From positions 1 through 64,000 of the forward strand of contig NZ_QJJZ01000006.1 in assembly GCF_003201775.1 (NCBI RefSeq): a DNA stretch of 64,000 nt. The letters are read 5' to 3'. Within the stretch, counting starts at the first letter, position 1. Every line of letters starts with the position of its first letter. The notes beneath the pieces were generated by a model. That model was not told where the DNA came from and searched no databases. It saw only the letters and a list, made by a program, of their open reading frames with translations. The position numbers were made by a program, and so were the translations under genes. Below, piece after piece: positions 1 through 64,000 of this stretch. Origin of the DNA: Arenibacter sp. ARW7G5Y1. Its GTDB lineage: Bacteria; Bacteroidota; Bacteroidia; Flavobacteriales; Flavobacteriaceae.

Positions 1-148
1 TCTAACATAGTGTCGATAAATCATTACCCATTGAGGGCCCAGTTCAGAGGAGTCAAAAACACGGAATTCTTCCTAATTAGGCTACCAACAATATTATTAT
101 AAACACAACAATTGGTCAAGACCCCAACTGCGCCATGATCCAAAACAA

Positions 149-175
149 AAAACCCGGCGATATTCGCCGGGTTTT
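149..175 (-). terminator. Intrinsic terminator of the YwqK-like gene
   Basis: A 12-bp perfect stem (AAAACCCGGCGA with its complement) and a 3-nt loop lie 20 bp past the stop of the minus-strand gene that ends at 195. Read on the minus strand the stem is followed by a T-rich tract. The arrangement is nearly symmetric, so it could also stop a transcript entering from the left edge. Confidence 0.85.
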
Positions 176-194
176 CAATTCACAAAATATTGTA

Positions 195-545
195 TTATTT
201 ATTGACCGCCAATTGACCCACGTTGTTCCATTCGGTAACATTGGCAATTTTACTGTCCACAAAATCCACTTCTTTTAATTTTTTGACATCCCAGAAGAAC
301 CATTTTCCGGTTTTCTTTCCTTCGGTATATTCACCCATGGATATTTTTTTTCCATCTTCACCGTACATCTTCCATTCACCATGGAGTTTTCCATTTAGAA
401 ATTGACCTTCCTGGGAAACTACTCCATTATCATGGTAATAGGTGGCCTTCAATATTTCACCATCTTGTTCAAAAACAGGTTTTATATCTTGAGCGTTGAT
501 TACAACTGAAAATATAAGTGCAAAAATCAATGTTATTCCTTTCAT
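195..545 (-). CDS. Secreted MORN-repeat / YwqK-like protein
   Basis: A 116-aa protein with an N-terminal signal peptide (about residues 1-19, ending VVINAQ). Two to three MORN-like units follow, with motifs such as NGKLHGEWKMYGEDGK and GKKTGKWFFWD. Databases label this repeat family 'toxin-antitoxin system YwqK family antitoxin', but nothing here indicates a toxin partner. MORN-like repeats form beta-hairpin stacks, and the role of the short secreted flavobacterial forms is not known. The gene stands alone, with its own terminator downstream, a TATCTTTA box (588-595) resembling the Bacteroidota -7 element, and a Pho-box-like repeat about 80 bp upstream of the start. Confidence 0.8.
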   Translation of the reverse strand: MKGITLIFALIFSVVINAQDIKPVFEQDGEILKATYYHDNGVVSQEGQFLNGKLHGEWKMYGEDGKKISMGEYTEGKKTGKWFFWDVKKLKEVDFVDSKIANVTEWNNVGQLAVNK

Positions 546-624
546 TTTATTTGGGATTTTAAGTTTTTCAATAATCTCCTAACGAAATAAAGATACATAT
601 ATTTTACGAAAAATAAACCTTAAG

Positions 625-642
625 TTAACATTAAATTTACAT
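625..642 (+). promoter_or_regulatory. Pho-box-like direct repeat
   Basis: TTAACAT and TTTACAT are separated by TAAA, giving 7-bp half-sites at an 11-bp period, the classical PhoB box geometry. The same core (TAAGTTAACATTAAA) recurs in front of the phosphate porin at 15034. Here the nearest gene, the YwqK-like protein, reads away from it on the minus strand, so the orientation is opposite to that at the porin. Functional assignment is inference from the repeat geometry. Confidence 0.35.
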
Positions 643-683
643 TGAACTGCCAAACAGCTGTTTTATAGTTACTTATAAACCAA

Positions 684-710
684 AGAAACTCCCTATTTTA
701 GGGAGTTTCT
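684..710 (-). terminator. Terminator downstream of susD
   Basis: A 10-bp perfect inverted repeat (AGAAACTCCC / GGGAGTTTCT) with a 7-nt loop lies about 40 bp beyond the stop of the SusD-like gene. It has T-rich flanks on both sides, so it probably works in both directions. Confidence 0.7.
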
Positions 711-746
711 GTTTTCATCGATTATTTGATGTGTTACAACTACAAA

Positions 747-2027
747 TTATTGAGCTTCATTCTGAGGAATAGGGAATTGTGCAACCCTATTGTCTCCGGC
801 CCTGTCTATTACCAGTTCATCCAGCCTATCAAACCTTCTTAAATCTATCCAGCGATGCCCCTCGGCAAATAATGAATATCTTCGTTCGTACAAAATCCTA
901 TCCTCATCCACACTACCTGGAAGAACAGGGTCTAGTCCGGCAGCATCCCTCACTAGGTTGATAGCCATTTCAGCTTCGCCAGGGTTATCTGCCATATTCG
1001 CTTCTGCATATAACAAAATAAGCTCTTCATTCCTAATTATTGCAACCGGATCAGTACTGGATTCATAAATATATACATCATGTGTCCCAGGTGTCAATCC
1101 TGCAATATTTAGTGGGCCGTCGGTTCTCAGTACCGCTTTCCCCAATCGACTATCTCCAGGTTCGGCTGAATTAACAAAATCTGGATGTGCAATTCTCGCA
1201 TTGGCACCCGTGGAATTCTTGGCAAAAAACAACTGGTTCAATTCATCGGACCCCGCGGATGAAAATTGGTAATATGCTCCTAAATACAAGTCCCCCGTGA
1301 AATCCATAAAGGAATCCTCCAAAGCACTTAGAACAAGGGGATAGTTACCTTGATAGGCAGCTGCCCTTGCCGTTAGGGCTCTGTTGAATTCCAAATAGGA
1401 TACACCCAAGGTATTGGGAGAAACGTCCCCTCCGGTGGCCAAATCAGTGGCCGCGGAATTCAATAAACCTATAATAGTTGTTAATGCGGCATCATAACCT
1501 TCGAAGCTGCCCAGATTATCAGGATCGGCCACATCGGTCCGTATTCCGTTTTGATACAACATATTAAGTACGGTTAACAGTTGATGTGCCTTAATAGTGT
1601 TTGCAAACCCCCGAATAGCAGCCTTTTCAGCCTCGGAAAAATCTGTTGTCGTATTTTCCAATCCTTCCAGCAAAATATTACATTCCTTAACTACAGCATA
1701 ACGGGCCGAATACGGTGTTGTAAGATAAAAGGCGTTATCATCCAAGACCCCGGTCATAAGATCCCCGGTCCATCTGGGATCAGAACTCTGATGTCTCCAA
1801 TAGTCCCGGCCAACAACCGAAATAACATCTTCTTGGGTATTTAAACGATCTCTCATATCGGCCAGTATTCCGGACACCACTTGAGGAAGTTCCGGTCTGG
1901 ACACTCCTTCCGAAATGGATGTTGTTTCTGGACCGTTTAAATCTTTCCCATCTTCAATAGTACAACCAAAAACCAGCAATCCGATCAAGGTCATAAATAG
2001 AACTTTTAATTTATTTGTGATTTTCAT
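747..2027 (-). CDS. SusD/RagB family outer-membrane lipoprotein
   Basis: A 426-aa surface lipoprotein that should form the lid of a SusCD-type nutrient importer with the SusC homolog encoded just upstream (17-bp gap). The leader ends in a lipobox with Cys22 (LLVFGC). The C-terminal half contains ELILLYAEANM, an ERRYSLFAEGHRWIDLRRF segment typical of SusD, and the usual ending FPIPQNE. At 426 residues it is short for the family (usually 480-600), and it resembles the compact SusDs paired with non-glycan TonB receptors. No CAZyme, sulfatase or sigma/anti-sigma pair lies nearby, so the substrate cannot be named. It is the last gene of its operon, followed by a terminator. Confidence 0.9.
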   Translation of the reverse strand: MKITNKLKVLFMTLIGLLVFGCTIEDGKDLNGPETTSISEGVSRPELPQVVSGILADMRDRLNTQEDVISVVGRDYWRHQSSDPRWTGDLMTGVLDDNAFYLTTPYSARYAVVKECNILLEGLENTTTDFSEAEKAAIRGFANTIKAHQLLTVLNMLYQNGIRTDVADPDNLGSFEGYDAALTTIIGLLNSAATDLATGGDVSPNTLGVSYLEFNRALTARAAAYQGNYPLVLSALEDSFMDFTGDLYLGAYYQFSSAGSDELNQLFFAKNSTGANARIAHPDFVNSAEPGDSRLGKAVLRTDGPLNIAGLTPGTHDVYIYESSTDPVAIIRNEELILLYAEANMADNPGEAEMAINLVRDAAGLDPVLPGSVDEDRILYERRYSLFAEGHRWIDLRRFDRLDELVIDRAGDNRVAQFPIPQNEAQ

Positions 2028-2044
2028 ATTATTATTTTTAAATG

Positions 2045-5017
2045 TTATAGTCCAATTGATAAGTGAAACATAAATCTTTTGGACGATGGAAATGGTGCCA
2101 CTTCAATTCCTATCCCTGCTGCTGCCGAACCAAAATTAGATACTTCTGGATCGTAGCTATTGTAGTCAAAAATACTAATGATATTGTGTCCGGAAAGACC
2201 AATTTTAACATTGGAAACATTTCCTTTAAACAATTTTTGGAGCGTGTTTTCGGGAAGGTTATAATACAAACCTACTTCCCTTAATTTTAAATACGAAGCG
2301 TCTTCCACAAAAGGTCCTGCAAAACCGGCGCCATAAGCACTTAGCCTATAACTTCCATTGTTGAGGGTACCTGAAGGGTCTAAATTCATTTTATCAAAAT
2401 CGGCACTGGTTCCGCCAAAATCTGAAAGTAACCTACTTAGATTTACATTATCCCCCCCTTTTTTCCAATGCCATAAAAAGGATAAAGAGAAGTCCTTATA
2501 CTTGAAATTGTTATTAAATGACATTTGAAAATCCGGTTCTGCATCCCCCAAAACGACTACGTTGCCATTTTCATCATTACCAACAATTTGGGTAGCACTT
2601 TTGCCCTCCTCAATTCTAAATGTTCCCAGACCCGTACCAAAACCTTGAGTATCAAATGAGGCCACGGTTAATTTTGTGATTTCAGATTTATTTTTAAACC
2701 AACTAATTCCGGAATCCCATGAAAAGTCCTCATTGTCAAAGGCATTTACATTGATTCCTATTTCGGCTCCCTTATTTTGCAAAGCTCCGGCATTTGCCCA
2801 TCGAAAGGTATAGCCCGAAGAGGGTTCGTTATCCGCTTGGAGAATTAGATCTTCCACCTTCTTGTTATACCATGTAAATTCCAAGGTCACTTTATTATTA
2901 ATAAAACCGGCATCCAGACCAATTTCAAATTCCTTTTGCCTTTCAGGCTGAATGGAGGGATCCCCAAGCGTTGCCGGGGTAATTATCCCTACATTTCCGT
3001 CGATCAAAGAATTTATATAGGTCGTAAAAAGTGCCCCATTTGGCGCAAAATTACCTGCTTCCCCATAAGCAGCACGTAGCTTCAACTGATTAACGGCCTC
3101 CAGTTTCCAAAAATCAAAATTGTGAATATTCATTGCTACGGAAGCCTTTGGATAATAAAATAGCTTATTGGCATCACCATTGTTTGAGGACTTATCTCCC
3201 CTTATCCCAATGGTTCCCACTAATTTATCTTGAAAATTAACCTCCTCCTGAACGAAAAACCCGGCATCTTCCTGTTCCAATCTAAACTGGTCTACCTTAA
3301 CATTGGCAGCCTGATCCACATTTTGTTCAGAAGCTATTAAGCCAGTTGAGGTTACCCTAACAGTGTTTTGGGAAAACTGCTCATTGGTCACCCCTGCTTG
3401 GGTGGTAAAACTAAGTTCATTATCGGTTCGAAAATTATGTACAAGAAACCCCGAAAAATTAGCATCGGTGTTCTGTGTGGTACCATCGGATGACAATCCG
3501 TCCAATCCTCCTACATCCGGTCGCATAAACTGTAATTCCCTCGGGAAAAAAACGGTCGTTTTAAGAGTGTATGTGTCCATTCCAGCCTTAAGGATCATTT
3601 TCAAACTTTGATTTTCATTTCTAAATAAATTCACATCCAAAGATCCACCGGCAATCAATCGACTAACAGATTCGTTGTTCGTCATTACATCCCGGGTATG
3701 TATCTGATTGGAAGAATTCGCAGGGTGATCGGGATAATTACCATCCGCATCGGGTAATAAATAATCCCATGGCCTAGTAAATAACAAAGAAACTCCTATG
3801 GTGGTGTTGGAGTTATCATTATTGAAGAACCCTCTATCCGCACTGGACTCAATATAATTTCCTGTTAAGGATAATTTAATATCATCTGTAATCCTGTGAT
3901 CCACATTTAAACGAAGCGATTGTTTGGATGCCCCGGTCCTTTTCACAATACCATCTTCCTCATTGTTGGTAAAACTGCCAAAAAAAGAGGTTTTGTCGGA
4001 CCCTCCTGAAATACTTAAATTAGTATTGGTAATAAAGCCCTTTTCTCCATAAATTTCCTGCTCATAATCACGTAGCCTGCCTGCAGATTCAGCCGCCGTA
4101 AACAATGCGCCTTCACTATATGCACTCTCTGCCAATGCCGCGGTCCAGTTTCTTTGACCCAACAAATTAACAGCTTCGTTAAATCCTACGGCTTGGGAAA
4201 AATTGATTTTTGTTTTCCCGGCCTTCCCCTTTTTGGTTGTAATAATTATTACACCTGCAGCGGCCCTAGACCCGTAAATGGCAGAGGCCGAAGCTCCTTT
4301 TAGTATCTCAATATTCTGAATATCGTCCGGATTTATATCCGCAATCCTATTTGAAGCGTTGTCCTGGGAATCGGTAGAGGAAGCACCACCACCGGCTGCA
4401 TTGGAAATCTCATTTAGACCACCAGCAAAAACACTGTTGTTATTCACATAAACACCATCTATAATATATAAAGGCTGGCCCTGTCCATTAATAGAGGTAA
4501 CCCCCCTCAATTTTACCGACATACCACCCCCTGGGGCTCCGGATGCCGCAGTAATTTGTGCTCCTGCAAATTTACCGGCCAGGGCACCATCCAGAGTTTG
4601 TGGTGGTGTCCTTCCCGTTAACTCATCTGCGGATACCGAGGCTACTGCATTGGCGGAATTACTCCGTTTAACCGATGTTGCCAATCCTGTTACCACCACT
4701 TCCTCCAATCCTGTTGCAGATTCGTCCATAACAACATTTAAAGTAGTTGGGCCAGTTACCCGCATTTCTTTTAAGGCATATCCCAAGGACGAAAACACCA
4801 AGGTAGCCGGGAAATTATCCACTGAAATTTCGTAATTACCATCAAAATCGGAGGTAGTACCTGTTGTGGTACCTTTTATTACCACATTGACCCCTGGAAG
4901 TGGATCTCCCAGACTAGTGTCTGTAATCTTTCCCTTAACAACTCCCTGAGCCAACAAAAGCAGAGGTGCCATTAAAAAAAATAAGAACATGTTTTTCCTA
5001 ATTAATTTCTGTTTCAT
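2045..5017 (-). CDS. SusC/RagA family TonB-linked outer-membrane protein
   Basis: A 990-aa TonB-dependent transporter. After a signal peptide (about 1-23, ending LLLLAQ) comes a carboxypeptidase-regulatory-like beta-sandwich (about 25-105, GVVKGKITD...PLPGVNVVIKG). A short linker carries the TonB-box-like EEVVVTG, followed by a plug domain (about 120-240, with the SusC signature PLYIIDGVYVNN and SASAIYGSRAAAGVI) and then a long beta-barrel. It should import a ligand held by the adjacent SusD, powered by TonB/ExbBD. The N-terminal extension lacks the STN domain of FecA-type signalling receptors, in line with the absence of a nearby ECF sigma factor. It is the first gene of the two-gene operon. 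Confidence 0.95.
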   Translation of the reverse strand: MKQKLIRKNMFLFFLMAPLLLLAQGVVKGKITDTSLGDPLPGVNVVIKGTTTGTTSDFDGNYEISVDNFPATLVFSSLGYALKEMRVTGPTTLNVVMDESATGLEEVVVTGLATSVKRSNSANAVASVSADELTGRTPPQTLDGALAGKFAGAQITAASGAPGGGMSVKLRGVTSINGQGQPLYIIDGVYVNNNSVFAGGLNEISNAAGGGASSTDSQDNASNRIADINPDDIQNIEILKGASASAIYGSRAAAGVIIITTKKGKAGKTKINFSQAVGFNEAVNLLGQRNWTAALAESAYSEGALFTAAESAGRLRDYEQEIYGEKGFITNTNLSISGGSDKTSFFGSFTNNEEDGIVKRTGASKQSLRLNVDHRITDDIKLSLTGNYIESSADRGFFNNDNSNTTIGVSLLFTRPWDYLLPDADGNYPDHPANSSNQIHTRDVMTNNESVSRLIAGGSLDVNLFRNENQSLKMILKAGMDTYTLKTTVFFPRELQFMRPDVGGLDGLSSDGTTQNTDANFSGFLVHNFRTDNELSFTTQAGVTNEQFSQNTVRVTSTGLIASEQNVDQAANVKVDQFRLEQEDAGFFVQEEVNFQDKLVGTIGIRGDKSSNNGDANKLFYYPKASVAMNIHNFDFWKLEAVNQLKLRAAYGEAGNFAPNGALFTTYINSLIDGNVGIITPATLGDPSIQPERQKEFEIGLDAGFINNKVTLEFTWYNKKVEDLILQADNEPSSGYTFRWANAGALQNKGAEIGINVNAFDNEDFSWDSGISWFKNKSEITKLTVASFDTQGFGTGLGTFRIEEGKSATQIVGNDENGNVVVLGDAEPDFQMSFNNNFKYKDFSLSFLWHWKKGGDNVNLSRLLSDFGGTSADFDKMNLDPSGTLNNGSYRLSAYGAGFAGPFVEDASYLKLREVGLYYNLPENTLQKLFKGNVSNVKIGLSGHNIISIFDYNSYDPEVSNFGSAAAGIGIEVAPFPSSKRFMFHLSIGL

Positions 5018-5164
5018 ATTTATAAGTTTAGTTAGAATTATATACTAAAATACTTAAGTTTTGTTAATATTCTCTAAAAATTATTAGAATTTGATAAAAT
5101 TGAGTAACCCATATTTCGAATTTCCTAATTGCGGATATTTTTTTCAGCTTACCCTATTACTTCT

Positions 5165-5172
5165 TACATTTG
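5165..5172 (+). promoter_or_regulatory. -7 box candidate of aspS (TACATTTG)
   Basis: An exact match to the Bacteroidota -7 consensus TAnnTTTG, 25 bp before the aspS ATG. I saw no convincing -33 TTTG element, so the call rests on one element and its position. Confidence 0.45.
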
Positions 5173-5196
5173 CCTGATCATAGATGAAAAAAAAAG

Positions 5197-6945
5197 ATGT
5201 ATAGAAGTCATAATTGCGGTGAATTACGGGAAAGCCATCAACACACAGAGGTTACCCTGTCTGGATGGGTCCAAACGGTTAGGGACAAAGGTTTTGTGAT
5301 ATGGGCCGATTTACGCGACCGATATGGTATTACCCAGCTCATTTTTGATGAGGAACGCTCCTCAAAAGAGATTATGGAAATTGCCAAATCCCTAGGTCGT
5401 GAATTTGTAATACAGGTTAAGGGAACCGTTATTGAAAGGACCTCCAAAAACCCAAATATACCTACCGGAAATATAGAAGTTTTGGTCTCGGAAATCAAAA
5501 TACTCAATAAATCCTTAACCCCCCCTTTTACCATTGAGGACCAAACCGATGGTGGCGAAGATATCCGTATGAAATTCCGATATCTGGACATTCGCAGAAA
5601 TCCTGTAAAGAACAACCTAATATTTAGGCATAAAGTGGCCATTGAGGTGAGAAAATATCTCTCCGACCAAGGTTTTATTGAAGTGGAAACTCCCTATTTG
5701 ATCAAATCCACTCCAGAGGGTGCCAGAGATTTTGTAGTTCCAAGCAGAATGAACGAAGGCCAGTTTTATGCCCTGCCACAATCGCCCCAAACATTTAAAC
5801 AATTATTGATGGTCGGAGGAATGGACAAGTACTTCCAAATCGTTAAATGTTTTAGGGACGAAGATCTAAGGGCGGACAGGCAACCGGAATTTACACAGAT
5901 AGATTGCGAAATGGCCTTTGTGGAACAAGAAGATATTTTAAATGTTTTTGAGGGACTAACCAGGCATTTATTGAAGGAAATAAAAGGGGTCTCACTTGAC
6001 AAGTTTCCTAGAATGACTTATGATGAGGCCATGAGAAAATATGGCAACGATAAACCGGATATCCGTTTTGGCATGGAATTCGGTGAACTTAACGCCATTG
6101 CAAAACATAAGGACTTTGGAATATTCAACGAGGCCGAATTGGTAGTGGGTATTGCCATACCTGGAGGAGCGGCCTATACCAGAAAAGAAATAGACGCCCT
6201 TGTAGACTGGGTACGTAGGCCACAAATAGGGGCCAAAGGAATGGTCTATGCCAAATTCAACAACGATGGCACCTTCAAATCTTCAGTAGACAAATTTTAT
6301 GACCAGGAAGATCTTGCAAAATGGGCAGCTGCAACAGGCGCCAATGTAGGGGACCTAATATGCGTACTATCCGGGGAGACCCATAAAACGAGGACACAAT
6401 TAAGTGCACTTAGAATGGAAATAGCCCAGCGTTTAGGATTACGCAAAAAAGATGAGTTTGCTCCGCTTTGGGTAATCGATTTTCCATTATTGGAACTAGA
6501 TGAGGAAACAGGTCATTACCACGCCATGCACCATCCATTTACCTCACCGAAGCCCGGACAGTTGGAGCTACTGGACACGGACCCCGGCGCAGTAAAGGCC
6601 AATGCCTATGATTTGGTGCTGAACGGCAATGAAATTGGAGGTGGCTCCATACGGATTCACGATAAGCAAATACAAGCCACTATGTTCAGACATCTTGGCT
6701 TTAGCCCAGAGGAAGCCAAGGCACAATTTGGATTTTTAATGGATGCCTTTCAATATGGAGCACCGCCCCATGGTGGTTTGGCATTTGGCCTCGATAGATT
6801 GGTAGCCATTTTGGGCGGACAGGAAACTATACGGGACTTTATTGCTTTTCCCAAAAACAATAGTGGTCGCGATGTCATGATCGATGCCCCTGCCCCGATT
6901 GACAATTTACAGTTGAAGGAACTTCACCTAAAATTGGATTTATAA
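5197..6945 (+). CDS. aspS: Aspartate--tRNA ligase
   Basis: A 582-aa class IIb aminoacyl-tRNA synthetase that charges tRNA-Asp in the cytosol. Its length is normal for the bacterial type. An N-terminal OB-fold anticodon-binding domain (about 1-105, [19 protein letters not shown]) is followed by the catalytic core, with motif 2 [14 protein letters not shown] starting near residue 219. The bacterial GAD insertion (about 280-410) comes next, then motif 3 [15 protein letters not shown] near 526-541. The ATG at 5197 gives the expected N-terminus [11 protein letters not shown]. An intrinsic terminator follows directly. The sequence alone cannot separate a discriminating from a non-discriminating enzyme. 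Confidence 0.97.
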
Positions 6946-6956
6946 TCATATCTTTA

Positions 6957-6993
6957 AAATCCTGCTAGTCAAAGTAACTAGCGGGATTTTTTC
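6957..6993 (+). terminator. Terminator of aspS
   Basis: The inverted repeat AATCCTGCTAGT...ACTAGCGGGATT is followed by a T run. It ends only 7 bp before the CLC gene, so the CLC gene either depends on read-through or has an initiation signal inside the hairpin region. Confidence 0.75.
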
Positions 6994-6999
6994 AAAATC

Positions 7000-8793
7000 A
7001 TGACAGCACTAAAAAAATCTTGGCTTACCAACTTTTTGGTTTGGCGCGCAAAACATATCTCCCAAAGGCAATTTATTTACATCCTTAGTATTTTGGTTGG
7101 GTTTACTTCTGGGATAGGTGCTGTTGTCCTTAAAAATTTAACTCACTTTTTTCAACATCTATTGGAAGGTAATTTGGTAAGGTATTACCACAATGCCTTT
7201 TATTTTGTTTTTCCTATAATTGGTCTTACCCTTGTTTATTTGATCATTAAATACGTGATCCGCAACAAGGTGAGCCATGGTATTCCCTCTACCCTCTTTG
7301 CCATTTCCAAGATGAAGGGAATAATGCGGAAATATCAGATGTTCGGATCCATTCTTACAGCACCCATTACCGTTGGTTTCGGAGGATCTGTTGGTCTGGA
7401 GGGCCCTACCGTGGCAACAGGAGCTGCCATAAGCTCCAACATTTCAAGGATGTTCCACGTAAACCAGACCACAAGGAATTTACTTATAGGCTGTGCGGCA
7501 GCAGGAGCCATGGCCTCCATATTCAAAGCCCCCATTGCAGCCATTATTTTCGCCATTGAAGTATTTAGCCTAGACCTGACCATAGCCTCCATGCTGCCCC
7601 TGCTCTTGGCTTCCCTTTCAGGAATTATAACATCCTACTTTTTCTTTGGGAGCGATGTGCTTTTGCCCTTTAAAATTGAGGACGATTTTATTATTTCGGA
7701 CATTCCCTTCTTTGTAATCCTAGGCTTGTTTGCAGGTCTAACCTCCATCTATTTCACAGAAGTATATGAGCGGATCCAAAAAATATTCGACAGAATAGGT
7801 TCTCCCATCAAAAGGTTACTTTACGGCGGAATTGCTATTGGAATATTGGTTTATTTGGTCCCTCCTTTATACGGCGAGGGTTTTGATGTTATCAACAACC
7901 TCATCTTGGGAAAGCCTGAAAAGGTTTTGGAAAATAATATTTTCCATTTGGACCTTACGAATATATGGTTAGTAATTGGACTATTGGCCGGATTGGTTTT
8001 TTTTAAAATTATTGCCTGTGCCCTAACTTTTGGTGCGGGGGGCGTTGGGGGTATCTTTGCCCCTACACTATTCATGGGAAGTATAATGGGCAATTGCATT
8101 GCAAAAGCAATTAACAATTTAGGAATCTTATCAAACCAAATTTCAGAAAGTAATTTTACACTTGTGGGTATGGCCGGACTTATGGCCGGCGTTCTCCACG
8201 CCCCCCTCACTGCAATATTCCTTATAGCCGAGGTTACTGGGGGATATGAATTGTTCATTCCTCTAATGATCACCTCTACTATCTCCTTTTCCATCACCAA
8301 ATATGTGCACCCACATTCTGTTTACAACATGGAGTTGGGCAGAAAAGGAGAGTTAATTACACATGATAAGGACCATGCCGTTTTAACTTTGATGGATATA
8401 GACAAAGTTATTGAAGATAATTTTGTCCCAATATACCCGGAGATGAATCTGGGGGATATTGTACATCAAGCAGTGGTAAAATCCAATAGAAATATATTTC
8501 CGGTAATTGACAAGGAGGACAATACCCTTTTGGGGATTATTTTGTTGGATGACATACGCCCCATAATGTTCGATCAGAAATTGTACAAGGAAGTAATGGC
8601 GGGCGACATTATGAACACCCCTCCCGATATAATTGAATTGGACAAGGATAAAATGACGGATATTATGGAGAAGTTTCAAAGTAGCGGAGCTTGGAACCTG
8701 CCCGTTATTAAAGATGAAAAATATGTAGGTTTTATCTCCAAGTCCAAGTTGTTGACCGCTTACAGAAGAAAATTAATAAATTTAACCTCATAA
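7000..8793 (+). CDS. CLC-family chloride channel/transporter with two CBS domains
   Basis: A 597-aa inner-membrane CLC protein. The anion-pathway signatures are visible: GFGGSVGLEGPT (gating glutamate Glu134 in the GxEGP motif) and GAGGVGGIFAPTLFMGS. A cytosolic C-terminal CBS pair spans about 445-595. The residue equivalent to the internal proton glutamate of E. coli ClcA (second E of FIIEEM) appears to be valine here (AIEVF, Glu187-Val188). That is the residue found in many CLC channels rather than H+/Cl- exchangers. So it may conduct chloride passively, but this is an alignment-based inference. The 83-aa gene 14 bp downstream is probably co-transcribed. Confidence 0.93.
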   Translation: MTALKKSWLTNFLVWRAKHISQRQFIYILSILVGFTSGIGAVVLKNLTHFFQHLLEGNLVRYYHNAFYFVFPIIGLTLVYLIIKYVIRNKVSHGIPSTLFAISKMKGIMRKYQMFGSILTAPITVGFGGSVGLEGPTVATGAAISSNISRMFHVNQTTRNLLIGCAAAGAMASIFKAPIAAIIFAIEVFSLDLTIASMLPLLLASLSGIITSYFFFGSDVLLPFKIEDDFIISDIPFFVILGLFAGLTSIYFTEVYERIQKIFDRIGSPIKRLLYGGIAIGILVYLVPPLYGEGFDVINNLILGKPEKVLENNIFHLDLTNIWLVIGLLAGLVFFKIIACALTFGAGGVGGIFAPTLFMGSIMGNCIAKAINNLGILSNQISESNFTLVGMAGLMAGVLHAPLTAIFLIAEVTGGYELFIPLMITSTISFSITKYVHPHSVYNMELGRKGELITHDKDHAVLTLMDIDKVIEDNFVPIYPEMNLGDIVHQAVVKSNRNIFPVIDKEDNTLLGIILLDDIRPIMFDQKLYKEVMAGDIMNTPPDIIELDKDKMTDIMEKFQSSGAWNLPVIKDEKYVGFISKSKLLTAYRRKLINLTS

Positions 8794-8807
8794 AATCCCA
8801 GTTAGGA

Positions 8808-9059
8808 ATGAAGTATATTATTTCTTTGATTCTAATAGCTTCCATAACCTCCATCGTTTATGGGTTTAACATAAGTGAGGAAGATGTGGTCTTATCCAAT
8901 AAATGTATAGGTTTTGGAACAGTCGGGATATTTTTGGTGGCCATGCCCCTCTTTCTTATCAAAGTTAGTAAAGGCAAAAAAATGAAGGACTATATGCTTA
9001 CTGAGGAAAACATCCTAAAAATGCAGGGAAAGGAAAAGAAGCCTACTGACAATCAGTGA
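8808..9059 (+). CDS. Small two-TM membrane protein
   Basis: An 83-aa hypothetical protein. It has an N-terminal hydrophobic segment (about 2-19), a second TM segment (about 36-52, GTVGIFLVAMPLFLIKV) and a lysine-rich cytoplasmic tail. It starts 14 bp after the CLC stop, so it is probably in the same transcript and could be an accessory subunit, but I recognise no family. Similar small proteins are common in flavobacteria. Confidence 0.7.
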   Translation: MKYIISLILIASITSIVYGFNISEEDVVLSNKCIGFGTVGIFLVAMPLFLIKVSKGKKMKDYMLTEENILKMQGKEKKPTDNQ

Positions 9060-9150
9060 TTTTCATATTTTTTTAAATCGATTATATCCAATTTTGCCCA
9101 AAAAAACATAAATTAGTAATATAAACCATTATTATTTTAATTTCATTGGA

Positions 9151-9345
9151 ATGACTGGAACAGTAAAATTTTTTAATGAATCCAAGGGATATGGCTTCAT
9201 TACCAACGACGACACAGGTAAGGATATTTTTGTTCATGCAACTTCATTAAACGGCACTGAACTTAACGAAGGCGACAAAGTGGAATACGAGGAAGAGGAA
9301 GGCCGAAAAGGAATAGTTGCTGCAAGGGTGCAGGTAATTGGCTAA
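9151..9345 (+). CDS. Cold-shock domain protein (CspA family)
   Basis: A 64-aa single-stranded nucleic-acid-binding OB fold. It opens MTGTVKFFNESKGYGFI with RNP1 (KGYGFIT) and RNP2 (DIFVHATSL) intact, and ends EEGRKGIVAARVQVI. It acts as an RNA chaperone or antiterminator in the cytosol. It is monocistronic, with about 90 bp of AT-rich leader upstream and an intrinsic terminator downstream. Whether it is cold-induced cannot be told from sequence. Confidence 0.95.
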   Translation: MTGTVKFFNESKGYGFITNDDTGKDIFVHATSLNGTELNEGDKVEYEEEEGRKGIVAARVQVIG

Positions 9346-9368
9346 TACTATTTATTTAAAAAAATGTA

Positions 9369-9397
9369 AACCCTTGGTGATCGCTAGGGGTTTTGGT
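9369..9397 (+). terminator. Terminator of the csp gene
   Basis: The inverted repeat AAACCCTT / AGGGGTTT with a short loop is followed by TTGGTTTTTG, about 25 bp after the cold-shock gene stop. The lipoprotein gene on the other strand ends just to the right, so it may serve both genes. Confidence 0.65.
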
Positions 9398-9422
9398 TTT
9401 TGACCATTTATCAATGCCTTGG

Positions 9423-9842
9423 CTATTTTACCAGTACCAATACAAAGCCATCCGCTCCACTACCCGAAGAGGTGTTGTTTTGGTCTAAGACCAATTGTGA
9501 CTTGGCAACATCAATACCACCTACCTCCTTGTCGTTTAATTGCAAATAATCCTGGTCTTTCCCCTGTAGGATGGAATAAGCATAGGTGCCCGTTGGCAAG
9601 CCGTTGTATAGTGCGCCTGATTCGTCATTGTTGGTAACGAGCAAGGTCCCATCCTTGGTGTCGAATTCCCATATAATTTTACCTTTTTCAAAGTCTTCAT
9701 CAATCCCAGCGAATCCACCACTAACGCTCATCAGGTTCCAAGTTCCACTAACCTTGTCCTTCTTTTCGGGCGTACTTTCTGTGGAACATCCATGTAGGAC
9801 AAAAATCAGAACCAGGAAGCGTATTAATCCATATACTTTCAT
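9423..9842 (-). CDS. Lipocalin-like lipoprotein, function unknown
   Basis: A 139-aa lipoprotein with a hydrophobic leader and lipobox Cys19 (IFVLHGC). The mature part begins with the GTWNLMSVSGG pattern, followed by alternating beta strands (IIWEFDTKDGTLLVTNN, GTYAYSIL). This is typical of the small 'lipocalin-like domain' lipoproteins of Bacteroidota. Ligand and role are unknown. The gene stands alone between csp and tadA. An unusual Gly/Ser stretch (SSGSGADG) precedes the last strand. Confidence 0.75.
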   Translation of the reverse strand: MKVYGLIRFLVLIFVLHGCSTESTPEKKDKVSGTWNLMSVSGGFAGIDEDFEKGKIIWEFDTKDGTLLVTNNDESGALYNGLPTGTYAYSILQGKDQDYLQLNDKEVGGIDVAKSQLVLDQNNTSSGSGADGFVLVLVK

Positions 9843-9924
9843 TATATCTCAGATTGTTGAATTAAAAAGTAGATGCAAAATCTGCTAATAAGTTGCGTAT
9901 TAGGCAAAACCAATTGGAAACATT

Positions 9925-10374
9925 CTAATTCAAATTACGCTTCTGAATAAAAAAGCGCTTCAAAATTTCCGATGCCTCCTTCTCCATGACCCCTTTTACC
10001 AATTCGGTCTTGGGGTGTATTTTGGTACCCATGGTTATAAAACCCCTATCCAAGTCCCTTGCTGCATAGACAACCTTGGAAATTTGGCTCCAATACAGTG
10101 CCCCCGCACACATTTGACAAGGTTCCAGTGTTACGTATAGGGTGCAATTGTGTAGATACTTCCCTCCCAGAAAATTGGCCGCCGCGGTTATGGCCTGCAT
10201 TTCGGCATGTGCAGTAACATCGTTCAAACGTTCGGTTAAATTATGCGCCCTGGCAATAATCCTATTCTCAACAACAATAATGGCACCAACGGGCACCTCT
10301 CCTATTTCAAAAGCGGCTTCTGCCTCCTGTAAGGCTCTCTTCATAAAATAAGTGTCGTCAAAAGGATTGATCAT
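9925..10374 (-). CDS. tadA: tRNA-specific adenosine deaminase (TadA-type nucleoside deaminase)
   Basis: A 149-aa zinc-dependent deaminase expected to convert A34 to inosine in tRNA-Arg(ACG). The zinc and catalytic signature is complete: HAE at residues 56-58 and PCQMC at 85-89. The ATG at 10374 (MINPFDDTYFMKRALQ) matches the family N-terminus. An in-frame upstream ATG at 10434 would add 20 residues (MVFFLTLHQY...) unlike any TadA, and I reject it. It is divergent from dxs with a 150-bp gap. A guanine or cytosine deaminase of the same fold is the alternative, but the motif set favours TadA. Confidence 0.9.
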   Translation of the reverse strand: MINPFDDTYFMKRALQEAEAAFEIGEVPVGAIIVVENRIIARAHNLTERLNDVTAHAEMQAITAAANFLGGKYLHNCTLYVTLEPCQMCAGALYWSQISKVVYAARDLDRGFITMGTKIHPKTELVKGVMEKEASEILKRFFIQKRNLN

Positions 10375-10503
10375 ACCTAACATTTTAAGCCACAATAGTA
10401 AACAATATTGGTGAAGGGTCAAAAAAAATACCATTTGATTAAATTATCCTGAAAAACCGCCAATGATCCACTAAAAAACATACCATTCAACGTTTAAATA
10501 CCT

Positions 10504-10511
10504 TAGTTTTG
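10504..10511 (+). promoter_or_regulatory. -7 box candidate of dxs (TAGTTTTG)
   Basis: An exact TAnnTTTG match 15 bp before the ATG at 10527. It overlaps a possible in-frame TTG start at 10509. A promoter at this position would put the transcription start downstream of that TTG, so it argues for the ATG start. Confidence 0.45.
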
Positions 10512-10526
10512 CGTAACATTTTTAGT

Positions 10527-12305
10527 ATGCCCAAGGGAATTCTACAACATATTAACGACCCCAAGGATATTCGAACCTTGGAAATAGTCGATTTATTGCA
10601 ACTTGCCCAAGAATTAAGGGAGTTCATCATAGACATTGTAGCTACCAAAGAAGGGCATTTGGGGGCCAGCTTGGGTGTTGTGGAACTAACGATCGCCATT
10701 CATTATGTATTTAACACCCCGAAAGACAAGCTAATATGGGATGTTGGACATCAGGCTTACGGCCATAAAATATTGACCGGACGTAGGGATATATTCGATA
10801 CCAATAGGCAATTGGGGGGAATAAGCGGATTTCCCAAACGCACAGAAAGCATTTATGACGTATTTGGCACTGGACATAGTTCAACCTCTATTTCAGCAAT
10901 CCTAGGAATGGCTTTGGCCTCCCAAATAAAGGGGGCAAAAAATATACAGCACATTGCCGTCATAGGTGATGCCTCCATTGCTAGCGGTATGGCCTTTGAA
11001 GCGCTTAATCATGCCGGGGACACCAACGCCAACGTCCTTATTATCCTAAATGACAATGCCATAGGAATTGATCCTAGCGTAGGTGCCTTGAAAAAATACC
11101 TTACCAATGTTAAAAAAGGCACAGCCAAAGACGAAAACATTTTTGAATGTTTAAATTTTAATTATTCCGGCCCTTTGGACGGACATGATCTGGCTATGTT
11201 GATAAAAGAGCTAAAGAGGTTAAAAGATATTGAAGGGCCCAAATTGCTCCATATTATAACTACCAAGGGAAAAGGACTCAAAAAAGCTGAGGAGAACCAA
11301 GTAGCGTACCATGCTCCAGGGAAATTTAATAAAGAAACGGGCGACCTTTGGCCCAAAACCTCGGAAAAACAACCTCCAAAATATCAGGATGTTTTTGGGC
11401 ACACCTTGGTAGAATTGGCTAAAAACAATGAACATATTGTAGGTATAACCCCAGCCATGCCCACCGGAAGCTCCCTTAAATATATGATGGAACAAATCCC
11501 GGAAAGGGCTTTTGATGTGGGCATTGCCGAGCAACATGCCGTAACCATGGCTGGTGGAATGGCCGCAGAAGGCCTGGTCCCATTTTGCAATATATACTCT
11601 ACTTTTTTACAGCGTGCCTATGACCAGATCATACATGATGTAGCTCTTCAAAATCTCCCAGTTATTTTCTGTTTGGATCGTGCAGGTATAGTTGGGCAGG
11701 ACGGTGCCACCCATCACGGAATATATGATATGGCCTATTTACGGTGCATACCAAATCTTATTATTTTTGCACCTTTGAACGAAATCGAACTTAGGGATAT
11801 AATGTTCACGGCACAGCTGGGTTTAGGACAACCCATAGCCATAAGATATCCAAGAGGAAGAGGGGTAACACTGGATTGGAAACAACAGTTTAACAAAATT
11901 CCGATAGGATTATCACAAGAATTAAAAAAAGGTACGAAAATTGCTGTACTTTCAATCGGTCATATTGGGAACATGGTGGTTGATTTACTAAAAAGCACGA
12001 AGGACGAGGGCCAAATTGGCCATTACAATATGCGTTTTGTAAAGCCTTTGGATACGATTATGCTGCGGAAAATATTCTCGGCCTATGAGCAGGTGATCAC
12101 CATTGAGGATGGCTGTAAAATGGGGGGATTTGGAAGTGCCATTTTGGAATATGCCAACGAGATGCATAGTTTTGTCCCAATAAAGATTTTTGGAATTGAA
12201 GATGTTTTTATAGAGCACGGAACTGTGGAAGAGCTCCATAAAATAGCTAAAATAGATATATCGACCTTAAAAAAATATATTAACAACCTCTTGAATACTG
12301 ATTAG
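10527..12305 (+). CDS. dxs: 1-deoxy-D-xylulose-5-phosphate synthase
   Basis: A 592-aa thiamine-diphosphate enzyme that condenses pyruvate and glyceraldehyde 3-phosphate, the first step of the MEP isoprenoid pathway. Visible motifs are the GHLGASLGVVELTIAIH N-terminus, the ThDP/Mg motif from GDASIASG (near residue 147) to NDN (near 175), a transketolase pyrimidine domain with DVGIAEQHAVTMAGG, RAGIVGQDGATHHG, and a C-terminal transketolase domain ending near IEHGTVEELHK. I start at ATG 10527 (MPKGILQHI) rather than TTG 10509, because of the promoter box and the family N-terminus. The next gene begins 1 bp after the stop, so the two are translationally close. Confidence 0.96.
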   Translation: MPKGILQHINDPKDIRTLEIVDLLQLAQELREFIIDIVATKEGHLGASLGVVELTIAIHYVFNTPKDKLIWDVGHQAYGHKILTGRRDIFDTNRQLGGISGFPKRTESIYDVFGTGHSSTSISAILGMALASQIKGAKNIQHIAVIGDASIASGMAFEALNHAGDTNANVLIILNDNAIGIDPSVGALKKYLTNVKKGTAKDENIFECLNFNYSGPLDGHDLAMLIKELKRLKDIEGPKLLHIITTKGKGLKKAEENQVAYHAPGKFNKETGDLWPKTSEKQPPKYQDVFGHTLVELAKNNEHIVGITPAMPTGSSLKYMMEQIPERAFDVGIAEQHAVTMAGGMAAEGLVPFCNIYSTFLQRAYDQIIHDVALQNLPVIFCLDRAGIVGQDGATHHGIYDMAYLRCIPNLIIFAPLNEIELRDIMFTAQLGLGQPIAIRYPRGRGVTLDWKQQFNKIPIGLSQELKKGTKIAVLSIGHIGNMVVDLLKSTKDEGQIGHYNMRFVKPLDTIMLRKIFSAYEQVITIEDGCKMGGFGSAILEYANEMHSFVPIKIFGIEDVFIEHGTVEELHKIAKIDISTLKKYINNLLNTD

Positions 12306-12306
12306 C

Positions 12307-13419
12307 ATGTACGGTAAAATTTTCATTATTGTCCTTCTGTTTCTAAATTTTAATTTTTTATTCGCACAAGATACTATTCCCGCTCCACAAGCCCCGGATT
12401 CCATACAAGTAGATTCTATGCGTATAGATACCATAGTAATACGGACCTTGCAGGACAAAATTAAATACATTCCGCGTGGTGCAGACCTGACAAATCCCGT
12501 TGTCTCCTTTAAGCGCACCAAGCCCCTAGAAGAAAAATACAGACGATTTAGAATTCCTTCGTTTTGGGAAAAGGAGAATAAACTTGGATTTAATTTTAGT
12601 GAAGTAGCCTTTGTAAACTGGAATGCCGGGGGTAACAATTCCATTTCCGGATTGGCCAGCGCCAAATTTGTACGAAATTATAAATTTCGATACGTTCAAC
12701 TCAACAACAATTTGGACATACGATATGGCCTCAATGCCCAAGAAGGTTTTAAATTAAGAAAGTCCGATGATGCATTACGGTTTTCCTCCACCTTTGCATT
12801 TCGAAGGGATACCATAAGCAATTGGTACTATTCCGCTAGTGCCGAATTTAGGACACAGTTCTCCAATGGTTACAAATATCCCAATAGGGATAAACCAATT
12901 TCCCGATTTATGGCTCCTGGCTATGCCCTATTGGGTGCTGGTACTTCCTATATTCCAGAAGGCAAGAAATTCAACCTGCGCTTAGCCCCTCTCACCTTCA
13001 AATCCACCTTTGTGTTAGACCAAACTCTTGCCAACAGTGGTGCTTTTGGGGTACAAAAAGCACTTATAGACACCGATGGCAACATAATAAAAGAGGGCGA
13101 AAACGTATATCTGGAATTTGGTTTTCTGGTCTCCAACTCCTGGGAAACCATGGTTTATGAAAATGTAAAACTAAATCACAGGTTACAATTATACTCGGAC
13201 TACGTGAAAAATTTCGGGAACATAGATGTTGACTGGGAAGTAAATTTGGATTTAGCCGTAAACAAATATGTAAAGGCCTCCATTGGCACCCATGTTTTAT
13301 ATGACCACGATATAATTTTCGACGAGGTTAAAGCCGCGGATGGCACCATTACAACCCCGGGAAAACGCAAGGTACAATTCAAACAATTACTGGGCGTAGG
13401 TTTGATCTATGATTTTTAA
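12307..13419 (+). CDS. DUF3078 outer-membrane-like protein
   Basis: A 370-aa exported protein with a signal peptide (about 1-20, NFNFLFAQ). The core contains FSEVAFVNWNAGGNNSISGLASAKF, typical of DUF3078, and alternating amphipathic strands through to the C-terminal KQLLGVGLIYDF, whose terminal phenylalanine suits an outer-membrane beta-barrel. Function is unknown. The gene sits 1 bp after dxs and converges with dgt, their stop codons overlapping by 4 bp. In flavobacteria this family is commonly found next to dxs, but whether the two are functionally linked is unknown. Confidence 0.88.
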   Translation: MYGKIFIIVLLFLNFNFLFAQDTIPAPQAPDSIQVDSMRIDTIVIRTLQDKIKYIPRGADLTNPVVSFKRTKPLEEKYRRFRIPSFWEKENKLGFNFSEVAFVNWNAGGNNSISGLASAKFVRNYKFRYVQLNNNLDIRYGLNAQEGFKLRKSDDALRFSSTFAFRRDTISNWYYSASAEFRTQFSNGYKYPNRDKPISRFMAPGYALLGAGTSYIPEGKKFNLRLAPLTFKSTFVLDQTLANSGAFGVQKALIDTDGNIIKEGENVYLEFGFLVSNSWETMVYENVKLNHRLQLYSDYVKNFGNIDVDWEVNLDLAVNKYVKASIGTHVLYDHDIIFDEVKAADGTITTPGKRKVQFKQLLGVGLIYDF

Positions 13420-14759
13420 AGCTGTTTTCCCATAATCTTATTATGGATGTGCACCGCAGCACTATCCGATAAGCTGGCAACATAACAGCAGGTACTCAAG
13501 AGTATATCGTAGATGGAACCTTTGGTTTCCCTATAAGGTTCGGGCAAAGTAGAAATCATAAGTCGGTCATAATTGGAACTATTCCCTTCCTTATTCCTGA
13601 TCAATGCCGTTGCATATACATCCAAAATGTCCGAAATTATCCTGTAACCCGCTATTTCCTTTTCCAACACCTCCTGGGACCTATAGATCTTCTGTACACT
13701 TAAGGTAATAATATCCTCTATTTGTGCCTTAAACTTGCTTTTATCCATTAAGGAAACCGAAAATTCCCCGTTTAGGATAGCATCCTCGTTTTCAATAAAA
13801 ATAGTAATGGCATCAGAGATCAAGGTGTTGATAGCAAGAGCCCTTAAATAGCTCAGACGATCTTCCATATATGCCAAATTGTTATACTTTTTTATGTTGA
13901 TACTGTCCTTGACCAACTTAATTAAATACTCCAAGGCATAATCCTCTGAAATAAGGCCTAAATTGATTCCGTCCTCAAAATCGATAATGGTATAACAAAT
14001 ATCATCTGCAGCCTCTACCAAAAAAGTAAGCGGGTGTCTACAAAAACCGACATCCCTGCCCTTTCCCCTCGATTCGAGTCCCAGCTCCGCGGCCACCTCC
14101 TGAAAAGAAGACACATCCTGTTGAAAAAATCCAAATTTCTTGTCCGCTATATGCTTGGTGGGCTTTTTGGGCAAGGATTCCTTTGGGTATTTCATAAAAG
14201 CCCCCAGGGTAGCGTAACTAAGTCGCAATCCCCCTTCAACTCCTTGGCGGGATTCTGTTAATAATCTATATCCATTGGCATTACCTTCAAAATCTATAAT
14301 GTCCTGATACTCTTTTGGTGTCAACACCTTCTCAAACTGTTTGCCCCTGCCCGTTTTAAAGTATTCCCCTATGGCCTTCTCCCCACTATGGCCAAAAGGA
14401 GGGTTCCCAATATCATGTGCCAGGGCTGCAGCGGCAACAATGGCGCCAAAATCGTTAAAGCGATAACCGTGCACTTCACGTAAATGAGGATGTTTTTCCA
14501 GAATTTTCTTCCCGGCGATCCTGCCAAGGCTTCTACCTACTACCGAGACCTCCAAGCTATGGGTAAGACGGGTGTGGACAAAATCGGTTTTGGAAAGAGG
14601 TATTACCTGTGTCTTGTCCTGTAGGCTCCTAAAAGCCGCAGAAAATATCACCCTATCGTAATCCACTTCAAAACCCAACCGAGTTTCATCCTGTTCCTTT
14701 CTAATTCTTTTGTTGGTATCACCAAAACGTTTCAAGGAAAGAAGCTGCTCCCAATTCAT
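13416..14759 (-). CDS. dgt: dGTP triphosphohydrolase
   Basis: A 447-aa HD-superfamily enzyme that hydrolyses dGTP (and related dNTPs) to the nucleoside and triphosphate. The metal-binding HD set is present: His67 in TRLTHSLEV and His115-Asp116 in LAHDIGNPPFGHSGE, with a downstream ADDICYTIIDFEDG aspartate. The N-terminal RKEQDETRLGFEVDYDRVIFSAAFRSLQDKTQV is the Dgt signature. Length is normal for the short bacterial class. It converges with DUF3078, and its own upstream region holds the candidate sRNA described separately. Confidence 0.94.
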   Translation of the reverse strand: MNWEQLLSLKRFGDTNKRIRKEQDETRLGFEVDYDRVIFSAAFRSLQDKTQVIPLSKTDFVHTRLTHSLEVSVVGRSLGRIAGKKILEKHPHLREVHGYRFNDFGAIVAAAALAHDIGNPPFGHSGEKAIGEYFKTGRGKQFEKVLTPKEYQDIIDFEGNANGYRLLTESRQGVEGGLRLSYATLGAFMKYPKESLPKKPTKHIADKKFGFFQQDVSSFQEVAAELGLESRGKGRDVGFCRHPLTFLVEAADDICYTIIDFEDGINLGLISEDYALEYLIKLVKDSINIKKYNNLAYMEDRLSYLRALAINTLISDAITIFIENEDAILNGEFSVSLMDKSKFKAQIEDIITLSVQKIYRSQEVLEKEIAGYRIISDILDVYATALIRNKEGNSSNYDRLMISTLPEPYRETKGSIYDILLSTCCYVASLSDSAAVHIHNKIMGKQL

Positions 14760-14909
14760 AATGTAATTTTAGAGGTCGCAAGATACATTTTTAGGATTTC
14801 AACACATAATAAAACCTAAAAACAGCGCTTACCCAACCAAACCACACACCCAATTTTTAACGATAAATTAAAGTTAAGATTACAATGGGTTTATTAGCAA
14901 TCCCCATCT

Positions 14910-15010
14910 TAGCATTTGTCTTAAGACTATCTTGGTTTCATTGTAACTATTAGTTTTTGTCGACTATTGATGTGAAATCGGAAGCTACCTCTGGCCAAGG
15001 TAGCTTTTTA
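14910..15010 (+). ncRNA. Candidate small RNA upstream of the phosphate porin
   Basis: Between dgt and the porin lies a stretch with no coding potential that ends in a strong intrinsic terminator (14982-15010) and starts near a loose -7-like box (TAGCATTTG, 14910-14918). That would make a transcript of roughly 85 nt. It would carry TATTAGTTTTTGTCGA (14948-14963), exactly complementary to 15071-15086, immediately before the porin ATG. Such an RNA could pair with the porin leader and block initiation. The promoter is weak by consensus, so the call rests on the terminator and the complementarity. Confidence 0.35.
14982..15010 (+). terminator. Intrinsic terminator in the dgt-porin intergenic region
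   Basis: A perfect 9-bp stem (AAGCTACCT / AGGTAGCTT), a 7-nt loop and a TTTTAT tail. It does not follow any protein gene on the plus strand, so it must end a leader or non-coding transcript that starts upstream of it. Confidence 0.75.
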
Positions 15011-15033
15011 TTTAAACTAATATTATTCCTAAG

Positions 15034-15051
15034 TTAACATTAAATTAACAT
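15034..15051 (+). promoter_or_regulatory. Pho-box-like element of the porin promoter
   Basis: TTAACAT-TAAA-TTAACAT: two identical 7-mers at an 11-bp period, the geometry bound by PhoB dimers. It ends 9 bp before a TACTTTG -7-like box (15061-15067), which is where activator boxes replace the -35 element in classical pho promoters. The gene it controls is a phosphate-selective-porin homolog, followed by a Pit transporter. Assignment to PhoB is inference, because no phoBR is in the window. Confidence 0.6.
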
Positions 15052-15090
15052 ATATATTGGTACTTTGTCCTCGACAAAAACTAATACTAT

Positions 15091-16296
15091 ATGAAAATGA
15101 AATGCTTAGCCCTAGGGCTTGCATTGTGCTCACTTTTTATATCCTATTCTCAAGAACCCAATGCCCCCGAATTTGGCAAAGGTCTTTTTAATTTGATGGG
15201 CAAGGACAGTACCTGGAGCTCCAAGATTGCGGCTAGAATGCAATTTTTGAGTAGCACGACTTGGACTGAAAATCCCAACGGAAATTATACAGACCCCGAT
15301 TTTAATGCTTTGATAAGAAGGGCAAGGTTAAAATTTGATGGATTTGTATATTCCCCTAAACTTCGTTACAAACTGGAGTTGGGATTGTCCAACAGGGATA
15401 TTTCCGGTGGTTCCAAATACACTGGTAACGCCCCACGTTATATACTGGACGCCGTAATAATGTGGAATTTCTATCAAAATTTTGAACTTTGGGTAGGCCA
15501 AACCAAACTGCCCGGCAATATGGAGCGGATTATTTCTTCAGGCAATCTTCAAATGGTGGACCGTTCCCTATTAAATGGTCAGTTTACCTTAGACAGGGAT
15601 ATGGGCATTCAACTTAGACACCACTCCCATCTAACGGATACATTTGTGATACGCGAAATAATCGCAATTTCGCAAGGAGAAGGTAGAAATATCACCACTG
15701 GAAATCTAGGTGGCCATCAATACAGCGGACGCGTGGAACTACTTCCATTTGGTGAATTTAAAAGAGGTGGCGAATATAGTGGAGGCGATTTAAAAAGGGA
15801 AAAATCCCCAAAACTGATGGTGGCCGCCACGTACAACCTGAACCTCAATGCGGTTAAGACCAGAGGTAGCCAAGGGACATATATGGTAACCGACTTCGGT
15901 TTTCACCAAACCGATATCAACACCCTATTTCTAGATGCCATGTTTAAGTATAACGGATTCTCCTTTATGGCCGAATACGCATATAGGGATGCCGAAGACC
16001 CCATTGCGAGAAATATGGACGGTTTTCAGACCGGGGAGACAGTGCAGATAGGGCACGGATTAAATCTGCAAACCGGATATCTTTTAAACAGTAATTGGGA
16101 AATTTCCGGAAGATACACCAACATAGAACTGGAGAATAATATTACCATAGAAAACCCTAAAAATCAATACACCCTAGGACTTTCAAAATATATTGTTGGC
16201 CACAAATTGAAGGTGCAAACGGATATTAGCTATCTATCTGTTGGCAGTGGCCCTGATGAATTAATGTACAGACTGCAATTGGATGTACATTTTTAA
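15091..16296 (+). CDS. Phosphate-selective porin O/P family protein
   Basis: A 401-aa outer-membrane beta-barrel of the OprO/OprP family, expected to take up phosphate or polyphosphate. It has a signal peptide (about 1-21, SLFISYSQ), then RIARLKFDGF-type sequence (RRARLKFDGFVYSPKLRYKLELGLSNRD), WVGQTKLPGNMERI, and a barrel ending KVQTDISYLSVGSG...YRLQLDVHF with terminal Phe. The Pho-box-like repeat upstream and the Pit transporter 74 bp downstream both point to phosphate. The leader just before the ATG forms one arm of a 16-bp inverted repeat. Confidence 0.9.
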   Translation: MKMKCLALGLALCSLFISYSQEPNAPEFGKGLFNLMGKDSTWSSKIAARMQFLSSTTWTENPNGNYTDPDFNALIRRARLKFDGFVYSPKLRYKLELGLSNRDISGGSKYTGNAPRYILDAVIMWNFYQNFELWVGQTKLPGNMERIISSGNLQMVDRSLLNGQFTLDRDMGIQLRHHSHLTDTFVIREIIAISQGEGRNITTGNLGGHQYSGRVELLPFGEFKRGGEYSGGDLKREKSPKLMVAATYNLNLNAVKTRGSQGTYMVTDFGFHQTDINTLFLDAMFKYNGFSFMAEYAYRDAEDPIARNMDGFQTGETVQIGHGLNLQTGYLLNSNWEISGRYTNIELENNITIENPKNQYTLGLSKYIVGHKLKVQTDISYLSVGSGPDELMYRLQLDVHF

Positions 16297-16370
16297 GAAT
16301 AAAATATAACCTTAAGATAACGTTACGAACCTAGAGACTTTAGATATTTGCAAACTATTTTTATAAGATA

Positions 16371-18638
16371 ATGGACAATTTATATTTATTAATGATCATT
16401 GCCCTTGCCTTCTTGGCAATAGCAGATTTGGTAGTTGGGGTTAGCAATGACGCCGTTAACTTTTTAAATTCCGCAATTGGCTCCAAAGCCATTTCGTTCA
16501 GGACCATTATGATAGTGGCCAGTTTGGGTATAGCCATAGGTGCCATTTTTTCCAGTGGAATGATGGAGGTGGCCCGTAAGGGAATCTTTCACCCAGGTGA
16601 ATTCATGTTCAGCGAAATTATGATAATTTTCATGGCGGTAATGATTACCGATATCCTGTTATTGGATTTTTTCAACACGGTTGGGATGCCCACTTCCACA
16701 ACGGTATCCATCGTCTTTGAACTGTTGGGAGCCTCGGTAGCCATGTCCTTTATAAAAATTGCCTCAAGTGGGGGCGACTATATTGATATTTACAATTATA
16801 TAAACACTTCAAAGGCTACTGAAATTATTTTGGGCATCTTGCTTTCCGTTGTAATTGCCTTTTCCATAGGAGCCATGGTTCAATATCTGTCCCGTATTCT
16901 ACTTTCTTTCGACTTTAGAAAAAAGGCTAAGATAATAGGAGCGCTCTTCGGAGGTATTGCCCTGACAGCAATCACCTATTTCATTCTTATAAAAGGTTTA
17001 AAAGGGGCTACTTTTGTAAGTGATAATGTTCTGGATTATATAAAAAACAATACCGGCACCATTATCATTGGAAGCCTTGTACTTTGGACCCTGGTATCTT
17101 ATATTATTTCGGTAATATTGAAATACGACGTGTATAAACTCATTATTATAGTAGGTACATTTGCCTTGGCACTTGCCTTTGCCGGGAACGACCTTGTTAA
17201 CTTTATTGGAGTCCCCATCGCCGCTTGGCAATCTTTTGAGGCTTGGCAAGCTTCAGGGGTTCCTGCAACCGAATTTAGCATGACAGTGTTGGCCGAAAAA
17301 GTTCCTACCCCCACTATTCTATTGTTCGTAGCAGGAATGGTCATGGTACTTACCTTATGGTTTTCCAAAAAGGCACGTTATGTAACCCAAACCGAAATTA
17401 ACCTATCTAGGGAAGGGGAATCCAAGGAGCGTTTTCAACCCAATTTTTTATCAAGGGGAATAGTTAGATCGGCTATGATGTTGTCTACGGTCACCTCTGC
17501 CCTTTTACCAAAAGCCCTACAGGAAAAAATAGATTCCAATTTTAAAAAGCCCGTTATACCCCTTTCCAAAGATAAAACGTTTGAAATGCCAGCTTTTGAT
17601 ATGGTAAGGGCTTCCGTTAATTTGATGGTTGCCGGGGTGCTGATATCCGTGGCCACCTCGTACAAATTGCCATTATCCACTACCTATGTAACATTTATGG
17701 TAGCAATGGGAACCTCTTTGGCCGATAGGGCTTGGGGAGCTGAAAGTGCCGTTTACCGGGTTGCCGGAGTATTGAATGTCATTGGAGGCTGGTTCTTTAC
17801 GGCCATTATAGCCTTTGTTTCTGCCGCAGTTATAGTTTCACTTATCAATATACATGTACCCTCCATGGTGGCGGTTCTGTTATTGTTGGCAATCCTCTTG
17901 TTGGTAAGAAATTATATTTCACACAACAAAAAATCCAAGGAAATCCGGGCGGAAGACAGTTTAAGAAAGGCTGAAAGCAGCTCTATCCAAGGGGTGATCG
18001 AAGAAAGTGCGGACAATATTTCCAATGTGGCGAAAAGAAGTAACAAAATATACACCCACATCATCGACGGACTTGCCAAACAGGATTTGGAGCTATTGAA
18101 AAAGAACAAAAAAGGTGTTGGTAAACTTTCTGACGAAATAGATGAATTACGAGATCATATATTCTATTTCATCAAGAATCTGGATGAGGCAAGTGTTGGG
18201 GCCAGTAACCTATATATCAACATTTTAGGGTATTTGCAAGATATGGCCCAATCCTTGGAATATCTGAACAAGATAAGCCATAAACACATCCACAATAACC
18301 ATAAAAAATTAAAATACAACCAGATAAAAGAGTTAAAAGAAATAGACCTTGAATTGCAAAAATTACTAAGTGCAACAAAGGCGGCTTTTGAAACTAGATC
18401 TTTTGATCGTATTGGTGAAATTTTTGCCAGTAAACAAGCACTTTTGGATATGGTTTCGCAAAAAATAGAAAAGCAGATTGCTAGGACACGTACCGAAGAA
18501 TCCAGCCCAAAAAATACTACTCTGTATTTTACTTTTCTTCTGGAGACAAAAGATTTTATCAACGCTACCATGAACCTTTTGGAGCTCTATTACAACGAAC
18601 ACGATAGTACGGTAATACCTGCCAAATTGGAAGTGTAA
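16371..18638 (+). CDS. Pit-family inorganic phosphate transporter with PhoU-like C-terminal domain
   Basis: A 755-aa inner-membrane protein. The N-terminal part (about 1-525) has the duplicated PiT core with the signatures GVSNDAVNFLNSAIGSKA near residue 25 and AGNDLVNFIGVPIAAWQS near 265. It also has STTVSIVFELLG and STTYVTFMVAMGTSLADRAWG. The C-terminal ~200 residues are cytosolic and helical (SADNISNVAKRSNKIYTHII onward), and resemble PhoU, which gates or senses phosphate flux. The fusion puts transporter and PhoU-like regulator in one chain, a layout known in Bacteroidota. The preceding porin fits delivery of phosphate across the outer membrane. Confidence 0.93.
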   Translation: MDNLYLLMIIALAFLAIADLVVGVSNDAVNFLNSAIGSKAISFRTIMIVASLGIAIGAIFSSGMMEVARKGIFHPGEFMFSEIMIIFMAVMITDILLLDFFNTVGMPTSTTVSIVFELLGASVAMSFIKIASSGGDYIDIYNYINTSKATEIILGILLSVVIAFSIGAMVQYLSRILLSFDFRKKAKIIGALFGGIALTAITYFILIKGLKGATFVSDNVLDYIKNNTGTIIIGSLVLWTLVSYIISVILKYDVYKLIIIVGTFALALAFAGNDLVNFIGVPIAAWQSFEAWQASGVPATEFSMTVLAEKVPTPTILLFVAGMVMVLTLWFSKKARYVTQTEINLSREGESKERFQPNFLSRGIVRSAMMLSTVTSALLPKALQEKIDSNFKKPVIPLSKDKTFEMPAFDMVRASVNLMVAGVLISVATSYKLPLSTTYVTFMVAMGTSLADRAWGAESAVYRVAGVLNVIGGWFFTAIIAFVSAAVIVSLINIHVPSMVAVLLLLAILLLVRNYISHNKKSKEIRAEDSLRKAESSSIQGVIEESADNISNVAKRSNKIYTHIIDGLAKQDLELLKKNKKGVGKLSDEIDELRDHIFYFIKNLDEASVGASNLYINILGYLQDMAQSLEYLNKISHKHIHNNHKKLKYNQIKELKEIDLELQKLLSATKAAFETRSFDRIGEIFASKQALLDMVSQKIEKQIARTRTEESSPKNTTLYFTFLLETKDFINATMNLLELYYNEHDSTVIPAKLEV

Positions 18639-18665
18639 TAGTGTTCCCTTCAATTATAAGTTTGC

Positions 18666-19397
18666 ATGAAATACTTATTTATAATAATATGTTTTATACA
18701 TGCTACGGGATGTTTGGGCCAGGGGATATCCGGATCCGAACTCCTGGATAAGGCTATTGAATATCATGACCCCAACAACAATTGGCACTCCTTTAAGAAT
18801 GATTTTACAGTGACCATGGAATCGCCCAAAGGGGATATCCGAAAAAGCCTCATCAACATTGACCGGCCCGCATCCTCCTTTAAGTTGACCACAAATATGG
18901 CTGGGAAAACCCTGGAACAGATTATGGTCAGGGATACATGTATTTTGAAAATTGATGGTAAGGCCATTATCTCAGAAAAAGATAGGGCAACCCATAATAT
19001 CTCCTGTGAGCGGTCCAAAAAAATGAGGGATTACTACACCTATCTCTATGGCCTTCCAATGAAATTAAAAGACCCGGGGACCCTTTTAGACCCACTTGTT
19101 GATACCAAAACCTTTAAAGGCAAGAACTATTTGGTACTAAAGGTTACTTATTCAAAGGAAGTGGGAACAGATACCTGGTATTTTTATTTTAATCCTTCCA
19201 GCTATGCCATGGAAGCCTATCAATTCTTCCATGATGAATCCAAAAATGATGGTGAATACATTCTATTATCAGGAGAAGAGATAATCAACAATGTAAAAAT
19301 TCCTAAGACTAGGGCATGGTACTACAATAAAAACGATCAATATTTAGGAACGGACATTTTGAGTAAACTATCTCAGGGCAAGCCCGCGAGGCATTGA
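18666..19397 (+). CDS. LolA-like outer-membrane lipoprotein-sorting family protein
   Basis: A 243-aa exported protein. The hydrophobic leader ends near residue 18 (HATGCLGQG), and the ATGC may be a lipobox at Cys16. The body is of LolA/LolB-like fold: SFKNDFTVTMESPKGDIRKS, SSFKLTTNMAGKTLEQIMV, GTDTWYFYFNPSSYAMEAYQFFHDES. It lies 27 bp behind the Pit gene, so it is probably co-transcribed with the phosphate module. The family binds hydrophobic ligands, but whether this member carries lipoproteins is unknown. It is larger than canonical LolA (about 200 aa). Confidence 0.78.
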   Translation: MKYLFIIICFIHATGCLGQGISGSELLDKAIEYHDPNNNWHSFKNDFTVTMESPKGDIRKSLINIDRPASSFKLTTNMAGKTLEQIMVRDTCILKIDGKAIISEKDRATHNISCERSKKMRDYYTYLYGLPMKLKDPGTLLDPLVDTKTFKGKNYLVLKVTYSKEVGTDTWYFYFNPSSYAMEAYQFFHDESKNDGEYILLSGEEIINNVKIPKTRAWYYNKNDQYLGTDILSKLSQGKPARH

Positions 19398-19474
19398 AAG
19401 AAAATTCAAATTTGATTTCGACGCAAGCGTCAGAGCATTTAAATCTTGATTATCGAGTAAAACCCCCTAATGAC

Positions 19475-20062
19475 CTATCTATAAAAATTCATTTCATCCA
19501 TATATTTCCAGACTCTTTCCGGAAGCATAGGTCTTACATTTTTACCCAATTTATGTTGCGCCCTAATAAAGGTGGAGGATATTTCCATGATTGGAGCATC
19601 CACCCGTTGGATCCTATCGTGATTCTTAAAACGATGCACCACTTCCCCTTCGGATATCCTTGGGTAGACATAAATGTAATGGTTTTCCAAAATTACCTCA
19701 AAGTTCTTCCATTTATGTAGCCCTTTTAAATTATCCTCCCCCATTATCAAACAAAAATCATGTTTATCATCATATTTTTCAAGAAGATAGGCAAGGGTGT
19801 TTACTGTATAATTGGGCTGGGGCAGATCAAACTCAATTTTGCTAGGTTTTAATTTGGGATAATCCAGGGTAGCTTCGGTTACCAGCTGATAACGATGATG
19901 ATTGTCCAGCAGGCTTTTCTTGGTTTTAAAAGGACTTTGTGGAGTAACCACAAACCAGACCTCGTCCAGATCGGAAAACTCTACCATATAATTGGCTATC
20001 ACCAAATGCCCTATATGGATCGGATTGAAGGTGCCAAAATAAAGTCCAATTTTTTTATTCAT
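19475..20062 (-). CDS. nadD: Nicotinate-nucleotide adenylyltransferase
   Basis: A 195-aa nucleotidyltransferase of NAD biosynthesis that adenylates nicotinate mononucleotide. The N-terminal GTFNPIHIGH (residues 10-19) carries the HxGH motif, WFVVTPQSPFK follows, and the C-terminal ISSTFIR is the conserved ATP-binding segment. It ends a minus-strand run yicC-gmk-nadD (80 bp after gmk), a conserved order in this phylum. Confidence 0.95.
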   Translation of the reverse strand: MNKKIGLYFGTFNPIHIGHLVIANYMVEFSDLDEVWFVVTPQSPFKTKKSLLDNHHRYQLVTEATLDYPKLKPSKIEFDLPQPNYTVNTLAYLLEKYDDKHDFCLIMGEDNLKGLHKWKNFEVILENHYIYVYPRISEGEVVHRFKNHDRIQRVDAPIMEISSTFIRAQHKLGKNVRPMLPERVWKYMDEMNFYR

Positions 20063-20142
20063 ACGAAACTTGATGCAGTATCATTATTCAAGGAGTACAC
20101 TAATCCTATTTGCGAGGGCCAATCTGTACCAGACCCTGTTTC

Positions 20143-20733
20143 CTATATTTTACTTTTAACTTCAACACCTACATATTCTGCCACCAATTTATGGGCCTCA
20201 TTCAAAGCGGTATCCAAATCGTAATTCTTAATCACCGCATCGAACTGAGGGGCGGTCGCCAACTCTACCGAAGCTTTCGCAATCCGCATATTTATTTTAT
20301 CCTCGGATTCCGTACTGCGTTTTTTCAACCTAATTTTGAGTTCATCAACACTGGGAGGTTTCACAAAAACGGCAAGTGTCTGATCAGGAAACTTCTTCTT
20401 TATCCGCAGACCCCCAACTACATCTATATCAAAAATGACATTTTTACCCTCTGCCCAAAGTCGGTCTACCTCACTTTTTAAGGTCCCATAGAAATTGTCC
20501 CTATAGACTTCCTCCCATTCCAAAAAATCATCATTTTTAATATGTCTCTTAAATTCGGACAAGGTCATAAAATAATAATGCTCCCCATGCTTTTCCTTAC
20601 CTCTCCTAGGCCGGGAGGTAGCTGAAATGGAAAAAGCCAAATTTAGCTCTGGCTGGTTTAATAGATGTTTGACAATGGTAGTTTTTCCACTGCCCGAAGG
20701 GGCAGAAAAAATAATTAATTTTCCTCCTTTCAT
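20143..20733 (-). CDS. gmk: Guanylate kinase
   Basis: A 196-aa kinase that phosphorylates GMP to GDP. The P-loop APSGSGKTT spans residues 11-19. The GMP-binding region contains FSISATSRPRRGKEKHGEHYYF, and FDIDVVGGLRIKKKFP is the Walker-B-like segment. Its start codon overlaps the stop of yicC by one base (TAATG), so translation is coupled. Confidence 0.97.
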   Translation of the reverse strand: MKGGKLIIFSAPSGSGKTTIVKHLLNQPELNLAFSISATSRPRRGKEKHGEHYYFMTLSEFKRHIKNDDFLEWEEVYRDNFYGTLKSEVDRLWAEGKNVIFDIDVVGGLRIKKKFPDQTLAVFVKPPSVDELKIRLKKRSTESEDKINMRIAKASVELATAPQFDAVIKNYDLDTALNEAHKLVAEYVGVEVKSKI

Positions 20734-21590
20734 TATAAAACGTTAAGCATTTGTTCTTTGATCTTTTCCAATTCATCCTTCATTTGCACGACCAACTGTT
20801 GCATTGGGGCAAAGTTTGCCTTGGAACCAATGGTATTGATTTCCCTCCCTATTTCCTGACTTATAAAGCCTAGCTTCTTACCATTGGAGTCATCAGATTT
20901 AAGCGTAGCGGCAAAATAATCCAAGTGATTTAGCAAACGGACCTTTTCTTCCGTAATATCATATTTCTCAAGATAATATATCAGCTCTTGTTCAAAGCGA
21001 TTGGTATCCAGATCGGCCTTTAGGTCCGCCACGGCCTTCTCCAGTCGCTCCCTGATCGTTAGAAGCCTATCGGGGTCCATTTGTGCCACTTGTTCCAATA
21101 AGTTCTTTAAAACACTTATTCTGGCCTCAAAATCGGCTTCCAAAACCTTTCCCTCCTCCGTTCTAAAAATGTTTATTTCCTTAAGGGCTTCCTCCAAGGA
21201 TTCCTTAATGATCTTATATTCCTCTTCATCAATATCCTCCCGTTCCGTTTTCATAGTATCGGGCATTCGCATAGCAATTTCCAACAAACCCATTTCATTG
21301 CCCGAAACAATATGTCCCAATTGCTTCATATATTGCCTTACTACCACTTCGTTCACCTCTGAAGAGGTCTCTGCACCCGTATTTTCTATATAAAGTCCGA
21401 AATCTACCTTGCCCCTGACCAATGAACCTGCAATAGTCCTGCGCAGTTCCAATTCCTTTTCCCTATAGGTGGATGGTATTCTAGCATTTAAATCGAGACT
21501 TTTACTGTTCAGCGATTTAATTTCGATGGTAATTTTTTTCGAAGGAAGTTGAATAACATGCTTCCCAAACCCTGTCATAGATTGGATCAT
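20733..21590 (-). CDS. YicC/YloC family endoribonuclease
   Basis: A 285-aa protein with the family's N-terminal motif MIQSMTGFGKHV, SLNSKSLDLNARIPSTYREKELELR, and the C-terminal LGFISQEIGREINTIGSKANFAPMQQLVVQMK. YicC proteins are Mn-dependent endoribonucleases that can affect sRNA turnover, and the active-site core here is complete. It overlaps gmk by one base and heads the yicC-gmk-nadD run. Confidence 0.95.
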   Translation of the reverse strand: MIQSMTGFGKHVIQLPSKKITIEIKSLNSKSLDLNARIPSTYREKELELRRTIAGSLVRGKVDFGLYIENTGAETSSEVNEVVVRQYMKQLGHIVSGNEMGLLEIAMRMPDTMKTEREDIDEEEYKIIKESLEEALKEINIFRTEEGKVLEADFEARISVLKNLLEQVAQMDPDRLLTIRERLEKAVADLKADLDTNRFEQELIYYLEKYDITEEKVRLLNHLDYFAATLKSDDSNGKKLGFISQEIGREINTIGSKANFAPMQQLVVQMKDELEKIKEQMLNVL

Positions 21591-21704
21591 AAAATATTTT
21601 TAGAATTTGTCAAAGGTAATTAAAATTGAGGTTTGTATATCTCGATAGTCCAGTACTGTCCAAAGTAGTTCATGGAGACCATAAACACCATTTTGAACAC
21701 TTCC

Positions 21705-22076
21705 CTAATTGGGTTTACCACCTTTATGAATTCGTTTCCCATTTTTATCAAAATTATCCGCCAATTGCTGTTCGCACCAAAATATGCCTACAAATGCAGC
21801 AACCACAAGGAAAAAAATGGAAATACCAAAGGACCATGGAGGAGAAATGAAATAAGTGGCCGCACCTACTATCAAGGAGGACACGCCCACATAAAAAAAC
21901 ATTTTGGCTCCTATTTTGTTACCAAAATCCCATGTCTCTTGATTCCTCATACTTTTCCTTGTACGGTAACCATAAATAAAATTAATGCTTTTGGGAGGGA
22001 ATGCCCTATAGTACCAGGAAAAAATAATAAATAGTAGACCGGGCCCTGTGGCTCCAAGAAAAAACACCCATTCCAT
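21705..22076 (-). CDS. SdpI family membrane protein
   Basis: A 123-aa protein with three predicted TM segments (about 1-20, 58-77 and 82-103) and the SdpI/YhfL signature FIYGYRTRKSMRNQETWDFGNKIGAKM. In Bacillus SdpI gives immunity to a killing factor, but stand-alone homologs in Bacteroidota have no known role. Its ATG follows the stop of the DUF1080 gene with no gap (TAA then ATG), so it appears to be the last cistron of the sugar operon. Its link to that pathway is unclear. Confidence 0.8.
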   Translation of the reverse strand: MEWVFFLGATGPGLLFIIFSWYYRAFPPKSINFIYGYRTRKSMRNQETWDFGNKIGAKMFFYVGVSSLIVGAATYFISPPWSFGISIFFLVVAAFVGIFWCEQQLADNFDKNGKRIHKGGKPN

Positions 22077-22913
22077 TTAAAGTTCCCTTACCCAAATATT
22101 CCTATAGCTAACCCTACTATTGTCCCCATGGTCCTGTAGTCTTAAAGGCCCCTTGCCATGTGCAGGGTTTTTGGGCCAGCCAATATAGGGAGTGGTTCCC
22201 TTAATTTCAACATTGTCCTGAATCAGTACGCCATTATGTAAAACCGTTATGGTCCCAGATTTAATTTTATCCCCTTCATCATTGAATTCAGGAGCATGAT
22301 AAATAATATCATATATATTCCATTCCCCTGTGGGCACCGAAGCCATGGCGAGGGGCACGTGCTGCTTGTAAATAGAGCCCACCTGTCCATTAACATAGGT
22401 GTCATTATCATTGTTGTCCAAGACCTGTACCTCATACAGCCCATTTAAAAAGACACCGCTATTGCCCCTACTTTGACCTTTACCCTGTATTTCCGCAGGA
22501 GATTTCCATTCCAGGTGCAATTGAATACTTCCAAAGTTTTGTACCGTCTGTATATCCCCTGTTTTATTATTAACAGTCATACTGCCATCATTGTTCACTA
22601 TCCATTTGGCCGCGGTACTATCCCTTGAGCTGATCCAATTATCCAAATTGTCCCCGCCAAAAAGTACAATGGCATCACTGGGAACTTTTTTTATGGGGTC
22701 ATAGGGATTAACTACAGCTGGTACTGGTTTATACAATTCGGTCTCCTCAGGAGTAGTGGGTTCTATACCTGCATATTCCGAATGAACCACAATCTCTTCC
22801 CCCCCGGTTTCTGTTCCCCTTGACTCCAAGGCATCCACCGAAACTTTATCCTTACAGGCCAAAACCAAAATCGATAAAAAAGGGATAAAAATTAGTCTTA
22901 TTCCCATAAGCAT
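22077..22913 (-). CDS. DUF1080 (3-keto-disaccharide hydrolase family) lipoprotein 1
   Basis: A 278-aa lipoprotein (lipobox at Cys20, ILVLAC), so probably periplasmic or membrane-anchored. The concanavalin-like DUF1080 fold spans about 75-278: IVLFGGDNLDNWISSRD, FGSIQLHLEWKSP, SRGNSGVFLNGLYEVQVLDN, GKGPLRLQDHGDNSRVSYRNIWVRE. Family members hydrolyse or eliminate the glycosidic bond of 3-keto-glycosides. An acidic, low-complexity linker follows the lipid anchor. The neighbouring GMC dehydrogenases would supply the 3-keto substrate. A second DUF1080 lies 12 bp upstream, and the two share the fold but not close sequence, which suggests different linkages or steps. Confidence 0.88.
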   Translation of the reverse strand: MLMGIRLIFIPFLSILVLACKDKVSVDALESRGTETGGEEIVVHSEYAGIEPTTPEETELYKPVPAVVNPYDPIKKVPSDAIVLFGGDNLDNWISSRDSTAAKWIVNNDGSMTVNNKTGDIQTVQNFGSIQLHLEWKSPAEIQGKGQSRGNSGVFLNGLYEVQVLDNNDNDTYVNGQVGSIYKQHVPLAMASVPTGEWNIYDIIYHAPEFNDEGDKIKSGTITVLHNGVLIQDNVEIKGTTPYIGWPKNPAHGKGPLRLQDHGDNSRVSYRNIWVREL

Positions 22914-22925
22914 TCCAATATAGAT

Positions 22926-23693
22926 TTAGTCCAATGATTTAATTTTAATATTTCTATAGGACACTATATCCCCGTGATCCTGTAAACCTATTTTTCCAGT
23001 TCTATACTTCCCAAAATGTTCGGAACCCTTAAATTTGGATTTGGAGATCATAGCCTCCCATTCCTCTCCGTGTACAGGGAAAGAAGCCACTTCCGTACCA
23101 TTCAACACCACATTCCCCTTATTGGTTTTATGATTTACTGTGATAACACAGGTATTCCATTCCCCTACAGGTTTGGTAACATCCTCACTAGGACCAACCA
23201 TATCGTACAAAGCTCCAGCCTGTCTTACAGGCCCATTTTTGGCGTCAGGGTGTTTTTGGTTGTCCAAAACTTGGATTTCCGGTCCGGAATGGTAGGCCTC
23301 TGGAAGACTTTCCACCTCCTTGACTCCCCAAAAAATACCACTATTACCACCTTCCGAAATTTTCCAATCTACGGATAGTACAAAGTTGGTAAAGTCTTCC
23401 TTGGTCACTAAATTGTATTTCTCCCCCTTTTTGCGCTCTTTTGGCGGATAGTATACCATGGCACCATCCTCTATTTTCCAGGCATCCCCTACACCATCCT
23501 CCAAGTACCTTTTCCAGGCATCGAAATTTGTCCCATCAAAAAGTACTTGCCATTCGTTTTCCATGACATTGGTAGCTGGGGTTTCTTGCTCCGAATTGGT
23601 CACAGCATCCGAATCTACGGTCTTTTTGTCCGATTTTTCCTTACATCCCATTACCATAACGGCGATCAAGCTGCTAAATATTAATTTTTTCAT
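22926..23693 (-). CDS. DUF1080 (3-keto-disaccharide hydrolase family) lipoprotein 2
   Basis: A 255-aa lipoprotein (lipobox at Cys17, MVMGC) with a Ser/Thr/Glu-rich linker and a DUF1080 domain from about 45 to the end. The domain shows WQVLFDGTNFDAWKRY, NFVLSVDWKISEGGNSGIFWGV, YHSGPEIQVLDNQKHPDAK and GKIGLQDHGDIVSYRNIKIKSL. The LQDHG...VSYRNI ending is the family hallmark. It is expected to cleave 3-keto-glycosides in the periplasm. It starts 16 bp after the upstream TIM-barrel gene, so it belongs to the same operon. Confidence 0.88.
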   Translation of the reverse strand: MKKLIFSSLIAVMVMGCKEKSDKKTVDSDAVTNSEQETPATNVMENEWQVLFDGTNFDAWKRYLEDGVGDAWKIEDGAMVYYPPKERKKGEKYNLVTKEDFTNFVLSVDWKISEGGNSGIFWGVKEVESLPEAYHSGPEIQVLDNQKHPDAKNGPVRQAGALYDMVGPSEDVTKPVGEWNTCVITVNHKTNKGNVVLNGTEVASFPVHGEEWEAMISKSKFKGSEHFGKYRTGKIGLQDHGDIVSYRNIKIKSLD

Positions 23694-23709
23694 TTCCCTT
23701 ATATTTATT

Positions 23710-24762
23710 TTAAAGTCCTAATATTTTCTTCAATACTGATTTATCTATGGCCGCCCCGGCGAAATCATCAAAGGTCTTTTCAGTGGCTTCAATAATATGC
23801 TCTTGGATAAACTTGGCGCCTTCCCTAGCTCCCTGCTCCGGGCTCTTTATACAACACTCCCATTCCATCACGGCCCACACATCGCATCCGTACTGGGTTA
23901 ATTTAGAGAAAATGGATTTGAAATCTATTTGCCCATCCCCTAATGAACGATATCTTCCTGCCCTGTCGCCCCAATCATTAAAGCCCCCAAAGGCACCTTT
24001 TTTTCCAGTTGGATTAAATTCGGAGTCCTTAACGTGAAAAGATTTTATGAATTCGTGATAATGGTCTATATAGGCAATGTAATCTAACTGCTGAAGTACA
24101 AAATGGCTAGGATCGTACAAAATATTAACACGTTTATGGTTCCCGGTGGCCGCCAAAAAACGTTCAAAAGTATCCCCATCATGTAGATCTTCACCTGGAT
24201 GAATTTCGTAACATACGTCCACACCTTCCTTGTCAAAGTGATCCAGAATGGGCAACCATCTTTTGGCCAGTTCTTCAAAGCCCATTTCTACCAATCCTGC
24301 AGGTCTTTGAGGCCAAGGATGGGCGGTATGCCAAAGTAGGGAGCCAGAGAAGGTGGCATGTGCATTTAGTCCAAGCCTACGACTCGCCGTGGCCCCTTTT
24401 TTAACAACATCAATGGCCCATTCGGTTCGTGCCTTTGGATTATTCTTCACCTGGTCCGGCGCAAAGTTGTCGAACATCAAATCGTAGGCAGGATTCACTG
24501 CTACCAATTGTCCTTGCAAATGGGTGGACAACTCTGTAATTTCCAATCCATAGGAATTTATCTTTCCCTTTAGCTCATCACAGTAAGTCTGACTCTCGGC
24601 AGCCTTATCCAAATCGATTAGAAAATCTACCCATGTAGGTATTTGTATTCCCTTATATCCTAAATCGGATGCCCATTTACACAAGCCATCCAAGGAATTG
24701 AATGGTGCTTTTTCATCAACAAATTGCGCTAAAAATACTGCCGGCCCTTTAATTGTCTTCAT
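23710..24762 (-). CDS. Sugar phosphate isomerase/epimerase family TIM barrel
   Basis: A 350-aa AP-endonuclease-2-type TIM barrel without a signal peptide, so cytosolic. Candidate metal ligands are the Glu of VCYEIHPGEDLH, the Asp/His of LYDPSHFVLQQLD, the His of FHVKDSEFN and the Glu of VMEWEC. In sugar-oxidation clusters such proteins epimerise, isomerise or dehydrate keto-sugars; the exact reaction here cannot be read from sequence. It is the first gene of the minus-strand operon (TIM barrel, DUF1080, DUF1080, SdpI), divergent from the GMC gene across a 144-bp region that holds a palindrome. Confidence 0.88.
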   Translation of the reverse strand: MKTIKGPAVFLAQFVDEKAPFNSLDGLCKWASDLGYKGIQIPTWVDFLIDLDKAAESQTYCDELKGKINSYGLEITELSTHLQGQLVAVNPAYDLMFDNFAPDQVKNNPKARTEWAIDVVKKGATASRRLGLNAHATFSGSLLWHTAHPWPQRPAGLVEMGFEELAKRWLPILDHFDKEGVDVCYEIHPGEDLHDGDTFERFLAATGNHKRVNILYDPSHFVLQQLDYIAYIDHYHEFIKSFHVKDSEFNPTGKKGAFGGFNDWGDRAGRYRSLGDGQIDFKSIFSKLTQYGCDVWAVMEWECCIKSPEQGAREGAKFIQEHIIEATEKTFDDFAGAAIDKSVLKKILGL

Positions 24763-24833
24763 TTTGATTTTTTATTAAGTATAATTGAAAATAACCTCTG
24801 TTAACATTTAGGATAAAAATCCTATATTTAAAG

Positions 24834-24854
24834 TTTGTAGCATATACCTACAAA
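24834..24854. promoter_or_regulatory. Candidate operator palindrome in the divergent sugar promoter
   Basis: TTTGTAG and CTACAAA form a perfect 7-bp inverted repeat with a 7-bp spacer, between the TIM-barrel operon (minus) and the first GMC gene (plus). The size and position suit a dimeric repressor or activator controlling both directions. No regulator gene lies next to it. Confidence 0.4.
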
Positions 24855-24906
24855 TGCGAAGTCATAAATATAGGAAAAGCATCAGAATTAAAACAAGAAA
24901 TTTAGA

Positions 24907-26610
24907 ATGAATCAAGGTGAAATATTTGATGCCATTGTTGTAGGTACTGGAATTAGTGGGGGCTGGGCAGCTAAAGAACTTTGTGAGAATGGGTTAAGGA
25001 CTTTGGTGCTGGAAAGAGGTCGAATGGTAAAGCATATCGAAGATTATCCCACAATGAACGACGATCCCTGGGATTATCAGTTAAAAGGTGAATTATCCAA
25101 AACGGATAGGGAGAAATATCACATACAAAGTAGGTTGAATTGGGCACCGGTGGAAAGCAATAAGCATTTCTTTGTAAACGACCTGGAGCATCCTTACGTT
25201 GAAACCAAACGGTTTGATTGGATTAGAGGATATCAGGTGGGCGGACGTTCCTTAACATGGGGCAGACAGAGTTACCGATGGAGTGATATTGATTTTGAAG
25301 CCAACAAAAAGGAGGGTATTGGTATTGATTGGCCTGTTAGATATAGGGACATTGCGCCCTGGTATGACAAAGTTGAGGAATATATAGGGGTAAGTGGTGA
25401 GCCCCTGGGGCTAAAGCAATTGCCCGATGGCAAATTTCAACCCGCCATGAAATTAAATTGTGTAGAGGAAGACTTTCAAAAATCTATCGAGGAAACATTT
25501 GATGACGGCCGTTTGGTGACCATTGGCCGTACGGCACATATTACAGATCCAAATGCAGATTTTGAAGGTCGTGGAGTATGTCAAAATCGAGATAGATGCT
25601 GGCGCGGCTGCCCTTTCGGAGGCTATTTTAGCAGCAATTCATCCACTTTGCCGGCCGCCGAAAGAACGGGCAATATGACGCTCAGACCCAATTCCATTGT
25701 TTACGAAGTTGTCTATGACGATAAAACAAAAAGAGCGACCGGCGTAAAGGTGATAGATGCGGAGACCAACGAAAAAATGGAGTTCAAAGCCCGTATTATT
25801 TTTCTTTGTGCGTCATCCATGGCCTCTGTGGGTATTTTATTGCAATCTAAAAGTGAACGCTTCCCAAACGGTCTTGGAAATGACTCGGATGCCTTGGGAA
25901 GAGGAATTATGGACCATCACTATAAATTAGGGGCAACCGCTAATGTAGATGGATATTTGGACAAATATTATAAGGGTCGCCGTGCCAATGGTTTTTATAT
26001 TCCCCGATTTGTAAATTTGGACGAAAGGACCAAACGTGATGGGTATATTCGTGGCTTCGGGTTTCAAGGTACGGCCAGTAGAGGTGATTGGTCGGAAGCC
26101 ATTGGGGAATTGGGATTTGGAAAAGAACTCAAGGAAACCATACTAAAGCCAGGGCATTGGACCATAGGTGTCACCGGTTTTGGTGAATTCCTTCCCTATG
26201 ATGACAACAGGGTTACCTTAAGCCCTACTGAAAAAGATAAATGGGGGCTTCCACAACTGGCCTTTGATGTAGAGTTTAAGGAGAACGAATTGAATATGCG
26301 CAAGGATATCATAAAAGTTATTGTGGAAATGTTTGAAGCGGCAGGATTTAAAGATGTAAACGCCTATGAGGAAGCTTCCGGGCCAGGATTGGGAATCCAT
26401 GAAATGGGCGGTGCCCGTATGGGGCACGACCCCAAAACTTCAATCCTGAACAAAAACAATCAAGTACATCTCGTTCCCAATGTTTACGTCACCGATGGTG
26501 CTTTTATGACCTCTTCAAATTGTGTAAATCCCTCATTGACCTATATGGCATTTACCGCCAGGGCTGCAAATCATGCTGCCAAACAATTGAAAGAGGGTAC
26601 ATTTTCATAA
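24907..26610 (+). CDS. GMC-family FAD oxidoreductase 1 (glycoside 3-dehydrogenase-like)
   Basis: A 567-aa flavoprotein with the dinucleotide-binding motif VVGTGISGG (11-19) at the N-terminus and no signal peptide. The C-terminal GMC domain has GIHEMGGARMG (catalytic His region) and SNCVNPSLTYMAFTARAA (catalytic Asn region). In mid-chain, Cys225, Cys231 and Cys235 (CQNRDRCWRGC) have the Cys-x5-Cys-x3-Cys spacing of the Fe-S-bearing FAD glucose dehydrogenase catalytic subunits. This suggests a dye-linked or cytochrome-linked dehydrogenase rather than an oxidase. It is very similar throughout to the second GMC protein at 31175, but has no small subunit beside it. The substrate is inferred to be a glycoside, from the context. 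Confidence 0.9.
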   Translation: MNQGEIFDAIVVGTGISGGWAAKELCENGLRTLVLERGRMVKHIEDYPTMNDDPWDYQLKGELSKTDREKYHIQSRLNWAPVESNKHFFVNDLEHPYVETKRFDWIRGYQVGGRSLTWGRQSYRWSDIDFEANKKEGIGIDWPVRYRDIAPWYDKVEEYIGVSGEPLGLKQLPDGKFQPAMKLNCVEEDFQKSIEETFDDGRLVTIGRTAHITDPNADFEGRGVCQNRDRCWRGCPFGGYFSSNSSTLPAAERTGNMTLRPNSIVYEVVYDDKTKRATGVKVIDAETNEKMEFKARIIFLCASSMASVGILLQSKSERFPNGLGNDSDALGRGIMDHHYKLGATANVDGYLDKYYKGRRANGFYIPRFVNLDERTKRDGYIRGFGFQGTASRGDWSEAIGELGFGKELKETILKPGHWTIGVTGFGEFLPYDDNRVTLSPTEKDKWGLPQLAFDVEFKENELNMRKDIIKVIVEMFEAAGFKDVNAYEEASGPGLGIHEMGGARMGHDPKTSILNKNNQVHLVPNVYVTDGAFMTSSNCVNPSLTYMAFTARAANHAAKQLKEGTFS

Positions 26611-26671
26611 TATCCTTCGAGAAATAATTAATGTTTTAAATCGTTACTGTTAAACCTTAGACCTAATTAAA

Positions 26672-27133
26672 ATGGACAATGCTTCGGCTAGAAATATGTG
26701 GGGTGATTTTTTGGATGCCCACTTGGAATTTGCTTTTGAAGAAGCCCCTAAAGTGTTACACTTTAGCGACAATGAACAAGATGCAGACCACGGGGTGGAA
26801 CTGGTCATCAAAAACCTTAAGAAAGCGACCACCTTTTCCCTTTTGGGCCTGCAATACAGAAAAGAGCCACTTCCCAAAATAGGTGCCTTTATAATCCTTA
26901 CGGATTGGAGCGGCAAAGCAAAATGTATCATTAGGACAACAGCTGTAAAACTAAAGCCGTTCTTTAGTATTAGCAAAGAGTATGTACAATTGGACTGCTT
27001 GGGCGATAAAAGTCTGGAACATTGGAAAAAGTTCCATTGGGATTATTTCTCACGTGAATTGGCCCCTTTTGAACGTGTTCCTCGAGAAAGTATGATCGTG
27101 GTCTGTGTAGAGTTTGAAAAAATATACGGATGA
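26672..27133 (+). CDS. ASCH domain protein
   Basis: A 153-aa cytosolic protein of the ASCH (PUA-like) superfamily: NMWGDFLDAHLEF near the N-terminus, a beta-rich core (IGAFIILTDWSGKAKCIIRTTAVKLKPF) and LEHWKKFHWDYFSREL. Some ASCH proteins are N4-acetylcytidine amidohydrolases and others bind RNA. This member is longer than YqfB and its activity is not determined. It sits 61 bp after the GMC gene on the same strand and is followed by a terminator, and it has no evident link to sugar metabolism. Confidence 0.85.
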   Translation: MDNASARNMWGDFLDAHLEFAFEEAPKVLHFSDNEQDADHGVELVIKNLKKATTFSLLGLQYRKEPLPKIGAFIILTDWSGKAKCIIRTTAVKLKPFFSISKEYVQLDCLGDKSLEHWKKFHWDYFSRELAPFERVPRESMIVVCVEFEKIYG

Positions 27134-27147
27134 GAATCCTTTACATT

Positions 27148-27179
27148 AAAAAGGGCCGCAAATGCGACCCTTTTTTTTA
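27148..27179. terminator. Bidirectional terminator between ASCH and Gfo/Idh/MocA genes
   Basis: An AAAAAGGG-CGCA stem with its complement, a 2-nt loop, and A/T runs on both sides, placed between two converging genes. Confidence 0.85.
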
Positions 27180-27193
27180 TACCCAATCGCGTA

Positions 27194-28330
27194 TTATTTT
27201 AAATTGATCCAAACGTTGCCCTTTTTGTTGGATTCCACAGTGCTCTCTATAAAATCGAGCCCGCGAACACCATCCATCATGGTTGGGAATTCTCCATCGT
27301 TATATTTTTGCCCTCGAATAGCCCTTGCAACACCCAAATAAATATTGGCCATGGAATCAAAGATACCTTCGGGATGCCCTGCAGGTAATTTTGTTCCATC
27401 CAAGGACAACTTGGAATTATAGGCATGACCAGGCTTATAAACCTGAAGCGGTTTATCGTCGCTCAGCACATAAAGGTAATTGGGATTTTCCTGCTCCCAT
27501 CTCAGTCCACCTTTCTCACCATAAATAGCAATGGAAAGTCGGTTCTCCTCCCCGGTAGCAACCTGGCTGGAGCGTATAACCCCTTTCACATGTTTGTCCA
27601 TACGGATCAATACCGTACCGTCCACATCCATTTGGTTATCTTCATATAAATAATTGAAATCTGCCAAAATGGATTTGATGGTCAATCCCGTAGTATATTC
27701 AATCATATTAAAGGCATGCACCCCTATATCTCCCATACAGGAACTGATCCCGGCCTTCTTAGGGTCCAATCTCCAAACCGTTGAACGTTTGTCCTTGTCA
27801 TGGATAATGGAGTTGATCCACCCTTGATAATACTGTGCGTCCACCTTATGTATCTTCCCTATGGCGCCGGACTTTATCATTTCCCGCATTTGTCTAACCA
27901 TAGGATATCCCGTATAGGTATGGGTAACCGCAAAAACCGTCTTGGCCTTTTCCAAGGTAGCCTGTAAAATTTTGGCTTCCTCGTAAGTGGTGGTCATGGG
28001 CTTTTCACAAATTACGTGAAACCCATTTTCCAACAACTTTTTAGCCATAGGAAAATGCAAAAAGTTAGGGGTCAGCACCGAACAAACCTGTATACGCTCT
28101 GTCTCTGGAAGTTTCAATTCCTCTTCCACCAAGGTGTCAAAATCCTTATAGATTCTATTGGTAGGCACATCTATTTCCTTGGCAAAAGCAACATTTTCCT
28201 CAAAAACAGGGTTGAAAACCGCTCCAACAATCTCGTAATTATCATTGATCTGTGATGCCACCCGATGCAGCACCCCAATAAGGGAGTCTCCTCCACCCCC
28301 CAAAATTCCTAATCTAATTTTCTTGCTCAT
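27194..28330 (-). CDS. Gfo/Idh/MocA family oxidoreductase
   Basis: A 378-aa NAD(P)-dependent sugar oxidoreductase. The Rossmann N-terminus is LGILGGGGDSLIG and the catalytic-lysine motif is CEKP (Lys110). The C-terminal alpha/beta domain contains KVDAQYYQGWINS and CMGDIGVHAFNMIEY. No signal peptide is seen, so it acts in the cytosol. In 3-keto-glycoside pathways such an enzyme can reduce the released 3-keto-sugar back to the sugar; that role is inferred from the island. Its operon continues with the MFS permease, DinB-like and TIM-barrel genes upstream (minus strand). Confidence 0.9.
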   Translation of the reverse strand: MSKKIRLGILGGGGDSLIGVLHRVASQINDNYEIVGAVFNPVFEENVAFAKEIDVPTNRIYKDFDTLVEEELKLPETERIQVCSVLTPNFLHFPMAKKLLENGFHVICEKPMTTTYEEAKILQATLEKAKTVFAVTHTYTGYPMVRQMREMIKSGAIGKIHKVDAQYYQGWINSIIHDKDKRSTVWRLDPKKAGISSCMGDIGVHAFNMIEYTTGLTIKSILADFNYLYEDNQMDVDGTVLIRMDKHVKGVIRSSQVATGEENRLSIAIYGEKGGLRWEQENPNYLYVLSDDKPLQVYKPGHAYNSKLSLDGTKLPAGHPEGIFDSMANIYLGVARAIRGQKYNDGEFPTMMDGVRGLDFIESTVESNKKGNVWINLK

Positions 28331-28348
28331 AATGTATTTATTCCTAAG

Positions 28349-29578
28349 TTACTCTTTATACTCAACTTCTACGTTCTTAAAAAATATTGCGAACAACAAC
28401 ATTGCCCCTAAGGCAAAAACAGCAGGAAATGTCCAAATATTGGTCCAACTGTGTATCCCTTCACCAATTACATAACTATCCGTTATAGTTCCTGCCACCC
28501 AAAAACCAATCAACATTCCAACCCCATAGGTAGCCAAGGTTATCAATCCCTGGGCCGCACTCTTAAATTTGTCACCTGCCTTGGAATCCGTATAAATTTG
28601 TCCTGAAACAAAGAAAAAATCATAACAAATTCCATGAAGGGCTATCCCCAAAATTAACATAAATGCCAAATCTCCAGCATTACCGTATGCAAATAACAGA
28701 TACCTAATGGTCCATGCCAACATTCCGGCAATCAAAGTATTTTTAAATCCAAATTTCTTGAAAAAATATGGCAATAACAACATAAATAAAACTTCCGAAC
28801 CCTGGCCAATGGTCATTTTACCGGTGGGATTTTCCATTCCGATCTCCGACAAAAACGGGTTGGCATTTTGGTAATAAAAGGCCAATGGAATACAGATTAA
28901 AATAGATGAAAGAAAGAAAATAAAAAAGTTCCTATCCTTTAGGAGTTTTAGGGCATCCAGCCCCAAAATACCCGAAATGGATACCTTTTCACCGGTTTTT
29001 ACCTTTGGTGGCGTTTTGGGCAGGGTAAAGCTAAAAATCCCTAAGGCCGCTGATGCAATGGCCACCATTAAAAATGTATTTTTCAAAAGACCTTGTTCCC
29101 TAGAAGTTTCCGAATCCCATAGGAACACAAAACTAATTATGAGTCCGGCCACTATCCAACCTACGGTACCAAAAACCCTCACAAAAGAAAACTCCTTGGC
29201 AGGATTCTTCATCTGACTAAAGGAAATTGAATTCACCAAGGCCAAAGTTGGCATATATAGAATCATGTATCCAAGTACATATGGATAGAAACCAGCAAAA
29301 TCGACCGCCATATACATTTGATACATCATTATCGCGCCAAGAAGGTGCAAAACCCCTAAAATGCGCTCTGCATTGAAATATCTATCCGCTATTAAGCCAA
29401 TGATAAAAGGTGCAATTATGGCCCCCCAGGATTGGGTGGAATATGCCATTGCCGATTCTGCACCCGTGGCCTTGAGATTCTGCCCCAAAAAAGTGCCAAG
29501 TGTTACAAACCAACCTCCCCAAATAAAAAATTCGAGGAACATCATTAAGGACAACTGAACTTTGGTCTTTACATTCAC
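28349..29578 (-). CDS. MFS permease, nucleoside:H+ symporter-like
   Basis: A 409-aa, 12-TM transporter of the NupG-like MFS branch: LMMFLEFFIWGGWFVTLGTFL, GAIIAPFIIGLIADRYF, and a C-terminal YGVGMLIGFWVAGTITDSY. In Bacteroidota sugar islands these permeases probably import sugars or keto-sugars rather than nucleosides. I choose the GTG at 29578 (MNVKTKVQLSL). The longer frame from an ATG at 29656 would overlap the DinB-like gene by 62 bp and add an atypical N-terminus. The gene lies between Gfo/Idh/MocA and DinB. Confidence 0.87.
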   Translation of the reverse strand: MNVKTKVQLSLMMFLEFFIWGGWFVTLGTFLGQNLKATGAESAMAYSTQSWGAIIAPFIIGLIADRYFNAERILGVLHLLGAIMMYQMYMAVDFAGFYPYVLGYMILYMPTLALVNSISFSQMKNPAKEFSFVRVFGTVGWIVAGLIISFVFLWDSETSREQGLLKNTFLMVAIASAALGIFSFTLPKTPPKVKTGEKVSISGILGLDALKLLKDRNFFIFFLSSILICIPLAFYYQNANPFLSEIGMENPTGKMTIGQGSEVLFMLLLPYFFKKFGFKNTLIAGMLAWTIRYLLFAYGNAGDLAFMLILGIALHGICYDFFFVSGQIYTDSKAGDKFKSAAQGLITLATYGVGMLIGFWVAGTITDSYVIGEGIHSWTNIWTFPAVFALGAMLLFAIFFKNVEVEYKE

Positions 29579-29594
29579 GTTATTGTAGGTATAT

Positions 29595-30038
29595 TTAGCG
29601 TTTATAAGTTGCGTAATCCAAGACCAAGGGCTCAATGGAGTTGTTTCTAAAATCAATGGAAATTTGTGCCCTGTGATGGGTGGAATGGTTTATGATATGA
29701 AATAACATATCCTGTATGGTATTGGTAAACAATCTACCCTGCGAATTCTCATAATCCAAGCGCTTTTCAAAACTATCCACATTGGTGATTATTTCAAAAG
29801 AGCTTCTTTGATTTTCATAATGCAGGTCGCCCCAATCTTTTAACGATTGTAACTGAAATACACCATACTCCACTTTTTTACCAAGAATTCTGGCGTTCCA
29901 TATATGGTGTGCATTTAATATATGACTGAACAGTTCCGTTGTCCTTTCTGGAACGTTTTCCAGTCTTTGGCACTCTTCAATCAATTTCTTATTGCAATAA
30001 AAGTTATAATCGAACAGTTGATTGAAAAAAGCCTTCAT
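29595..30038 (-). CDS. DinB family protein
   Basis: A 147-aa four-helix-bundle protein with the putative metal histidines in LNAHHIWNARILG and INHSTHHRAQI. The family includes thiol-dependent and other metalloenzymes, and this one has no assigned reaction. It is embedded in the sugar operon, 10 bp after the TIM-barrel lipoprotein and 16 bp before the permease, so it is probably co-expressed. Confidence 0.85.
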   Translation of the reverse strand: MKAFFNQLFDYNFYCNKKLIEECQRLENVPERTTELFSHILNAHHIWNARILGKKVEYGVFQLQSLKDWGDLHYENQRSSFEIITNVDSFEKRLDYENSQGRLFTNTIQDMLFHIINHSTHHRAQISIDFRNNSIEPLVLDYATYKR

Positions 30039-30048
30039 AAAAATAATG

Positions 30049-31038
30049 CTAATTAAGTTCCTTACCAGCTTTTATCAATAGATCCCTGGTGGCGATTATT
30101 CCCTGCTCCTCACTGAGCACGCTACCTTCATACTCCACGCCTATAAAACCGGTATAACCGGCATCCTTGACGATTTTAAGTATTCTAGGGTAGTCCAATT
30201 TGGTTTCATTGCCCTCGGCATCAAAATTGTAAGATTTGGCACTTACTGCCAAGGCGTGTGGCATTAACTCACTAATACCTTTGTAAATGTCATATTCCTG
30301 GGCGCAACCATCCTTCGACCTCTCAATGCAAAAGTTACCAAAATCGGGTAGGGTGCCACAATTATCCATATTTACCTTGGTCATAACCTCTGCCAACATA
30401 ACGGCATTGGACGATAGACCACCATGATTCTCCACCAAAATCTCAATATTTTTATCCTTGGCATAGGTAGCCAACTGGGTTAGACCATCCACAGAACTGG
30501 CAACCCATTCATCGGGAACCTTGCTTCCGGAAAGGTTGACCCTAATAGCATGGCAACCCATGTCTGCAGCAGCATCTACCCACTTGTAATGATTTTCAAC
30601 AGCCTTCTTTCTTTTTTGTGCATCCGGTGTGGCAAGATCTCCTTGACCATCGATCATTATCAACACGTTTTGCATTCCATGTTTTTTGCTTTCGGCATTG
30701 CATTTTTCCACGAAAGAAGCCATGGCTTCCTTGGAAAAATTGGCAGCCTCCAATTCCTTATAATAAAGGGCACTTACATACTCCAATCCAGTAAAACCCC
30801 AATTCTTGGCCTTTTCGGCAAATGTATATGGATCCACACCATCTTCACGCACCATTTTATGCATTGACCATTGCGCGAGCGACAATTTAAAAAAAGGTTC
30901 CGTAGCCTTCATGGACACTTCCGGGGTTCCTACATCTTTGGGCTGCTCCTTGGGGGCTTCCTTACAGGACAAGGCACCCATTAACAAGGCAACCAAAACC
31001 ACCTTGACACCTTTTGAATTTAAATTTTTTTGCTTCAT
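30049..31038 (-). CDS. Sugar isomerase/epimerase TIM-barrel lipoprotein
   Basis: A 329-aa TIM barrel of the sugar phosphate isomerase/epimerase superfamily, with a lipoprotein leader (Cys25, LMGALSC). It therefore acts in the periplasm or on the membrane, unlike its cytosolic relative at 23710. The visible active-site strands are EILVENHGGLSSN, GTLPDFGNFCIE, VSAKSYNFDAEGNE and GFIGVEYEGS. Periplasmic TIM barrels of this type accompany GMC/DUF1080 enzymes in several Bacteroidota and may act on 3-keto-glycosides directly. It is the first gene of its operon, divergent from the second GMC gene. Confidence 0.88.
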   Translation of the reverse strand: MKQKNLNSKGVKVVLVALLMGALSCKEAPKEQPKDVGTPEVSMKATEPFFKLSLAQWSMHKMVREDGVDPYTFAEKAKNWGFTGLEYVSALYYKELEAANFSKEAMASFVEKCNAESKKHGMQNVLIMIDGQGDLATPDAQKRKKAVENHYKWVDAAADMGCHAIRVNLSGSKVPDEWVASSVDGLTQLATYAKDKNIEILVENHGGLSSNAVMLAEVMTKVNMDNCGTLPDFGNFCIERSKDGCAQEYDIYKGISELMPHALAVSAKSYNFDAEGNETKLDYPRILKIVKDAGYTGFIGVEYEGSVLSEEQGIIATRDLLIKAGKELN

Positions 31039-31075
31039 TTTTAAGTTTTGAGATTATATCCGAGAATTAATAATT

Positions 31076-31091
31076 ACTATAACGTTATAGT
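31076..31091. promoter_or_regulatory. Candidate operator, perfect 16-bp palindrome
   Basis: ACTATAACGTTATAGT is a perfect palindrome with a central CG, the general form of LacI/GalR-type operators. It sits 37 bp from the TIM-barrel lipoprotein start and 83 bp from the GMC start, so it could control both divergent operons. No LacI-type gene is in the window. Confidence 0.4.
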
Positions 31092-31139
31092 GCCATAGTA
31101 TTAATATATATAGGGTTTAAATGTAAAAAATTAATTTTA

Positions 31140-31161
31140 TATTTAATAAATTTATTAAATA
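31140..31161. promoter_or_regulatory. 22-bp A/T-only perfect palindrome before the GMC start
   Basis: The perfect palindrome is centred on AAATTT and ends 13 bp before the ATG at 31175. It contains only A and T. In the mRNA it would fold into a weak hairpin close to the start codon; as DNA it may be a second protein-binding site. AT-rich DNA produces palindromes by chance more easily, but 22 bp is long. Confidence 0.35.
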
Positions 31162-31174
31162 AACAATTTCATAA

Positions 31175-32887
31175 ATGAGCAAATTCAATAACAATGAAGT
31201 GCAGGATTCGTATGATGCAATTGTCGTGGGTACGGGTATTAGCGGAGGATGGGCCGCTAAAGAACTATGTGAAAAAGGACTCAAAACCCTAGTGTTGGAG
31301 CGCGGAAGGATGGTGAAGCATATCGAAGATTATGAGACGGCCAATTTGGATCCCTGGGATTTTCCGAATGCCGGCGAACCAACCAAGGAAGATATTAAAA
31401 AACAGCCCAAACAGAATAGAACTGGATATACCACCAATGCCGCCAGTAAAATGTGGTTTGTAAATGATTTGGAACACCCTTATAATGAAATAAGGCGATT
31501 TGATTGGATGAGAGGTTACCACCTAGGGGGGCGCTCCTTACAATGGGGACGCCAAAGTTACCGCTGGAGCGACATCGATTTTACCGCCAATCAAAGGGAA
31601 GGTATAGCCGTCGATTGGCCAGTGCGCTATAAGGACATTGCACCGTGGTATTCAAAAGTGGAAAACTTTATCGGCGTTAGCGGGGAAGCACTTAACCTAC
31701 CTCAATTGCCCGATAGCGATTTTCTACCGGCCATGGAAATGAATTGTGTGGAAGAACATTTTAAAAACAAAGTAACCGAAGGTTTTGACGACCGTGCCGT
31801 AACCATAGGTCGGGTTGCCCATATTACCGGTACCAAAAATTTTGACGGCCGTACCAAATGTCAATATAGAAATAGATGTATCAGAGGCTGTCCTTTTGGA
31901 GGCTATTTCAGTAGTTTGTCATCTACCCTACCGGCCGCAGAGGCAACGGGAAATATGACGTTGCGGACGGACTCCATTGTTCACGAAGTAATATATGACC
32001 CCGATACCAAGAAGGCTACAGGAGTAAAGGTCATAGACAGGTTGACCAAGGAAGCCTTTGAATTTAAGGCAAAGGTAATTTTCTTGTGTGCCTCGGCCAT
32101 AGCGTCTACCTCTATTTTAATGCAATCCAAATCCGATCGTTTTCCAAATGGTTTGGGCAACGACTCGGATCAATTGGGACGTAACATTATGGACCACCAT
32201 CTAGGAGTAGGTGCTTCCGGTAAATTTGATGGCTTTGAGGACAAATATTACAAAGGCCGAAGACCCAATGGGATCTATATTCCTAGATTTAGGAACCTTG
32301 GGGGTGCTTCCGATAGAAAAGATTACAAGCGTGGTTTCGGTTATCAAGGTGGAGCCAGCAGAGGTAATTGGGAAGAAACGGTTGCAGAACTCTCTTACGG
32401 AAAAGAATTTAAGGAAAACATGCTTAAACCGGGTGGATGGAGAATGGGAATTGGCGGTTTTGGCGAAGTACTCCCTTATGAAGATAACAGGATGACCTTG
32501 GATTATGACAAACTGGATAGCTGGGGACTCCCCACGATAACCTTTGATGCCGATTTACAGGAAAACGAATTCAACATGCGTAAGGATATGCAGGAATCTG
32601 CAGTGGAAATGTTGGAAAAAGCTGGATTACGGGATGTAAAGGGACATGATGGACCAACCGGTTTGGGTCTGGGCATTCACGAAATGGGTACTGCCAGAAT
32701 GGGACGTAACAGAAAAACCTCCGTACTAAACGGTAACAACCAATTACACGATGTACCCAATGTATATGTTACCGATGGGGCATTTATGACCTCGGCCAGT
32801 TGTGTTAACCCATCATTGACCTACATGGCCTTCACCGCCAGGGCAGCCGACCATGCGGTAAAAGAACTTAAAAAAGGAAATATATAA
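31175..32887 (+). CDS. GMC-family FAD oxidoreductase 2 (glycoside 3-dehydrogenase catalytic subunit-like)
   Basis: A 570-aa flavoprotein with the FAD motif VVGTGISGG near 17-25 and no signal peptide. Cys229, Cys235 and Cys239 (CQYRNRCIRGC) match the Fe-S cluster spacing of FAD glucose dehydrogenase catalytic subunits. The C-terminal GMC motifs are GIHEMGTARMG and SASCVNPSLTYMAFTARAA. Its stop overlaps the start of the small-subunit gene (TAATG), so the two are translationally coupled, as in glycoside 3-dehydrogenase and FAD-GDH operons. Export is probably by hitch-hiking on the twin-arginine leader of the small subunit. The likely reaction is oxidation of the C3 hydroxyl of a glycoside. Confidence 0.92.
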   Translation: MSKFNNNEVQDSYDAIVVGTGISGGWAAKELCEKGLKTLVLERGRMVKHIEDYETANLDPWDFPNAGEPTKEDIKKQPKQNRTGYTTNAASKMWFVNDLEHPYNEIRRFDWMRGYHLGGRSLQWGRQSYRWSDIDFTANQREGIAVDWPVRYKDIAPWYSKVENFIGVSGEALNLPQLPDSDFLPAMEMNCVEEHFKNKVTEGFDDRAVTIGRVAHITGTKNFDGRTKCQYRNRCIRGCPFGGYFSSLSSTLPAAEATGNMTLRTDSIVHEVIYDPDTKKATGVKVIDRLTKEAFEFKAKVIFLCASAIASTSILMQSKSDRFPNGLGNDSDQLGRNIMDHHLGVGASGKFDGFEDKYYKGRRPNGIYIPRFRNLGGASDRKDYKRGFGYQGGASRGNWEETVAELSYGKEFKENMLKPGGWRMGIGGFGEVLPYEDNRMTLDYDKLDSWGLPTITFDADLQENEFNMRKDMQESAVEMLEKAGLRDVKGHDGPTGLGLGIHEMGTARMGRNRKTSVLNGNNQLHDVPNVYVTDGAFMTSASCVNPSLTYMAFTARAADHAVKELKKGNI

Positions 32888-33534
32888 TGGATAGAAGAAA
32901 AGCACTAAAAAATATGGGGCTGGCATTAGGATATACGGTAGCCACCCCAACCTTGATCAGCATCGTACAAAGTTGTAAAAAAGATACTGCCAATGTATGG
33001 ACTCCGGATTTTTTAACCTCCGCCGAAGGAGCTGTTCTGACCCATTTGGTAGATATAATAATGCCTAAGACCGATACGCCTTCAGCTTCCGAAGTGCAGG
33101 TCCATATCTTTATAGATCGCTTTGCCGATCAGGTAATGGAAAAGGAGCAACAGGATCTTTTAAAAATGACTATGGGAAAATTCATGGAGAAGGCCCTGCA
33201 AAATTCCGGCAAGATGGAAATTGCAGACCTGACCCCCGAAGATTTGGAACCGGTCTTGGCCATTGCCCTCAAAATTTCCAAAGCCGATCAAGCCAAAAAC
33301 TTTAAGGCTATAAGTTCTTATACAGAAGCTGTTAAGAATGGCCAAACAGCCACCTTGGATGATGATGTGTCTAGATTTGCCTTTGCCAATAATTTAAGGG
33401 GGTTGGTTATCTGGGGCTACAAGTCGTCTGAGTTTGTAGGAGAAAATGTATTGCCCTATTTACCGGTACCTGGTGAATTTATAGCCTGTGGAGACCTTCA
33501 GGAACTGAGCGGGGGAAAAGTTTGGTCGTTATAA
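32887..33534 (+). CDS. Gluconate 2-dehydrogenase subunit 3 family protein (GMC partner)
   Basis: A 215-aa partner subunit. The leader begins MDRRKALKNMGLALGY, with a twin arginine at 3-4, a hydrophobic stretch and then SIVQSC, where Cys30 looks like a lipobox. This fits a Tat-exported protein that may end as a lipoprotein. The mature part has the family's helical signature (LTHLVDIIMPKTDTPSASEVQVHIFIDRF) and ends near GEFIACGDLQELSGGKVWSL. In known enzymes this subunit carries the cofactor-free catalytic flavoprotein across the membrane and docks it to electron acceptors. No cytochrome c gene is adjacent, so the acceptor is unknown. Confidence 0.9.
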   Translation: MDRRKALKNMGLALGYTVATPTLISIVQSCKKDTANVWTPDFLTSAEGAVLTHLVDIIMPKTDTPSASEVQVHIFIDRFADQVMEKEQQDLLKMTMGKFMEKALQNSGKMEIADLTPEDLEPVLAIALKISKADQAKNFKAISSYTEAVKNGQTATLDDDVSRFAFANNLRGLVIWGYKSSEFVGENVLPYLPVPGEFIACGDLQELSGGKVWSL

Positions 33535-33558
33535 ATAATCAAGACAATTTTCAAAAAA

Positions 33559-33604
33559 GCTAAAAGGACTGGGATAGCCAATACATTGCAGTTCTTTTAG
33601 CATT
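33559..33604 (+). terminator. Terminator after the GMC small-subunit gene
   Basis: A 13-bp inverted repeat (GCTAAAAGGACTG with CAGTTCTTTTAGC, one G-U in the RNA) and a 17-nt loop, followed by an A/T stretch. It lies 25 bp after the stop and would separate this transcript from the following TIM-barrel gene. Confidence 0.6.
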
Positions 33605-33639
33605 ATTTTATCAAAATATTCCAACTATATCCAAAAAAA

Positions 33640-34554
33640 ATGAAAAGAAGAGATTTTATACAAAAAACAGCCCTAACCGGCAGTGCGGTTACCCTAGGAG
33701 GTTCTTTAGCCTATGGAACCAACACTGGTTTGGATTTGAAACATACGTTCAACCTAAAATACGCTCCCCATTTTGGAATGTTCAAGAACCTTGCTGGCGA
33801 AGACCTTATTGACCAGATAAACTTTATGGCCGATCAAGGGTTTACGGCGTTTGAAGATAATGGTATGATGGGCAGGGATGTAGCAACCCAAACGAAAATC
33901 GGTGAAACCTTGGCCAAACGCAATATGACCATGGGGGTTTTTGTGATAGACAAGGGTGGCAATATGGCCAACACCTTGGCTGCCGGCAAACAGGAATACA
34001 TCGATATCTTTTTGGATGGATGCAGAAGAGCCGTTGAGGTTGCCAAACGCGTCAACGCCAAGTGGATGACCGTTGTACCAGGTGGATTTGAAAGGAAACT
34101 GCCGATCGGTATTCAAGATGGCAATGTTATTGAAGCATTAAAAAGGGGGGCTGAAATTTTGGAACCCCATGGCTTGGTAATGGTCCTTGAACCATTATCG
34201 GACTCTCCGGATCTGTATTTACAAAATTCCGATCAGACCTATATGATCTGTAAAGGAGTGGACAGTCCTTCCTGCAAAATATTGTTCGACATTTACCATA
34301 TGCAGAAAACAGAAGGACATCTAATCCACAATATGGAACTTACCTGGGATGAGATCGACTATATCCAAATAGGGGATAATCCAGGTAGAAAAGAGCCAAC
34401 TACAGGAGAAATTAATTATAAAAACGTATTTAAATACATCCATAGCAAGGGATTTAAAGGAGTTCTGGGAATGGAACACGGCAATTCCAGACCGGACAAG
34501 GAAGGAGAACTGGCGGTTATAAATGCCTACAAATCGGAAGATAATTTTTTGTAG
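33640..34554 (+). CDS. Tat-exported hydroxypyruvate isomerase-like TIM barrel
   Basis: A 304-aa protein with a twin-arginine leader (MKRRDFIQKTALTGSAVTLGG). Its TIM barrel is of the hydroxypyruvate isomerase/sugar epimerase type: FNLKYAPHFGMF, GLVMVLEPLSDSPD, KILFDIYHMQKTEGH, YIQIGDNPGRKEPTTGEINY, GVLGMEHG. The Glu, Asp/His, Asp and Glu metal-ligand positions of the family are present. The leader places it in the periplasm, where it could rearrange keto-sugars made by the dehydrogenase. It lies 105 bp after the small-subunit gene, behind a possible terminator, and is the last gene of the island. Confidence 0.88.
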   Translation: MKRRDFIQKTALTGSAVTLGGSLAYGTNTGLDLKHTFNLKYAPHFGMFKNLAGEDLIDQINFMADQGFTAFEDNGMMGRDVATQTKIGETLAKRNMTMGVFVIDKGGNMANTLAAGKQEYIDIFLDGCRRAVEVAKRVNAKWMTVVPGGFERKLPIGIQDGNVIEALKRGAEILEPHGLVMVLEPLSDSPDLYLQNSDQTYMICKGVDSPSCKILFDIYHMQKTEGHLIHNMELTWDEIDYIQIGDNPGRKEPTTGEINYKNVFKYIHSKGFKGVLGMEHGNSRPDKEGELAVINAYKSEDNFL

Positions 34555-34641
34555 TCCAAACTACCTTTCAAGGTTCCTGGGCCATCAATTTAACTTAGTA
34601 TTCAGAAAGTTTCCATCTTGTTTCCACGTCAAAGGATCAGG

Positions 34642-34912
34642 ATGGAACTTTATTTTTACACCATAACAATGTACTTGATATTATTTGTCCTAGGCAGAAT
34701 AATATATCACCATCATTTCAAAAAATGAGAAGGGTAAACTACGTTATATTATTGTTTTTGAGTTAATTATAATCTATTTTTTAATTCTTACCGTATATAA
34801 CTATATACTCATTAATACAGGTAAAGTGGACAATTACATTACAATTCTGGTTATATACTGCATAGCGTACCTATGCGCATTTGTACTAAAGCCCTATATA
34901 TCCAATAGATAG
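34642..34912 (+). pseudogene. Possible small membrane protein interrupted by a frameshift
   Basis: A frame starting at ATG 34642 reads 28 codons (MELYFYTITMYLILFVLGR...) and stops at a TGA directly after a run of six A (34720-34725). Removing one A from the run continues in the next frame for 61 more codons (EKGKLRYIIVFELIIIYF... to KPYISNR) and a TAG at 34910. The joined product would be about 90 aa with three hydrophobic segments. I recognise no family. AT-rich DNA gives hydrophobic frames by chance, so this is tentative. It could be a decayed gene, a slippage site or a base-call error. Confidence 0.3.
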
Positions 34913-34973
34913 GAATACCCTCCTTATTGCAATAGGGAAGGGTTATTTTGAATAATTCCCATTTGCCAAGGAC

Positions 34974-35009
34974 AAAAAAATCCCCGAAGAGATCTACGGG
35001 GATTTTTTT
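34974..35009 (-). terminator. Terminator of nrdA
   Basis: A perfect AAAAAAATCCCCG / CGGGGATTTTTTT stem with a 10-nt loop, 28 bp past the nrdA stop, with a T tract on the minus strand. Confidence 0.85.
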
Positions 35010-35036
35010 GTTTCTCCAATATGCCAAATAAGCCAT

Positions 35037-37511
35037 TTAGGAGCCACACATTAAACAATCGTCATCTGCTTGTCCCTCCTTTGCCTTAGCGATCAATTCC
35101 TTCATCTCAGCGGCCGTCATAGGTTGAACATCCACCTCCTGGGTGTTGGCAGAAGTGGCCTCGACCTTTATAGTCTTTGCTACGGCAGGGGCTACTATTG
35201 TGGCCTCCATTGGCGCCTCAACCACTGGCACTTCCTGTTTCTTTGAATTATCCAAAGTGAATTTAATGGCATCTGCAGCTGCCTTGGTCCTTAAATAGTA
35301 CATTCCAGTTTTAAGTCCGCTCTTCCAGGCATAGAAATGCATTGATGTCAATTTTGAATAGTTTGCGTTTTCCATGAACAGGTTTAGGGACTGGCTCTGA
35401 TCTATGAAATAACCGCGTTGTCTGGACATATCAATAATATCCTTCATACTTAATTCCCAAACCGTTTTGTACAACTCCTTAATATCCGCGGGAATATTAT
35501 CAATATGCTGTACGGATCCATTGGCACGCATCAATTCCTGCTTCATATTTTCGTTCCAAAGTCCAAGACCAACCAAATCTTCCAACAAGTGCTTATTCAC
35601 TACAATAAACTCGCCGGACAGCACCCTACGGGTGTAGATATTGGATGTATAAGGTTCAAAACATTCATTGTTACCTAGTATTTGCGATGTGGAAGCTGTA
35701 GGCATTGGAGCTACCAACAAGGAGTTACGAACGCCATTCTTTTTTACTTCTTTGCGCAATTTTCCCCAATCCCATCTACCGGACAACTCCTCATCCTTAA
35801 CTCCCCACAAATTGTGCTGGAATTCCCCTTTGGATATTGGGGAACCTTCATAGGTAGAATAAGCACCTTCCTCTTTTGCCATTTCCATGGAAGCGGTAAC
35901 TGCGGCAAAATAAAGCGTCTCAAAAATCTCTTGGTTCAGTTCCTTGGCCGCATCACTGGTAAATGGCAATCTCAACATTATAAAGGCATCTGCCAAACCT
36001 TGAACGCCCAAACCAATTGGCCTATGTCGCATATTGGAATTTTCGGCCTCCTTGATGGGGTAATAATTTCTATCTATTACCCTATTTAGATTTTTGGTTA
36101 CACGTTTTGTAACCCTAAATAACTCTTTATGATCAAACTCTCCATTCTTAATAAACATGGGGAGTGCAATGGAAGCCAAATTACAGACCGCCACTTCGTC
36201 CGGGGAGGTATACTCCAAAATTTCCGTACAAAGATTGGACGAACGGATAGTACCCAAATTCTGTTGGTTACTCTTCCTATTGGCAGCATCCTTATAAAGC
36301 ATATACGGTGTTCCGGTCTCTATCTGCGATTCCAAAATCTTCTCCCAAAGCTCACGGGCCTTTACGGTTTTACGCCCTTTGCTTTCCGCTTCATACTTAG
36401 TGTACAATCTCTCAAATTCCTCACTATGATGGTTAAAGAGGCCGGGGCATTCATTGGGACACATGAGGGTCCAATTTTCATTGGCTTCAACCCTCTTCAT
36501 AAATAAATCCGGAATCCACATAGCATAAAAAAGGTCTCTGGCCCTCATCTCTTCCTTTCCGTGATTTTTCTTTAAGTCCAAGAAATCATATATGTCCGCA
36601 TGCCATGGTTCCACATAAATTGCAAAACTACCCTTACGCTTTCCACCCCCCTGATCTACGTACCTTGCAGTATCGTTAAAGACCTGTAGCATGGGTACAA
36701 TACCATTGGAGGTCCCGTTGGTACCTGCAATATAGGATCCTGTAGCCCTTACATTGTGGATAGAAAGACCTATCCCCCCTGCGGATTGTGAAATTTTTGC
36801 CGTTTGTTTTAGGGTATCATAAATACCATCAATACTATCGTCTTTCATTGCCAAGAGGAAACAGGAAGACATTTGAGGTTTTGGGGTCCCTGAATTAAAT
36901 AAAGTAGGAGTAGCATGGGTGAAATATTTTTTGGACATCAACTCATAAGTCTCCAGGGCCGAATCCAGATCGTTCAAGTGAATCCCGATGGAAACCCTCA
37001 TGAGCATATGCTGTGGCCTTTCGGCTATCTTTCCATTCAGTTTCAAAAGATAGGACCGTTCCAAAGTCTTAAATCCGAAATAATCGTAGCCAAAATCCCG
37101 GTTATAAATAATGGTCGAATCCAACCTATCTGCATTCTCGGCAACAACCTTATACACCTCATCGGATAGCAAAGGTGCCTTTTTCCCTGTTCTGGGATTA
37201 ACATACTCATAAAGATCCTTCATCGTTTCCGAAAAGGATTTCTTGGTATTCTTATGTAGGTTGGAAACAGAAATACGGGCCGCCAATTTTGCATAATCCG
37301 GATGGGAGGTAGTCATTGTAGCTGCAATCTCGGCCGCTAGATTGTCCAGCTCCGAAGTAGTTACCCCATCATAAAGTCCTTCAATAACCCGCATGGCCAC
37401 CTTTAATGGATCTACAAGGTCATTTAGTCCATAACACAATTTTCTTACTCTAGCCGTGATCTTATCGAACATCATCAGCTCTTTTCTTCCGTCTCTTTTT
37501 ACTACATACAT
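35037..37511 (-). CDS. nrdA: Ribonucleoside-diphosphate reductase, alpha subunit
   Basis: An 824-aa class I RNR large subunit that reduces NDPs to dNDPs. It has an N-terminal ATP-cone (about 1-90, [20 protein letters not shown]). Active-site elements are [38 protein letters not shown] (Asn-x-Cys-x-Glu) and [21 protein letters not shown]. The C-terminal redox pair is DDDCLMCGS, separated from the core by a flexible Val/Ala/Glu-rich linker. It is encoded downstream of nrdB with its own upstream region, and nrdB has a terminator between the two genes. Confidence 0.97.
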
Positions 37512-37596
37512 GTTGCTACAATTTTTTTAAAATGATACATAATTTTGGGTTATGGCCCAATATGTTAAAAACATTAACATATCAAATTCATCGCAT

Positions 37597-37629
37597 AAAA
37601 ATCCCCTTATAACCCAAAGGGGATTTTAT
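37597..37629 (-). terminator. Terminator between nrdB and nrdA
   Basis: An AAAAATCCCCTT / AAGGGGATTTT stem with an 8-nt loop just past the nrdB stop on the minus strand. It implies that nrdA is at least partly transcribed from its own promoter, or by read-through. Confidence 0.75.
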
Positions 37630-37643
37630 TATAAAACTAAATC

Positions 37644-38630
37644 TTAAAAATCCGCGTCGAAGCTGATTTTCTGGGAATCGTCGTCTTTATCTTTGTTCAT
37701 GACCCCTGCCTTTTGATACTCGGCCACTCTTTTTTCAAAGAAATTGGTTTTACCCTGTAGGGAAATCATGTCCATAAAATCGAAAGGGTTGGTAGAGTTG
37801 TACACTTTATCACATTCCAATTCCACCAACAAACGATCTGTTACAAACTCCAAGTACTGTGTCATCAACTTAGAATTCATTCCTATTAGACTGGCCGGAA
37901 GCGATTCTGTAATAAATTCCCTTTCTATATTCAATGCATCCACCAAAATTTCGGTAATACGTGCTTTGGGAACTTTATTGATAAGATGATTGTTATGAAG
38001 ATGAACAGCATAATCACAATGCATCCCCTCATCCCTGGATATCAATTCATTGGAAAAAGTAAGACCAGGCATCAACCCCCTTTTCTTAAGCCAAAATATA
38101 GAGCAAAATGCACCCGAGAAGAAAATACCTTCCACGGCAGCGAAGGCGATCAAACGTTCGGCAAAACTGGGCGACTCGATCCACTTCAAAGCCCAATCCG
38201 CCTTTTTCTTTATAGCCGGAAAATTCTCTATGGCATTAAAAAGCAAATCCTTTTCCTTTTCATCCTTAACGTAGGTATCTATCAAAAGGGAATAAGTTTC
38301 GGAATGGATATTTTCCATCATGATCTGAAAACCATAGAAAAACTTTGCCTCGGCATATTGAACCTCACTAACAAAATTTTCTGCCAGATTCTCATTCACA
38401 ATACCATCGGAAGCAGCAAAGAACGCCAAGATATGTTTTATGAAATAACGTTCGTCACTATTCAATTTATTGGTCCAATCATTAAGATCCGTATGAAGGT
38501 CAATTTCTTCAGCAGTCCAAAAACTGGCCTCACATTTTTTGTACCAATCCCACAAATCATGGTGTTTAATCGGGAAAATAACAAATCGGTTAAGGTTTTC
38601 TTTCAGAATCGGCTCTATAGCTGCTGACAT
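37644..38630 (-). CDS. nrdB: Ribonucleoside-diphosphate reductase, beta subunit
   Basis: A 328-aa class I RNR radical-generating subunit. The diiron ligands and radical site are in [13 protein letters not shown]: Glu106, His109 and Tyr113, the equivalent of Tyr122 in E. coli. This indicates a tyrosyl-radical (Ia-type) enzyme rather than the Phe-containing Ic type. The sequence [23 protein letters not shown] and [22 protein letters not shown] is strikingly like eukaryotic R2, which is known for Bacteroidota. It is upstream of nrdA, 132 bp apart, with a terminator in between. Confidence 0.97.
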
Positions 38631-38995
38631 ATCTTTTTTTTGATTTATAGGGTTTCTTAAACTTAGGCGAAAAATTGCCCTCGATAGGAGTTAACAAAGA
38701 TTGCAAAATACCCCCAATAACTAAAGCTAAATAAGCATTATTAACCACAAAGTTTTTAACACAAAATGTTGAAATGTTACCTCGCAAGTGATGTTCATTA
38801 CCTTTGTAGTACAACGCAAAACGAAAAAAAGACAAACGCTTTCCTTGAAAATATTATCCCAAAAAAATAAACCAAAAAGTATATAAAAAACATACTCTTT
38901 GGTTTATCCACATCATTACCAGAAACCAACCATTGGCCGGTAGGGTCATGTATCCAAAAATGGCCTTTTTTCCATTTCAATTTAAATTAAAAAAA
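38631..38995. other. 365-bp non-coding region upstream of nrdB
   Basis: I see no credible gene here. The left part must hold the nrdB promoter; no exact TAnnTTTG box was found on the minus strand. The right part holds the hairpin at 38869-38905. A minus-strand open frame from 38835 runs through into the nrdB start region and looks like a chance frame. Confidence 0.5.
38869..38905 (-). terminator. A/T-rich hairpin, probable terminator of the 30-aa gene
   Basis: An inverted repeat of about 15 bp (AAACCAAAAAGTAT with ATACTCTTTGGTTT, one mismatch) around six A. On the minus strand it is followed by a T-rich run. It lies about 90 bp past the stop of the small membrane peptide gene. Confidence 0.5.
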
Positions 38996-39088
38996 TTAGA
39001 GCGATAATGCGGCCAAGATCATAAATATCGAAATAGCAGTCATTGCTAAAAAAACTAAGCTTACGGCTTTAATATTTGAAGTTGTCAT
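38996..39088 (-). CDS. 30-aa single-TM peptide
   Basis: A 30-residue peptide beginning MTTSNIKAVSLVFLAMTAI and ending IFMILAALSL, so almost entirely one membrane helix. I start at the ATG at 39088; in-frame upstream codons give a sequence without protein-like features. A hairpin terminator follows it, which supports a real transcript. No family is recognised. The role could be a membrane regulator or toxin-like peptide, but nothing nearby decides this. Confidence 0.45.
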   Translation of the reverse strand: MTTSNIKAVSLVFLAMTAISIFMILAALSL

Positions 39089-39322
39089 AGTGGTGGAGTT
39101 TGAGTTAATATTGTATTTTAATACTTCCCACATGGTTAAATCCAAATGAAAATTATATTGTTTATGGCAAATCCTATCTATCGCAGAGCTCAACATCCCA
39201 AATCCTCAATTCCCGTAGTTTGCTGGGCAATCATCTACTTTCCAAATATATCTAAGATAATCCAAAAGGGATATCCAATATGTAACAATGTGTGCAACAG
39301 ATGTAACATTGTCCACCTTGTA

Positions 39323-39579
39323 CTACTGTTCATAAGTGTCTAGATACTCTTTGGGTGTTTCTTGTAGGTTTCCCTAAAACACTCAAAAAAATAGGAAGGA
39401 GTATTGAAACCTACGGCATAGGAGGCTATTTCACTGATCGATGCATCGGAGGTCTTTAATATATGCACGGCCCGTTTCAATCGTTGCGATCTAATAAAAA
39501 CGGTGGTGAAAAGTCCGATATGGGTTAAAATTTCCTGTGAAATAACCCATATGCAACATTTTCTATCTACATAACCCTT
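39323..39579 (-). pseudogene. AraC-family regulator, 3' remnant
   Basis: The minus strand encodes a clear AraC C-terminal helix-turn-helix: FIRSQRLKRAVHILKTSD, SISEIASYAVGFNTPSYFF, ECFRETYKKHPK. Upstream the frame hits a TAG at 39580-39582, and no N-terminal domain can be found. The first HTH appears shortened (GLFTTVFIRSQ lacks the usual loop residues). At the 3' end the frame stops early (KKHPKSI at 39340). Adding one G restores the family ending HPKEYLDTYEQ and a stop at 39323. So there are at least two or three lesions, and this is a decayed gene. Confidence 0.75.
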
Positions 39580-40156
39580 CTACAGATCACTATGCGTGGC
39601 CCTTGCAACATAGATAATTGTGAATGGAAATACCAAATGTGCTACCATCGTACTTGTTAAGGCCTTCTTTGGTGGCAATACTTTTATTATTTTCTTGCCA
39701 CGCTTAATCCCATCCTGCATCGCAGGAGACAAGTTAAAACTATATCCGTGGAAAATTAATTGAAATATACTTATAGGATTATTTTATGATAAGACTTATA
39801 CCAGAGAGGCGCTCCGAATGCAATTAGAAAAGTAAAAAATAACCACCAAATCGGTGCGATCCAACAGATGCAATGAGTTTCTGAATTACGAGAATCGGAA
39901 CCACACGTTTAGGTAGTTCCCCCGAAACCTAAAGACTTTGCGAATTCCAATACCTACAAGTTGATTGCGTTTTTCAAATTTACATCAACATCCTTCGGAT
40001 AGTTTTGCAACAATAACAAGTTACTATTTAAAAAATCCTACAGGACCGCACTTTTTTTGGCAGTTAATTTAATTTATTAATAATTATGGTCATTGAATAC
40101 TCTTCGATTATAAATACCACAAATGGATTACCAATGTAAACTACAAAACTAAATTT

Positions 40157-40330
40157 TCAATATCTCCTGTCTGCCACGGTCTTATTTTCAACAAGATTCT
40201 TATTGTTATTTGTATCTACCTTATGTTCCACTAAGTTGTTTTCTTGGGAAATTGCACTCTTATTGTCCGTAAAAACAGCAGCAACAAGAACTAAAACTAA
40301 AACGATAAAAAAAACTATACATTTATTCAT
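40157..40330 (-). CDS. 57-aa secreted or membrane-anchored peptide
   Basis: It starts MNKCIVFFIVLVLVLVAAVF, a strong N-terminal hydrophobic segment, followed by a polar Asn/Lys/Glu-rich part (NNLVEHKVDTNNNKNLVENK) ending ADRRY. A Cys at position 4 lies before the hydrophobic core, so it is not a lipobox. It is below usual ORF cut-offs and isolated in the gene-poor region. No family is recognised. The clean leader and polar mature region support a real gene. Confidence 0.45.
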   Translation of the reverse strand: MNKCIVFFIVLVLVLVAAVFTDNKSAISQENNLVEHKVDTNNNKNLVENKTVADRRY

Positions 40331-40643
40331 CACCTGGATTTTGGCACTATTAGGTTAAACTAGATCCATTTCTTCCGAATATCGGATGAATCAAATGTAT
40401 ATGAAATGTAAGAGCATATACCCTCTAATTGTGTAAATGGTAAAATTTCCTGTATAAATGACATCGGATAAATCCAAGATACCCTTTCTATTCCAGCCCA
40501 TAAACCCGTAAACCGTCTCCCCTTTCCCAAATTACCCAATCTTAACCTAATAACCGCCAATTATACTCAATTCAATTCCATTGACACAAAATATTAAAAG
40601 CATTGCTTACAATATTTCTAATTTTGAGTATCTTTCCTATTCT

Positions 40644-41378
40644 ATGTTAGAAGCAGTTTTAGTAGACGACGAAATTAAAGCCTTGCAGAGTCTTTCCTGG
40701 GAGTTGACCAACTTTAGTGATGAAATTAAAGTAGTGGCCTCCTTCACAGACCCTTTTGAGGCATTAAAATATTTGGAGCAATATCCCCCGGATTGTTTGT
40801 TCCTGGATATAGAAATGCCCACCATGGACGGATTTCAATTTATTCAGAAATTGCAGAACAAGGAGTTTCCGGTAGTCATCACCACTGCCTACAACCAATA
40901 TGCGATAAAGGCCCTTAAGAACGAAGCAATAGATTATCTTCTAAAACCAATAGATACTGATGATTTAAATGCCACCATCGCAAAAATAAAGAAGTTCAAC
41001 AGCAAAAATTATACGGCGGAAAAACTAGAGAAAATATTACTGAAATTCAACTCCGATTCTCTTCAAAAGAAGATTACCATAAATACAGATGGGAAATTAT
41101 TATTTTTAGAAAGTGATGAAATTCTTTTTGCGGAATCCGATGGCAATTACAGTACTTTATTTTTAAGTGATGGTCAGAAAATTTTGCTAACCAAAAAATT
41201 AAAGGAGGTAAATCAGATTCTTCCTAAGGATACTTTTTTTAGAATTCACAATTCCTTTATCATCAACCTTAATAAAATAAAGGAATTTCTTAAAACGGAT
41301 GGTTACGTAATTTTACAATCAAACCATAAAATACCTGTGTCAAGACAGAAGAAGTCCGACTTTCTAGATTTAATATAA
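40644..41378 (+). CDS. LytTR-family response regulator
   Basis: A 244-aa DNA-binding response regulator. The receiver domain (about 1-120) has the acidic pair VDDE, the phospho-acceptor Asp55 (CLFLDIEMPTMDG), the Thr of VVITTAYNQYA and the Lys of DYLLKPID. A LytTR DNA-binding domain (about 140-240) follows: ILFAESDGNYSTLFL, FFRIHNSFIINLNKIKEF, KIPVSRQKKSDF. I start at ATG 40644 (MLEAVLVDD); the in-frame TTG at 40581 would add 21 atypical residues and overlap the promoter-like TATCTTTC. The cognate kinase begins 9 bp downstream. Confidence 0.92.
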   Translation: MLEAVLVDDEIKALQSLSWELTNFSDEIKVVASFTDPFEALKYLEQYPPDCLFLDIEMPTMDGFQFIQKLQNKEFPVVITTAYNQYAIKALKNEAIDYLLKPIDTDDLNATIAKIKKFNSKNYTAEKLEKILLKFNSDSLQKKITINTDGKLLFLESDEILFAESDGNYSTLFLSDGQKILLTKKLKEVNQILPKDTFFRIHNSFIINLNKIKEFLKTDGYVILQSNHKIPVSRQKKSDFLDLI

Positions 41379-41387
41379 TCTATCATT

Positions 41388-43367
41388 ATGAATTTTCCCT
41401 CTTTATTTTTTTCTATGTTTTGTCGACTTCCATTCTTAAATATAGGCCGCTACTTTTTTTTTTTAGTTTTTACCTCCCTTTCATTTTCCACAGCCCATTC
41501 CCAGAAAGTATCAGAAGAATTTAAAAGGATAGCGGATAGCCTCATTAAGGCTGCACCTGTCACCTATCAGGAATTGGATTCCATTTTAAAACCTAAAAGA
41601 AGTGATACCACCTATATGCGCTTTTTTGATATGGAATCTGCCCGAAAAAAATATTTCATAGGACAGTCCTATGCCTTAAATCAACTTGGCAGGAAATACA
41701 GGAATATTTCCAATTATACAAAGGCCGTTGCACTCCATGAACAGGCCTTGCAGGCGGCCTTGGATGCCAACAATCTAGAATTCCGAGTCTATAGCCTAAA
41801 TATGTTGGGTGTAGTCTACAGAAGGAGCGACGCCATTAAAATAGCCTTGGATTACAACCAGGAGGCATTGGAATTGGCGGAGTCGGAAGCGAATCCTTCG
41901 GACGGACTGAAAAGAAGTATCAACGTTTCCCTAAACAGTATAGGCAATCTTTATTCCATTCTAAAACAATACGATATTGCCATTGCACAATTTAAGAAGT
42001 CGATGGCTTTGGAAAAGGAGCTTGGCAATAAGTTGGGCCTTGCCATTAACTATCAAAATATTGGGGAATGCCTGGAATACAAGGGAGAATTGGAGGAAGC
42101 CCTGCACTACTACAGAACCTCCCTGGATTACAATAATGAAATTGATAGTGACAAGGGCAGGGTTATTTGTAAAAATAGTATTGCCCAGATCTACATAAAG
42201 CAGAACAAATTAACACAGGCGTTGGAAATTCTTGAACCCAACCTATTGGCCGCGGAATCCTTAGGGGACAAGACTGTTATAGCGGCCATAAACATCAATA
42301 TGGGTTGGGCCCTAATGGAGTTAAAACAATATACAGAATCGGAAAAATACCTTGTGAACGGGTTGGAAATGTCCAAAAAACATCATTTGCCCAGTTACAT
42401 TGCCCATGCTTATAATTACTTATCCAAACTATACACTTACAAAGGCGAATACCAAAATGCCTTGGAATACTACCAAACGGCGGAAAAATTTAACGAAGAA
42501 ATAAATAGTGAGGTAAATCGGCGTTATATCAATGATTTGATCATAAAATATGAAACCGAAAAAAAAACCAATCAAATAGAGGCCTTGGCCCGGGAAAACG
42601 AATTCATCAACCTACGGCTTCGCAAGAAAACAAATACCCTGATCATCGGGGCATTGGGAATGGCCCTTTTAACTTTTATTCTTTACATTCTATATCGGCA
42701 GAAAGAGCTGAAAAATGAAAAACAGATTCTAACCTTGGAGCAAAGTATGCTGCGCAGCCAGATGAATCCTCATTTTTTATTCAATTCCCTAAATTCAATT
42801 AAGCTGTACATCATCAATAATGAAAAAAAGAATGCGGTACACTACCTTAATAAATTTTCCAAGTTGGTTCGCAAAATTCTCGAAGCATCCTCATTGAAAG
42901 AAATATCCCTGGCCGATGAATTGGAGACCATTGACCTATACATGAACATTGAAAACATTAGATTTTCGCACGAGATAAATTTTACAGTGCGGGTAGATGA
43001 ACCCATTGATGAGCATACCGTTAAGATACCTTCGCTGATTCTACAACCATTTCTGGAAAATGCTCTTTGGCACGGGCTTTCATCAAAAGAAGGGGAAAAG
43101 AAAATCCATCTGCACGTAAGCCGGGAAAATGAGAAATTCATACAAATAAGCATCACGGATAACGGTGTTGGGCGTGAGGCCTCCGAAAGAATCAAGGAAA
43201 GTAAGATTTTGAAGCGTAAATCCATTGGCATCGACATAACCAAGGAAAGGTTGGCCAACTTCTCCAAAGACTTCGAAAACTCCTTTCAGGTAGAAATTAT
43301 AGACTTGTATGATTCCAATAAAGTGGCCTTGGGTACCAAAGTGATCCTACACATCCCTACCCATTAG
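41388..43367 (+). CDS. TPR-containing LytS-type sensor histidine kinase
   Basis: A 659-aa sensor kinase. It has a signal or first TM segment (about 18-38), a periplasmic TPR array (about 95-385, repeats such as YTKAVALHEQALQAAL and YQNALEYYQTAEKFN), a coiled linker and a TM helix (about 415-437, TLIIGALGMALLTFILYILY). The His_kinase (PF06580-type) domain has His462 in MNPHFLFNSLNSIK, and an ATPase domain with LQPFLENALWHGL and DNGVGREAS. It forms a two-gene operon with the LytTR regulator. The TPRs probably sense a periplasmic protein or peptide ligand, as in other flavobacterial pairs. The end overlaps the converging DUF3109 gene by 11 bp. Confidence 0.93.
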   Translation: MNFPSLFFSMFCRLPFLNIGRYFFFLVFTSLSFSTAHSQKVSEEFKRIADSLIKAAPVTYQELDSILKPKRSDTTYMRFFDMESARKKYFIGQSYALNQLGRKYRNISNYTKAVALHEQALQAALDANNLEFRVYSLNMLGVVYRRSDAIKIALDYNQEALELAESEANPSDGLKRSINVSLNSIGNLYSILKQYDIAIAQFKKSMALEKELGNKLGLAINYQNIGECLEYKGELEEALHYYRTSLDYNNEIDSDKGRVICKNSIAQIYIKQNKLTQALEILEPNLLAAESLGDKTVIAAININMGWALMELKQYTESEKYLVNGLEMSKKHHLPSYIAHAYNYLSKLYTYKGEYQNALEYYQTAEKFNEEINSEVNRRYINDLIIKYETEKKTNQIEALARENEFINLRLRKKTNTLIIGALGMALLTFILYILYRQKELKNEKQILTLEQSMLRSQMNPHFLFNSLNSIKLYIINNEKKNAVHYLNKFSKLVRKILEASSLKEISLADELETIDLYMNIENIRFSHEINFTVRVDEPIDEHTVKIPSLILQPFLENALWHGLSSKEGEKKIHLHVSRENEKFIQISITDNGVGREASERIKESKILKRKSIGIDITKERLANFSKDFENSFQVEIIDLYDSNKVALGTKVILHIPTH

Positions 43368-43929
43368 TATGCTCCAGGGCAATTTGCTCCAATTCCGAAT
43401 ACCATTTTTTTCCAAACTTCCGAATCAGGGCCTCCTTTACAAATTTATAAATTGGCACCTTTAGTTCCTTTCCCAAAGAACATGCAGGATCGCAAATTTC
43501 CCATTTATGATAGTTCACTGCGGTAAGTTCGGAATACTCACGCACCCTTATTGGGTACAAATGACAGGAAACGGGCTTTTTCCATTTGGTAGCGCCTTTA
43601 TTATAAGCCTCTTCCAGGCCGCATTTTGTTATACCTTTATCATCAAAAATTACATATGCACATTCGCTCCCATTCACCAAGGGCGTTTCCCATTCACCAT
43701 CCTCCCCCCGTATAAAGGCTCCTTGCTTTTCTATTTCAGCAATGCCTTCGGGCCGTAAAAAAGGTTTTACCTTGCTGTATATATCCACCAAAATTTCGGT
43801 TTCCTTATCATCAAGAGGTGCTCCGGCTTCACCATCAACACAACAGGCCCCCTTACAGGCATTTAAATTACAAACGAAATCGTTTTCAATTATTTCCTCC
43901 GATACTATTGTTTTTCCCAGTTGGAACAT
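43357..43929 (-). CDS. DUF3109 family cysteine-rich protein
   Basis: A 190-aa cytosolic protein of the DUF3109 family. It has an N-terminal cysteine cluster FVCNLNACKGACCVDGEAGAP, a middle TKCGLEEAY, and CHLYPIRVREY and ICDPACSLGK further on. The cysteine pattern resembles the CxxxCxxCC proteins (YkgJ-like) that bind zinc or Fe-S. Function is unknown. It converges with the TPR kinase gene. Confidence 0.88.
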   Translation of the reverse strand: MFQLGKTIVSEEIIENDFVCNLNACKGACCVDGEAGAPLDDKETEILVDIYSKVKPFLRPEGIAEIEKQGAFIRGEDGEWETPLVNGSECAYVIFDDKGITKCGLEEAYNKGATKWKKPVSCHLYPIRVREYSELTAVNYHKWEICDPACSLGKELKVPIYKFVKEALIRKFGKKWYSELEQIALEHTNG

Positions 43930-44078
43930 ACCATTTTATTAGGCAACAAATATAATTGATTAAGGGATATATTTTCATTTAAATAAATCCAAATACCCTT
44001 AATTAAACGTAAATTTACCGCGTTTTAGACCCGAAAGGAAAATCAAGTGTTTTAGAATCCGGGATTATATTTTTTATT

Positions 44079-44657
44079 ATGGAATTCAATTTTAATTTTA
44101 GGGAGATAGTTACTGCCAGTATGGTTCTTTTTGCAGTAATAGATATAATAGGCAGCATTCCGATCATTATTTCCCTAAGGAACAAGGTGGGACATATCCA
44201 ATCTGGTAAAGCGTCTGTTGTTTCGGCCTGCATTATGGTGGCTTTTTTGTTTGTAGGGGAAGAAATCTTAAACCTAATAGGGATCGATGTCAACTCCTTT
44301 GCCGTGGCCGGGTCCTTTATAATCTTCTTTTTGGCCATAGAAATGATTTTGGGCATCACCTTGTACAGGGACGATCATCCTGAAAGCGCTTCCATAGTGC
44401 CTATTGCCTTCCCGCTAATTGCCGGTGCCGGAACGGTTACTACCTTGCTCTCATTGCGTGCGGAATACTACGTAGAGAATATTATTGTAGCCATAATAAT
44501 AAATGTTATTTTTGTATACTTTGTCCTGAAATCCTCTAAACGAATAGAGCACATTTTAGGTAAGAACGGACTTAATGTAATCCGAAAAATATTTGGTGTT
44601 ATTCTTTTGGCCATTGCCGTTAAGCTATTTACCTCGAATATCAACCAGCTATTTTAA
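44079..44657 (+). CDS. MarC family integral membrane protein
   Basis: A 192-aa protein with six predicted TM segments: FREIVTASMVLFAVIDIIGSIPIIISL, VAGSFIIFFLAIEMILGI, PIAFPLIAGAGTVTTLLSLRAEY. The PLIAGAG motif is typical of MarC/UPF0056. The family's transport role is not established, despite the 'multiple antibiotic resistance' name. A 67-aa gene follows 20 bp downstream. Confidence 0.92.
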   Translation: MEFNFNFREIVTASMVLFAVIDIIGSIPIIISLRNKVGHIQSGKASVVSACIMVAFLFVGEEILNLIGIDVNSFAVAGSFIIFFLAIEMILGITLYRDDHPESASIVPIAFPLIAGAGTVTTLLSLRAEYYVENIIVAIIINVIFVYFVLKSSKRIEHILGKNGLNVIRKIFGVILLAIAVKLFTSNINQLF

Positions 44658-44677
44658 ACTATAAAGTAAGTGATCAG

Positions 44678-44881
44678 ATGAACAAAATTGTAATAGTAAT
44701 ACTTATTGTACTGGGATTGGGCCTTATAGCTTATAACGTGACCTTGGTGGATTTTAAGGACCCTTTTCAGGGAAATAGTATAATAGCCCTAATAGGAATA
44801 GTGGCCTCCTTATGTGCCATAGCACTTTTACTGATTTACAGTATCTCTAAAAAAATCCAAAAAAAAATTGAGCAGGACTAA
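44678..44881 (+). CDS. Small two-TM membrane protein downstream of MarC
   Basis: A 67-aa protein with two hydrophobic helices (about 3-22 and 35-57) and a Lys-rich C-terminus (KKIQKKIEQD). Probably co-transcribed with the MarC gene (20-bp gap). It converges with the S41 protease gene, stops overlapping by 4 bp. Family unknown; similar short proteins accompany MarC in flavobacteria. Confidence 0.7.
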   Translation: MNKIVIVILIVLGLGLIAYNVTLVDFKDPFQGNSIIALIGIVASLCAIALLLIYSISKKIQKKIEQD

Positions 44882-46503
44882 TTGGTAGCTTCAATTTGAT
44901 CGGCCTCCTTTTGGCTTATGCTTGGGCTATCCAGTTCCAATACTTTTTGTAGCATATCATCCCCACCACTTTTTATCTTGGCATAGGTGTTGGGATCGAA
45001 CAACTGTTCTGCCAATCTTGCCTTTATATATAATTTTATTTTATCCTCGTAAGCGTAAAAGTCGAACTTAATATTCTTATCCAAAAAATAATCTATAAAC
45101 TCTTCAAAAAGGATATCATCTACCCTAAACCCATTGATAAATTCTTCCTTTGAGTACCCTTGGTACTGGGGCCTGTGGGCATCCAGATGTTCAAATACAA
45201 AATAGCCCAGATATCCCGAACTTTCAATAGTCTCCAAAAATTCGGATTCATTGGAGCCAATGGGTACAAATACATCGGGAATAATACCACCACCGCCATA
45301 GACCACCTTACCTTTCGGGGTCTTAAACTTTAGGGAATCGGCAACTTTTATACTGTCTACAGAAATTAGTTCCCCACTATGAAAGCGATCCGTAAATTTC
45401 TGATAATAATCCTTATTCCCCTTGTTGTAGGATTTCTGAATGGAACGCCCAGTAGGGGTATAATATCTTGATACGGTCAATCGCACGGCCGAACCATCTC
45501 CCAAATCCATTTCCCGCTGAACCAAACCCTTACCAAAAGAACGGCGCCCCACAATAGTGCCTATATCATTATCCTGCAGGGATCCTGCTATGATCTCGCT
45601 AGCAGAAGCGGAACGTTCATTTATTAAAACATAGACCGGTTTGTCCTCAAAGTCCCCTTTTTTGGTTGCAAATACTTTATCTATCTTACCCTTTTTGTTT
45701 TTAGTGAACAAAATCAATTTCCCATCGCCTAGAAATTCATCGGCCATTTGTTCGGCAATCCCCAGATATCCTCCAGGGTTATCCCTTAGATCCAAGGTCA
45801 ATTTCTTTGCCCCTTGGGCCTCCAATTTCCTCAATGCCGCCTTAAACTCTTTATAGGTTGATTCGGCAAAACGATTTACCTTTATATAGCCCATATCCTT
45901 GGTAAGCATATAATAGGCCTCTACACTTTTTATGGGAACCACATCCCTTTTAATATTTACACTGAAGGTTTTATTGTCGTCCTTTCTATAAACCTGTAAC
46001 TTTACGGGGGATCCTTTTTCCCCTTTTAGTTTATTTACGATAACATCATTTCCAATATTTTGACCAAATAGGGTATCCCCGTCAGCCATAAGAATTTTGT
46101 CCCCGGGCTGTAGACCTTTGCGGTAACTAGGCCCATCTTCTATAGTCCTGATCACCGAAATAGTATCCTTATACATATAGAAATTAACACCAATCCCTAC
46201 AAAATCGCCCTTCATATTCTCAGAGACCTTGTCCATCTCCTGTTTCGGGATGTATACCGAATGCGGGTCCAATTTCTCTAGAATATTATTTACGGTTACA
46301 TCTACAATGCTATCCGTATTGATGTCATCAACGTATTCGTAGTCTATATAATCTATTAATCTATTGAGTTTGTCTTTTTTAGAATTGGTAGTGAAAAGCT
46401 TCTCAGGAGAGTCATTAAAGTTCAATTTGCCCCCAACGAATATCCCCGTGGCCAAAGCCAAGGCAATTATTGTAGGCCATATGTAGGAATTTTTTCTTTT
46501 CAT
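44878..46503 (-). CDS. S41 family C-terminal processing peptidase
   Basis: A 541-aa Prc/CtpA-like protease, membrane-anchored by one N-terminal TM helix (about 8-25) with its body in the periplasm. A PDZ domain (about 85-165, GDFVGIGVNFYMYKD, GLQPGDKILMADG) precedes the catalytic domain, which has SASASEIIAGSLQD (serine nucleophile motif) and GRRSFGKGLVQ (lysine base). The C-terminal tail is long and charged. I start at ATG 46503 (MKRKNSYIW). An ATG at 46518, directly abutting the deaminase stop, would add 5 residues and is possible. Confidence 0.93.
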   Translation of the reverse strand: MKRKNSYIWPTIIALALATGIFVGGKLNFNDSPEKLFTTNSKKDKLNRLIDYIDYEYVDDINTDSIVDVTVNNILEKLDPHSVYIPKQEMDKVSENMKGDFVGIGVNFYMYKDTISVIRTIEDGPSYRKGLQPGDKILMADGDTLFGQNIGNDVIVNKLKGEKGSPVKLQVYRKDDNKTFSVNIKRDVVPIKSVEAYYMLTKDMGYIKVNRFAESTYKEFKAALRKLEAQGAKKLTLDLRDNPGGYLGIAEQMADEFLGDGKLILFTKNKKGKIDKVFATKKGDFEDKPVYVLINERSASASEIIAGSLQDNDIGTIVGRRSFGKGLVQREMDLGDGSAVRLTVSRYYTPTGRSIQKSYNKGNKDYYQKFTDRFHSGELISVDSIKVADSLKFKTPKGKVVYGGGGIIPDVFVPIGSNESEFLETIESSGYLGYFVFEHLDAHRPQYQGYSKEEFINGFRVDDILFEEFIDYFLDKNIKFDFYAYEDKIKLYIKARLAEQLFDPNTYAKIKSGGDDMLQKVLELDSPSISQKEADQIEATN

Positions 46504-46518
46504 GATCCAAATTGGCAT

Positions 46519-46953
46519 TTACACGTTCACAATGGAAGGGAGGTGAACGAGCTGCACTCCTGCCTTTTCCAGAAATTGCAGTCCGGAGTTATCCTTATAC
46601 GCTTTCTGATATACTACACGTTTTATGCCAGACTGATGTATTAATTTACTGCATTCCTTACAAGGGGACAACGTTATGTACAAGGTGGCACCTTCACAAG
46701 ACTGGGTGGAAGAGGCTACTTTGGATATGGCATTGGCTTCGGCATGAAGAACATACCATTTGGTATAGCCTTCTTCGTCCTCACAAATATTTTCAAAACC
46801 GGTTGGAGTTCCATTGTAACCATCTGAAATAATCATCCTATCCTTTACAATTATTGCCCCTACCTGCTTGCGCTTGCAAAACGAAAGTTTGCCCCATTCG
46901 CTGGCCATTCGCAAGTACGCCTTATCATACTTTTCCTGTTTACGTTCCTTCAT
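46519..46953 (-). CDS. Deoxycytidylate (dCMP) deaminase-like protein
   Basis: A 144-aa zinc deaminase that probably converts dCMP to dUMP for thymidylate synthesis. The zinc site is HAEANAI plus LSPCKECSKLI, and GYNGTPTGFEN is the dCMP deaminase substrate loop. The ATG at 46953 (MKERKQEKYDKAYLRMA) fits the family; an ATG at 47019 would add 22 residues without similarity. It is immediately upstream of the S41 protease gene on the same strand. Confidence 0.9.
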   Translation of the reverse strand: MKERKQEKYDKAYLRMASEWGKLSFCKRKQVGAIIVKDRMIISDGYNGTPTGFENICEDEEGYTKWYVLHAEANAISKVASSTQSCEGATLYITLSPCKECSKLIHQSGIKRVVYQKAYKDNSGLQFLEKAGVQLVHLPSIVNV

Positions 46954-47163
46954 CCGTTGAATTTTCCCATTTATTAACGAGCCGATTTCCCTTTTAAATG
47001 TCCCATGGCCCCTTAGCAACTACCCAAATGGTTTGCCTCTACAAAGGTAAGGGAACTTTTTATTGAAAATATTAGCGAATTGGGAATAAAATAACTTTTC
47101 CTTACTAAGATAGCTGCTACCCACAACCCATACTATCCCAAAAGGTTAAGATTTAGCCAAACT

Positions 47164-47748
47164 CTACCAAGGAAACGTTGCAAACAACATTGGTATTGTA
47201 ATAACCAGGATAATAATCGACATTACCTGGGTAAAAAGCGATTGTTTTACCGCAAATAGGGATCTAACGATATAATTGGCGCACAATACGGCTAGTAGAA
47301 TTAATATTTGCGAAATTTCTATCCCGGCCGCAAAGCCCAATAAAGGTGAAATTTTTTCTTCTTCCCCGGCCATTAGCATCTTAAAATAATTGGAAAACCC
47401 GAAACCATGAACAAGGCCAAAAAAGCCCGTTGCTATGCTATATAGGAGCATGTTCCTATGTTCTGCCGCTTTATGGGAATGAATTAGATTATGGATTGCC
47501 GTAAAGAAAATGGTAATGGGAATTAGAAACTCAATCAGCCCAACATCAACCACCGCTATCCCATAGACCGAAAGGGCAAGGGAAGCGCAATGTGCAATTG
47601 TAAAAATTGTGGCAAGTACCAATATTTTTTTCCAGTTTATAAAAGTAAATGGAACCGCCAGAGCTGCCAAAAACAAAATATGGTCATAAGCCTCCAAATC
47701 CAAAACATGCTCCAATCCCATTTGAATGTAAAACCAAAAATCCCCCAT
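47164..47748 (-). CDS. HupE/UreJ family membrane protein
   Basis: A 194-aa protein with about six TM segments: GLEHVLDLEAYDHILFLAALAVPF (the HupE/UreJ 'GxxHxxxGxDH'-like start, here degenerate), FTIAHCASLALSVYG, GFFGLVHGFGFSNYF. Relatives transport nickel or cobalt in some bacteria, but no hydrogenase or urease gene is nearby. The transported ion therefore stays open. Confidence 0.85.
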   Translation of the reverse strand: MGDFWFYIQMGLEHVLDLEAYDHILFLAALAVPFTFINWKKILVLATIFTIAHCASLALSVYGIAVVDVGLIEFLIPITIFFTAIHNLIHSHKAAEHRNMLLYSIATGFFGLVHGFGFSNYFKMLMAGEEEKISPLLGFAAGIEISQILILLAVLCANYIVRSLFAVKQSLFTQVMSIIILVITIPMLFATFPW

Positions 47749-47784
47749 TGTCCAGAATAAAATTTAAAATTATTAATCAGCGTC

Positions 47785-48522
47785 TTAAAGACCTCTTTCT
47801 TGTTGAATAATCTCGTAGGCTTTCTGCACTTCCTTGAACTTTTCCTCTGCCCCTTTCTTAATAGCTTCGTTTTCGGTATTTACCCTATCCGGATGATACT
47901 TTTTGGCCATGGTCCTATAGGCCTTTTTAACCTCCTCGTCCGTCACTGATTTTTCAATTTCCAATATTTTGTACGCATTATCGGCCGATTTGATGAACAT
48001 GGCCTTAATACTTTCAAAATCGATCCGACTTACCCTAAAATATCCTGCTATTTCAGATATTTTATCGATTTCTGCCGGACGCAAAGTCCCATCCGCTTGG
48101 GCTATTCCAAATAAAAAATGCAATAATTGAAGTCTAACTTCATATCTAGTCCGCTGATTTAGATAGTTACATATACGTTCTGCAGAGACTTCCCTTTTCT
48201 TAACAACCTCATTAAACGTCCTGAAAATGGCATTGGCCTTATCCTTGCCATAAGTGCTTACAAAATATCGCCTCACGTAATCCATTTCGGTTTGGCTCAC
48301 GGAACCATCCGCCTTAATGACTATAGAACAAAGGGAAAGCAAATTGATCTCAAAATCGGCAGGAGATACATTTTGCTGAGTAATATCCCTAAAAACAGAA
48401 CGGCCTCCCCCACTGCCAGAGCTTTTCAAATTATCGAAAAAGCTACCAATAATAAATCCCAGTATTGCTCCAGGAAACCTAAAGACATAATACCCTAATA
48501 TTGCGGCGAACCATTTAATCAT
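47785..48522 (-). CDS. TerB-DnaJ domain co-chaperone-like protein
   Basis: A 245-aa protein with a short N-terminal hydrophobic segment (IKWFAAILGYYVFRFPGAILGFIIG). A TerB-like helical domain follows (about 55-165, INLLSLCSIVIKADGSVSQTEMDYV), then a C-terminal J domain (about 180-245). This layout matches DjlA-type proteins. The J domain has YKILEIEKSVTDEEVKKAYRT and the HPD motif in KKYHPDRV. ATG 48522 (MIKWFAAIL) is chosen over 48564, which adds 14 residues without a family match. Confidence 0.88.
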   Translation of the reverse strand: MIKWFAAILGYYVFRFPGAILGFIIGSFFDNLKSSGSGGGRSVFRDITQQNVSPADFEINLLSLCSIVIKADGSVSQTEMDYVRRYFVSTYGKDKANAIFRTFNEVVKKREVSAERICNYLNQRTRYEVRLQLLHFLFGIAQADGTLRPAEIDKISEIAGYFRVSRIDFESIKAMFIKSADNAYKILEIEKSVTDEEVKKAYRTMAKKYHPDRVNTENEAIKKGAEEKFKEVQKAYEIIQQERGL

Positions 48523-48616
48523 CTTTATTTCAAATTTTGGCAAAGATATAATTTTAAGGTACAATAGAAGGTTTAATGAAAAGTTAAGGTATTTAGTTAG
48601 GATGTACTAAAATGGT

Positions 48617-48624
48617 TATCTTTG
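48617..48624 (+). promoter_or_regulatory. -7 box candidate of the bacilliredoxin gene (TATCTTTG)
   Basis: An exact TAnnTTTG match 36 bp before the ATG at 48660. It lies inside the longer frame that opens at 48612, which supports the downstream start. Confidence 0.5.
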
Positions 48625-48659
48625 AAGACTTTATCAATAATCGAATAAAAATATATACT

Positions 48660-49070
48660 ATGTATCCTGCAGAATTAGTAAAACCTATGAGACAAGACCT
48701 GGCAGTTGCCGGTTTTGAAGAACTATATACAGCCGATGCGGTTGAAAGTGCCCTTAGTAAAGAAGGAACTACCTTGGTAGTGGTCAATTCGGTTTGCGGT
48801 TGTGCCGCTGCCAATGCAAGACCTGCGGCCAAAATGAGCCTTCAGAATCCAAAGAAACCAAGCCATTTGGTAACCGTTTTTGCCGGTGTGGACACCGAGG
48901 CTGTAAATGCCGCAAGAAATGCAATGGTTCCTTTTCCTCCCTCCTCGCCCAGTATGGCATTATTCAAGGATGGGGAATTGGTACATATGATAGAACGACA
49001 CCATATAGAAGGCAGGCCCGCAGAGGTAATTGCAGAAAATTTGATGGAGGCATACAATGAATTTTGTTAA
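48660..49070 (+). CDS. BrxA/BrxB-type bacilliredoxin
   Basis: A 136-aa thioredoxin-fold protein of the YphP/YqiW family. The redox motif is Cys46-Gly-Cys48 in VNSVCGCAAANARP, and the C-terminus contains MIERHHIEGRPAEVI. In Firmicutes these remove bacillithiol from proteins; the thiol partner in Bacteroidota is probably also bacillithiol, but no biosynthesis gene is in the window. The ATG at 48660 (MYPAELVKPM) fits the family. A strong terminator follows 42 bp after the stop. Confidence 0.93.
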   Translation: MYPAELVKPMRQDLAVAGFEELYTADAVESALSKEGTTLVVVNSVCGCAAANARPAAKMSLQNPKKPSHLVTVFAGVDTEAVNAARNAMVPFPPSSPSMALFKDGELVHMIERHHIEGRPAEVIAENLMEAYNEFC

Positions 49071-49112
49071 TGTGGCATTTCCACATTAATTTTCAGTAAA
49101 TATTCTTGAATG

Positions 49113-49141
49113 AAACCGCTCTTTAAAAGAGCGGTTTTTTA
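49113..49141 (+). terminator. Terminator after the bacilliredoxin gene
   Basis: A perfect AAACCGCTCTTT / AAAGAGCGGTTT stem followed by TTTATTTTT. An open frame starting at 49110 would translate through this hairpin, which is one reason to start the next gene at 49152. Confidence 0.88.
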
Positions 49142-49147
49142 TTTTTG
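49140..49147 (+). promoter_or_regulatory. -7 box candidate of the acyltransferase gene (TATTTTTG)
   Basis: An exact TAnnTTTG match that shares the T tract of the terminator and ends 4 bp before the ATG at 49152. If used, the transcript would start at or next to the start codon and be nearly leaderless. Confidence 0.3.
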
Positions 49148-49151
49148 TAAC

Positions 49152-49889
49152 ATGCAAAAAGTATTGGCATTTCCCTTGTCGGCCCTTTATCTCATATTAT
49201 TTGGGTCAACATTGCTTCTGTTCCATCCCCTCCAATGGGTCTGCTTCAATTGGTTCGGCTATGATGCCCACAGAAAATCTGTAGCCCTGTTGAACCTATG
49301 CCTGCTGCGCTGTACCCATGTACTCGGTACTCGTTATTCCTTCAACAATCCGCACCATATACCAACAGACAGACCGGCCATTATTGTGCTCAACCATCAA
49401 AGTATGCACGATATTCCTCCTGTTATTTGGCATATGCGAAAACATCATCCAAAGTTTGTAAGTAAAATGGAATTGGGCAAAGGAATCCCCAGCGTATCCT
49501 ATAACCTTAGGCATGGTGGATCGGTACTCATAAACAGAAAGGACAGTAGGCAGTCCCTGACACAAATTGCAAAATTGGGAAGTTATATTGAAAAATATAA
49601 TCGTTCCGCCGTCATATTCCCAGAAGGCACTAGAAGTAAGACCGGACAACCCAAAAAATTCCATACCACAGGATTAAAAGTGCTATTAAAGAAAGCTCCC
49701 TCTGCCATAATAATCCCCATTAGCATCAACAATTCCTGGAAAATGTTGAAATATGGCAAATTCCCGTACGGACTTTGTAACCACATTACTTTCGAGGTGC
49801 ACAAACCAATGGAAAATAACGGAGATTCCGAAAAGCTCATTGAACAAGTTGAAAAAACCATAACCCAGGCCATAATGCCATCTGCATGA
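49152..49889 (+). CDS. 1-acyl-sn-glycerol-3-phosphate acyltransferase family protein
   Basis: A 245-aa membrane-associated acyltransferase of phospholipid synthesis (PlsC family). An N-terminal TM segment (about 8-28) is followed by the catalytic HX4D motif at His82-Asp87 (NHQSMHD) and the glycerol-phosphate-binding VIFPEGTRSKTG. The start at 49152 (MQKVLAFPL) avoids the terminator hairpin. The HD-domain gene overlaps its stop by 4 bp (ATGA). Confidence 0.92.
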   Translation: MQKVLAFPLSALYLILFGSTLLLFHPLQWVCFNWFGYDAHRKSVALLNLCLLRCTHVLGTRYSFNNPHHIPTDRPAIIVLNHQSMHDIPPVIWHMRKHHPKFVSKMELGKGIPSVSYNLRHGGSVLINRKDSRQSLTQIAKLGSYIEKYNRSAVIFPEGTRSKTGQPKKFHTTGLKVLLKKAPSAIIIPISINNSWKMLKYGKFPYGLCNHITFEVHKPMENNGDSEKLIEQVEKTITQAIMPSA

Positions 49890-50542
49890 CCAACACACAG
49901 ATTATAGAGGAAACTATTGCTTTTGTAAAGGAAACCCTGCAGGGAGCCGAGGGTGGACATGATTGGTTCCATATACAAAGGGTCTTTAAGAATACGCTGC
50001 TTATAGCAAAAGATGAAAAGGTAGATGTACTTGTTGTTAGTTTGGGGGCACTACTACACGATATTGCAGATGCCAAGTTTAATGGTGGGGACGAAACCGT
50101 TGGGCCACAAATGGCATTTGAATTTTTAACGTCCTTAGAGGTAGATAAAAAGATAGTGGACCAGGTGGTGAATATTATTGAAAACATTTCCTATAAATCC
50201 AGTTTGGATTCTAAAAAACCTTTTACTTCCAAGGAATTGCAGGTGGTACAGGATGCCGATCGTTTAGATGCCATTGGCGCCATAGGAATTGCCCGTGCCT
50301 TTAATTACGGTGGGTTTAAGAACAGGGAACTTTATAATCCCGAAATTGCCCCCAACCTTCAAATGACCAAGGAGGAGTATAAAAAATCAAAGGCCCCTAC
50401 TCTAAATCATTTTTATGAAAAATTACTGCTCTTGAAAGACAAAATGAATACGGAAACTGGTAAGAAACTAGCTGAAAATAGACACCAATACATGTTGGAG
50501 TATCTGGAGCAATTCTATAAGGAATGGGCTGGTAAAGCCTGA
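49886..50542 (+). CDS. HD-domain phosphohydrolase
   Basis: A 218-aa HD-superfamily hydrolase like E. coli YedJ. The metal ligands are His25 and His29 in GGHDWFHIQRV, His58-Asp59 in LLHDIAD, and a later aspartate in VVQDADRLDAIGAIGIARAF. The substrate is unknown, probably a nucleotide. It is translationally coupled to the acyltransferase gene. Confidence 0.9.
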   Translation: MTNTQIIEETIAFVKETLQGAEGGHDWFHIQRVFKNTLLIAKDEKVDVLVVSLGALLHDIADAKFNGGDETVGPQMAFEFLTSLEVDKKIVDQVVNIIENISYKSSLDSKKPFTSKELQVVQDADRLDAIGAIGIARAFNYGGFKNRELYNPEIAPNLQMTKEEYKKSKAPTLNHFYEKLLLLKDKMNTETGKKLAENRHQYMLEYLEQFYKEWAGKA

Positions 50543-50652
50543 GGCCTAAAGTAAATACCTTTCAGTATTATTTAAACCATCCGTTTATTGGGCTTTGGGC
50601 TGCACAGATCCCTGCACCCAATGTTCTCATCAGGATAATCAAAGCCCATATG

Positions 50653-51765
50653 CTAAAATAATTTCAACTGACCTCCCTTATAGCCTTCGTATTGGCTTGT
50701 ATTAAGCTTCGGAAAAACTTTGTCCTTAAAATATTTTTGACGCGCCAAATGGGCCATATCCTTAATTTGCTGTGCAATTTTGCCTTCGCCCTTATTACGA
50801 ATACCAAATCTACTATCGTTTAGGGAGCCACCATGGCAGTCCGCTATCTGCTGCAATACTTTATTGGCCCTGTCCGGTAAAGTCTTTCTTATCCAATCCT
50901 CAAATATTTGGCCTATGGCGCCATTAAGTCTTACCACGGTAAACCCAAAGGAAAGTGCCCCAGCCTCGGATACCGCTTTGGCCAAATTGAGAATTTCATG
51001 ACTATTTATCCCTGGTATAATAGGGGCCAACATAGCATTAACAGGTATATGATTTTCGGACAAACGGCGTATTGTCTCCAGACGTTTTTTAATAGTAGCC
51101 GTTCTAGGTTCCAAGATGCGCCGTGTTTCTTCGGACAAAGAGGTCACGGAAATATTTACCGCTATCAAATTCTCCGCCGCCAATTGGGTCAAGATGTCCA
51201 AATCCCTCAGCAGCAGTACATTTTTGGTAATTATCCCCACTGGATGCCGGTATTTTAAAAACACTTCCAAACAAGCCCTGGTAATTCTAAATTGATGCTC
51301 TGCGGGTTGATAGCAATCCGTATTCCCGGATAGGACAATAGTAGCGGCCTTCCAACTTTTGCTTTTCAATTTGGCTTCCAATAGGACAGGGGCATCCTTT
51401 TTGACCAAAATCTTGCGTTCAAAATCAAGTCCGGCACTATAGCCCCAATATTCGTGGGTATTTCTAGCATAACAATAAATACATCCATGTTCGCAACCCT
51501 GATAAGGGTTTAAGGAATAATTCATGCCCACATCGGGACTGTCTACTTTGTTTACAATGGTCTTTGGAAAGATGGGAAGGTATTGCGTCCTGTTATGGTC
51601 CGATGTTTCCCCTTCCAAACGACAGAATTCCAAAAAATCCTCCCTTAATTCATTGGAAAATTGGGAAAACCTATTGCTTGTATTTTGTTGGGCGCCACGA
51701 CCTTTAATGTATGTATTCTGTTTCAAATGATTTGGATTTTGTCCAAATTTATGGATTTTATCCAT
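50653..51765 (-). CDS. PA0069-family radical SAM protein
   Basis: A 370-aa radical SAM enzyme of the spore-photoproduct-lyase-like PA0069 group. The Fe-S motif is Cys91-x3-Cys95-x2-Cys98 (GCEHGCIYCYARNTHEY). KGRGAQQNTSNRF at the N-terminus is typical of the group. Its reaction is unknown. I start at ATG 51765 (MDKIHKFGQN); the longer frame from 51834 (MLYISCRNKC) has no family match. Confidence 0.9.
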   Translation of the reverse strand: MDKIHKFGQNPNHLKQNTYIKGRGAQQNTSNRFSQFSNELREDFLEFCRLEGETSDHNRTQYLPIFPKTIVNKVDSPDVGMNYSLNPYQGCEHGCIYCYARNTHEYWGYSAGLDFERKILVKKDAPVLLEAKLKSKSWKAATIVLSGNTDCYQPAEHQFRITRACLEVFLKYRHPVGIITKNVLLLRDLDILTQLAAENLIAVNISVTSLSEETRRILEPRTATIKKRLETIRRLSENHIPVNAMLAPIIPGINSHEILNLAKAVSEAGALSFGFTVVRLNGAIGQIFEDWIRKTLPDRANKVLQQIADCHGGSLNDSRFGIRNKGEGKIAQQIKDMAHLARQKYFKDKVFPKLNTSQYEGYKGGQLKLF

Positions 51766-51886
51766 ATTAAAATACATAAAAATAGATATATACACTTCAT
51801 CGGGACATTTATTCCTGCAGGAAATGTAAAGCAATAATCCCTAAACCTAAATAAATAATTATATTGTTGTCCTAAATTGTGCGCAG

Positions 51887-52403
51887 ATGAAAACTAGCAA
51901 ACACAGCTTTATAATAGTATTTTTTTCTTTGCGCATGGTATAGTTCATATGCCCAAGAAAAAAGGAATGTGGACGATGGCACCAATTTTACCATAGAAGA
52001 GGCACAGGCTATAATTGACAAATACAACTTATTGGAGGGCAGCATAATATTACACCCCAATGATTCACTGACTCTTTCCTTACGGGAAAGAGATCCGGAA
52101 TTAGCTAAAAACCTCTCTAAACCACCTTTAATACCGATGACCAAAGCCGAATTTGAAAAGTCAGTCGCAGAAATGGCCGCTTACCAACAATCACAAGAAG
52201 GACAGATAGCAAAAAAGATTGGGGATTTTTATAGAAAACTAGGTACCACTGAACCTACCGGAAAACATCTGGATAGTTTATACTTGGGCATAGATAAGGA
52301 GTACGGAACAGACTATTGGCAACAGGTTAGAGGCCCCTTGCCCCCTGGCGGAAAGCGTTACTCCAGTTTTGGCAATAAACCAATGCCCTTGAAAGAACCT
52401 TAG
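51887..52403 (+). pseudogene. Secreted hypothetical protein with a frameshift in its signal peptide
   Basis: ATG 51887 opens a leader (MKTSKHSFIIVFF) that runs off-frame at a run of seven T (51920-51926) and stops at a TAG near 51941. Dropping one T joins it to the next frame: ...FLCAWYSSYAQEKRNVDDG, a complete signal peptide with a cleavage site after YAQ, and on through 144+ codons to the TAA at 52403. The mature part (TNFTIEEAQAIIDKYNLLEG, then a polar C-terminus ending PLPPGGKRYSSFGNKPMPLKEP) is unknown to me. Without the correction only a GTG at 51969 gives a cytosolic 144-aa protein, which is less plausible. Confidence 0.65.
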
Positions 52404-52442
52404 TGTATTACTATTCGGGAAGACAACCCTGATCTTTGGGCG

Positions 52443-54008
52443 TTATGGAGTGTTAATTTCTACTTTTACCAATTGCTTTTTAGATCCCCTTTTAGCATAA
52501 TAAAGCATATTACCGTTTTCCTTGTCTATCAACGGCATGGAAACCATTAACGGAAGACGTGCTTCGTGATCATCTATTACCTTTTCATAACGTATCTTAC
52601 CTTCCTTGTCCAACTGTATCATAAATACGTTTCTGTTACGACTAAGGCCCTGTTTAAAAACCAATCTTTCACCACTTAACAATTGTGGGTTTTCTGCAGC
52701 CGTACTGATCAGATAATAGGTATTATCACCACTGGTGCAAGAACTGTAAGACGCGTACGCACCATCTCCCTGGGTCACCTCCGACTTATTAATATTTCTT
52801 GCCCAAATGATATCGCCTTCCGAATTTAATTTGGCACTGACAATATCGTTGTAATGAAACCTTTCTATTTTTATTCTGGATCCGGTGGGATCCTGCTGCA
52901 CACTGGAAGTAACAAAGTACTCCTCCGCATTAAAAAGAATGGAATTATCCTTGGTAACACTGATATTCTTAAAGACTAAATTCTTGATTTCCGTATCGTC
53001 TTCCCTCCCAAACTTATCGGCCATAAACTGTTGTGAAAACGCATTGTATTTCCTTTCCTTGATGACTAAGGAGTTCCTATCAAGTTCAAAATAAGCCAAA
53101 CCATTATATCTATTGTCCTTTCTATCTGCATAAAAACCAACACAAATTAATTTGTCATTTACGATGATAGGTTTTAAGGCTTCCGAAAATTTACCGGGGT
53201 CATCAAAAGTCTGGATTCCCGCCCCATATTTGGTTACCTTGAGCATTTCATATTGAAATTTCCGTTCTGTGGCCGCAAATCGTTTCTTTTTATAATAAGC
53301 TTTACCAACCAAATACAACTGACTTAAATCCTTGGAAGTAACAATGTTTTCAAAGGCATAGTTCTTTTCTTCTATTTCCGAAGAAAAATCATATTCCATA
53401 AGCTTGTTCAAGCTACTGTTAAAGAGATATACAAAATGCTTTTCCTCCTTCCCCCTTTTAAAGTGGGTACTAATGGCGAAAGCCGATTTGTCCTCATTTA
53501 GAAAAGCGGTTGTAGTGAATCCTGAAGAAAAATTCCTCCTATAATAATTATGGTCCATAGGTTCGTTTACTTGCTGAGAGGGTATGGAAAGAATCGTCTC
53601 CTGGCTAAAATTAAAGTGGTCCAATGGACTTCTATGCACCACGTAATCATAGGAACCCTTACCAAGATTATAATCCAAGAACAGGATATTAAGTTGTCCG
53701 TTCTTTACAAAGGCATTTACAAAGTCGAGACCCTTTAGTTTGTAATTAAACTCCCCTATCAATTCCAAATCCTTATTGTAATGTTCAATATAATATCCCT
53801 TGGGCTTCAGGATGATACCCGTGTAATAGGAACGCACCAATATAGAGCCTCCCATTCCGTCATCCGAAATTTCCAACAAGTTGGAATATTTATACCTATC
53901 ATTATATTTTTCTCCAAAACTATATTTTACAGGCAATTGCTGGGCCTGGGTAAGGAAAAAAACACAAAAAAACAAACATGGTAACACAAGATTTTTTCCA
54001 ATATCCAT
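52443..54008 (-). CDS. Large secreted protein of unknown function
   Basis: A 521-aa protein with a signal peptide (about 1-22, FFLTQAQ) and no TM segment afterwards. The mature chain alternates short beta strands with charged loops (ISDDGMGGSILVRSYYTG, NLVFKNISVTKDNSILFNAEEYF, GDIIWARNINKS, YYLISTAAENPQLL). This suggests a beta-propeller-like repeat protein. No catalytic motif is recognised. It lies 23 bp after the enoyl-CoA hydratase gene on the same strand, perhaps in one transcript. Confidence 0.75.
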   Translation of the reverse strand: MDIGKNLVLPCLFFCVFFLTQAQQLPVKYSFGEKYNDRYKYSNLLEISDDGMGGSILVRSYYTGIILKPKGYYIEHYNKDLELIGEFNYKLKGLDFVNAFVKNGQLNILFLDYNLGKGSYDYVVHRSPLDHFNFSQETILSIPSQQVNEPMDHNYYRRNFSSGFTTTAFLNEDKSAFAISTHFKRGKEEKHFVYLFNSSLNKLMEYDFSSEIEEKNYAFENIVTSKDLSQLYLVGKAYYKKKRFAATERKFQYEMLKVTKYGAGIQTFDDPGKFSEALKPIIVNDKLICVGFYADRKDNRYNGLAYFELDRNSLVIKERKYNAFSQQFMADKFGREDDTEIKNLVFKNISVTKDNSILFNAEEYFVTSSVQQDPTGSRIKIERFHYNDIVSAKLNSEGDIIWARNINKSEVTQGDGAYASYSSCTSGDNTYYLISTAAENPQLLSGERLVFKQGLSRNRNVFMIQLDKEGKIRYEKVIDDHEARLPLMVSMPLIDKENGNMLYYAKRGSKKQLVKVEINTP

Positions 54009-54031
54009 AACAATCCATTTAGATTATCTTT

Positions 54032-54814
54032 CTAAGCACCCGGAAAATTGGCCTTTCTTTTTTCCAAAAAAGCAGTGGTTCCCTCCTTAAAGTCCAAAGT
54101 ACCAAAACAACTGCCAAAAGCCTCTATTTCCGCTTCGAAACCGTTTATACTATTGTTAAAACCAGCATTTACCGCTTTTATTGCATAACTAATGGCCACA
54201 GGGGAATTATTCGATATCTTACCTGCAAACTTCATACAGAGATCCATCAGATGTTCCTGCTCAACCACATAGTTGACCAAGCCGAATTGCAATGCTTTGG
54301 CAGCATCGATCATGCCTGCTGATAGTATCATTTCCAAGGCCCTTCCCTTCCCTATAAGTTGCGGTAACCTCTGTGTTCCTCCATATCCCGGTATCACTCC
54401 CAGGGAAACTTCGGGAAGACCCATTCTGGCATTATGGCTAGCTACCCTAAAATGGCAGGCCATAGCCAATTCCAAACCACCCCCCAAGGCAAATCCGTTT
54501 ATTGCGGCTATGACAGGAGTGGATAGGTTTTCTACAAAATCGAACAATCGTTTCTGCCCTTTTGCGGCTAGTTTTCCACCTTCCTTAACGGTAAAATTGG
54601 CAAACTCGGAAATATCGGCCCCGGCCACAAACGCTTTTTCACCACTCCCCGTCAAAATAATGACCTTTACTTTTTTATCCTGCTCCAAATTCTTAAAAGC
54701 GTAATGCAGCTCTTCTATGGTTGCCTTGTTAAGCGCATTTAATTTAGTTGGTCTATTTATGGTGATGACGGCCACCTGCGCTTCTGAGGTAATAAGTAAA
54801 TTTTCGTATTTCAT
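54032..54814 (-). CDS. Enoyl-CoA hydratase/isomerase family protein
   Basis: A 260-aa crotonase-fold enzyme, probably hydrating enoyl-CoA in fatty-acid or amino-acid breakdown. The oxyanion-hole AGADI (64-68) is present, with the catalytic glutamates at positions equivalent to those of mammalian enoyl-CoA hydratase: Glu115 in GGGLELAM and Glu135 in GLPEVSLGVIPGYGGTQRL. Both being present favours a hydratase over an isomerase. No other beta-oxidation gene is adjacent. Confidence 0.92.
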   Translation of the reverse strand: MKYENLLITSEAQVAVITINRPTKLNALNKATIEELHYAFKNLEQDKKVKVIILTGSGEKAFVAGADISEFANFTVKEGGKLAAKGQKRLFDFVENLSTPVIAAINGFALGGGLELAMACHFRVASHNARMGLPEVSLGVIPGYGGTQRLPQLIGKGRALEMILSAGMIDAAKALQFGLVNYVVEQEHLMDLCMKFAGKISNNSPVAISYAIKAVNAGFNNSINGFEAEIEAFGSCFGTLDFKEGTTAFLEKRKANFPGA

Positions 54815-54882
54815 TGTTATAATATTAATTTAATCCAAAAAGTATTAAGATACCCGGTATGGACTTTCCAGCCGATACGGAT

Positions 54883-56349
54883 TTATATATTTACACCTTC
54901 ATTGGCAATAGGAAACCGAACCGTAAACACAGTGCCCCTTCCTGGTTCCGAAGTAAAGTTGATAGTTCCCTTATAGGTTTCCACAATATTTTTTACCATC
55001 CCAAGACCAAGGCCCATACCGCTGGTCTTAGTTGTAAACTTAGGTTCAAATACCTTGTCTTTAGACTCCATTGAGATTCCCATACCGTTATCTTCCACGG
55101 TCATTTTAACAAAATTCCCATCTCTGGAAACGGTCACCAAAACATTGGGGGCATCTACATTCACAATTGCCTGGGTGGCATTCTTGACCAGATTGGTAAC
55201 TACCCTAATCAATTGTGTACGATCCAATTTGGCAATTATCTCCTCTTGGTCGGAGGAAAAATGAATATAGTTTTCATCAAAAATATCCACCGCCATTTTT
55301 ACGATCTTCACTACATTTAAGGTCTCATTCTGCTGGGCCGGCATATTGGCAAAATTGGAAAATGCCGAGGCAATACTGCTCATAGTATCAATCTGCTGAA
55401 TCAATGTTTTTGAATATTCGGAAACCTTTTTTGTAATATCGGGATCATTTGGATCGAACTTACGTTCAAAATTCTGCACACTTAGACGCATAGGCGTCAG
55501 TGGATTTTTAATTTCATGAGCTACCTGCTTTGCCATTTCGCGCCATGCCTGTTCCCTTTCCCCTTTTGCCAATTTTGCTGCGCTTATTTCCAGCTCGTCT
55601 ATCATTTCGTTATAGGAGGTAATCAACTTTCCAATTTCCTCACTCGGATTCTCTACAATTATCTTTTCGTTCCTTTTGGTAAGGTCGGTCTGATTCAATC
55701 GGTCCGAAATGGTCTGCAAGGACCTAGTAATATACTTGGAGATAAAATAGGCTAGGGCAATTGCCAGGAGTAACAACAAAAGGTAAGCTCCGGTTAACCT
55801 CAACAAAATCTCCTTCAATTCCTTATCATTAAAGGAATTATCCTCAAAATAGGGCAGGTTTAAAATCCCCACATGTTTAAACCTTTTATCGTCGATGTAA
55901 GTGTAGGATGCTTGATAACTATAGCCTGCAGCCGATTTTTGTTCCACGTACCTTTTGTTAGGCGAGGACGCCAGATTGTTCAGCACTTCTGCTTCCAAAC
56001 ATGTGGAAATGGAGTCTACTTCAAATTTGGGCCTAGAACTTTTAATTAATTGGCCCTGTAGATCATAAATATTAAAATTGATATTCTGGACCAAGGCGAT
56101 CTCATAAATTTCATCCCTAAAAATAAGGCCTAAATTTTCGGTAGTAACCGGGTATGTTGTCTTTTGCAGTGCCAGATCAATACTCTGTTTGATCTGTTCC
56201 TCCTTCCGTTCCATACGATCTGCATGGTAGTCCCTGTTTTGTTCGCTGTACTGGTATATGGTAACGGATGCAATCAAAATAAATGCGATTACCACCCAAA
56301 AAATCATGGAGATAAAAATTCGGGAACGCAAGGAGAAGTTTGTGAGCAA
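54883..56349 (-). CDS. NtrY-like sensor histidine kinase
   Basis: A 488-aa membrane kinase. It has two TM helices (about 10-30 and 170-190) flanking a periplasmic sensor region, then HAMP (about 190-245). The HisKA domain has His278 in VAHEIKNPLTPMRLSVQNFERKF, and an ATPase domain carries LVKNATQAIVNV, VEDNGMGIS and GMGLGLGMVKNIVE. No response regulator is adjacent, so its partner lies elsewhere. It sits between the enoyl-CoA hydratase and hemJ genes on the same strand. Confidence 0.92.
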   Translation of the reverse strand: MLTNFSLRSRIFISMIFWVVIAFILIASVTIYQYSEQNRDYHADRMERKEEQIKQSIDLALQKTTYPVTTENLGLIFRDEIYEIALVQNINFNIYDLQGQLIKSSRPKFEVDSISTCLEAEVLNNLASSPNKRYVEQKSAAGYSYQASYTYIDDKRFKHVGILNLPYFEDNSFNDKELKEILLRLTGAYLLLLLLAIALAYFISKYITRSLQTISDRLNQTDLTKRNEKIIVENPSEEIGKLITSYNEMIDELEISAAKLAKGEREQAWREMAKQVAHEIKNPLTPMRLSVQNFERKFDPNDPDITKKVSEYSKTLIQQIDTMSSIASAFSNFANMPAQQNETLNVVKIVKMAVDIFDENYIHFSSDQEEIIAKLDRTQLIRVVTNLVKNATQAIVNVDAPNVLVTVSRDGNFVKMTVEDNGMGISMESKDKVFEPKFTTKTSGMGLGLGMVKNIVETYKGTINFTSEPGRGTVFTVRFPIANEGVNI

Positions 56350-56423
56350 CTGAAATCTAATTTAGACTTTAAAGGTAACAATTATCACGCCAAAATTAAT
56401 GGCAATTTAGCATCAAGTAGTGC

Positions 56424-56975
56424 CTAAGCTTCAGGATCTTTATCGCGGATCCGCTTGTAAAGCCTTATACCCAACATTAAAAGCACTCCCAGTACAATAA
56501 TACCGACAACACCAAAAATCCAATTGAAGGTTCCCTTTAAAATCACCAAGAAAACCACTGCAAATAGAATCAAGGTAGCCCCTTCGTTCCATATGCGCAT
56601 AAATTTGGAGGTGTATTTCACCTCATCTCGCTGCAACTGTTTAAAAATCTGATGATTTTTCAAATGATAGGCTATCAGTAACAGTACAAAGACAAGTTTT
56701 ATATGCATCCACGGCTGTTGCAACCAGGCAGGATACAAAACCAAAAGCCATATAGCAAAGAAGGTGGCCAAGACCGCGGACGGCCATGTAATGATAAACC
56801 ACAACCTCTTGGTCATCAACTTTAGTTGGTGGGTTAGGATTTCCCGCTCCGGTGACATTTTTTGATCGGCTTCAATATGATAGATAAACAACCGGGGTAT
56901 ATAGAACAATCCCGCAAACCAGGTAACTACAAAAATGAGGTGCAAGGATTTAATATAGTTGTAATAGTCGGTCAT
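56424..56975 (-). CDS. hemJ: HemJ-type protoporphyrinogen IX oxidase (CopD family)
   Basis: A 183-aa, four-TM protein of the HemJ/UPF0093 group: YIKSLHLIFVVTWFAGLFYIPRLFIYH at the N-terminus (conserved His and Arg), HQLKLMTKRLWFIITWPS, PWMHIKLVFVLLLIAYH and FMRIWNEGATLILFAVV. It oxidises protoporphyrinogen to protoporphyrin in heme synthesis. Ferrochelatase (59493) acts on its product and lies 2.5 kb away, with a TspO-like gene between them. Annotation as copper-resistance CopD would be a misassignment of the same superfamily. Confidence 0.88.
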   Translation of the reverse strand: MTDYYNYIKSLHLIFVVTWFAGLFYIPRLFIYHIEADQKMSPEREILTHQLKLMTKRLWFIITWPSAVLATFFAIWLLVLYPAWLQQPWMHIKLVFVLLLIAYHLKNHQIFKQLQRDEVKYTSKFMRIWNEGATLILFAVVFLVILKGTFNWIFGVVGIIVLGVLLMLGIRLYKRIRDKDPEA

Positions 56976-57238
56976 ACAAGGTCTATTGTTCCGTAAAGAT
57001 AGTAGACGGATTTCTGAAAAACTAATCTTTGGTATCCTTACTGGTTTACACCCCTAATACAGGGGTCAATACCAACTAAATAATATCCCAATTTTATTCA
57101 CTTTCTGAAAAATGTCCTCTGTATTTGTTATGGTAAAAAATGCAATATGCCTTACAATCAGAATAGGGTTTATGTGAATGGATTAATTTTTTAAGCAATA
57201 AGACTTTAATCCCTGCAAAAGTTACGTAATTTGGGTAA

Positions 57239-58018
57239 ATGCACAAGAAATTATCCATTATAAACCTGCTCTCGGTGATTTTGGTCATAGCTGTAAATTA
57301 TGTTTCGCAGGCTGTCCGCATTAACGATACCACTATAGGGGAATTAAGTCAGCGGTACACCAATCTTTTCACTCCTGCCAGCTATGCCTTTGCCATTTGG
57401 GGCCTTATTTTTTTAGGCTTGTTGGCCTATGCCCTATTTCAAATTAAAGTTGTTTTTTTTGATAAGAAAGAACTTGCTTACATAGAGCAGACGGGATATT
57501 GGTTTGCCTTTGCCAATGTATTGAATGGGATGTGGGTGATTGCCTTTGCATATGGGTACATGGGCTTAACCGTAATTATCATGGCCGGAATCCTAATCTC
57601 CCTAACAAGAATTATTATCAACACCAATATGGAACGATGGGATGCCCCTAAGGGAATAATAGCCTTTTCCTGGTGGCCGATTTGTCTTTACAGCGGATGG
57701 ATTACCGTTGCCACTATAGCCAATATTGCCCTTTATTTAACGAAAATAGGTTGGAGCGGTGGTTTTCTTACAGAAGTGTCATGGACCATTGTTCTAATGG
57801 TAGTTGCCACATTGATAAACCTGGTCATCATCTACAAAAGAAACATGCGCGAATTTGCAGCTGTTGGGGTATGGGCACTGTTCGCAATTTATATTAGGCA
57901 TCAAGACAGCATGGAAGTCCTGGCTTATACGGCATTGGCGTGTAGTGCTGTTCTGCTATCGGTAATATTGGTCCATGGGTATAGCAAAAGGAAATCCAAC
58001 CCCTTTTTAAAGCTTTGA
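57239..58018 (+). CDS. TspO/MBR-like tryptophan-rich membrane protein
   Basis: A 259-aa membrane protein with about seven TM helices. The core TPASYAFAIWGLIFLGLLAYA, FANVLNGMWVIAFAYG, FSWWPICLYSGWITVATIANIALYL is related to TspO, but the protein is about 100 residues longer than canonical TspO (about 150). TspO proteins bind porphyrins and affect tetrapyrrole handling. Its place between hemJ and hemH is suggestive, but it is on the opposite strand. The ATG at 57239 is the only good start; TAATTTG upstream (57228) resembles a -7 box. Confidence 0.8.
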   Translation: MHKKLSIINLLSVILVIAVNYVSQAVRINDTTIGELSQRYTNLFTPASYAFAIWGLIFLGLLAYALFQIKVVFFDKKELAYIEQTGYWFAFANVLNGMWVIAFAYGYMGLTVIIMAGILISLTRIIINTNMERWDAPKGIIAFSWWPICLYSGWITVATIANIALYLTKIGWSGGFLTEVSWTIVLMVVATLINLVIIYKRNMREFAAVGVWALFAIYIRHQDSMEVLAYTALACSAVLLSVILVHGYSKRKSNPFLKL

Positions 58019-58107
58019 ATTATTAAAAACCCGGATTCTTTATTGGGTTCGGTGTAAATATCATCTTCTTGGACTTTAGAATGTTGAATTCTTAAAGCTT
58101 GTGTTAC

Positions 58108-59493
58108 TTATGGTTTTTCCATCAAGGTCGCCCTCACTTCTTTCCTCAAAAAATAGCCCGTAACCAGGGTGGCCAGGACATCGGCAATGGGGAAGGAAAT
58201 CCAAACTCCCAGTTCTCCCAAGTAATTGGGTAAAATTAAAATGAGCGGTATAAAAAAGAATCCCTGTCTACTCAAGGTCAGTAATAGAGCAGGCACGGCC
58301 TTGCCAATGGCCTGAAAATAGGCCGCACCAATCAATTGAACTGCGATAATAGGTGTAGCCGCAAAGACCCAGCGCATAGCTGAAGGGGTATGTTCCAATA
58401 CATAGGCATTCATAGCCAATTCATCTGCGGTCATTCCTGGCTGGTTGCTCAAAAACAGGGCCGCAATCCCTGCCGGAAAAATCATAAGCCCTACAAACAC
58501 CACAAATGCCAAGCTGGCAGCGTATAGGATGGCCGTATTGATCGACTCCCGTACCCTTTGGTATTTTTTTGCTCCGTAATTAAAGCCTGCAATAGGTAGA
58601 AATCCCTGTGTAACCCCAAATACGGGGAACAGGGCAAACATTAGCATCCGACCAATAATGGCGTAAACCGCTATCATGGCCTCTCCTCCCAGACCAAAGA
58701 GAATGTTGTTCATCAACAAATAGATTAAACTTATTACGGCCTGTCTGGACAAGGTTACGAAACCCAAAGCGCCTATTTCCCTTAGAATGGGTCTATCCAG
58801 TCCAAAATGGAACCATTTCAATTTTAATTCGGAATTCTGGGAAAGAAAAAAGTACAGTATATAGGCAAAACATAGAAAATAGCCTATAGTAGTTGCCCAT
58901 GCTGCCCCTTCCATACCCCAATCAAATACATAGATAAAAAGATAATCCATCAAAAGATTTCCTACCGAGGGGATTATCATGGCGTTCATGGCAAATCTTG
59001 GTTTACCTTCCGCTCTAATGACCGTATTTCCCATCATACACAGCGCCAAGAATGGCACTCCGTACAAAACAATGGTATAATATATTTTGGCCGGACCAAA
59101 AATATCCCCTTTGCCCCCAAAGGCCGGAATTAGGCTATTAACATAATAGAGTCCCAAAATCACCATAACTATGGTAACCAGAAGTGTTAAACTTATCTGA
59201 TTTCCAAAGGTCTTTAGGGCCTTTTCCTTATTGTTTTCACCCAGGGCACGCGAAATAATACTAGATCCCCCAATACCAATGGCCATACCTAGGGCCGCTA
59301 TAAAAAAGGAAACCGGAAGTACTACATTGATGGCCGCAATGGCTATGGAACCGATCCAGTTGCCAACAAAAATAGAATCGACCAACACGTTAAGTGACAT
59401 GACCAAAATGCCTATTGAAGCGGGAACTGCCTGTTTTACCAGCAATTTACCTATAGGCTCACTACCCAACTGTTCTGAGGATACCTTGGCCAT
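58108..59493 (-). CDS. MATE family efflux transporter
   Basis: A 461-aa, 12-TM Na+/H+-coupled multidrug exporter: GKLLVKQAVPASIGILVMSLNVLVDSIFVG, AINVVLPVSFFIAALGMAIGIGGSSIISRALGE, GFLPIAGFNYGAKKYQRVRESI. Its start overlaps the stop of hemH by one base (TAATG), so the two genes are co-translated. Substrate unknown; a role in exporting heme precursors is only a guess from the coupling. Confidence 0.93.
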   Translation of the reverse strand: MAKVSSEQLGSEPIGKLLVKQAVPASIGILVMSLNVLVDSIFVGNWIGSIAIAAINVVLPVSFFIAALGMAIGIGGSSIISRALGENNKEKALKTFGNQISLTLLVTIVMVILGLYYVNSLIPAFGGKGDIFGPAKIYYTIVLYGVPFLALCMMGNTVIRAEGKPRFAMNAMIIPSVGNLLMDYLFIYVFDWGMEGAAWATTIGYFLCFAYILYFFLSQNSELKLKWFHFGLDRPILREIGALGFVTLSRQAVISLIYLLMNNILFGLGGEAMIAVYAIIGRMLMFALFPVFGVTQGFLPIAGFNYGAKKYQRVRESINTAILYAASLAFVVFVGLMIFPAGIAALFLSNQPGMTADELAMNAYVLEHTPSAMRWVFAATPIIAVQLIGAAYFQAIGKAVPALLLTLSRQGFFFIPLILILPNYLGELGVWISFPIADVLATLVTGYFLRKEVRATLMEKP

Positions 59494-60524
59494 TACACGG
59501 GAAGAGTTTCCTTAGCCTGCCAATCCCCTATCCATTTCACCATTAAATTCACCCAGGCTTCATTGTCGTTTAAACAGGGGATATGCTTGTAATCTTCCCC
59601 TCCTGCTTCCTGAAACTGCTGTTTTCCTTCCATGGCAATTTCCTCCAAAGTTTCCAAACAATCCGCAACAAAGGCAGGGGTAATTACTGCCAAACGTTTA
59701 ATACCCTCTTTCCCAAAACGTTCAAACTCAAAGTCGGTATAGGGCTTTAACCAGGGATCGTTGGGCAAGCGGGATTGAAAGGAAAGGCTTACCCTATCAT
59801 CGGAAAGACCCAGTTGCTCCTTTACTTTTCCGGTCATTTCATAACATTGATGACGATAGCAGGTATGATGTGCCACCGAATTGGTCTTACAGCAGTTGTC
59901 ATCAATCTTGCAATGGAACTTTGTAGGGTCGGATTTTTTTATGTGTCTTTCGGGAATGCCGTGATATGAAAATAAAATGTGGTCGTATTCAAAACCTTTC
60001 AACCCTGCTGCAATACTTTCGGAAAGCACCTCAATATAATCCTGGTTATTGTAGAACGCGGGTAGCGTTGTTATTTTAACCTTAGGAAAAAACGCATCCT
60101 TGACCTCCATGGTCTTGACCACCACGGTTTCATAGGAAGACATAGCATAATGAGGGTATAGCGGAACCAACAGCACCTCGTCCACCCCTTTTTTCGTAAG
60201 TTCCTCCAAAGCGTTCTTTATCGTCATACTTCCATAACGCATCCCCAAGGCCACGGGAATTTCACTTTGTTCTTTTACCTTTTGTGCAAAACGTTCGGAA
60301 ATTACTATTAAAGGAGATCCCTCTTCCCACCATATCTTTTTGTAGGCCTCGGCCGATTTTTTAGGTCTAGTCTGTAAAATTATCCCACGCACAATAATAT
60401 TCCTTAACCATTTGGGAACATCAATTACCCTTTCATCCATTAAAAATTCATCCAAATAAGGTTTAACATCCTTAGGGGTGGGACTATCCGGGGAACCTAA
60501 ATTTACCAACAAAACTCCTTTCAT
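59493..60524 (-). CDS. hemH: Ferrochelatase
   Basis: A 343-aa enzyme that inserts Fe(II) into protoporphyrin IX (or coproporphyrin III). The catalytic histidine is in LFSYHGIPERHIKKSD, and VAVITPAFVADCLETLEEIAMEG gives the conserved glutamate side. A cysteine-rich insert (FHCKIDDNCCKTNSVAHHTCYRHQC by position about 203-227) is typical of Bacteroidota ferrochelatases. HemJ nearby makes protoporphyrin IX the likely substrate. It heads a two-gene unit with the MATE transporter. Confidence 0.95.
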   Translation of the reverse strand: MKGVLLVNLGSPDSPTPKDVKPYLDEFLMDERVIDVPKWLRNIIVRGIILQTRPKKSAEAYKKIWWEEGSPLIVISERFAQKVKEQSEIPVALGMRYGSMTIKNALEELTKKGVDEVLLVPLYPHYAMSSYETVVVKTMEVKDAFFPKVKITTLPAFYNNQDYIEVLSESIAAGLKGFEYDHILFSYHGIPERHIKKSDPTKFHCKIDDNCCKTNSVAHHTCYRHQCYEMTGKVKEQLGLSDDRVSLSFQSRLPNDPWLKPYTDFEFERFGKEGIKRLAVITPAFVADCLETLEEIAMEGKQQFQEAGGEDYKHIPCLNDNEAWVNLMVKWIGDWQAKETLPV

Positions 60525-60807
60525 TCTTCCTTTATTATCAATTTACCTGTGCAACAAAAATAACACATGCAGAGCAACTATGATTTAAATCCTATAAATA
60601 GTTTAACTATACCGGCATAGACTGAATCAATTTATAGGGAATGGGTAAAACAGTATTATTTTAATACCATTAGGTATTTTATTTTCAACAGCCGTAACAT
60701 GTTTACAAATTGGCAATTTCCTGTCTCGAAAAGGAATATTATGGGGTTATTGAAAGTTCACCCAATAATATACTGGCTCGAAGTTTTTATATTGAACAGA
60801 TTTTAGT

Positions 60808-61917
60808 ATGTTAAAGTCAATATTGAACTTAAGTAAGACCAAAATGGAAAACATATTAAAAAACATAGACAACCAGACGCTCATTTACGCTACTGGCACA
60901 TTCGTCCTTTTGGCTATTCTTTACATCATCACGTATTTTACCCTGCGCAAACTGGGGAGTAATCCAAAATATCTCATTCCCAAAGATGCCATGAAAAGAG
61001 TGAGCATGCCACTTTTTATACTATTCCTCTCCCTTTTGGTCCGTTCAAAATCACTTCATACCCTATTGTACCTCAACGATTATAGCTTTGTTATTAGAAA
61101 GACCAGCACTTTAATGATTATATTTTCTATAACCTGGTTGATTTTGGTGGCTTTAAAAGTTGCCAAAAAATTGATTATCCAAAATTATGATGTAAAGACA
61201 TCCGACAATCTCAAGGCTCGAAAAATATATACCCAATTCAATATCCTGGAACGGATTTTTATCGTAGTGGTGGCGGTACTGGCTTTGGGGGCCGCCCTGA
61301 TGAGTTTTGATAGCATAAGGGAGATTGGACTTAGTCTTTTCGCTTCTGCAGGTGTGGCGGGTATTATCATAGGTTTCTCTGCACAGAAACTAATTGGAAG
61401 CATCTTGGCCGGAATCCAGATTGCCATTACCCAACCCATTAAATTTGATGATGTGGTGGTGGTGGAAGGCGAGTGGGGCCGGATTGAAGAAATTACACTG
61501 ACTTATGTAGTGATTAAGATTTGGGACAAAAGGCGGCTTATTGTCCCCACCACCTATTTTATAGAAAACCCCTTTCAGAATTGGACCAAAACATCGGCGG
61601 ATATTCTAGGTACTGTTTTTATACATACGGATTATCGTGTTCCTTTTGACAAACTGAGGGAAGAACTCACTAGGATATTGTCGTCCTCGGAATTGTGGGA
61701 TGGCAATGTAAACGTATTGCAAGTTACGGACGCCAAGGCCCAGAGTATTGAGATAAGGGCCTTAGTGAGCGCAGTGGACTCGGCCACTGCATGGGATCTA
61801 AGGGTTTTGGTACGGGAAAAACTAATTGGTTTTTTACAAGAGCATTATCCGGAAAGCCTACCACATACACGATTATACCTTAGCGATGATGCCCAGCCCA
61901 ACTCTTTTAAAAAGTAA
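60808..61917 (+). CDS. MscS-family mechanosensitive channel
   Basis: A 369-aa small-conductance channel protein with four TM helices (about 25-45, 65-85, 95-115 and 145-165). The pore helix and beta domain are typical: LFASAGVAGIIIGFSAQKLIGSILAGIQIAITQPIKFDD, VVVEGEWGRIEEITLTYVVIKIWDKRRLIVPTTYF, NWTKTS. It relieves turgor on osmotic downshock. The start may be ATG 60808 or ATG 60844 (MENILKNIDNQ, 12 residues shorter); the family does not decide between them. Confidence 0.92.
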   Translation: MLKSILNLSKTKMENILKNIDNQTLIYATGTFVLLAILYIITYFTLRKLGSNPKYLIPKDAMKRVSMPLFILFLSLLVRSKSLHTLLYLNDYSFVIRKTSTLMIIFSITWLILVALKVAKKLIIQNYDVKTSDNLKARKIYTQFNILERIFIVVVAVLALGAALMSFDSIREIGLSLFASAGVAGIIIGFSAQKLIGSILAGIQIAITQPIKFDDVVVVEGEWGRIEEITLTYVVIKIWDKRRLIVPTTYFIENPFQNWTKTSADILGTVFIHTDYRVPFDKLREELTRILSSSELWDGNVNVLQVTDAKAQSIEIRALVSAVDSATAWDLRVLVREKLIGFLQEHYPESLPHTRLYLSDDAQPNSFKK

Positions 61918-62039
61918 TCCACGGCCCCAATTGATTGGCACGAAAAATGATGCCTTAATACAAATAAAACGTTAATTATGCCCCAAGCCTTTATTCCTAT
62001 AAATTTTTAAAGCATTTTTAACAAAAATTTGGATTCGGT

Positions 62040-64000
62040 ATGCGCTTTTGTTTAGGTTTTCTTCTGCTATTCTTATCCTATGTCATCTCCGCCCAAGAAG
62101 AGAACAGCCTTTTATGGGAGATCTCCGGCAATAATCTACAGCAAACGTCCTATTTGTACGGTACCATGCATGTAAGTCAGAAAATAGCCTTCAGATTGGA
62201 CGACGTTTTTTACGAAGCTTTGGACAAAAGTGAAATTGTGGCCTTGGAATCGGACCCGGATAGTTGGTTGGAAGACTATGGAAAAATGCGTAGTGGCGGA
62301 GTTGGATATGGAACCGGCTTTATTACCAAGGGCTTTTATTTATATCCCTTTGCCATCAAAAACCCGACCAAGGAAACCGTGTCCTCTTACCTCTCCCTGG
62401 ACGATCGGTTAGTGAACAATATTCTCTACCGCACCAATGAAACTTCCCAAAACTTTGAAGAGGAAACCTATTTGGACATGTTTATTTATCAGGCGGGCAG
62501 AAAGTTTTCCAAACCCATAGTGGCCTTGGAAGATCTGGAAGAATCCAGCGCTTTGGTTGGTAGGGCCAATATGAATGCCATGAAACCCAAACCTGACGAA
62601 TGGCTTCAGAAAAAAATGCAGACCCAGGAGGTGATGTCACTTTTGCAGGACGCCTATAGGGAACGCAACATAAATCTTATAGATTCGCTTGACCAGGCCA
62701 TGTATACGGAGTATTACTTGCAAAACATGCTCTATGCCCGTAATAAAAATATGGTACTGAGATTAGATTCCTTAATGCAAACAGCAAAAGTGTTTACAGG
62801 TATTGGGGCCGCACACCTCCCTGGAAAAAATGGGGTAATACAACTGCTTAGGAACAAAGGGTACCAGGTGAAACCACTTACTTCCAGATTTTCCAACAAA
62901 GGACGGGCCCTAAAAGATTCCCTGGAAACCAAAATCCTGGACAATGAATATTACCTAAGAACTCCGGATGACGACCTTTTTAGTATTCTCCTACCCAATA
63001 AACTCTATCCCATAGCAGAATATACCAATACTACCTACGTATCTCCCGATTTGGCTAACGGTAGTTATCTTATGGTGAACCGCATCCCCACTTTCTCCTA
63101 TTTAAAAAAAGACTACACCTACAGCTTGGAAGATGTGGATAAACTGTTGTTCGAGAACATACCGGGCAAAATCCTTGAAAAAAGGAAAATAGAAAACGGG
63201 ATATATCCCGGATTGGATATTAAAAATCAGTTGAAAAATGGTGACTTTCAACGTTATCACATTTACATAACCCCATTGGAAATACTCATTTTCAAAATGA
63301 GCGGACACGGTGATTATGTAGTAAAACATTCCGATACCATTTTTAACAGTATACAATTCAAGTCGTTAGAAAAAAAACGAACGGTACTTTTTTCCCAATT
63401 CGATGATTTTGAAGTCGAAATGCCTCCTATATACAATTTTACCAATCGGAAGCGAAAAGGTAATAGATTTATTGAAGGTGTAGATCCCGAAACCTCCTCC
63501 TACTACTTTCTTAAAAAAGCTACTTTAAATGATTTTAATTTCATTGAAGAGGACACCTTTGAACTGAAACAAATACAAGCCCGATTTTTTGAAGACCTTA
63601 AGTTGAAACCTGAATATGGGCCTTATGACAATCAGAGTTTGACTTCTTCCGCCAACTTTAGCCCCAACGGAGCACAAAAGTTATATTTAAAGACTGTTAT
63701 TAGGAACAACCACTATTATCTCTTGGGCAGTGTTTGCAAGGATAGCACGGATGCCAAACATTTTTTCGATTCTTTTAAGGTAAGGCAACAGAAATATACC
63801 GAAGTGTTTAAAAAAATTCGGGATACTGCTTTGTTTTTTTCAACAGTCAGCCCTGTTGATCCTCCCAAATTTGTTGAAAACAGTAATAACTATTACGAAC
63901 GCCACAAAAAACCAAAACCTTACAGCGCATACACCAAGAAATCTGTTTATCAAAATAAAAATAACGAGGCTGTGCTTGTTACTGTTAATAAGGCCCATGA
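62040..64000 (+). CDS. TraB/GumN family protein, partial (3' end beyond the window)
   Basis: The reading frame is open from ATG 62040 to the right edge (653 codons visible). It has a signal peptide (MRFCLGFLLLFLSYVISAQ) and a TraB/GumN domain: LLWEISGNNLQQTSYLYGTMHVS (the GTxH motif), LDDVFYEALDKSEIVALESDP, GIGAAHLPGKNGVIQLLRNKGY. A long C-terminal region of unknown fold follows. Some TraB-family members are metal-dependent hydrolases; the flavobacterial large forms have no known substrate. It has no clear promoter in the 122 bp after the MscS gene. Confidence 0.87.
   Translation, partial: MRFCLGFLLLFLSYVISAQEENSLLWEISGNNLQQTSYLYGTMHVSQKIAFRLDDVFYEALDKSEIVALESDPDSWLEDYGKMRSGGVGYGTGFITKGFYLYPFAIKNPTKETVSSYLSLDDRLVNNILYRTNETSQNFEEETYLDMFIYQAGRKFSKPIVALEDLEESSALVGRANMNAMKPKPDEWLQKKMQTQEVMSLLQDAYRERNINLIDSLDQAMYTEYYLQNMLYARNKNMVLRLDSLMQTAKVFTGIGAAHLPGKNGVIQLLRNKGYQVKPLTSRFSNKGRALKDSLETKILDNEYYLRTPDDDLFSILLPNKLYPIAEYTNTTYVSPDLANGSYLMVNRIPTFSYLKKDYTYSLEDVDKLLFENIPGKILEKRKIENGIYPGLDIKNQLKNGDFQRYHIYITPLEILIFKMSGHGDYVVKHSDTIFNSIQFKSLEKKRTVLFSQFDDFEVEMPPIYNFTNRKRKGNRFIEGVDPETSSYYFLKKATLNDFNFIEEDTFELKQIQARFFEDLKLKPEYGPYDNQSLTSSANFSPNGAQKLYLKTVIRNNHYYLLGSVCKDSTDAKHFFDSFKVRQQKYTEVFKKIRDTALFFSTVSPVDPPKFVENSNNYYERHKKPKPYSAYTKKSVYQNKNNEAVLVTVNKAH

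Follow-up and report, generated by a model that had tools for sequence, protein, structure and literature searches.

A predicted small RNA complementary to the start of a phosphate porin mRNA in Flavobacteriaceae

Genome comparison around a phosphate-uptake operon of Arenibacter sp. ARW7G5Y1 reveals, as in many marine flavobacteria, a predicted, conserved structured RNA with a loop complementary to the start of the leader of an outer-membrane porin. Judging by the sequences of relatives, the two sites have evolved as a base-pairing couple, even at a distance of ~3 kb, and this joint change of the pairing sites in evolution argues that they very probably constitute an undescribed switch for phosphate uptake. 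The best explanation, to which we assign a probability of about 0.8, is that a ~93-nt small RNA (sRNA) gene, equipped with a promoter and a terminator of its own, encodes an RNA that would pair with the start of the porin mRNA and block its translation.

The stretch of DNA analysed (64,000 nt, hereafter the window) holds an exact 16-nt inverted repeat, whose upstream arm (TATTAGTTTTTGTCGA, 14948–14963, plus strand) is the reverse complement of the downstream arm (15071–15086, plus strand), with a gap of 107 nt between both. A gap of 4 nt separates the downstream arm from the ATG of an OprO/OprP-type porin gene (15091–16296, plus strand; PF07396, E = 9.3e-10), which is followed by a PHO4-family phosphate transporter gene (16371–18638, plus strand; PF01384, E = 1.1e-29). 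The other border of the intergenic region is a minus-strand gene with an HD domain (13416–14759; PF01966), which we take to be dGTPase-like; just 5′ of its start lies an imperfect 12-nt inverted repeat (TTTTTAGGATTT / AAAACCTAAAAA, 14788–14822). When the 331-bp intergenic stretch (14760–15090) was shuffled 1000 times by dinucleotides, the longest exact inverted repeat measured 7–13 nt, so that the 16-bp repeat reported in the initial annotation, once recomputed, exceeds anything obtained by shuffling. The terminator-like stem (14981–15009) and the Pho-box-like repeat (15034–15051) that had been placed between the arms are also present. The repeat joins two separate loci, namely the predicted structured RNA and the start of the porin mRNA. 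Exact complementarity and covariation mark the upstream arm as the putative antisense to the 5′ end of the porin mRNA, and complementarity, promoter spacing, and covariation mark the downstream arm as the start of the porin leader and the predicted sRNA target. The 11-mer CGACAAAAACT has four copies in the 5.73-Mb genome, two of them being the arms and two lying elsewhere. The named relatives with 79–88% porin identity all belong to Arenibacter.

The predicted sRNA gene spans ~93 nt (14918–15010, plus strand), in agreement with the 80–100 nt expected beforehand, and corresponds to a covariance-model match at 14906–15011 (E = 1.1e-15, with this very sequence being a member of the training set); the genome has no second strong copy. 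It would begin with a 5′ stem-loop, SL1 (GUCUUAAGAC, 14918–14927, plus strand), which is weak alone, is missing from some folds, and has as counterparts in other genera different palindromes with other loop lengths. At the level of the DNA, GTCTTAAGAC at these same positions is a perfect palindrome at the predicted RNA start, and may be a protein site. A long hairpin, SL2 (14934–14979, plus strand), is predicted to present the antisense core in its apical loop, and its 5′ strand also holds UUUCAU (14936–14941), complementary to AUGAAA. The 5′ strand of each SL2 pairs better with its own 3′ strand than with those of other species, z being −8.8 for n = 80 (−2.2 in the reversed control) and −5.4 for the 28 strict representatives. 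The RNA would finish in an intrinsic terminator (14981–15010, plus strand), where each of the eight stem pairs shows at least one double change that keeps pairing among 68 sequences; a simple terminator scanner did not list this terminator, and an inverted-repeat search did show its stem. These 68 non-redundant, aligned RNAs were picked by the exact core, because of which the invariance of the core among them is no finding. RNAalifold recovers from them the apical stem around the core and the terminator, with kept double changes in 9 of 13 pairs. Single-sequence folds mostly yield the long hairpin with the core in its loop and the terminator, frequently preceded by a small hairpin at the 5′ end, and the fold of the window RNA is unremarkable alone (−21.8 kcal/mol, z = −1.9).

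Both the porin and the sRNA have candidate promoters of their own. The sigma-A box of Flavobacterium psychrophilum, TAnnTTTG, lies at −12 to −5 according to the main text of PMC9723704. In the window, the −7 box of the porin promoter, indicated near 15061 by the initial annotation, would be GTACTTTG (15060–15067, plus strand), and in 76 of 80 relatives TTTG ends 4–5 nt 5′ of the leader motif GACAAAA. Taken together, this spacing and the position of the F. psychrophilum box would place the start of the porin mRNA at or beside CGAC, which is exactly the target; if the box works as in F. psychrophilum, the downstream arm would form the initial ~15 nt of this mRNA. For the sRNA, CATCTTAG (14905–14912, plus strand), a weak match to TAnnTTTG, is the probable −7 box. 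The motif GTCTTNAGAC is carried by 30 of the 80 relatives, 28 of which have an A..TTnG box ending 4–5 nt upstream of it, a spacing that would put the 5′ hairpin at the very start of the sRNA.

Regarding phosphate control, a Pho-box-like direct repeat (TTAACATTAAATTAACAT, 15034–15051, plus strand) lies in the porin promoter between the arms, with the consensus GGAAACATTnAnTTAACATT in 78 relatives; it is absent or degenerate at two loci (L010 and L011), where both arms are kept. Upstream of the sRNA, an AT-rich array with three half-sites spaced 11 nt (TTAACG-ataaa-TTAAAG-ttaag-ATTACA, 14857–14884, plus strand) is a possible OmpR/PhoB-type site. Self-similarity at a lag of 11 nt in this region averages 0.388 in 80 relatives vs 0.313 when shuffled, with 0.434 for the porin promoter. 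TTHAYA spaced 11 nt is the consensus of PhoP-type sites in Bacillus, and the triple pattern occurs 5′ of the sRNA in a fraction of 0.40 of the 80 relatives, compared to 0 in the reverse complement, 0.01 in shuffled, and 0.25 in reversed sequences; the window's own copy has four mismatches to it. A position weight matrix of the porin sites scores low 5′ of the sRNA, without strand preference (5.3 forward, 5.0 on the reverse strand, −0.9 shuffled, and 17.8 for the porin sites themselves). Since both promoters hold 11-nt tandem repeats, both may answer to a PhoB-like regulator, and PhoB control of the sRNA, proposed by analogy, is plausible.

The covariance model (R1), run on 299 Flavobacteriaceae genomes with the training sequences included, detects the RNA in 123 of them at E ≤ 3.2e-7. 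A looser tally of 181/299 at E ≤ 0.01 is inflated, because 12 of 16 inspected loci with weak matches (E ~1e-5 to 7e-4) lack the core, several of them being terminators of other genes, and the RNA is present at only four (L350, L351, L353, and L358); the count of 123 was thus retained. An order-wide sample of 246 genomes gave eight matches at E ≤ 1e-4, which comprise the window's own, six from the same family, and one from outside; the matches in G259 (same family) and G513 (outside the family) lack the core, which was likewise not found in four weak matches in G547, G554, and G555. So far, in this one order-wide sample, the RNA appears restricted to Flavobacteriaceae. A genus with many species (g147), which may be Flavobacterium, has no model match in the 14 entries listed for it. 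Rfam 15 at its gathering cut-offs yields no match in the window and none in four relatives, for which relaxed scores gave no convincing match either.

The association with the porin was followed from both sides. The porin was found in 39 of 60 genomes searched (own included), and the best 30 of these loci plus 80 named loci gave a set of 110, of which 96 hold the core GTTTTTGTC (14953–14961 in the upstream arm of the window, plus strand) 5′ of the porin, with some genomes in both sets; within the genus, 18 of 18 genomes do so. The core is missing at 14 loci (L027, L030, L041, L043, L048, L049, L052, L064, L068, L072, L073, L076, L077, and L080), and the covariance model was applied to the genomes of 12 of them, leaving out L027 and L030. 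At three Lutibacter loci (L072, L073, and L080) the RNA lies ~3.4 kb 5′ of the porin, and in the genome of L077 it lies at a contig end. Four metagenome-assembled genomes (L041, L043, L048, and L064) have the leader motif or a near variant of it and no sRNA match, and L049, L052, L068, and L076 have neither the leader motif nor a model match; the weak matches obtained in two of these eight remaining genomes lack the core.

Starting from the RNA, 119 oriented loci of the family search were compared, 117 of which hold the exact core (L169 and L327 being the exceptions). The phosphate porin adjoins the RNA at 105 of the 119, with the exact GACAAAA leader followed by the porin at 101 and a slightly altered leader at four (L117, L286, L287, and L307); the 101 include a PF07396 paralog at L124 and, by Pfam scan, at L132. 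The leader also precedes another PF07396 paralog at L353 (outside the 119), and a 335-aa outer-membrane-like protein, which at L332 has no Pfam match, comes directly after the leader, and is followed by a PF12849 periplasmic binding protein, and which at L301 has its gene start ~230 nt further on. The proteins encoded after the leader comprise PF07396 orthologs, PF07396 paralogs, and an outer-membrane-like protein of 335–341 aa with no Pfam match. An adjacent porin was not found at 12 of the 119 loci, which include L301, L332, and L153. Among the others of these 12, L159 and L164 are unlinked RNA/porin pairs and L156 has the RNA at a contig end, and nothing was recognised next to the RNA at L315 and L334. 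At L129 (G161), L152 (G031), L281 (G147), and, by position, L336, the RNA lies 5′ of pho4 with no porin beside it; G031, G147, G161, and probably G201 keep the sRNA with no adjacent porin ortholog, and the PF07396 genes found in G031 and G161 are leaderless. Retention of the RNA at L152, L129, and L281 would reflect either a recent loss of the porin or further targets. One genome (G181) has a second copy of RNA and leader before a short porin-like start (L153), besides a copy with the full porin (L154). Arm spacing differs from species to species. A minus-strand gene of ~118–142 aa and similar sequence (ELKLN...YYHDNG.VSQTG) lies just 5′ of the RNA in several genera (L124, L129, L132, L152, L153, L159, and L164).

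Two kinds of comparison address the coordinated change of the two sites. Cognate sRNA–leader duplexes average −28.4 kcal/mol vs −24.9 over all combinations, and in this swap test the double-centred residual of −3.5 corresponds to z = −11.1 (n = 80), or −7.0 with the core removed, although these z-scores, like the others given here, overstate independence because the sequences are related. The controls of the same size gave −0.2 and −0.2 (reversed sequence), 0.1 (promoter region), −1.1 (RNA 3′ region), and −3.6 (porin coding sequence). With 31 rough genus representatives, z was −7.2 (−4.2 with the core removed) and the controls ranged from −0.2 to −1.5, the porin coding sequence giving −0.2 and the RNA 3′ region −1.5. 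Since this rough set includes two Maribacter and two or three Flagellimonas/Muricauda entries, the test was rerun with 28 stricter representatives, in which z was −5.8 (−3.3 with the core removed; reversed control −0.3).

A second approach counted paired changes column by column in 155 distinct pairs, where RNAs and leaders were chosen by the core and only the flanking positions are unbiased. In columns −5 to +9, 94.6% of the cells are paired vs 38–59% in slid registers, and 65 paired cells are changed on both sides vs 20.4 (sd 3.6) in shuffled pairings, none of 500 of which reaches 65, and vs 12–44 in slid registers. Over all 18 columns the 111 doubly changed cells exceed the 58 of shuffled pairings, but this count alone does not discriminate from slid registers (33–98), since there is hardly any pairing in the outer columns. 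As to how many pairs show a double change, 9 of 500 shuffles attained the observed number over all columns and 6 of 500 did so in columns −5 to +9. In L169 and L350, which belong to the same genus, and in L327, both sides of the core itself carry changes (GUUUUAGUC with GACUAAAA), and GUUUUAGUC with GACUAAAAC is a natural compensatory variant of it. Among the 80 pairs, the poorest residual (+4.0) is that of the window despite its perfect 16-mer, its leader suiting the RNAs of other species at least as well as its own RNA; this result, together with the slid-register control, slightly weakens the covariation argument. Once opening costs are included, the net pairing energy averages −13.2 kcal/mol and is below −5 in all 80. 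At two loci of the Allomuricauda/Flagellimonas group (L066 and L079), the predicted pairing passes the start codon into the first codons (for L066, GCCAAAAA with RNA UUUUUGGC), so that a longer antisense stretch is possible in this group. The initial annotation had named in advance, as grounds against it, repeat arms that were not conserved or did not co-vary in relatives; the arms are conserved across Flavobacteriaceae, and covariation was found.

A pairing that is real could nevertheless aid the mRNA, by shielding its 5′ end from decay, or the leader could act as a sponge that keeps the sRNA from other targets. This appears unlikely, if still worth consideration, given that the predicted pairing involves the extreme 5′ end of the mRNA and that retention of the sRNA in some genomes with no adjacent porin ortholog hints at further targets. 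In two Arenibacter genomes, TTTG-N-GACAAAAA sites slightly outnumber those of a backwards control (75 vs 65 in G000 and 95 vs 62 in G016), an excess that possibly reflects such targets, but these sites are rarer than the control in G031 (37 vs 112) and G161 (46 vs 124). Against this alternative, the predicted pairing spans nearly the whole leader and often nears the start codon, and pairing over a leader towards the start codon is usually inhibitory. Moreover, among 18 genomes of the genus, the porin is the only place where CGACAAAAAC-N-ATGA is widely shared, apart from the sRNA arm, where it reads on the opposite strand; two other such strings recur in two genomes each, and none in more. The GACAAAAACTA places numbered 34 among the matches listed for six relatives, plus two further ones in the window's genome, and the 22 read in context fall mostly within genes or have no start nearby. 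One leader-like site in G031, before a protein that we presume to be CotH-like from its look, was judged to be due to chance.

The arms could also belong to one long read-through transcript, in which they would fold as a long-range hairpin hiding the porin start, as in a leader attenuator. Their position on the same strand, 107 nt apart and with a terminator between them, would suit this arrangement. However, in five genomes (G118, G141, and three Lutibacter genomes, L375–L377, of three species) the RNA and the porin lie ~3 kb apart with two opposite-strand genes between them, which at L376 encode a sulfate permease (PF00916) and a carbonic anhydrase (PF00484), and complementarity is kept; in these genomes, the RNA could act only as an independent molecule. 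The varying arm spacing and the conserved porin promoter point the same way, and this explanation, very improbable on these grounds, is rejected because of the opposite-strand genes. A cis-acting leader attenuator or riboswitch was set aside likewise, as the layout is not that of one transcript and the porin has a separate promoter. The proposal of an sRNA or a leader attenuator made in the initial annotation is hence strongly supported in its first part, by covariation, and not in its second, and the term "locally acting" needs softening in view of these five genomes. Finally, a perfect inverted repeat around a promoter might represent a duplicated operator or the termini of a small mobile element, a DNA-level reading that is left with hardly any probability and was rejected on RNA-type covariation, as the changes include G-U wobbles and bulged extensions, SL2 and the terminator co-vary as RNA, and the genome holds only one strong copy.

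Under the preferred explanation, that of an sRNA blocking porin translation, first contact would take place between the sRNA loop UUUUUGUC and GACAAAAA at the 5′ end of the mRNA. Pairing would then extend along the hairpin's 5′ strand, through CUAAUA and in many species on towards the start codon, and this strand invasion would block translation initiation of the porin in the phosphate-uptake operon. By analogy, repression is the most likely direction of the effect. Less certainly, if both promoters answer to a PhoB-like regulator, the sRNA would be a brake on its own regulon. A broader proposal, advanced tentatively and at somewhat less than even odds, is that the sRNA and the ~15-nt leader form a portable module, in which the leader tags the first nucleotides of any outer-membrane pore used for phosphate uptake and the sRNA reads this tag, and that, with PhoB-type repeats at both promoters, they would make up an incoherent feed-forward loop capping porin synthesis during phosphate starvation.

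Porin-repressing sRNAs of the MicF and MicC type offer one point of comparison. Like these (PMC5745476) and VrrA (PMC2628432), the flavobacterial RNA is predicted to be short, to end in a terminator, and to match a porin mRNA by complementarity around the start of translation. Unlike MicF and MicC, it is usually encoded just 5′ of its target and on the same strand, holds its antisense core in a hairpin loop, pairs with a target that would begin at +1 of the mRNA, is tied to phosphate uptake, and has been seen so far in Flavobacteriaceae alone, as judged from the one order-wide sample. On this comparison, it would work like MicF but represents a new family. The predicted spread of pairing from a hairpin loop into the stem resembles CopA/CopT. 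Antisense RNAs of the CopA/CopT type derive from the strand opposite to their target, whereas the complementarity described here joins two separate loci. Rfp18 and other Rfp RNAs of F. psychrophilum are also structured, conserved, and thought to pair with mRNAs, with the difference that Rfp18 is tied to metalloproteases, as stated in the main text of PMC9723704; the word "porin" is absent from that main text, on which the comparison with the Rfp RNAs is based. No description of the RNA was found in the literature, with subscription papers and supplements outside reach, and to that extent the earlier statement that no example had been described in flavobacteria stands.

To our knowledge, few sRNA–target pairs are established in Bacteroidota. 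Translation in this phylum starts without Shine-Dalgarno signals, according to the main text of PMC9723704. The predicted pair adds an sRNA whose target is named by covariation, which is spread through Flavobacteriaceae and placed on phosphate acquisition, and would provide a ready test case for translation control by sRNAs in Bacteroidota and for the need of a chaperone in this process.
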